Positions 1-27,562 of a stretch of DNA of 27,562 nt are shown here, piece by piece. This DNA comes from Cyanobacteriota bacterium (GTDB taxonomy: Bacteria > Cyanobacteriota > Cyanobacteriia > Leptolyngbyales > Leptolyngbyaceae). The stretch is from NCBI GenBank assembly GCA_027482985.1, contig JAIXVO010000786.1, forward strand, positions 1 through 27,562, in the 5' to 3' direction. Every line of letters begins with the position of its first letter. Within the stretch, counting starts at the first letter, position 1. Made by a program: the position numbers and the translations under genes. Under the pieces are notes generated by a model. The model ran no database searches, was not told the DNA's origin, and saw nothing but the letters and a program-made list of their open reading frames with translations.

Positions 1-128
1 CAGATGGTCTAGGTTTTGTACAATCAGCTCATTGCTAATACGCCACCCCCTTTGTTACCGACCTTGAAAAGATTATGCCTCTAAATCTCGACTGTGACAG
101 TTAAAGTGCGCAATGTGGGTTGCACAAC

Positions 129-160
129 AGGTTCCTCGCAGACCTAGCTAACGGGAACCT
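129..160. repeat. 7-bp inverted repeat in the gene-free end
   Basis: AGGTTCC (129-135) and GGAACCT (154-160) are perfect inverted copies around an 18-base loop. On the plus strand an A-run follows; on the minus strand a T-run precedes it, so it is not a standard terminator. The rest of bases 1-260 shows no gene, apart from a short palindrome ACTGTGACAGT at 91-101. Confidence 0.45.
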
Positions 161-183
161 CAAAAAATAGAAGCCTTTAATGA

Positions 184-214
184 GAAAAGCCTTGTGTAGC
201 AAGGGTCGGTTTTC
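184..214 (-). terminator. Candidate Rho-independent terminator after the envelope module
   Basis: On the minus strand CCTTG pairs with CAAGG around a 5-base loop, and the outer GAAAA and TTTTC can pair across a small internal loop, ending in TTTTC. It lies about 46 bases after the DsbA-like stop. The GC stem is only 5 bp, so it may be weak. Confidence 0.3.
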
Positions 215-260
215 GCAATAAGGTAATTAATCGAGACTCCTTAACACAAATTCAATCAAA

Positions 261-1013
261 CTACTTTGAAGTCGCAGGATTCAAAATCCCAGTGAGCAAT
301 TGAAAATCCAAACTAGGTATTAATTCGATTGCTCCAGTAGTAATTGCAAGAAAAGAAGGAGTTCCTTCAATTCCGAGATTATTTGCAAGTTGTATATCTT
401 GAGCGATCGCTTCTGTCGCAGCAAAACTATTGCGATCGCGCTCGAACTCTTCCAGATCCAGATTTAGCCGAGTAGCAATTTCCTGGTAAATCTGTTCATT
501 CAAATTCCCTTGTCGTTCATACAGTGCATTGTGAAACTCCCAAAACTTACCCTGCTGAAACGCTGCCCAACTCGCCTTTGCCGCAGATAGGGCTTCAGGA
601 TGAATGTCAACTATGGGAAGATGCTTGTAGACAAGTTCTACATTAGGGTGCTGTTCAAGAAACTGCTGCAGTTGTGGATGTGCCTCAATGCAGAACGGAC
701 ATTCATAGTCACCAAACTCAATTAAAGTCAATGTTGAGTTTTGGGAATGTTTCAAAACAGGTGAAGAGCCGATTACAGCAGGAATATTCTGCTTTAGTTG
801 GTTGAGTGTCTGCAATTGGGCTTGATGTTCTTGTTCCTGCTGTTGTGCTTGATAGGTTGCAAGCGATCGCAAGATTGCTTCTGGATGTTGCTGGATTACA
901 TCCAAAATCGTTGCTTCCAAATTAGCATCAACTGCCCAAGCAGGCGCAGGACTAAGAATCCAAATTCCCCACCATAGAAACAAAGGTAGGATAGATTTCC
1001 AAATTCTTCTCAT
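261..1013 (-). CDS. DsbA-like thiol:disulphide oxidoreductase
   Basis: A 250-residue exported thioredoxin-fold enzyme. The signal peptide runs to AWA (residue 27). A helical region (30-80) is followed by the thioredoxin fold: FGDYECPFCIEAHP with active cysteines C105 and C108 and the cis-proline block GTPSF (P219). An inserted helical domain lies between about 135 and 205, as in DsbA. It oxidises or isomerises cysteines in secreted proteins. Sitting last in the envelope module and coupled by ATGA to a gene for a cysteine-pair protein, it likely serves that protein and the 14-cysteine hydrolase. The CPFC motif is also found in thioredoxin_4/DsbA-like proteins, so an isomerase role cannot be excluded. 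Confidence 0.88.
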   Translation of the reverse strand: MRRIWKSILPLFLWWGIWILSPAPAWAVDANLEATILDVIQQHPEAILRSLATYQAQQQEQEHQAQLQTLNQLKQNIPAVIGSSPVLKHSQNSTLTLIEFGDYECPFCIEAHPQLQQFLEQHPNVELVYKHLPIVDIHPEALSAAKASWAAFQQGKFWEFHNALYERQGNLNEQIYQEIATRLNLDLEEFERDRNSFAATEAIAQDIQLANNLGIEGTPSFLAITTGAIELIPSLDFQLLTGILNPATSK

Positions 1014-1609
1014 CGTTGTGCTGCCTCGATCGTAGAATTTGCCATGCGCTCTAGAGAAGCGCGATCGCCTACCTTAATTCCTACTGAATAACGGTAAGCG
1101 TACTCATCCCAAACAATCTGTGCATCACTGCAAGTTGCACCACAAACCCAGGGGATAAACCATCCGTTAATGTTGTTGGGTAGTTGAACAGGTGCCATTG
1201 GTTCCTCAGAATGGTGTTCACCAGTCAAATGCCGGAACTCTGCAAATTGTTGTTCAATCGACTGTGATGGTTTTAACTTGCCTGTAATTGTTCCCAAACG
1301 ACAGGCATTTCCACCTGTGCAATCCGGGGAGTAACCCAGAATGATGGTGTACTGCTGCTGATTGGTGGAAGTTTCATCTAGAACCGCATGAATGGGAGGT
1401 GGAGTGTATCCCGGATCTGACGACAATTGCGGAATGTAAGTGGGTAATCGTAGTGGAATTTGGCTGTTCTCTAGCCTGGAACGAATGGGCTGAAATAAAG
1501 CGGCGACATTAGGAATGCCTGGTTGAACCGTCTGAGAGGTACTCCGCAACGCGAAGCCCCCAACGATAAGGGCAAAAGTGACAAAGCAGAGGATAAAAAA
1601 TCGTTTCAT
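1010..1609 (-). CDS. Unrecognised secreted 199-residue protein with two cysteine pairs
   Basis: A signal peptide or membrane anchor (MKRFFILCFVTFALIVGGFAL) is followed by a Pro-rich region (IPLRLPTYIPQL), then a strand-rich domain containing YTIILGYSPDCTGGNACRLG and a final part with WVCGATCSDAQIVWDEYAYRYSVG. The two pairs of closely spaced cysteines (CTGGNAC, CGATC) suit disulphide formation in the periplasm. The gene is linked by ATGA overlaps to both neighbours: it starts in the stop of the upstream gene and ends in the start of the DsbA-like gene. The ending resembles small cyanobacterial lipoprotein-like or secreted proteins of unknown role. Function not assigned. Confidence 0.8.
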   Translation of the reverse strand: MKRFFILCFVTFALIVGGFALRSTSQTVQPGIPNVAALFQPIRSRLENSQIPLRLPTYIPQLSSDPGYTPPPIHAVLDETSTNQQQYTIILGYSPDCTGGNACRLGTITGKLKPSQSIEQQFAEFRHLTGEHHSEEPMAPVQLPNNINGWFIPWVCGATCSDAQIVWDEYAYRYSVGIKVGDRASLERMANSTIEAAQR

Positions 1610-2175
1610 AGGTTGTTTTCGCGGTTAAGAGGTCTGGTTAACAGGTGGTAAGTATCTGGAAACCGAATTCCCAGTTGTCGCAGTGCCCAAACTTGTTCTT
1701 CTGAAAGGTAAATATCAACGCCTTCATACATACTGTTTGAAGGTGGATTCAGCCGTTGATTAAACTGTTGTTCGTAGGTAGCTCGACCCCCTGCTTGCTC
1801 AATTTCCCATTGATAGCGTTGCAGTTCAAGTTGCCGTGCAGCCTGGACTGACATGAAGTTGTTGAGGGGAGCAAGACCCGAATTTCCGCCTCGTAGACGT
1901 TGGCATTGTCGTCCTGCCTCAATCTGAATCAAGCTGTACCAGGACTCCGTTGGGTCATCTAAACCGTACAGATAATTTCGTAGAAAATAAAAGGTGCGAT
2001 TCGGTTCACGGACTGTACCCACCAATTCAACATTGCGAGATCCTGGTTCAACACAGCGTTGAACTGCATCTGGAATATTGGGCGAGGGGATTGTTCTACC
2101 AATGGTGCTAAAACCTAAGACCAGCAAAACGACTAAGGAGCTACTCAAGAGAAATCGAAGAGACATACGTTTCAT
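1606..2175 (-). CDS. Unrecognised secreted 189-residue protein
   Basis: An exported protein with a signal peptide (MKRMSLRFLLSSSLVVLLVLGF, cleavage likely near residue 28). I prefer the ATG at 2175 over GTG at 2181: a GAGGTG site (2179-2184) covers that GTG and sits 3-5 bases before the ATG. The mature part holds two cysteines (QRCVEPG, RQCQRL), Tyr/Phe-rich strands (RTFYFLRNYLYGL) and a Gln-rich helical end. No family recognised. It lies 36 bp after the hydrolase gene and overlaps the next gene by ATGA, so it belongs to the envelope module. It could be a surface or periplasmic partner of the hydrolase or T4SS. Confidence 0.8.
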   Translation of the reverse strand: MKRMSLRFLLSSSLVVLLVLGFSTIGRTIPSPNIPDAVQRCVEPGSRNVELVGTVREPNRTFYFLRNYLYGLDDPTESWYSLIQIEAGRQCQRLRGGNSGLAPLNNFMSVQAARQLELQRYQWEIEQAGGRATYEQQFNQRLNPPSNSMYEGVDIYLSEEQVWALRQLGIRFPDTYHLLTRPLNRENNL

Positions 2176-2210
2176 AAACACCTCAACGGTTGTAAACCAA
2201 TCTTGTTTTG

Positions 2211-4577
2211 CTAGGGGCGGCGAAGATAGGGCATGGGATTTACTGCATTGCCATTTTTACGAACTTCAAAATGCAGGTGAGGACCGCTCGATCGCCCTCG
2301 ACTCCCAACCGTCCCAATCACCTGCCCCTGCGAGACTCGTTGCCCGACTCGGACAGAAATGGTGTTGACATGGGCATATCGGGTTTCCAGCCCATTCGCA
2401 TGGCGAATCGTAATCAGCGCACCGTATCCATCAGGGTCGCAACCAATACAAGCTGTGACGACTTCCCCTCCGTCTGCTGCTTTGATGGGTGTTCCGAGCG
2501 GCATCGCAAAGTCAACACCTGCATGGATATGATCGCCCCGGTCGTTTCCATATTCTCCATTTCTTGGAGTTGGGGCATTTGCGCCCACTGGATAGATCAT
2601 TCTGCCTGTGCTAACGCCTGGACTACCACTACCGCTGGTTTGACAGGTTCCGACAGAACCACTGGCATTAGATGTACCGCTGGAGCGTTGCAACACTCTT
2701 CTCAGTTGCTCAAAATAGCCGTCAATTCGGGTTCCAACTCGGTCATAGTCACCATTGACGATCGATCGCGCACAGCGCAGGTTCACTTGTGACCCGCTAA
2801 TGCACTGTCCCAGACGAGTGCCTGTGTACCACCCCTCCTTCATGCCCCGACACAGGGCTTGGGCTGCGATGGTTGGATTATGCAACCTGCGATCGCTGAT
2901 GCCGCTATAAGCAGGAAGTCCTAATCTTTGAAAAACTCGTCGTTTGTTACTGCACCAGGTGACTTGAATCAGTCCCTCGCCCCATCCGCATTCGTCATAG
3001 CGGTGTCGGCTGTACTCATCCGTCGTGTTGTAATGGTCACTCTCATGTTCGGCAGTGGCTAGAACATAAGCCAGTTGATTGGCATCGGTAATCCCTGCGG
3101 ATGAACAGGCTCGAATAATCTCCGGCATAAAAGGAGACGCTTGGCGAGCTTCGGCACTACTCATTGACCTGAGAATCTGGTCAGAGATCCGTCCAGTTTG
3201 AGTGGCATTGACACTACAGGTTTGAGAAGCATCACCCCCTGCTTGATCAATGATGTCTTGAATACCTCCTGGTATGAGAGGTTGTTCGATTCCATCGGGC
3301 GAAGCCATCTCGGTTAACCCAACTAAAACGATGCCCTTCTCATGGGTGGGAAACCAGGGAACCGGACCAATGAAGTAGGGAGTACAACCTAGATCTACAA
3401 ATGCTGTCCGGTGACAAACCCGAAAGTACAACCCAAATCTTCCAGTGCCCGTAGATTCGTCCGTGCTGGTCAGCACAACTTTAAATGCTTTGCCAAAGGG
3501 ATGTCTTCCGGTTGGCTCCTGACCGCCGTTGAGCATTCCTAAAATGCCGTGCCCCCCTTTGACCATCTGTTCTCCATCACTGCTGCCGCCTCGAATCCAT
3601 CTAGCTCCATGTAATCCAGTTGGATCACCAGCAGTTCCTAGCGAAATCGGAGAATTTAGTTCAAGGTAGTCACAACCCTTCGCTTGAGCGCATTCATAAT
3701 TGAAGCCCACCTCATAGCTGCCCGTGATGCTGCGTTTAGTGGGTGTCCATCGGGATTCTTTGTGAGCAGTATCCCCGCCATAGGTCACATCATGGATAGC
3801 GATCAAACCGAGGAACTGACCAGGATTAAAGAATGCAGAAAAAGGGACGTTCCCCAGTCCTGGGATTTGTGCCAGATTCAGGTTCTTCCAGTCTCGAATG
3901 CTACTCAAGGTAGCTTGTTCCAGTCCCGGCAATTGGGTGAAGTTGTACTGGCTCAGGTCAAGATCATTCAACGAAAGGTTTCCGATTTCTGGAAGCCCTG
4001 CTAGTGCGGCGATCGGCTGCTCCGTCCAGACTCTAAAATTACCCATCCGTGAGAGCGTTTGGGCAACATTGGGGATTCTCTGCGTAATCAGGTCATAGAG
4101 GGGTCGAACCTCACTGATTCTGAAGCTTCCGATCGCGGGAATCCGGCTCACTAGATCCGCAATATTTTCACTTTGAAGAAAACTAAAGTTGCTCAAGCTG
4201 AGTGTAGCTGGATCAAGTCCGCCCAACCGCACGGCATCTCCTAACCTGAAGTTGCCTAAAGCAAACGCATCTTGAACGTCCCCTAATTTCAGGACACTCA
4301 AAACTGAATCCCCAGCTTGCCAGGAGCGTGAGAGGTTGTAGTCCAGATGCCCGGTCGCATCTTCTGGCACGTTCAACACTCCGGCACTGTCAAAAGCAGG
4401 AAGCGATGAAAAGGAAACTCGATCCCATGCAGGAGTTTGCTGTCTCACCGAATCGGTTGTAACGGGTAACTCCGAGGTAGCTTGTGCTTGAACTGGAGAT
4501 GCACCAACAAATAGCAGTCCCAAAGCAAGACAAAAGCCAATCAGGATCGGTTTGATTCGGTTGAACAGTCGCTGCAT
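2211..4577 (-). CDS. Secreted dual peptidoglycan hydrolase (lysozyme/GH19-like plus M23 peptidase), VirB1 counterpart
   Basis: A 788-residue exported enzyme. The signal peptide covers residues 1-32 (to PVQAQA). Residues 33-450 form an unassigned region with irregular repeats of the type LxLGDVxDAFALGNFRLGD. Residues ~465-630 resemble a lysozyme/chitinase-like glycosidase (YVLATAEHESDHY with E510 and E512, then GWGEGLIQVTW). The C-terminal ~130 residues are an M23 metallopeptidase with Zn ligands H685xxxD689 and H767-L-H769, plus the GPHLHFEV signature. The two activities would cut glycan and peptide to open the wall for the T4SS, the role of VirB1. Mature protein has 14 cysteines by count, unusual for cyanobacterial envelope enzymes. 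It is the first gene of the envelope module, which ends with a DsbA-like gene. M23 is firm; the glycosidase family is less so. Confidence 0.85.
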   Translation of the reverse strand: MQRLFNRIKPILIGFCLALGLLFVGASPVQAQATSELPVTTDSVRQQTPAWDRVSFSSLPAFDSAGVLNVPEDATGHLDYNLSRSWQAGDSVLSVLKLGDVQDAFALGNFRLGDAVRLGGLDPATLSLSNFSFLQSENIADLVSRIPAIGSFRISEVRPLYDLITQRIPNVAQTLSRMGNFRVWTEQPIAALAGLPEIGNLSLNDLDLSQYNFTQLPGLEQATLSSIRDWKNLNLAQIPGLGNVPFSAFFNPGQFLGLIAIHDVTYGGDTAHKESRWTPTKRSITGSYEVGFNYECAQAKGCDYLELNSPISLGTAGDPTGLHGARWIRGGSSDGEQMVKGGHGILGMLNGGQEPTGRHPFGKAFKVVLTSTDESTGTGRFGLYFRVCHRTAFVDLGCTPYFIGPVPWFPTHEKGIVLVGLTEMASPDGIEQPLIPGGIQDIIDQAGGDASQTCSVNATQTGRISDQILRSMSSAEARQASPFMPEIIRACSSAGITDANQLAYVLATAEHESDHYNTTDEYSRHRYDECGWGEGLIQVTWCSNKRRVFQRLGLPAYSGISDRRLHNPTIAAQALCRGMKEGWYTGTRLGQCISGSQVNLRCARSIVNGDYDRVGTRIDGYFEQLRRVLQRSSGTSNASGSVGTCQTSGSGSPGVSTGRMIYPVGANAPTPRNGEYGNDRGDHIHAGVDFAMPLGTPIKAADGGEVVTACIGCDPDGYGALITIRHANGLETRYAHVNTISVRVGQRVSQGQVIGTVGSRGRSSGPHLHFEVRKNGNAVNPMPYLRRP

Positions 4578-4643
4578 GACGTTTGGAAAAATGAGTCACG
4601 CTGCAACTGTAAAAACCTGAAATGTCAGAGAAATGGAACTGGA

Positions 4644-4672
4644 TGGATCGGCAGATGGAATTGTGATGTCAA
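4644..4672 (-). promoter_or_regulatory. Weak promoter candidate in the 102-bp gap before the hydrolase gene
   Basis: The gap 4578-4679 is the widest between the giant and the envelope module. On the minus strand it has an exact TTGACA (4672-4667), but the hexamer 17 bases on (GATCCA) is a poor -10. No hairpin terminator is visible after the giant's stop. A separate promoter for the envelope module is possible, but weakly supported. Confidence 0.2.
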
Positions 4673-4679
4673 ACAGGCT

Positions 4680-7600
4680 TTAGCAATGCTCATAGCCAAC
4701 TGTTTGTGGAGGGTGGCTCACCTCTGCCTGTACTTGTCTGGCAAAGCGTTCAAACCTTGCTGCATCACTGTTTGTAATTCGGGTCGCATGACAATCAATG
4801 GTATTCTGCTCAACTTTGAGGATAAGTCCCCGTCCCCAGGACAGCATCTCGGTTGGTAATTGCTGGCGATCGCCCTCGGTGGGTTGTACTCCCCGTCCCG
4901 GAGCCGTTGCGACCAAAAATCCATCACACTCGAACAAGAGGCATTGCTTACCGCCATAAAACGTACCACCTGCCATTGGCTGCCCTTTGAGGGCAAGAAT
5001 GGTTTGGGCACGGTCAACCACCGTTTCGACCTGAGCAATCCACTTCGCCTGGTCTTTCGCCATCGCCTGCAATGCCTTCTCACTCAAGGGTTGTTGCTCT
5101 TGAACCAGGGCTTTCCCTACTTCCTCAATTCGTTTCAAGTAGCGATCGGACTGCCCAATATCCCGCGCCTGGACGTACCACAACCGCACCTCATCCAGCG
5201 TCGGTTGTGGAGAGGGCTTTCCCAGAGATCTGGATTCTGTCGAATTGAGGGAAGGATCTGCCTGCTCCCACACCAATCGAGTTTGCCCGTTCGTTTGAGA
5301 AGCGGTATCAGTGGACGGACTGGTTTGATCAGGATGCGACTCTTGCCCTTTCACTGCAAGAGCTTCCAATTTTACCTGAGAGATTGCCACTGTCTCGGCG
5401 GGTGACTGTTGTACGTGAAACCCCAGTTTGGTTAACGCCGCGTCAGTTTCTTGAAATGCCTGGAAATCCGCTACACTCACATCTCCTGTGGTGTTTGGAT
5501 CAAGCTCTTGCCCGATGCGTTGGGCGGTCATTTGGCTTTCCCCTTTGCTAACCACGAAGAAATTACCGTTGTCCGGGCTATAGCTGATATCAAATTGGTG
5601 CCCTTTAACCGTCCAAAATTCACCGTCAAACTGGAGATGCCCTATCTGTTCTCCAAAGGCGTAAGCACGTTCGGCAATGTCTAGAATTGCCTGTCCTCTG
5701 GCTAATTCTGCTTCTCGAATGCTTTCAGGGGGCTGAATTATCCCATCAGTGTGGCTATTTTGAAGTGCGTTTGTTGCTTGAGCGATCGCCTCCAGCTCTG
5801 CGTCAGTTAACGGACGTGGGTTCTTTGGAGCTAAAAACTCAGTTGCAACTTGAGCAATTCCCGATCGTTCTTCTGGTTCTGCCACCTGATACCAGCTCCA
5901 CAAGCCATCTGACTCTACTTGACCATCCCAGGTGGGCTGAGGATGATCGCGTAAGCAATCGTTCCAGTCTTTATAGCCCTCTGGCTGAACCCGAATCAGC
6001 GGATACTCTGGAAATTGCTGCACGATACTCCAGGCTTGGCGGTTGCCATCGGGGTCATTATCCTGTGCCAGGATCAGTTCCCCGCCCTGGTCGAGAACTT
6101 GCCCAATGGCAGTAACAGGAATCGCCCCTCGCCCATCAGTAGACAGATAAACCGTTGCCCCTGTCTCTCGTGATTCATCCATTGCGGCGAAAGAAATAGC
6201 ATCAATTGGGGATTCGGTGAGAACGACGCGATCGACCACTCCCTCTCCCTGCTGAATCCAGAAGAACCCATCTTCTCGCCGGGTGCCAGGGGTTAGTCCT
6301 TTGAAATATTCGCCATCTGAATTTGGGAGAGTCCCCCGCAGATTTGCCCCGATCGCTTCACCGCATTCAAATGAATCCAGCAGTTCATGGCGAAAGAACA
6401 TCACGTTTTGCCGGGAATCTGCTGCAATAATGCCCTGCTGATGCAATGTCTCGATGATTTCAAGTGGGAGTTTGCGCTCCTGGGTGAGATACTGCTCAAC
6501 TGCCTGCCACTGGGATTCATCTCGAACATTACAACTGGGTGCGCGTTTGGGAGGTTCGGCTTGCTGGATAACTGGGGTAAGATTCTGGGTTTCTGCCAGC
6601 CATGACACCGCTTCCCTATAGCTGCTACCCTGGACGTGCATGACCAGATCGATCGCCCCATATTTGCCTGTGACTTCGGTTGCCCAGTCTGAGAAGCTGT
6701 GGTTGTTGTTATAGAGGCTGATTGTATGCCCTTCGTTTGTCCACTTATAAGCGTCGCGCTTGTCCTGAGTTAACCCCAGATTTTGGGCAACATGATCCAG
6801 CGGCAGTTCGCGTACAGTCGCTGCCAATTGTTTCATTGCTTCGTTCATCGCTTGGGATGGATTGGGTTTAGGCTCTACTGCATCTACTGAAACGGTTGCT
6901 TCGAGCATGGGCACAGGTCGGGCATTAAGTCCTGCCCAGTTGTCACAAATGACCGCTTCCACCTCGACCGGAACTTCTTTCAAAAACTGCTGTCCGGCTT
7001 CCACCATCGTTTGTACCAGGATTTGTCCTGCCCGATTCGCATGGGCTGCTGGTACTTCCAGAACAATTTCGTCATGCACCTGCATCAACAGCTTGGCTCC
7101 AGTCCCTTGCAGGTTTGCGGGTAACTGGGCGATCGCCAGTTTGGTGATATCGGCAGAGGTTCCCTGGACTGGAGCGTTAACGATTTCAGTGAAGGGGGCT
7201 TCCCCTTCCCATTGGCGCAACCGCCCTCCCAGTGTCCGGCAAGAGTTCGCTTGCTCTGCCTTGACCCGATCGTGCCAGTCAATTAGACCGGGGTAGGCTT
7301 TGAAGAACTGATCTCGGTGCTTCTGAGCTTGAGAAAAGGTGAGCGGCACATCGTACTGCGTTTTGGCATAGACCTGAAATCCTTGTGCCTGCATCCCGTA
7401 GATCAATCCAAAGTTGACTGCCTTTGCCAGTCGCCGCTCATCCTTCGTCACCTGATTGACGCTTTTGTGGAGCAACAGGCTGGCTGTGAGAGCATGAAGA
7501 TCCTGTCCCTTGCGGTATGCCTCTTTCATGCGCAACTCTCCACTCACCTCAGCCGCAATCCGTAGCTCAATCTGGCTGTAGTCCGCTTTAATCAGGACAT

Positions 7601-10600
7601 TGCCGGGAGCAGGTTCAAAGCAGCCTTTGATGCGAGGGTCACGCGGCACATTTTGGAGATTGGGACTGGTGCAGCTAAAGCGTCCCGTTACTGCCCCACA
7701 CTGGTTGATGTGAGGATGAAGCCGACCTGTTGCAGGGTGAATCAGCTTCTCATAGCCTTCTGCGTAGGTGGATAGGGCTTTTGTGGTCCGGCGATACTCT
7801 AACAGTTTGGCAACAACGGGATATTGCTCCTGTAATGGAATTAGCGTTTCCTTACGGGTATTCGTTACCGGAATCCCTAACTGTTGAAGTGCGGGGAGGA
7901 GTTGCTTGGAACTTTCCAGGTTAATCGCTGGCGGGTTATCCCCCAGTAAGGATGGCTGAATTACGTCAGACTGCTGGAACAGGGCTTGAATCTCTGGTTC
8001 TAAGCGAGCTTTTTGATCTCGTAGCGTTTGTGCCCAGGCTTGCAAATTCTCCCGGTTGATCGCCATGCCGTTCCATTCCATTTCGGCAACGCCAATAGCA
8101 GCACGAAATTCGAGCGAAGCGGTTTCTGTGAGTCCTTTTGCCTCTAGTCGTTCTGCCAGAGCATCTTGCAGGGGCAGCAGTACCGCTACATCTTTCGTGG
8201 CATACCGAACTTGATTCTCAGTTAACTTGCCGCCCCAATCACTTTTCTGCTCAGTCTTATCGAGATCAATACCCAGGTAACGCTGAGCGATCGCTTCGAG
8301 TTTATGAGACTGATTCAAGCCAGCGTCAATGACCTGGGAAGCCAGCATCGTGTCAAAAATGGGTCCTTTAACCTCCAGCCCAATTGATTTGAGCATTTGC
8401 AGATCAAAGGAGGCATTCTGAATAACCTTTTCTGCCTCACTGCCAAAGAGTTGGTTAAGAGGTTGTAACTCTTCCTGTGTGAAATTGGCACATTGAATAA
8501 TCGTGACAGCCTGATCGGGAGCAGCAAGCTGAATCAGTTCTACCGTGTCTTGATGTGGATCAAGTCCTGATGTTTCGGTGTCGATCGCCAGCCTTTCAAC
8601 ATCACTCAACCGATCAACAGTTTGCGCCAACTGCTCTATAGTCGTAACCAGTACCACATCCAACTTGTTTGTAATTGAAGTGTCTGGCTCTGAAGCGATT
8701 GGAGGCTCAGACTCAATACCTTCTTCAACTGTATGAGGCCGTTCTGCTTTTAGTTCCTCTCGCCGCATCTCCGCTGGCAGCTTTGCTATCGTTTCCTGTG
8801 CCGCTTGAGCAAATTCCTGATGCAGTAGATTCCGCGAGAAGAGTTGAGCAAAACCCCGATCTGGGTAGCGCGATTCACCTCCTTGAAATGGATTTTGTAC
8901 GGCGGTCTCCTGGAACTGAAGCCGACCATCTGAGTGAATGCCAAACACCATTTCCGAATCAATAAAAGTGTCTCCGTTCTGTTCCAGGTAGTGAGTCAGG
9001 TAAAGTTGGTTTCCGTGCCATTCGATGACCAGCGGGATGTATGGCTCATTCTCAATTCGCAAGTGAAAGTCCTCTCCTGACAGCACTAAAGAGGCTAATC
9101 CAGCTTCATGCAGCAACTTTGCCACATTTTTCTCGGCTCCACCTGTTTGCTCTCTAGCGGGTAGAATGGCTTGCTCCTCCGACTGAGTTAGTGGCATGGG
9201 TTGAGGTTGCTTGGAGTAGTCATCCTCAATGGGATCAACCAAAATCAGGGGTACGGTCGGCTCTTGGATGGCTGGGGTTTCTTCAGTAGTCGGGGTGGGA
9301 GAATCGAGTTGCTCCGGTTCTACCTCTACGACCTCGGTTGGTTCCTCGGTGATGACCTGAAGTTCGGGTAGCTTGACTCCCAGAAATTCACGCGCCTTGT
9401 CCTTGAAATCAAACGCTGCCAGCGCATATCCTTGCTCAGTCATCAAAACGTCAAGAACTCGATCAATCCGTTCAGCCGGAACGACCACCTCCATGCGATC
9501 GCTGACCGAGTAAAAGTCACTGCCACAGGCAGCAATAATGTCTTGATCAAGTGAGAAGCGATCTCCAATCGCAGATTTAGGGGTTTGCAGAACAAATCCG
9601 GCAGCGGTACTGCCAAACCGTGCAGCCGCCTGGGGTTTAAGGGTGAGAACTTCGTCCAGGGTTTTGACCAAGCCTTGGTAGCCTGTTACTTCGGTCAGAA
9701 AAGCTTTCACCTGTCTGGGGTCGCGGAAAGTGACAGGTTCATTGCGAAGGGATTCTTGAATGTCGAAACTGGCAGGCATGATTAAGCCCTGCCTGACTCC
9801 TCCAGTGTGGTCGGTGTAGTTTAGAAACTTGCCATTTGGATATTTCTCATAGGCTTTGAGCAGGTTTCCCTGAAAGATTTGCCACTCCAGTCGCTCCGTC
9901 TTTTGCCGCAAGTCAAATGCCGCATAGATATCTTGTCCCTCCCAGTTTGTTTCCTGGGCAGTGACCGTCGTAGCTTTCCCCTCCTTACCCCGGTTGAAGC
10001 GGGTAAGCGGAATCATGAGGATACGGGCATGGTTATCGGTGAGGATTTGGGCTTTCCAGTTCGTGGGGGCAGCAGGGCTACCGTGATGCCCTTTCTGGAA
10101 AATCTTTGCCACCACGCCATAGGTGATGTTGCCTTCAGGCGAAACCACTCGCACCGATCGCCCTGGCGGAAATTGCTTGAGGATATGGCTGACATGAGCA
10201 TACTGGTTGTTGAGTCGCTCATTCAGCTTGTCTCGGCTGTAATTGTCATGCTTGGAAGGCAACATTTCGGAGCGGTATTGCCGCGTCGATTGCCGCAGTT
10301 GTTCACTCTGTTCGCGGGTTTGCTGGGTTGCTGCCTCTTCAGCCCGTCCGAAATCGTGTTCAGCAATGTCTTTGACTCGTTCTAATCCCAGATTTTCCCG
10401 AACGGTGTTGATGACTTCGAGTTGACTGAAGGGTTTGACCGGGACTTTGGCATCCACCACTTCCAGGCAGACGGGTCCGGTAAATTCATTACGAACGGTT
10501 GCCTCGTCTGGAATCACTTCCATCTGGGCAATCGTTCGAGCATCCAGGTCAAGTTGCTGCGCCTCCAGCACACTCTCGCCCATTGCCTGTTTCTGGGCAA

Positions 10601-13600
10601 TCAGATCCAGGGTCTCCGACTCAATCAAGCTATAGAGTTCTTCCTGCTCTTTGACAGAGAGCAATGGGATACGACCTGTTACCCGACTGATGAGTTCGGT
10701 GTCTGTTTCTCCTTTGAGTCCTTCTGAAGGGAATGCCAGCTTTGTTTCTAGCTCCGGGTTGTCCTCCAGAATTTCAGTGATAACCTCCTCACCGTAGGGA
10801 TTAAGGAAATCAACCACATTAGACACAGATAAGGCTGACTCACGATCGGCTGTTGTATTGGCATTGAGCGTTGCCATTTTCTTGGACAGAATGGCTCCTA
10901 ACCGCTTCTCAGCCGGAAGATCGCTCATCAGTAGAGTAATTTCTGGTTCCACCACCTGACCGAAGCGATTAACCCGCCCCAACATCTGCATGACCTGGTT
11001 GATGTCACGCTCTGCCTGCGCCATAATTAGATGCCGCTGCTGCTGATCCGCGAACTTTTCTGAGGCGTGAAGGTTAATCCCCGTTGCCCCAGAGCGGTTG
11101 AGGATCAGAACATCGAGTTCGCCCCCATTGAATTGGCTAACCGTTTCAACTTTTGCCTTGGGGCTAACTTCCTTAGTGGAACGCAAGCCATAACCCTGTT
11201 CGCCACTGGAGGTGTAATCGATTGTGTGCTGCCGTCCCGTAATCTCGCCAACGCGATAGCCTTCCTGATCGAGTCGCCACTTGATGTAGTCGATCGAACT
11301 GAGGGGAATCGTAGACAGATCGGTTTCATCGATCAAGGATCTGGCATCTTCATACGTAGCAAGGGCACCGTCCCCCAGTTCGTCATCGGTCATTCGCCTG
11401 CGAACTGCATTTCCTTCATGGTCTTTGATGGTGACATCGCGGGAGCGTTCCAGGTAACGACTGAGAACATCCCCAAAGGAAATATTGATGGCATCGCCTG
11501 GATTCAAACCGTGATCGTCGGCGTACTGTTTGATGAACGCTGCCATCGTGTTGGCAACCGCAATTACAGGCTTCTGCCCTCGCTCAATTGCGGCGATCGC
11601 CTCCTGTACAGTTGCTTCAGCCTTCTGGCACAGCAAGCCCTGGTCGATCACGTTATTCATCAAAGACGTGAAATTGGTAGACCGCGCTCCGGTTTGCCCA
11701 ATAGAGTTGTCTTCGCTGGCAGCTTTGGCTTCTTTTTTGAGTTGTTTGCTGAGTTTTTGAACCGCTTTTTCCTTGGCTAAATCAAACTGGCTGATCGCCC
11801 GCATGATGCCAGAGATGCTATCGGCAATCTCCCGATCCACGCCAACCGTTTTAGCTGCAAAGGTAATTCCTTCAAACGATCGCTCTCGCCTCAGCATTTG
11901 ACCAGAAGCAACAAACTTGGTTGCCATCATTTGCTGAAGCGGAACACCTCCCTCTTTTAGAGTTCTCTGTAATGATGAAATATCGCTCACTGCTGCCGTT
12001 GCATCGGAACGACGAGCATAGAGATCCATCACTGCTGGGTCTTTGACCGCAGTGGCGCTGGCAAAGACAGATCCTGCACTGCGATCGATTAACTCTCGCA
12101 CAAATTCGGAGCGATCCGGGGCATCGCTGACACTCTTCCAGGCTTTCTCTCCGGTACTGCCTCCCGCTTCGTGCGCCTCATCAAAAATAAAGATGGCTCT
12201 GGAAGCAAGTTCTCGCAGGAAATCTCGACGAAAGGGTTCTTCGCTATTAACAGTTTGAAGCTGGCTGTAGGTGGTAAAAACCGCGTTGTAGCTTCCCATC
12301 CCCTGCTCTAGAAGCTGCTGCATTTCTGCCTGCTTCTCGGTTGGGGAAGATGCTCTTAATTTGGTTCCATCTGGCAGATCAAGTGCGGCATTACTATTGG
12401 TAGCAAAGATTTTGACCCCTGGTTTCCCGATGTCTGTCAGGTCTTCCAGCATCGACACATAGAGGTTGGGCTTTTGCGTCACAAAGACGGGGATATAACC
12501 CTGGTTCATCGCGTCCACGATCTGGCTGGCACAGAACCGTCCCTTTCCGTTGCCCGTCTGGTCGCCATTGAGAAATACCTTGTCGCGATCACGCTGCCAG
12601 AAAGCCAGGGCATTTGCGTCAATTTGCTCAGCGTAGAGATACCGCCACATCTGCTCTTTGGATTCGTACCCCAACCGTTGCTGCACAAACGCATCGACAT
12701 CCCCAACGGCTTGCTCTAATTTGTCGAGGGCAATCTGAGCGGCGGTTGCCATGTTTGCAGGGATCAGGGTGCCGGGTGTTCTACCCTGGCTGCGGGGAAT
12801 ATAAGCAACATTTAATGGAGCATCCGAGGCGAGATGCTCTTGCTCTGTGATTGCCATTGGTCGAATCCTTGCTGCTGTATTGGGATGAAGGCTTAATCGC
12901 TGGTCATGCCGTAGGTCAAGTTGGCTAGCCAGTTCTCCAGCGTGAAATTGTCGTGGCTCTCCTGCAAGCCCTGTTGCATCTCTGGGCTGCTCAGTTGAAG
13001 GGGAAATGGGAAATCCAACTCCGTCTCCGCGAAGCGAATCATGAATGTCTCGTTGCGCTCCAGAAATGTCTCTGCCCACTCCTGCGTCCACCACCACAGG
13101 GGTTCGAGTTCCTGGGTCTCGGCGTTCTCGTACAGGCTGGGGGATTCCTGGAGGTAAAGCTGCCTCAACGCCTGAGCCAGCCTGCGATGGGTCTGTACCT
13201 GATCCTCGCCACTCTGTTCCATCCAGGTGTGAATCATCCACTGGATTCGCAGCGTCATCAGTTGTCTGTAGTCCGATTCGCTCATCTGAGTCATCTCTGG
13301 TGAGAGCTTGACCATCAACAATTCTTGATCCCCTACCTCTGGACTCCAGACGAATGGGTAGCTCGCGTAATCCTGATAATCCGGTTGTTTGCTGCTGGAT
13401 TGGCTCATTAGGTAGTAGCTCCTTGAGGGCATCGAATGATTGGTAGATGAGCGGGACATCGGCGGCTGGCAAATCTCTTGAGGCTTGCCCTCTGCCCTCA
13501 ATGACAATGAGGTCGATCGGGAAACCTGCCCCCTGCTTACGGTAAAGGTCGCCCCACACGGAGATGTGCTGGGTGACGTTGTACTGCTGGTAGAGGGCGT

Positions 13601-14375
13601 AAAAGAAGCCCCGGCTCTCGATGGAGTTATAGCGGTTGGAGCGAAGATCTTCGTCTGCCCCAAGCTTGCCTCCGAGGATCAGTACCCCACGCCCGTCATC
13701 CTTCATGGCTTCCAACGCTTTAAAGGCGATCGCATGGTCAATCTGGCGAGTTCCCCTCCGGTTGCCGGGAATCTCAAAGCGTTTAATCTTGCCATTATCA
13801 TCGTGGACAGGTCCGAAAGGCGGGTTGGCGATGACCACATCAAGGGCTTCGGGTGGGCGATACTGGCTGGCATCAAACTGAGTGAGTTGGCGGTAGCCGC
13901 GCTGACCCAGTTCAGCAAAGCGATCGCCATTCAATTCATTGGCAATCACCTGGGCAGGATTAGCTCCAATTAGCAGGGCACCGTTTCCAGCAGTCGGCTC
14001 ATAGATTGTGGTTTCCGGGGTAATTCCTGCCAGGGTAGAGGCAAGATAAGCGATCGGGATGGGAGTGCTGTACGCCTGTTGAAGCACTGACATTGATGAG
14101 CGAACTCCCAGTACAGGCTGACGGTTCAGCAGGTCAACCAGCTTGTCGTATGCCTGGTGAGTAGTTTCTGCTTGGGTAATTAAGGCAGGCGCAACTCGGA
14201 CGATCGCCGCTTCCATTGCCTCATCTACCACTTTGGTAAGCGGACTCCCAGGAGGAATACTTTCGCCTAAGAAATCCTCAGCCTGCTTTCGCGCCTGGTT
14301 GATCCGGGCGTAATTTTCTCCTTGCGATAGCGAACTGTGGAACGCCCGAATTAGGGCTTCCTTGCGCTCATCCAT
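4680..14375 (-). CDS. Giant polyvalent protein: N6-methyltransferase, strawberry-notch helicase, 3'-5' exonuclease, PolA polymerase, DUF3991/TOPRIM
   Basis: A 3231-residue protein of five modules. (1) Adenine methyltransferase, about 80-325: EPTAGNGAL at 126-134 and NPPF at 184-187. (2) A linker, 326-506, which also encodes another protein in the +1 frame. (3) Strawberry-notch/SNF2-type helicase, about 507-1190: GNGKG loop with K611, DEAH 732-735, GRVNRFGQ 1133-1140, followed by a C-terminal extension to about 1560. (4) A segment at about 1757-1811 that resembles DUF6908, then RNase D/PolA-type DEDDy exonuclease with D1932, E1934, D1991, Y2058 and D2062. (5) Family A polymerase: DYSQIELR with D2265, K2318-F2322-Y2326 in the O-helix, HDE with D2435. 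(6) DUF3991-like segment at about 2540-2600 and TOPRIM with E2721 and D2772-D2774-D2776. The last ~380 residues are unassigned. There is no 5' nuclease domain. All catalytic residues listed are present. It lies in the T4SS operon, 15 bp after a small gene. Confidence 0.93.
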   Translation of the reverse strand: MDERKEALIRAFHSSLSQGENYARINQARKQAEDFLGESIPPGSPLTKVVDEAMEAAIVRVAPALITQAETTHQAYDKLVDLLNRQPVLGVRSSMSVLQQAYSTPIPIAYLASTLAGITPETTIYEPTAGNGALLIGANPAQVIANELNGDRFAELGQRGYRQLTQFDASQYRPPEALDVVIANPPFGPVHDDNGKIKRFEIPGNRRGTRQIDHAIAFKALEAMKDDGRGVLILGGKLGADEDLRSNRYNSIESRGFFYALYQQYNVTQHISVWGDLYRKQGAGFPIDLIVIEGRGQASRDLPAADVPLIYQSFDALKELLPNEPIQQQTTGLSGLRELPIRLESRGRGSRIVDGQALTRDDSDERIGLQTTDDAANPVDDSHLDGTEWRGSGTDPSQAGSGVEAALPPGIPQPVRERRDPGTRTPVVVDAGVGRDISGAQRDIHDSLRGDGVGFPISPSTEQPRDATGLAGEPRQFHAGELASQLDLRHDQRLSLHPNTAARIRPMAITEQEHLASDAPLNVAYIPRSQGRTPGTLIPANMATAAQIALDKLEQAVGDVDAFVQQRLGYESKEQMWRYLYAEQIDANALAFWQRDRDKVFLNGDQTGNGKGRFCASQIVDAMNQGYIPVFVTQKPNLYVSMLEDLTDIGKPGVKIFATNSNAALDLPDGTKLRASSPTEKQAEMQQLLEQGMGSYNAVFTTYSQLQTVNSEEPFRRDFLRELASRAIFIFDEAHEAGGSTGEKAWKSVSDAPDRSEFVRELIDRSAGSVFASATAVKDPAVMDLYARRSDATAAVSDISSLQRTLKEGGVPLQQMMATKFVASGQMLRRERSFEGITFAAKTVGVDREIADSISGIMRAISQFDLAKEKAVQKLSKQLKKEAKAASEDNSIGQTGARSTNFTSLMNNVIDQGLLCQKAEATVQEAIAAIERGQKPVIAVANTMAAFIKQYADDHGLNPGDAINISFGDVLSRYLERSRDVTIKDHEGNAVRRRMTDDELGDGALATYEDARSLIDETDLSTIPLSSIDYIKWRLDQEGYRVGEITGRQHTIDYTSSGEQGYGLRSTKEVSPKAKVETVSQFNGGELDVLILNRSGATGINLHASEKFADQQQRHLIMAQAERDINQVMQMLGRVNRFGQVVEPEITLLMSDLPAEKRLGAILSKKMATLNANTTADRESALSVSNVVDFLNPYGEEVITEILEDNPELETKLAFPSEGLKGETDTELISRVTGRIPLLSVKEQEELYSLIESETLDLIAQKQAMGESVLEAQQLDLDARTIAQMEVIPDEATVRNEFTGPVCLEVVDAKVPVKPFSQLEVINTVRENLGLERVKDIAEHDFGRAEEAATQQTREQSEQLRQSTRQYRSEMLPSKHDNYSRDKLNERLNNQYAHVSHILKQFPPGRSVRVVSPEGNITYGVVAKIFQKGHHGSPAAPTNWKAQILTDNHARILMIPLTRFNRGKEGKATTVTAQETNWEGQDIYAAFDLRQKTERLEWQIFQGNLLKAYEKYPNGKFLNYTDHTGGVRQGLIMPASFDIQESLRNEPVTFRDPRQVKAFLTEVTGYQGLVKTLDEVLTLKPQAAARFGSTAAGFVLQTPKSAIGDRFSLDQDIIAACGSDFYSVSDRMEVVVPAERIDRVLDVLMTEQGYALAAFDFKDKAREFLGVKLPELQVITEEPTEVVEVEPEQLDSPTPTTEETPAIQEPTVPLILVDPIEDDYSKQPQPMPLTQSEEQAILPAREQTGGAEKNVAKLLHEAGLASLVLSGEDFHLRIENEPYIPLVIEWHGNQLYLTHYLEQNGDTFIDSEMVFGIHSDGRLQFQETAVQNPFQGGESRYPDRGFAQLFSRNLLHQEFAQAAQETIAKLPAEMRREELKAERPHTVEEGIESEPPIASEPDTSITNKLDVVLVTTIEQLAQTVDRLSDVERLAIDTETSGLDPHQDTVELIQLAAPDQAVTIIQCANFTQEELQPLNQLFGSEAEKVIQNASFDLQMLKSIGLEVKGPIFDTMLASQVIDAGLNQSHKLEAIAQRYLGIDLDKTEQKSDWGGKLTENQVRYATKDVAVLLPLQDALAERLEAKGLTETASLEFRAAIGVAEMEWNGMAINRENLQAWAQTLRDQKARLEPEIQALFQQSDVIQPSLLGDNPPAINLESSKQLLPALQQLGIPVTNTRKETLIPLQEQYPVVAKLLEYRRTTKALSTYAEGYEKLIHPATGRLHPHINQCGAVTGRFSCTSPNLQNVPRDPRIKGCFEPAPGNVLIKADYSQIELRIAAEVSGELRMKEAYRKGQDLHALTASLLLHKSVNQVTKDERRLAKAVNFGLIYGMQAQGFQVYAKTQYDVPLTFSQAQKHRDQFFKAYPGLIDWHDRVKAEQANSCRTLGGRLRQWEGEAPFTEIVNAPVQGTSADITKLAIAQLPANLQGTGAKLLMQVHDEIVLEVPAAHANRAGQILVQTMVEAGQQFLKEVPVEVEAVICDNWAGLNARPVPMLEATVSVDAVEPKPNPSQAMNEAMKQLAATVRELPLDHVAQNLGLTQDKRDAYKWTNEGHTISLYNNNHSFSDWATEVTGKYGAIDLVMHVQGSSYREAVSWLAETQNLTPVIQQAEPPKRAPSCNVRDESQWQAVEQYLTQERKLPLEIIETLHQQGIIAADSRQNVMFFRHELLDSFECGEAIGANLRGTLPNSDGEYFKGLTPGTRREDGFFWIQQGEGVVDRVVLTESPIDAISFAAMDESRETGATVYLSTDGRGAIPVTAIGQVLDQGGELILAQDNDPDGNRQAWSIVQQFPEYPLIRVQPEGYKDWNDCLRDHPQPTWDGQVESDGLWSWYQVAEPEERSGIAQVATEFLAPKNPRPLTDAELEAIAQATNALQNSHTDGIIQPPESIREAELARGQAILDIAERAYAFGEQIGHLQFDGEFWTVKGHQFDISYSPDNGNFFVVSKGESQMTAQRIGQELDPNTTGDVSVADFQAFQETDAALTKLGFHVQQSPAETVAISQVKLEALAVKGQESHPDQTSPSTDTASQTNGQTRLVWEQADPSLNSTESRSLGKPSPQPTLDEVRLWYVQARDIGQSDRYLKRIEEVGKALVQEQQPLSEKALQAMAKDQAKWIAQVETVVDRAQTILALKGQPMAGGTFYGGKQCLLFECDGFLVATAPGRGVQPTEGDRQQLPTEMLSWGRGLILKVEQNTIDCHATRITNSDAARFERFARQVQAEVSHPPQTVGYEHC
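12866..12870 (-). promoter_or_regulatory. Possible internal ribosome-binding site for a helicase-polymerase product
   Basis: AAGGA on the minus strand, 8 bases before an in-frame ATG at 12857 (Met507 of the giant, MAITEQEH), which opens the helicase module. It lies 35 bases after the nested gene's stop. It could give a 2725-residue form lacking the methyltransferase. Confidence 0.4.
12893..13408 (-). CDS. Nested +1-frame gene inside the giant ORF: acidic 171-residue protein
   Basis: Starts at the ATG at 13408 (MSQSSSKQ), with AAGGAG 10 bases upstream, and ends at TAA (12893-12895). The frame is +1 to the giant. It has a normal, folded-protein composition with patterned hydrophobic and Trp residues (WWWTQEWAETFLERNE; TLRIQWMIHTWMEQ). 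By hand count, GC at third positions is 39 of 60 in its first 60 codons. The giant's frame over the same stretch has 21 of 60, and the giant's first 40 codons have 23 of 40. The overlapped giant sequence (about 323-494) is Gly/Arg/Asp/Pro-rich and looks disordered. The protein has 28 acidic and 9 Lys/Arg residues (net about -19), comparable in size and charge to DNA-mimic antirestriction proteins such as ArdA, although I see no ArdA similarity. Function unknown. Alternative: a chance open frame, which codon use argues against. Confidence 0.65.
   Translation of the reverse strand: MSQSSSKQPDYQDYASYPFVWSPEVGDQELLMVKLSPEMTQMSESDYRQLMTLRIQWMIHTWMEQSGEDQVQTHRRLAQALRQLYLQESPSLYENAETQELEPLWWWTQEWAETFLERNETFMIRFAETELDFPFPLQLSSPEMQQGLQESHDNFTLENWLANLTYGMTSD
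13419..13424 (-). promoter_or_regulatory. Shine-Dalgarno site of the nested gene
   Basis: AAGGAG on the minus strand, 10 bases before the ATG at 13408. In the giant's frame these bases fall in Lys-Glu codons of a conserved-looking segment (FDALKELLP), so the match could partly be chance. Confidence 0.5.
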
Positions 14376-14390
14376 GATTGCCTGAGTGAG

Positions 14391-14585
14391 TTACTGGGGT
14401 CGGGATTGGGTGCCAAACATCTGATCGAGCTTGGCTTCAATGTCTGGATCTTCCTCGCGCATTACTGGAGGAGTCTCCTCGTCAAAAACGGCATCCGGAT
14501 CATCAGGAGAGGCTGTTTCTTCTGCTACTTGCTGTTCTAGCCACCATTGCTGCCACTGCGGAGGGAGTTGGTTGGGATCGACCAT
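14391..14585 (-). CDS. Small acidic 64-residue protein
   Basis: A soluble protein with N-terminal Trp/Gln-rich helix (PPQWQQWWLEQQ), an acidic Asp/Glu/Pro middle and a helical end (EAKLDQMFG). It starts 2 bp after the stop of the 531-residue gene and ends 15 bp before the giant gene. GAGG lies 7 bases before the ATG. It has a coding-like composition and sits in a tight operon, so I take it as real. Function unknown; a small partner of either neighbour is a fair guess. Confidence 0.65.
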   Translation of the reverse strand: MVDPNQLPPQWQQWWLEQQVAEETASPDDPDAVFDEETPPVMREEDPDIEAKLDQMFGTQSRPQ

Positions 14586-14587
14586 AT

Positions 14588-16183
14588 CTAACCTCGCTCC
14601 ATTTCTTGATTGAATTGCTGTACGGTGCCACGACTGATCTCATTAGTAGCCAAAGCGAGTGTTGCCTCCTGAGCCATCTCGCCCAGTTGTTGAATCTCTG
14701 GCGGGGTGAAATTGGTTTGAACGCGATCGCCATTGGAGACCAATACATGCCCATTGGGTGTACTGGCAACTAAGCCAGATTCTTGAGGTTGGATGACCAT
14801 CCCTGTTTCAGGGCTTTCCAGTTCCCTCACACCTGTCTGGTCAAAAAAGGTTTGCAGTTGATCCAACACTGCCAGATCCATGTTCTGGTTCTCCTGAATG
14901 TCTGCCTCAACGTTTTGTTCAATCTCCTCAGTTTCTACTTCATCCTCAGTTACCTCGACATGAGCGACCACTGAGCTTGTTACCATTGGTCGCCCCAAAT
15001 CATCCACAGATACCAGAACAACCGGAGATTCAGACAGTACCTCCTGATGAAGTGCCTCAATATTCCCTAGCTGTTGCCCAGTTGTCGCTTCTACCTCGGA
15101 AATGGGACGAAGCTGCATTTCAGGCTGGCGAACTATACCTTCAACTAAGGAGTGCTGTGAAGCTTCTGTTTTATCTAGCTGCTCAAAATCTGAATCTGGG
15201 GGACTGTGAACAACCCCGGCAGGTTTCACTCCATCAGGTTTTAGTTCTGGAGAGTCTGAAACAACGACTAACTCCGCTTTTGTATTCAAAGGTGGTTGAG
15301 TTTGTTGTTCCAGTTTCTTGTGCAGCAGTTGATAGGCTGCGTTTAAGTCTACGGATTGCTCTGTGGAGGATTGCTCTGGGTTACTTCGCAAGTCATCAAA
15401 ATCGAGAATTATTCCTTGTTCTGGGTGTTCTGCGACCATGACTTGTTGCTGATTTCCCAAAACTACCAGGCTGCGCTGCCCGTCTGTCTGTTCCGGCGCA
15501 TAGTGGTCAAGGAGATAATGAGCCAGATCCTCTACCTGCTCAGGAGCTGCATTCACTTCGCCTGTGGCGATCGCCTCTGCTTGAATTCCCACGATCTCTA
15601 GGTACAGGTCATTAACCTTCACTTGACCATCTGCGATCGCCAACCGTTCAATTCCCTCAATCTCAATTCGGGCTGCGCTATTTCCCAGGTCTGGTGGTAG
15701 CGGTTGTGTCGAACCCACTGGATGTTCAAGGCTCTGCCTGAGTGAAGCGATTTGCTCTGGTTGTAGATCCTCTAGAGCTTGAGGCAGAAGTTTCAGAGGA
15801 CGTTCGATAACAGCATCGCCCAGTTGAATCAAGATGGAAGCTTCTGCCGGATCAAGATTGAGAGGTGGTCGGGGCGATAAGGGCAGAGGCTCTAAATCTC
15901 TGTAAGGCAAGGCAGCAAAGTCTTTGCCTTCCAGTTGTAATGGGTCTGCTTGTCCCTCCAACGCCGGGTAAGCTTCCTGTCCACTCAATAGTGGAATCAG
16001 TTCTCCTTCTAAAACTGGCTGCTTTTGCCCTTCCTCTACTTCAATGTCGATCCGAGGAATTGCGTCTGGCTGCTGCCAGCTATTTTCCAAATGAATTTTG
16101 GAGAGCAATCGGGCGATCGCCTCATAAACCTGATTCACATCGTGCTGCACCCGATGGGCAGCACCTGCATCAATAAAAACCAT
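14588..16183 (-). CDS. Unrecognised acidic 531-residue protein
   Basis: I recognise no family. The protein is rich in Glu, Gln, Leu and Pro, strongly acidic, and has no signal peptide or membrane helix. Three parts stand out. Residues 1-45 look helical (HRVQHDVNQVYEAIARLLSKIH). Residues 185-270 look folded, with alternating hydrophobic strands (VNDLYLEIVGIQAEAI, RSLVVLGNQQQVMVAE, QGIILDFDDL). A long disordered acidic stretch then leads to a C-terminal segment with HVLVSNGDRVQTNFTP and a final helix. The GAGGTGA site (16188-16194) overlaps the TGA stop of virD4 and lies 4 bases from the ATG, so it is coupled to virD4. The place between coupling protein and the giant enzyme suggests a cytoplasmic adaptor, for example in substrate presentation; this is inference. 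Confidence 0.85.
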   Translation of the reverse strand: MVFIDAGAAHRVQHDVNQVYEAIARLLSKIHLENSWQQPDAIPRIDIEVEEGQKQPVLEGELIPLLSGQEAYPALEGQADPLQLEGKDFAALPYRDLEPLPLSPRPPLNLDPAEASILIQLGDAVIERPLKLLPQALEDLQPEQIASLRQSLEHPVGSTQPLPPDLGNSAARIEIEGIERLAIADGQVKVNDLYLEIVGIQAEAIATGEVNAAPEQVEDLAHYLLDHYAPEQTDGQRSLVVLGNQQQVMVAEHPEQGIILDFDDLRSNPEQSSTEQSVDLNAAYQLLHKKLEQQTQPPLNTKAELVVVSDSPELKPDGVKPAGVVHSPPDSDFEQLDKTEASQHSLVEGIVRQPEMQLRPISEVEATTGQQLGNIEALHQEVLSESPVVLVSVDDLGRPMVTSSVVAHVEVTEDEVETEEIEQNVEADIQENQNMDLAVLDQLQTFFDQTGVRELESPETGMVIQPQESGLVASTPNGHVLVSNGDRVQTNFTPPEIQQLGEMAQEATLALATNEISRGTVQQFNQEMERG

Positions 16184-16187
16184 TGGC

Positions 16188-17912
16188 TCACCTCTTAACC
16201 TTTAACTTGCCGTTGGCAATCGTCGTCTCTTCCATCGGTTGCGGCAGGATTCGCTCGGCTTCAGCTTCCCGCTCCTCAATCATGCGTTCGGTGTAGACCC
16301 GTAATTCATCCCGCGTCAATTTTGGCTGGGGGCTGCGCTCGGCAAGCCGTCCTTTCACCTTGTCATTCCAAAGTTTGCGGGCTTTATTTTGTCGTTGCTC
16401 AATCGCTTCTGTCAATTTGATTTTTTGTGCGATCGGGATGCTGACCTCATCTTTTCCGGCGATCGCTGGATTGATCAAAATGCACTTGCCTGGAGCCAGT
16501 CTGAGAAACTGATCGGGACTGAATAGTTTACGGGTGCGCTCGTTATCGGAAATGTTGGTGCTAGCTTTTCCGCCACTGTGCCCTTTCGATTTTTGCTTCA
16601 GTGCCAGATGCTCATCCCCGATGTAATCGCTTGACCATTGGGCTGATTTCAACTCCTGCGGGTTAAACCAGGCTTTTGTTGCACAGTTCGACAGGATGGT
16701 TCGTGACATTGCTTCGCCGTAGCGTTGTTCCAACTGCCCAAAATCCTGATAACCCATAATCGTGATAGCTCCTGCTGATCGCTGAGTGGCAAATGCAGTT
16801 GCCAGGTCAATGCCAACGGTTGGAGCTTCGTCAAGGATGAACACAAACGGGTCTTTGCGGGCGATCGCCACATTGCGATCGAGAATCATTTGCATAATGC
16901 CTGTCAGGAAGGGAGCCAGTGCGGTTTTGATGGCTTTATCCATCCCAATTACCACCAGCTTTTTACCTTCTAGCGTCAAGGGGATTGTAGTTTTGCCGCA
17001 AAAAGCGTTCGCCAGCCCTGGCGTAGTAAAGGGAACAAATAGGTTTTGAGCAGTTCCTCGGATGCTATCAGCAGTCTTCTCACTGCCTGCAACCGAAAGA
17101 TACTGCGAGAAAGTATTTTTGGTTAATTTACTAAGTTCTGGAGAATTTTGAATGCGCTTTGGCAGGTCAGTCATCGACAAAATGACCTGACACATCATCA
17201 TATCTGGGAAGCAAGTTTGTTTCGCCAGAAGCAGCACCGCCTGGATCAGCAAGTCTCCTGCGATCGAGAAAAACGGGTCGTCGGAAGCATTTTTGTGTTC
17301 CGATCGCATACAGTTGTGCATGACCGAAGCAAGCTGCCGAGCTGCCATGCCGTCCATATCGTCGATTAAGAAGTCCAGGGGATTGCAGATTTCTGATTCC
17401 GGCATTCCAGGAGCAAAGACATGAACCTCGTAACCTGCTTTGGCGGCAGTGGGCAAAACAACCGAAACTAAGCTGTCATTGGGTTCTGTGTATTTGAAGT
17501 CGTAGACGAATGTAGACATTTCTTGCTCGATCGCAGATTGTGCGATCGGCAAAACCATACTGGCAGTCTTACCGGAACCTGCTCCTCCAGAAATCGCTAC
17601 GCCCCTTTGAGCGTCTGGTAAATACAGGGAGTTGTAGATTTTGAAAGCAACTACATTATGCTTTCGAGCTTTAATCTGTTTGAGTGCCTTACGACGAGCT
17701 GCTGCTTTTTCCCGACCTCCAGCAAACCGCGCCGTTGCCAACTGCCCTTTCTTTGTCCCACCCTGACCAAAAAAGGACAGAGCGATAAAGCCAGCTAACG
17801 CCAATAGCAACATCATGCCATTGCCACCCTTAAAAGAATTCAGGAGGCTACTCCCGGAATTCACAAAGCTACTGGCAGCGGGAGTTGAGGTATGCGTGAA
17901 CGTTCCTGACAT
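16188..17912 (-). CDS. virD4: VirD4/TraG-family coupling ATPase
   Basis: A 574-residue hexameric motor expected to bring the relaxase-DNA complex and effector proteins to the T4SS channel. A hydrophobic segment lies at about residues 34-50 (GMMLLLALAGFIALSFFG), giving one clear membrane anchor instead of the usual two. Walker A GGAGSGKT has K115, and Walker B FVFILDEAP has D361-E362. Between them are GTAQNLFVPF and NPLDFLIDD blocks typical of TraG/TraD proteins. The ATG at 17912 is chosen over one at 17960 because AGGAG lies 5 bases upstream, while the longer frame would overlap the 77-residue gene. It ends 4 bp before the 531-residue protein gene. Both ATPase motifs are intact. No all-alpha domain is obvious. 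Confidence 0.9.
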   Translation of the reverse strand: MSGTFTHTSTPAASSFVNSGSSLLNSFKGGNGMMLLLALAGFIALSFFGQGGTKKGQLATARFAGGREKAAARRKALKQIKARKHNVVAFKIYNSLYLPDAQRGVAISGGAGSGKTASMVLPIAQSAIEQEMSTFVYDFKYTEPNDSLVSVVLPTAAKAGYEVHVFAPGMPESEICNPLDFLIDDMDGMAARQLASVMHNCMRSEHKNASDDPFFSIAGDLLIQAVLLLAKQTCFPDMMMCQVILSMTDLPKRIQNSPELSKLTKNTFSQYLSVAGSEKTADSIRGTAQNLFVPFTTPGLANAFCGKTTIPLTLEGKKLVVIGMDKAIKTALAPFLTGIMQMILDRNVAIARKDPFVFILDEAPTVGIDLATAFATQRSAGAITIMGYQDFGQLEQRYGEAMSRTILSNCATKAWFNPQELKSAQWSSDYIGDEHLALKQKSKGHSGGKASTNISDNERTRKLFSPDQFLRLAPGKCILINPAIAGKDEVSIPIAQKIKLTEAIEQRQNKARKLWNDKVKGRLAERSPQPKLTRDELRVYTERMIEEREAEAERILPQPMEETTIANGKLKVKR

Positions 17913-17917
17913 AAGCA

Positions 17918-17922
17918 CTCCT
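17918..17922 (-). promoter_or_regulatory. Shine-Dalgarno site of virD4, overlapping the previous stop
   Basis: AGGAG on the minus strand, 5 bases before the ATG at 17912. The first two bases belong to the TAG stop of the 77-residue gene, which suits translational coupling and sets the virD4 start. Confidence 0.75.
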
Positions 17923-18154
17923 AAAGCTGAGGGGGAGCAGGGATTTGCTGTTCCGCCCATTGCATCGCCCGTCTGCTGATTTGAATCAGGGCTTGCTTCA
18001 CCCAGTCGTGGATGGGCGGATCAACGTGAGGAATCGAGATGGGTGGAACTCGTTCGCTGGGTAGGGACGATCGGACGGGCATAGCTGGCAGATTCAAGAT
18101 TCCAGTACCCGTAATGCCAGCAGCCAGAATCAAAGCAGACAAACTAGAGGACAT
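17921..18154 (-). CDS. Small 77-residue protein between VirB9-like and VirD4 genes
   Basis: A short protein with a hydrophobic N-terminus (about residues 3-24), a Pro-rich middle (PPISIPHVDPP) and an amphipathic C-terminal helix around WVKQALIQISRRAMQW. It starts 16 bp after the VirB9-like stop. Its TAG stop forms part of the AGGAG ribosome-binding site of virD4, so it is tightly built into the operon. The position next to VirB9 invites comparison with VirB7, but there is no lipobox cysteine, so it is not a classical lipoprotein. It may be a membrane-anchored partner of VirB9 or VirD4. I do not recognise a family. Confidence 0.65.
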   Translation of the reverse strand: MSSSLSALILAAGITGTGILNLPAMPVRSSLPSERVPPISIPHVDPPIHDWVKQALIQISRRAMQWAEQQIPAPPQL

Positions 18155-18170
18155 AAATCATCAATTCACT

Positions 18171-18896
18171 TTAAGGAACGGGTGGTTGTTGAGTCAGAGA
18201 GGATGGGGCATACCCCATCTCTGCTAATCGGGAAATGAGTGCCATCGAAACATTGGATTCTGTTACGGCACGGGCTACAGGCATTCCATTACGAACTCGT
18301 GCTAAAAATTCTTGAGTGCGCCGAATCACGGGACTATTGCTTTCAATCAAACCTTGAGCTACCGATCGTTCCAGCCCCCGCTCAACATCTCGCCAGTTTG
18401 CCGTCCGTGAATCTGCCATCTGAAGACCATTGCCTGTTAAATTCGTTCCTTCAGGCGCGATCACGACACTGGCGTACTGGGCTTCTCCACTGCCATAGCC
18501 CACGTTGAACAGGTAAACCTTTCGCCCATAGTTAGACTGAGTAACAACTGTCAGCAGTGTGGTTTGAGTGGAGGGCAAATTGGGAAATGAGATTCCGGTG
18601 ACTCGCCGTAAATGGATCAGCGATGCCCCACCTCCTCGCCCTCCTTGCAAATCGCCATCAAAGTCGATCGTCAAGCGGCTGGGGTCATCAAGCCACGCCC
18701 GATAAATGATTTCGCCTGTTCGCGTAAAGTCAATGTTTGTACCTGCCCCTGACCAAACCGTAATATGTGCCCCATTGCCTGTCAGTCCCTGAGCTTGAGT
18801 CTGGGAGATTTGATGAATGATCGGGGCTGAGATCGCTGGAACTGGAGCCGATAATAGGGCGATCGCAAACGGAAGCAAGGCTAAGGTTTTTTTCAT
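18171..18896 (-). CDS. VirB9/TraK-like secreted T4SS core protein
   Basis: A 241-residue exported protein with a clear signal peptide (MKKTLALLPFAIALLSA...AISA, residues 1-23). The next ~120 residues are predicted beta strands, with HITVWSGAGTNIDFTRTGE, a Gly-rich GGRGGGAS turn and a strand pair TLLTVVTQSNYGRKVYLF that resembles the N-terminal VirB9/TraK/TrbG domain. The C-terminal third is helical (RDVERGLERSVAQG...) and lacks the usual VirB9 C-terminal beta domain, so it may be a short TraK-like version. It is translationally coupled to virB10 through ATGA, consistent with a VirB9-VirB10 core complex in the outer membrane. Confidence 0.6.
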   Translation of the reverse strand: MKKTLALLPFAIALLSAPVPAISAPIIHQISQTQAQGLTGNGAHITVWSGAGTNIDFTRTGEIIYRAWLDDPSRLTIDFDGDLQGGRGGGASLIHLRRVTGISFPNLPSTQTTLLTVVTQSNYGRKVYLFNVGYGSGEAQYASVVIAPEGTNLTGNGLQMADSRTANWRDVERGLERSVAQGLIESNSPVIRRTQEFLARVRNGMPVARAVTESNVSMALISRLAEMGYAPSSLTQQPPVP

Positions 18897-20530
18897 TGCT
18901 GTGCGACTCCAAACGAGTTGTTCACAAAAACCTGTAAGCGTTGCCCTGCTGGATCAATCCAGAGATTGGGACGATTGAGAATGTCTTGCATTTCTTGCTG
19001 GTGCCGTTGTTGCACCTGCTGAGTGAGTGAGCCAAACGCACCTTGCAAAATCCCTCCCACAATATTGGTGTCTCCATTGGTGGTGGATGTGGAAGAAAGG
19101 TAGGGCGAGGTCGTCGTACTTTCATTGCGGGGGCGGTTGAGCAGTTGCCCGACTTGTCCTAATGCTCCAAACAAAGCGGTCTGCACATCCATACGGGCAA
19201 CTTGCCCACGACCAGAATTTTGCTGTTCCGCCAGAATTGGTTTGCCCTCATCGCCTGTAATCAAAACGGCTTCCGGCGGTAAGTTGATAACCTGTCCTCC
19301 CTGTGGAGTTTCAATCACCGCATGAGTGACTGCCAGTTGAACCATCCCACTCTCAGAGATCGAACTGACTTGGGCAATCAGTTGAGTGCCTGCGGGAAGG
19401 GCGATCGTGCCATTCGCCGATGGAATTGCGTCGTTGAGTCGAATTGAGAACCGTTGCGGTTGTTGCTCTGCTTTGAGATCCTGCGCCCAAAAGATCGGGG
19501 TTTGCAGCGTTGCCGTTGCCATTGCCCCAGGTAAGACCGTGCGAAAGTCGCTGGCATTGCCTGACAGAATGGCATTGACATCCGCCTGATAGCGGGAATC
19601 TTCTAACGTACTGATTGCTGCTTCGCGGTTCGGCTGCGGTCGGCTGGCAACCAACGTGGCATTTGCAGGAACGGCGGGAGGTGTTCTCAAAGGTTCCGTA
19701 TCTTGATCGGGATAAGCGGTAGACGGGTTATCCGGCATTTGCCCATAACTTCCCGTTGTCAGAGCTTGCTGCCACGCTGTTTGTGGATCAACCGTTTGGA
19801 CTGGAGCGGAGGCGACAGCAGGACGAATGGGTGGAGGGGAGATCGAGGCGACTCGTGCCGGGGCAGGAGAGACACTGCTGTAACTAGGAAGAGGAGTTGA
19901 TTGGACAGGAGCGACAGGAGCAGGTGTTGGTCTGGGTGCAGCCGTGGGAGATGGATGAGGTTGGGGTTTCGGTTGCAACCCATTTTGCATCTCAGTTTGT
20001 CGATTTAATGCCTGAGCCTGACTTCCCAAGGCATTCACCGTTTTGAGATTACCGATTTGTTCCTGCTCCGGATCAACTTGTGTTTTGTCTGCTGTTTGCG
20101 TTTGTTGCGAAGGTTCTGGCAGCTTGGCGGAAGGTTTGATATTCTGCACACTCCAAAGGAATAAACCCAAACCTGCTACACCCACACCAATAATCAACGC
20201 GACAAACCCACCTTTTGCCCAGGGATTTGTCCAGAGGGTTGGCTTGGTGGTGGCTTTATCTTCTTCGGACTCCAGCAAATCTTCTGGGTCGAGTAAGTCT
20301 GTTTTAGGTGTTGCCTTTTGAGGAATCGAATCTTCAGCCTCACCGGATGGTATTTCATCCACGGGTTCAGCGGAGGCATGGTCTTCTGGTGGCTCTGCTG
20401 TCTGAATCAGAGTCGTAGATGGGCGTTTGCCGGGAGGGGGTTCTGGCTTAAACCCAGTCAGTGCTGCCAAAGTTTCCCATTCCCCGGAAGGCAACCCAGC
20501 CTGAGTTGAGGGGTCATTGTCTTCAAACAT
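18893..20530 (-). CDS. virB10: VirB10/TrbI-like T4SS core protein
   Basis: A 545-residue envelope-spanning protein. The N-terminal ~105 residues are acidic and cytoplasmic, one helix lies at about residues 107-128, and a long Pro/Gln-rich periplasmic spacer runs to about residue 310 (Pro clusters near 185-235). The C-terminal domain has the TrbI/VirB10 barrel signature: small conserved blocks around AIPSANGTIALPAGT and then GMVQLAVTHAVIETPQG, followed by a segment ending in a C-terminal FVNNSF. VirB10 senses ATP-driven energy at the inner membrane and gates the outer-membrane pore. The stop codon overlaps the start of the VirB9-like gene in an ATGA (18893-18896). Virtually all Agrobacterium-type operons place virB9 before virB10; here they are reversed. 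Confidence 0.85.
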   Translation of the reverse strand: MFEDNDPSTQAGLPSGEWETLAALTGFKPEPPPGKRPSTTLIQTAEPPEDHASAEPVDEIPSGEAEDSIPQKATPKTDLLDPEDLLESEEDKATTKPTLWTNPWAKGGFVALIIGVGVAGLGLFLWSVQNIKPSAKLPEPSQQTQTADKTQVDPEQEQIGNLKTVNALGSQAQALNRQTEMQNGLQPKPQPHPSPTAAPRPTPAPVAPVQSTPLPSYSSVSPAPARVASISPPPIRPAVASAPVQTVDPQTAWQQALTTGSYGQMPDNPSTAYPDQDTEPLRTPPAVPANATLVASRPQPNREAAISTLEDSRYQADVNAILSGNASDFRTVLPGAMATATLQTPIFWAQDLKAEQQPQRFSIRLNDAIPSANGTIALPAGTQLIAQVSSISESGMVQLAVTHAVIETPQGGQVINLPPEAVLITGDEGKPILAEQQNSGRGQVARMDVQTALFGALGQVGQLLNRPRNESTTTSPYLSSTSTTNGDTNIVGGILQGAFGSLTQQVQQRHQQEMQDILNRPNLWIDPAGQRLQVFVNNSFGVAQQ

Positions 20531-20539
20531 GGCGATGGT

Positions 20540-21316
20540 TCAAGGATTAAGGTTTTGGATATCAAGGTCGCGCATTTCCCGAATCTGCAAGCCACTCTGT
20601 TTGAGCCTGTAAACGGCTTGCTGAATGGGTGTTGAATTATCAGGTAGAGGATCAGTTGTGGGTTCGATCGCCTCAACAAACACTGACTTGTTGAAAGGAA
20701 CTGTTAGTCCCTGTGGGTGAGATGCATCAAAAATGAGCAGATTCGCAACGACATCTACCTGCCAGGTGTGGTTATCAATCGGCTTCGGTTGCGAAACGGA
20801 TTCAAAGCTCAAAACACTTTGAGCGTTTCCAGCAAAGACTTCTGAAGGGGTGAGGGTAGCGACAGCAGCCAGAAACTTACTGCGAAAGTCCTCCTTCAAT
20901 GCAAATGAAGCCTGCCAACTAGAGGTTGTTACTTTTCCGCCACTGCTACCAAGCGAAACGCCTGGATCAGACACTTGACGGGTTGTAGGGGAAATCAATC
21001 TGCCTGTAGTTGCGGGGTCTGTTGGCACAGTTGTAATCTTTGAATTCCAAGTGAACATCAATGCCAAACCATCTTTGACAAAGCGGTGAATTGTTTCAGG
21101 CGTTCGCTCCAGGTGATCAATCGGCTCCATTGAGACAGAGCGACCATCCAGCATTTGCACCATTGCTGGAGCGGGTTTCTGCGCCAGGTTATTGATTCGG
21201 ATAGTGTTCACCAATCCTAGAAACAGGGCAAGGGCTTGAATCCCTAATGTCGTCAGCGCAAATAGGGGCAGAATATCTGAGGAGTCAAAGCGGCGTTTGG
21301 TTTTCAGGAGTTGCAT
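20540..21316 (-). CDS. VirB8/TrbF-like bitopic T4SS protein
   Basis: A 258-residue protein with a short cytoplasmic N-terminus containing basic residues, one membrane helix (about residues 16-36) and a ~215-residue periplasmic domain. This is the topology of VirB8, the inner-membrane scaffold linking VirB6 to the VirB9/VirB10 core. It starts 17 bp after virB6 and ends 9 bp before virB10, in the usual VirB8 slot. I see no diagnostic motif; the periplasmic part (FALKEDFRSKFLAAVATLTP, then alternating hydrophobic strands) is compatible with the NTF2-like VirB8/TraE fold. The name therefore rests on position and topology. Confidence 0.6.
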   Translation of the reverse strand: MQLLKTKRRFDSSDILPLFALTTLGIQALALFLGLVNTIRINNLAQKPAPAMVQMLDGRSVSMEPIDHLERTPETIHRFVKDGLALMFTWNSKITTVPTDPATTGRLISPTTRQVSDPGVSLGSSGGKVTTSSWQASFALKEDFRSKFLAAVATLTPSEVFAGNAQSVLSFESVSQPKPIDNHTWQVDVVANLLIFDASHPQGLTVPFNKSVFVEAIEPTTDPLPDNSTPIQQAVYRLKQSGLQIREMRDLDIQNLNP

Positions 21317-21333
21317 GAGAGGAGTTCTCCAAA

Positions 21334-22467
21334 TTACTTGTGATACGCCAGGTCGTTTTCATTCAGGCTGACCTTGGGGGCATAACCTGTCAGGATTGCC
21401 ATGACTCCTGTAGTGCCAGATGAGATGACATTAAAGGTGGTCATGCCTCCACCGGCTGCCAGGGCTAATGCCAGGGCTGGAGCCAGCAACCCTAAAATGA
21501 CAAGAAATCCAGTGGTGTCAGTCACTTCCGCATTAACGACGACCCAGGCAGCGAGTCCCACAATGATGTTGTAGGAAACTTGCGCGAGTCCCAGCGAGAA
21601 AAATCCGGTGAGCCATGCCAGGAAGGGTTTATACTCCAATGCCAGAGAACCAGCGACCGCCAGTGGTCCGATCAAAGCATTCAGGAGCAATGCGAGTTCC
21701 AGAATGTTGGTGAATGCCCAACCAAAACCCAAAAGCAAACCTGACGCTAAATCCTGAAAGGCTGATCCAGCAAATCCAGCTAACCCAGCGAAGATCGGAT
21801 TTGCGCCAGCATTGAGAACGCCACCATCAGCGGCAGCTTCTTGATTTGCTGCGCTCAGCCCTCGCTCGATCGCCCGTTGGATCTGTCCAAAGCCACCCGG
21901 CAACTTGAGCCGCTGAGGTTGAGCGTTAATGGTGGCTTGGACTTGCTCGTTTGCCTGTTGCAGACACGCCACTTGTTTATCTGCAACCAGTCCATAACAT
22001 TGACTGACTTGAGTTCGCAGTTCTGCGGCTAACGCATTTCCGAGTACCGTCGATTGCAGTGCATCTTCAAGTTTGACTTCCAGAAATTCCAGTTGCAGCA
22101 CTTGATTTGCTTGCGTATGAATCACATTGCGAATGGCAGTGGTACTGCGTCCCAGAATCGCCCCATGATTGGCGAGAACAACCACGATCGCCAGTGGCAA
22201 AATCAAACTTTGCAGCGCCGAAGTCCAATCTTCTTGATCCACCAGACGACGAATAAATTGCAGCATAAAAAAGACCAGCGCCCCTGCTGCGATTAAGCCA
22301 GCCAAATTGACAATGCCGTAATAAAGTTGACTTTGAAACAGACCAACCCACTGTCGATTCCAGGCTTCGCCAATTTGTTGAGTCGTTTCCATCCCATTTG
22401 AGAGCAAATCACTTGCCCCTTCAACCACGAGGATGGGAACCATAAGCGTAGAGAAAACAGAATTCAT
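21334..22467 (-). CDS. VirB6/TrbL-like polytopic inner-membrane protein
   Basis: A 377-residue membrane protein. I start it at the ATG at 22467 (MNSVFSTL) because the longer open frame to 22707 runs back into the VirB5-like gene. Hydrophobic helices lie near residues 49-72, 82-105, 243-270, 275-305 and 317-337, separated by a long hydrophilic loop (about 106-235) with two cysteines (SQCYGL and VACLQQ). Five or more helices with a large central loop is the VirB6/TrbL pattern, and these proteins form the inner-membrane channel. Its first helical hairpin has QEDWTSAL in the turn, strikingly like DEDWTTAA in the VirB2-like protein at the window edge. The gene lies between the VirB5-like and VirB8-like genes, as in Ti-plasmid order. 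No strong ribosome-binding site is visible. Confidence 0.75.
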   Translation of the reverse strand: MNSVFSTLMVPILVVEGASDLLSNGMETTQQIGEAWNRQWVGLFQSQLYYGIVNLAGLIAAGALVFFMLQFIRRLVDQEDWTSALQSLILPLAIVVVLANHGAILGRSTTAIRNVIHTQANQVLQLEFLEVKLEDALQSTVLGNALAAELRTQVSQCYGLVADKQVACLQQANEQVQATINAQPQRLKLPGGFGQIQRAIERGLSAANQEAAADGGVLNAGANPIFAGLAGFAGSAFQDLASGLLLGFGWAFTNILELALLLNALIGPLAVAGSLALEYKPFLAWLTGFFSLGLAQVSYNIIVGLAAWVVVNAEVTDTTGFLVILGLLAPALALALAAGGGMTTFNVISSGTTGVMAILTGYAPKVSLNENDLAYHK

Positions 22468-22492
22468 AGGTGTCGTTGCATTCGAGAATGGT

Positions 22493-22518
22493 CTAACACT
22501 AAAGATGAGATGTGTTAG
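22493..22518. other. Stem-loop in the gap before virB6
   Basis: CTAACAC (22493-22499) and GTGTTAG (22512-22518) can pair around a 12-base loop in the 97-bp gap between the VirB5-like gene and virB6. There is no T-run after it on the minus strand, so it is not a typical terminator. It may affect mRNA stability or initiation of virB6, which lacks a good Shine-Dalgarno site. Confidence 0.35.
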
Positions 22519-22564
22519 CCGTGTGGCAATGAGTGGATCAAGAGATGGAATTAGAGTGTCAACG

Positions 22565-23713
22565 CTACTTTGTTTGACCTGGAAGATAAAAGTTTGCTGC
22601 ACTGTTAAGAACATACATCGCAGCGCCCATCCGTTCTGCGTGTTGCATTCGGTTGGCTTCGTCCGCAGCTTCTGAAACGTTCGTATTGACAACGCTATCA
22701 GCAGCAAGCTGTTGTCTGACTCCCATCAACTGCGCGTAGCTTCCAGCAACCAGGGACGATTGAGCCGAAGTCATAGTGGTTAAATCCTTCATGACATCCT
22801 GCGTTACGTCTTTGTTTTGTGCGGCAGCAGAAGTCTGTTGAATGAATTGCAGGGCTTGCGATGCTGCCTGAGTATCTTGTGCCATCTGCTGTTGCCCTGC
22901 CGTCCCGATCACGGTTTGTGCCATGCCACGACTGGCAGTGCGATCGCTTTCAGATTTGACTGAGTAAGCAAGAGCTTGAGCATTGGTATTAAAGCGATCG
23001 CTTCGTTGTAATTGAGTGTTAGAGCTTCGCGCCATCTGGTCAATGGCGGCGTGAGTTGCTTGAATATCAGGTAATCCCAATGCACCGACTTGAGGTGTAA
23101 TCCCAACTTCCCCTGGTGCTTTTGGGATTTGTACAACTGGATTGTTGAGTGAAATGTCCAGTCCTGGATCTCCACTGCCATTATTGCCACTACCTGCATT
23201 GCCGTTGCTACTTCCACTGCCTGTAATGCCGCCTAGCAGATCATTCAGAATTCCTTGCAAAAAGGTCGTAAATGAGCGGATCAAGGATTGGAAGGGATTG
23301 AGAAACGACGGAGTTCTCCCATTGCCGCCGAAAATACCACCGATCGTATTTTGAATCGGTCCAAGCACACTATCCACAACACCACCCACCGTTTGGTTAA
23401 TGGTGTTCTCAACTTGATTAACCGCACCACCTACCGTCTGGTTGATGGTATTTTCAATCTGATTCACGGTTCCATTCACCGTGTTCTGGACTTGATTGAT
23501 GGGATTGAGTACCTGATTCGTGACATTGGTGACGGTTTGACTGAGGGTGTTATTCAGTTCCTCTAAAGGTCCCGCTTTAGCGTAGGGTGCAGCCAATGTG
23601 AGGGCAAATCCTAAAAAGGTGAGCGTCAGGGCAGTACGCCGAAAACTCAACTGGGAGAATTTAGGGTTCGGAGCGGAGGATACGCTGTCCTCTCTGGTTG
23701 AATCAGGCAGCAT
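22565..23713 (-). CDS. Secreted VirB5/TrbJ-like T4SS protein with Asn-rich repeats
   Basis: A 382-residue exported protein. The ATG at 23713 is preferred over one at 23800 because an exact AAGGAG sits 7 bases upstream and the overlap with virB4 drops to 11 bp. An N-terminal signal peptide (about residues 25-47) ends at AKA, before GPLEE. Residues 66-125 hold Asn/Val/Thr-rich repeats of the type NQVENTINQTVGG. Residues 165-183 are a Gly/Ser/Asn linker. The remainder is Gln/Ala-rich and helical, with a run of glutamine- and alanine-rich segments up to residue 360. Placement between virB4 and virB6, together with a signal peptide and a helical C-terminus, matches VirB5/TrbJ, the minor pilus component. 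Sequence identity to that family is not obvious to me, so the role is inferred from context. Confidence 0.6.
   Translation of the reverse strand: MLPDSTREDSVSSAPNPKFSQLSFRRTALTLTFLGFALTLAAPYAKAGPLEELNNTLSQTVTNVTNQVLNPINQVQNTVNGTVNQIENTINQTVGGAVNQVENTINQTVGGVVDSVLGPIQNTIGGIFGGNGRTPSFLNPFQSLIRSFTTFLQGILNDLLGGITGSGSSNGNAGSGNNGSGDPGLDISLNNPVVQIPKAPGEVGITPQVGALGLPDIQATHAAIDQMARSSNTQLQRSDRFNTNAQALAYSVKSESDRTASRGMAQTVIGTAGQQQMAQDTQAASQALQFIQQTSAAAQNKDVTQDVMKDLTTMTSAQSSLVAGSYAQLMGVRQQLAADSVVNTNVSEAADEANRMQHAERMGAAMYVLNSAANFYLPGQTK
23375..23464 (-). repeat. Two tandem 45-bp coding repeats
   Basis: Two adjacent copies encode NQIENTINQTVGGAV (residues 84-98) and NQVENTINQTVGGVV (99-113). A shorter, degenerate copy (NQVQNTVNGTV) comes just before them. 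The repeats look like in-frame duplications within the secreted VirB5-like protein and may vary in number between strains. Confidence 0.8.
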
Positions 23714-26531
23714 GAATAAACTCCTTCTTCTCGGAAGCAGGCGAGGCAGGGGCAGGGGCGATCGTATCGAGGGAAGCTCCGTTGCGAATGGCAGCGACAT
23801 ATTGCTCGGCGAACTTTGCCATACCTAAAAGCTTCTGGGATGGATATTGGGCTAAGACGCGAGACCGGGCAGCCTGCTCATCGGGGTTATTGGCAACGGT
23901 TGCAATCTGGATCGGGCTGGGATAGTAGCGACAATAGGTATAAGTGCCGTCAATATCCAGTAGCCAGTTGGAATACATCTCAGATCGCCGGGGAAAGAAG
24001 TGTTCTCCAGCATTACGGGCGATGATGCCTCGCTCATAGCTCAGGTGACGCACAAACGATTCGATCGCGAGAGGTTGAATTCGCCCAATCAAGCGGGTGT
24101 TCATATTCTGCATAATCTGTTGTCCTGCCACCGAATTCATAATGGTGTCCGGGTCTTGCGCGGAGAGAAATACCCGAATTCCAGATTTCGCACCATTGGC
24201 ACACAGTCGTCCGATCAAACGAGCGATCGTGTTGAAGGCAAACAGAATGGGCGATTCATCAATGAAGAAGATTGACTTGGGCGATTCTAGAGCGCGACGC
24301 AATGCCGCAGAATAGGCAGACAGCGATAGAATCGCGGCTTCGTTCTCGTTACTGAGGTTTCGCAGAGCAAACACCAGTAATTGAGCATCGGTTGGAAATG
24401 AGGACGGATGCCCGATCGCTTTGCCAATCCGTGACGAGTTGAGCCAGTAATCCAGTTGCAGCATAATCTGCGTTTGGGCACTGCGAATCGAGCCGATGTC
24501 ATCCTCAATGCCCAGTTTTTCAACGGTGCAGAAGGTCATGAAGTCAAACAGTGTGGGCATTTGCTTCCAGGGAAGGGAGCCAAATCCTGCTTCATGCGCT
24601 GCCTCGTACCGCGCTGTAATGCCTGGATCACTGAAGAAGTTGGTCAAGGCACGACCAATGAGCGATCGCACGGTCTGCTCCAGCAAAGGATCTTGTTGGG
24701 CAGAGGGCAGAACCATTGTGACCAAGGCTCCCTCCAGAAAAGCCTTGTAGTCATCAAAGCGTTCCAGCCGCTTTTCCTCGCTGAGGTTGAGATGCCGCAG
24801 ATCGGGCAACTCCATTAAGTTATTGCTTTCCTTACCAATGTCGAAGTACGCTGCTTTTGGTTTAAGGAATTCCGCGTAGTCTGAAAAGGTTGAAGTTCCA
24901 TCGGGTTTAGGATAATCCAGGGCTACAACGGGATAACCTTCTGAGAGAAATCGACTGAGTGCGCCGGAGAGGATGACTGATTTACCAGAACGAGTGGTGC
25001 CGTAGCAGGCGATGTTCCGGTGGTCGTGAATGAAGTCTACTCGCACCGGGGTTCCGCCTTCATCGGCAATCAGTTCAAGACCAGAGCGATCGCCAGGTTT
25101 GGTCATGGTTAGTGACATCAGCCCTGGTGCCTCATGGGAGAGGTAGGTCATTTGCCGCTTAAAGGGCGAACCCAGGAGTTTTTCCCAGGAACAGGGCAAG
25201 CTTTGTAGCCAGATCTGCCACGCAATCTCGGTTTCCCGTACCACTTTGGCGGGAAGTTGGAAGCACTCAGAGAGCAATGTACAGGCTTCATCCAACTGAG
25301 CAGCGGTATCTCGATGCACCAGAAATACGGTTGCCACCTGCACGGGCATCGCTCCCTCATAAAGTTTTGCCTGTGCCTGAACCGATCGCTGCGTTTTGAT
25401 GTGCGCTGCCACGTCAATGCTGGATTTGCGTTCTGCCAGTTGGGAAGCCACATTATTCTGCTTAATCAGGCGTTGCATATTCACTTTGACTAAGCTGGCA
25501 TTGGTGCTGGCGACCTGGCAGAAAACCTCAGTGTCAAACACCTGGGGGCGGCAGAGAACATTCCACAAAAATCGCAGTTGATCTTGCATATTGAGGAAAC
25601 CGCCAGGTTTAGCCGTAAAGGTCAACGCCCCCACATATTTGCCTTTGACCTTAATCCACTGGCGATCAGCTTTGGGAACGGTGGTATGTCCATGTTCTCC
25701 TTGAATCAACATCGTTGCGGGATGCAGGTCGTTGTTGACGACCTCCGATAGTCCCTGCTGGTTGAGGAGCAGGTATTGCGGTACGTCTGGTGCAGGTGAC
25801 AGGTTAAAACGGTTCCAAATTTGTTTCCACAATTGCGTCACATCCATCGGTTTGACATCCAAACCCATTTTGATGTTGAGCAGTTGCTCCCACCGTAAGT
25901 ATCCTTCGGTCAGGACTCGTTGCAAGGTATCTTCCAGGCGTTGTTCAGCAACTTCATCGCCTTTGCCTTTGAACACCTCCCAAAATTCCACTATCTTTGC
26001 CAGAGATTTTTCAATCCAGTCGGCATCGTTGGAGGTTTTCTGGTTGGGTTCAATGGTATAGGTGGCATAGAGGTGTAACTGCTTAGGCTTACGAATACCT
26101 GCATTTTTGAGTTCCTGTGCCCTGGTCTTTTCACTCATCAAGAGCAGCCGTAATTCAGGAGAAGGAGCTTTCGTGAGTAATTGATTGAGTTCTGACTGGC
26201 GATCGCTATCCTCCCGAAATGACTGCAAATGCAGGGTGAGATGCCCCCCTGAAGGCAGTTCTTTAAGAGCAGATTCCAGCTTGCTTAACGTTGGTTTGAT
26301 TTGTTCAGAGCGCAAGGTGTCATGAATGCCACTGCTGACAAAGCCAAACACGAACTGATAGCGGTTCCTGCTTTTCTGCAAAACGGCAGTCCCAACACTG
26401 CGCCCCTTCAACTCCAACTGAGCAAAGCCAGCCAGAGAATTGAAGTCTTCAAAGGCAGATTGGGTAACTGTTTTCTTCTGTTGGCCCCGTTCCAGCAGGG
26501 TCACTCGTTTTTTACCTAATTTGGGTTTCAT
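23703..26531 (-). CDS. virB4: VirB4/TraC-type conjugation ATPase
   Basis: A 942-residue cytoplasmic ATPase that powers T4SS assembly and pilus biogenesis. The Walker A motif GTTRSGKS lies at residues 511-518 (K517), and the Walker B stretch FFIDES has its acidic pair at D758-E759. Further C-terminal motifs such as SAQDPDTI fit the HerA/VirB4 ATPase fold. The N-terminal ~450 residues correspond to the membrane-interacting VirB4 domain, which is less conserved. The length is in the usual 800-950 range. It starts inside the ATGA overlap with the VirB3-like gene, and its last 11 bp overlap the start of the next gene, so the three are co-transcribed and probably translationally coupled. Both ATPase motifs are intact, so the protein is expected to be active. 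The family call is firm; the substrate is not visible from sequence. Confidence 0.92.
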   Translation of the reverse strand: MKPKLGKKRVTLLERGQQKKTVTQSAFEDFNSLAGFAQLELKGRSVGTAVLQKSRNRYQFVFGFVSSGIHDTLRSEQIKPTLSKLESALKELPSGGHLTLHLQSFREDSDRQSELNQLLTKAPSPELRLLLMSEKTRAQELKNAGIRKPKQLHLYATYTIEPNQKTSNDADWIEKSLAKIVEFWEVFKGKGDEVAEQRLEDTLQRVLTEGYLRWEQLLNIKMGLDVKPMDVTQLWKQIWNRFNLSPAPDVPQYLLLNQQGLSEVVNNDLHPATMLIQGEHGHTTVPKADRQWIKVKGKYVGALTFTAKPGGFLNMQDQLRFLWNVLCRPQVFDTEVFCQVASTNASLVKVNMQRLIKQNNVASQLAERKSSIDVAAHIKTQRSVQAQAKLYEGAMPVQVATVFLVHRDTAAQLDEACTLLSECFQLPAKVVRETEIAWQIWLQSLPCSWEKLLGSPFKRQMTYLSHEAPGLMSLTMTKPGDRSGLELIADEGGTPVRVDFIHDHRNIACYGTTRSGKSVILSGALSRFLSEGYPVVALDYPKPDGTSTFSDYAEFLKPKAAYFDIGKESNNLMELPDLRHLNLSEEKRLERFDDYKAFLEGALVTMVLPSAQQDPLLEQTVRSLIGRALTNFFSDPGITARYEAAHEAGFGSLPWKQMPTLFDFMTFCTVEKLGIEDDIGSIRSAQTQIMLQLDYWLNSSRIGKAIGHPSSFPTDAQLLVFALRNLSNENEAAILSLSAYSAALRRALESPKSIFFIDESPILFAFNTIARLIGRLCANGAKSGIRVFLSAQDPDTIMNSVAGQQIMQNMNTRLIGRIQPLAIESFVRHLSYERGIIARNAGEHFFPRRSEMYSNWLLDIDGTYTYCRYYPSPIQIATVANNPDEQAARSRVLAQYPSQKLLGMAKFAEQYVAAIRNGASLDTIAPAPASPASEKKEFIHAA
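23721..23726 (-). promoter_or_regulatory. Shine-Dalgarno site fixing the VirB5-like start
   Basis: AAGGAG on the minus strand, 7 bases before the ATG at 23713 and inside the 3' end of virB4. It decides between this start and the upstream ATG at 23800, which would overlap virB4 by 98 bp. Confidence 0.8.
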
Positions 26532-26881
26532 CGTTTTCTCCGCTTGCGACTGGGTTTGTGGCTTCGTTTCGCTGAGCGTTTTTCCAAAAGACTGGTGTAA
26601 GGTTGATTGCCCAATGTCCAGCGCGGCACCCCATGAAACTTACTCAAAAATCGCCAGCTTTCATCGCCTGTCAATGCCCACCAGGTTCCCATCCCCCATG
26701 CTGCAATCAAGCACGTTGCGATCCAGGGCAAGCCCAAAAGTCCCTGACAAATCAGGTAAGAAACCACAATAATGCCAATCCAGGCAACAACTTGTTCGCC
26801 GGGGATGGGACCTAAACGGGGCTTGGCGTTTAGAATCTGGTTAACTGGAACAAACTCATCTTTATCGTGTTCGTTTGCCAT
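26528..26881 (-). CDS. VirB3-like small membrane protein
   Basis: A 117-residue protein with a polar N-terminus, two closely spaced hydrophobic helices (about residues 30-48 and 50-70) and a very basic tail ending in KPSRKRRKR. VirB3 is a small inner-membrane protein that works with the VirB4 ATPase, and in most T4SS operons it is encoded directly before virB4. Here the stop codon overlaps the virB4 start in an ATGA (26528-26531), which implies coupled translation. No strong Shine-Dalgarno sequence precedes the ATG at 26881. The call rests on size, topology and position rather than on a recognised sequence motif. Some T4SS families use a PrgI-type protein in this place, which would be the main alternative. 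Confidence 0.6.
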   Translation of the reverse strand: MANEHDKDEFVPVNQILNAKPRLGPIPGEQVVAWIGIIVVSYLICQGLLGLPWIATCLIAAWGMGTWWALTGDESWRFLSKFHGVPRWTLGNQPYTSLLEKRSAKRSHKPSRKRRKR

Positions 26882-26901
26882 GTTTGATTGAGCCAGAGAA
26901 A

Positions 26902-27023
26902 TAGTAACGGTGAGTTTTTAAAATAGTTATAAGAGACTAACTTGAGATGCTTAATAAATTTATTTGAGACATTCAAATAAATTTTTAAGACAAGCCTCTG
27001 AACGTTTTACATCACCGTTACTA
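26902..27023. repeat. 122-bp imperfect palindrome with 12-bp terminal inverted repeats (MITE-like)
   Basis: The ends TAGTAACGGTGA (26902-26913) and TCACCGTTACTA (27012-27023) are perfect inverted copies. Near the centre, AAATTTATTTGA (26956-26967) and TCAAATAAATTT (26973-26984) form a second perfect 12-bp pair around a 5-base loop. The arms between can be partly aligned with gaps (shared TAAAA and CTTG blocks), so the whole stretch is an imperfect hairpin. The outer ends carry TA, as a TA target duplication would. It fills most of the 172-bp gap between the VirB2-like and VirB3-like genes. It could be a miniature transposable element, a folded mRNA element lowering readthrough after the first gene, or both. 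A TATAAC box on the minus strand (26931-26926) could serve as a -10 for the downstream genes, but its -35 is poor. Confidence 0.8.
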
Positions 27024-27053
27024 AATGGATAGAAGACAATAACAATGTAGCGA

Positions 27054-27562
27054 TTAAGGTGATGTGATCAGTGTAGTTAAAGCATCTCCAATGACGATAC
27101 AAAGCACCACAATTAAAGGAACACGAGCCGCCGTCGTCCAATCTTCATCGTTTCTAAACGCATTAATGACGCGGACTAGAGCGATTCCGATGTAAATACA
27201 GAAGATGACTCTCAGGGTTCCAAAGATCAGTGGAATAAAGGTATCTACTCCCTGCACACCGTTAACGGCAAAAATCTGCTGCACGTATTGTTCTGCTGCG
27301 CTGAAAAACAGAGCTTGACTGGGAGCCATTGCCGACAGCCATGCACCACTGGCAAAGCAGGTTGAAAGCCAGGGAAGTTTGTGTTCGGGAATTCCTGCTT
27401 TTTGCAGTAAGGTTGTCCAGATTTTTTGACAAAGCGGACTCGACTTAATGATGCCTTTAACGATCCGAATGGTGAGCGCCGCAATCGTTGCACCCAGAAC
27501 AAACAAAGGTGCATGGATCACCAGATTCAGTCCGAGAATTGCACCAGAGACAAGCCAGGGGG
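27054..27562 (-). CDS. T4SS membrane protein, VirB2/TrbC-like candidate (5' end cut by window edge)
   Basis: This is an integral membrane protein at the head of the T4SS block. A GTG at 27519-27521 could start a 155-residue protein. However, the frame stays open upstream to the last base of the window and encodes further hydrophobic residues (GAILGLNLVIHAPLF), so the true start probably lies outside. Hydrophobic segments fall near residues 1-20, 94-118 and 133-152, counted from the GTG. The last two form a helical hairpin joined by a short charged loop containing DEDWT. Position before VirB3- and VirB4-like genes is where the VirB2 pilin sits in most T4SS operons, and a two-helix hairpin fits a pilin. 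The protein is longer than usual pilins and I see no clear family signature, so the VirB2 name is inference; membrane protein is secure. Confidence 0.6.
   Translation of the reverse strand, partial: PWLVSGAILGLNLVIHAPLFVLGATIAALTIRIVKGIIKSSPLCQKIWTTLLQKAGIPEHKLPWLSTCFASGAWLSAMAPSQALFFSAAEQYVQQIFAVNGVQGVDTFIPLIFGTLRVIFCIYIGIALVRVINAFRNDEDWTTAARVPLIVVLCIVIGDALTTLITSP

Follow-up and report, generated by a model that had tools for sequence, protein, structure and literature searches.

The Rz1 gene of phage lambda lies wholly within Rz, in the +1 frame; the mature part of Rz1 falls in a mutationally silent stretch of Rz, and architectures in which the two genes are separated also exist (PMC5295617). 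The locus described here is like Rz/Rz1 in its +1 nesting, in the silent stretch of the host gene and in having separated architectures, all three being features given in that account (PMC5295617); no relation is claimed. The two differ in that Rz and Rz1 serve phage lysis as two proteins of one complex, whereas here about 170 codons are nested in the giant gene of a conjugative element. In Bacillus subtilis, comS encodes a small regulatory protein in a distinct frame within the large gene srfAB, and our locus shares with it the placement of a small gene in a distinct frame inside a large one (PMC12915044). It differs from comS/srfAB in that the overlapped residues of the host gene are neutral here, and in that the pair recurs across a bacterial class. 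comS is, moreover, much shorter than the nested gene studied here.

DarB-type dyads of polyvalent proteins consist of a methylase C-terminally fused to an SF2 helicase and are found on mobile elements (PMC5512222). The methylase-SF2 helicase fusion of our giant gene, likewise on a mobile element, resembles the dyads of that account; however, its passage on these dyads mentions no nested gene, the word 'overlap' is absent from the main text, and polyvalent proteins are described there as scarce in cyanobacteria (PMC5512222). Only a few long overlapping genes of bacteria are described as fully established (PMC9927249). The present case is built on dozens of loci with internal controls, namely copies in which the gene does or does not overlap and the same DNA selected in different frames, and provides a natural system for asking how overlaps arise and are escaped. 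The DNA mimics ArdA and Ocr, with which a small acidic protein invites comparison, are acidic too. Among open-access papers, mostly from journals, no title or beginning of an abstract in the matches listed reports the nested gene.

The nested ORF, its host gene and their recurrence

We analysed a stretch of 27,562 nucleotides (the window), whose relevant features are as follows.

4680..14375, minus strand: giant gene, 3231 aa, reading methylase - linker - helicase - DUF6908 - 3'-5' exonuclease - PolA polymerase - DUF3991/Toprim
13413..14375, minus strand: N6-adenine methylase part, giant aa 1-321 (N6_Mtase, 23.2 bits against a Pfam cut-off of 20.4)
13419..13424, minus strand: Shine-Dalgarno AAGGAG of the nested gene (13424-13419), 10 nt 5' of the nested ATG, doubling as giant codons K-E
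12893..13408, minus strand: nested gene for a 171-aa acidic protein in frame +1 of the giant, based on homologues, a frame test and giant-frame stop counts
12893..13408, minus strand: giant linker, codons 323-495, amino acids neutral, stop-free
12866..12870, minus strand: AAGGA, 8 nt 5' of the in-frame giant ATG of the next line
12855..12857, minus strand: in-frame giant ATG, possible helicase-first start, 35 nt past the nested stop
10578..12665, minus strand: strawberry-notch-type SF2 helicase part (AAA_34, Helicase_C_4)

The nested ORF runs from an ATG at 13408 through 171 codons to a TAA at 12895-12893 and lies whole within the giant gene, on the same strand and in a different frame. An alternative in-frame ATG upstream would give a product of 188 aa; we prefer the 171-aa start, with which both the Shine-Dalgarno and the homologues' own starts agree. 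The Shine-Dalgarno site that the first-pass annotation had reported is present. Its GC3 value of 65% over the first 60 codons was reproduced (73% over the whole nested frame); for the giant frame over the nested ORF we obtained 37%, both in those 60 codons and overall, in place of 35%. The encoded protein has 28 D+E against 9 K+R and a pI of 4.25, and this acidity is kept among its relatives (pI 4.05-4.93 in 66 loci).

The giant joins an N6-adenine methylase to a downstream SF2 helicase and has TraG/VirD4-type coupling, TrbI-type and M23 peptidase genes as neighbours, which point to a conjugative element. The DarB-like setting suggested previously was thus borne out, in the fused dyad (N6_Mtase, AAA_34 and Helicase_C_4) and in its conjugation neighbourhood (the TraG/VirD4-type and TrbI-type genes). 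Within 4680-14375, an exonuclease/PolA polymerase and Toprim part is fused onto the methylase-helicase dyad, and a 121-codon off-frame ORF lies close to the giant's 3' end (4718-5083, minus strand). Elsewhere in the window's own assembly, contig C534 carries another giant fragment (L003/L023), which likewise contains a nested gene and whose small protein is 35% identical; it groups with copies from another family (f13) and may represent assembly contamination (4.28% contamination).

A search of a 5.8-billion-protein database at E up to 0.001 returned 16 homologous proteins, most at 94-45% identity, and a 49-row profile matched 25 clusters; no database relative carried a precomputed Pfam domain. 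Six-frame searching of 388 genomes from the class with a 26-row profile detected the family in 49 of them, at 66 distinct places (from 67 rows, as one locus took up two), all of which were oriented and classified. The small gene had methylase upstream and helicase downstream at 59 places, stood alone at six and preceded a helicase-first giant at one. In a 61-row alignment Y47 was invariant, and Y14, W21, P23, L50, R54, P90, P134, L157, W160 and L161 were nearly so.

A further search with the methylase part (E up to 1e-30), which avoids conditioning on the small protein, identified 76 loci in 53 of the 388 genomes, including all 59 nested places (78 rows, with the pair on G084:C149 counted as a single locus and likewise the pair on G020:C148, whose members are about 2 kb from each other). 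Helicase lay downstream and the nested ORF was present in 68 loci, four loci were helicase-first, two were cut or broken (L100, L101), and two partial matches were left out (G206:C2, G020:C76). Among 15 of the 17 further methylase loci, nine had a downstream helicase, an open linker and a +1 ORF missed by the profile and identified from position, frame and motifs, not by an independent profile score; four had neither downstream helicase nor ORF, and two were cut or broken. The nested ORF occupied the identical +1 frame in 68/68 loci where the linker is flanked by methylase and helicase, two of whose giants are broken by frameshifts (L052/L109, L069/L108). A few other giants stop short, either within the helicase or past it (L025, L033, L071, L077), and in L080 the methylase is split.

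Selection in the two frames

We sorted substitutions, both possible and observed, by what they change in either frame, using a simple overlap-aware count of our own with the flanks (450 nt) as control. Pairs of 70-98.5% identity were retained, giving seven groups with usable overlap pairs; L033/L034 had no overlap pair under this filter, and Lepto160 and L033/34 had no downstream pair. Within the overlap, the small frame was constrained (dNN/dNS 0.14-0.46 over the seven groups) and the giant frame was unconstrained (dNN/dSN 0.75-2.87). With 22 sequences and 211 of its 231 pairs retained, the largest group gave 0.37 (95% interval 0.28-0.47) for the small frame and 1.36 (1.00-1.88) for the giant frame. 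Values for the window's group, a single pair (L024/L025), were 0.23 (0.13-0.38) and 0.86 (0.47-1.61), and in two small groups, L073/74 and L062/63, the small-frame interval reaches 1. In the flanks, the giant frame was strongly constrained (0.00-0.22) and the small frame was without consistent constraint. Position-wise divergence flips near the nested ATG, the bins past the nested stop, which are blurred by unaligned indels, being left out. As judged from substitution patterns, selection switches frame: the amino acids of the small frame are constrained in the overlap and those of the giant are neutral, and in the flanks the reverse holds.

The giant frame is nevertheless kept free of stops. 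None was present inside the overlap in any of 66 scored loci (57 plus nine, related to one another and non-independent); the frameshifted L052 and L069 were left out of this count and also lack a giant-frame stop there. Codon usage of the flanks predicts 7.2 stops per locus, with a probability of none of at most 0.039 at any locus. Synonymous permutation within the ORF predicts a mean of 3.3, with a probability of none of up to 0.55, and is weak per locus. The third frame contains 12.3 stops per locus. In ten non-overlapping homologues the same phase carries 18, 7, 8, 9, 12, 13, 15, 8, 6 and 1 stops, a mean of 9.7. These counts indicate that the giant frame NEVERTHELESS is kept open by selection against stops, and since none is seen where 7.2 are expected and 9.7 occur in non-overlapping homologues, the giant is presumably read through, its linker residues being a by-product.

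Both frames are under selection, the small one at the amino-acid level and the giant one for stop freedom. Frame-switching selection together with a stop-free giant argues that a small acidic protein is maintained along with a giant whose linker is neutral. This agrees with the first-pass annotation, which had taken the 171-residue +1 ORF for a real gene and the giant's residues over it for by-product sequence: homologues keep the +1 frame open in 68/68 loci, and amino-acid selection in the overlap falls on the small frame, contradicting selection only on the giant's frame.

Because both frames are kept in many cyanobacteria, with the protein sequence selected in the small frame and mere openness in the giant one, annotation has largely missed the family. 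The gap can be seen by setting the 25 clusters found by the profile search of 5.8 billion proteins against the 66 places found by six-frame searching of 388 genomes. In a plasmid collection, five records matched, namely pAQ6 of the laboratory strain PCC 7002, where the nested gene lies inside SYNPCC7002_RS15125 and the family can be tested, and plasmids of PCC 7003, PCC 7117, NIES-970 and NIES-3755. The helicase protein was the sole listing under the match in all five, in a gene table incomplete by its own description. A few relatives elsewhere do carry annotation. The expectation that automatic annotation would normally drop the gene is supported for the most part. Viral contigs contained no relative of the small protein, of the window's helicase or of the Thalassospira helicase introduced below, and no relative was found in phage records.

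Start signals and products

The nearest upstream stop in the nested frame lies a median of 2 codons before the start (66 loci) and within 5 codons in 45 of them. For these 45 we applied a start rule blind to Shine-Dalgarno sites: the first start codon was ATG in 43 and equalled the adopted start in 43, and a Shine-Dalgarno-like stretch was present in 43. The giant's Lys-Glu at that site is spelled AAGGAG in 32/35 cases; among flanking Lys-Glu pairs, 19 of 186 are spelled in this way. The raw counts of 62/66 for Shine-Dalgarno, 46/51 for AAGGAG and 66/66 for ATG are biased towards this result, since starts were chosen partly by Shine-Dalgarno.

Past the nested stop, an in-frame giant ATG follows within 60 nt in 59/66 loci (median 20 nt), against 42% for helicase-internal positions. 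A Shine-Dalgarno-like stretch precedes 20 of these 59 ATGs and is lacking from 39, against 55 of 1101 background ATGs. Stop and start overlap in several loci as TAATG, TGATG or ATGA; L091 is without such a start. The post-stop ATG resembles a coupled helicase start, which suggests a candidate third, helicase-first product.

The best explanation, and in our judgement a highly probable one, is that the same DNA is read in two frames for two proteins, the read-through giant and a separate small acidic protein. Ribosomes starting at the giant's ATG would read through to make one methylase-helicase-polymerase polypeptide, in which the residues of codons 323-495 would matter little and the absence of stops alone would be selected, as the pattern of substitutions and stops indicates. 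The internal Shine-Dalgarno would recruit other ribosomes for a protein of about 170 aa in its own right; that the sequence of this protein is under selection is shown by the same pattern. Some of the ribosomes terminating at the nested stop, beside an in-frame ATG, may re-initiate there and give a helicase-first product without methylase. We hold such coupled re-initiation to be slightly short of an even chance.

A +1 frame open merely by chance or composition, without product, is a reading invited by the off-frame ORFs of 80-240 aa that are common in the window and favoured by GC-rich third positions. It leaves unexplained the conserved protein family, the purifying selection on the small frame, the conserved start with its Shine-Dalgarno and the homologues outside the giant, and its probability is negligible; frame-resolved selection and the stops in non-overlapping homologues led us to reject it. 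The small gene might instead be the only real product of the region, with methylase and helicase made separately as an operon and the giant frame open incidentally. The neutrality of the giant's residues in the overlap would fit, as would the in-frame ATG past the nested stop and the separate methylase and helicase ORFs of Persicobacter. This is very unlikely given 66 stop-free loci where 7.2 stops are expected at each and non-overlapping homologues average 9.7, and an incidentally open giant frame was rejected on the ground that the absence of stops is selected. A further alternative is that ribosomes leave the methylase frame for the nested one by frameshifting, to give a methylase-small fusion: in the window the nested frame is indeed open 5' of its ATG. 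The nested-frame stop that lies at most 5 codons upstream in 45/66 loci (at the median distance of 2 codons given above) excludes the fusion there; we regard it as barely credible overall and rejected it because of these upstream stops.

The first-pass annotation had also likened the small protein to DNA-mimic antirestriction proteins such as Ocr and ArdA. Like them it is small and strongly acidic, with its 28 acidic against 9 basic residues at pI 4.25 and an acidic pI in all 66 loci, and the DarB-like neighbour is known for antirestriction (PMC5512222). It differs from them in that sequence searches linked it to no known family or structure of antirestriction proteins: Pfam and PADLOC gave no match for the small protein, PHROGs none for five distant members, and the best PDB match by sequence had E 0.37. 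Family matches across 26 members were scattered, single and weak, the best being ParD in one member (E 7.7e-4). The conserved W21, W111 and W160 also look like the core of an ordinary folded protein. Acidity is thus the sole basis of the antirestriction proposal, which we consider unlikely and did not retain; in its place we favour an accessory factor to the dyad of methylase and helicase.

Most likely, the small protein would serve the dyad as an accessory or regulatory subunit that is co-produced with it and acts during entry or establishment of the conjugative element's DNA. We put this forward tentatively. An accessory role is favoured by the constant site before the helicase in both architectures and by co-inheritance with the giant. 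Small-protein distances correlated at 0.823 with those of the helicase and at 0.778 with those of the methylase, the difference not being significant.

Small genes outside the overlap and origin

Four loci (L104-L107) have giants that open with the helicase, the methylase following further on. Their small gene is not nested but an ordinary one, 42-77 nt before the giant's first start codon, and it was directly upstream of the helicase in 4/4 helicase-first giants. L105-L107 match the family profile at E 2.7e-13 to 7.9e-15; L104 is itself a member of that profile and had earlier matched at E 5.6e-4 over 62 positions. Leptolyngbya boryana NIES-2135 has the helicase-first arrangement, with its small gene annotated as NIES2135_62090.

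The six stand-alone copies are L030, L031, L032, L035, L076 and L078, of which the first four have neighbours that look, by eye, like housekeeping genes. Five of the six genomes yielded no helicase at E up to 1e-10 and no methylase at E up to 1e-30, which indicates that the small protein is independent of the giant there. Life without the giant in these five genomes argues that the small protein also has, or has gained, a role of its own. A quick small-protein tree places the stand-alone copies inside the overlapping radiation, in three places, with moderate support and long branches. The phrase 'overprinted on the linker', used previously, may invert the order of events, since the small gene lies outside the giant in 10 loci.

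For a view beyond cyanobacteria, plasmid records with a related helicase were used; seven of 230 were examined, five of the seven non-cyanobacterial. The giant of the alphaproteobacterium Thalassospira lucentensis, some 6150 codons long going by its record coordinates, has a 128-codon +1 ORF in the corresponding position, also with a Shine-Dalgarno (L110, 4582-4965). Its profile score was reached by 2 of 2000 shuffles, and its profile alignment gave p 0.015 with a probability of only 2.9%. The giant frame there would be open by chance in 19% of permutations, and the protein database contained no homologous protein at E up to 0.001. On these comparisons, the case for the nested gene in Thalassospira is suggestive only. 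Vogesella and P. putida have fused dyads whose linkers are short and in which no homologue of the small gene was recognised, and Bosea gave no methylase match.

In a helicase tree rooted on Vogesella, P. putida, Persicobacter and Bosea, Thalassospira groups with the overlapping loci and the helicase-first giants are sister to one overlapping group. These placements favour an old overlap with later release of the small gene; a second fusion is the alternative to release. De novo birth inside an existing methylase-helicase linker, as opposed to the trapping of an older gene, is compatible with the two-protein explanation and in our view nearly as probable as not. The fused, short-linkered outgroup dyads without a recognised small gene fit such a birth, as do the stand-alone copies within the nested radiation of the small-protein tree and the helicase-first giants within the helicase tree. 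The operon-like stop-start junctions past the nested gene and its ordinary place before helicase-first giants instead fit a small-helicase pair that existed beforehand. That a gene found across the class, and possibly more widely as in Thalassospira, was trapped in a domain fusion, with three products (the giant, the small acidic protein and a helicase-first form made by coupled re-initiation), a linker of 170 residues kept just as a stop-free spacer, and several escapes to become a separate gene, is a possibility that we rate as somewhat less than probable.

Two groups of unusual copies were also observed. In L108 (7106-12991) and protein P0027, the small protein is in frame with the helicase N-terminus, by fusion or by frameshift, and the frameshift in L108 may be an assembly error. 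Among the stand-alone homologues L014-L017, L076 and L078, four carry an N-terminal extension of the RYRPILR- or RFRPILR-type; these homologues lie mostly in genomes in which no giant was found, and they may represent a host gene derived from the element.
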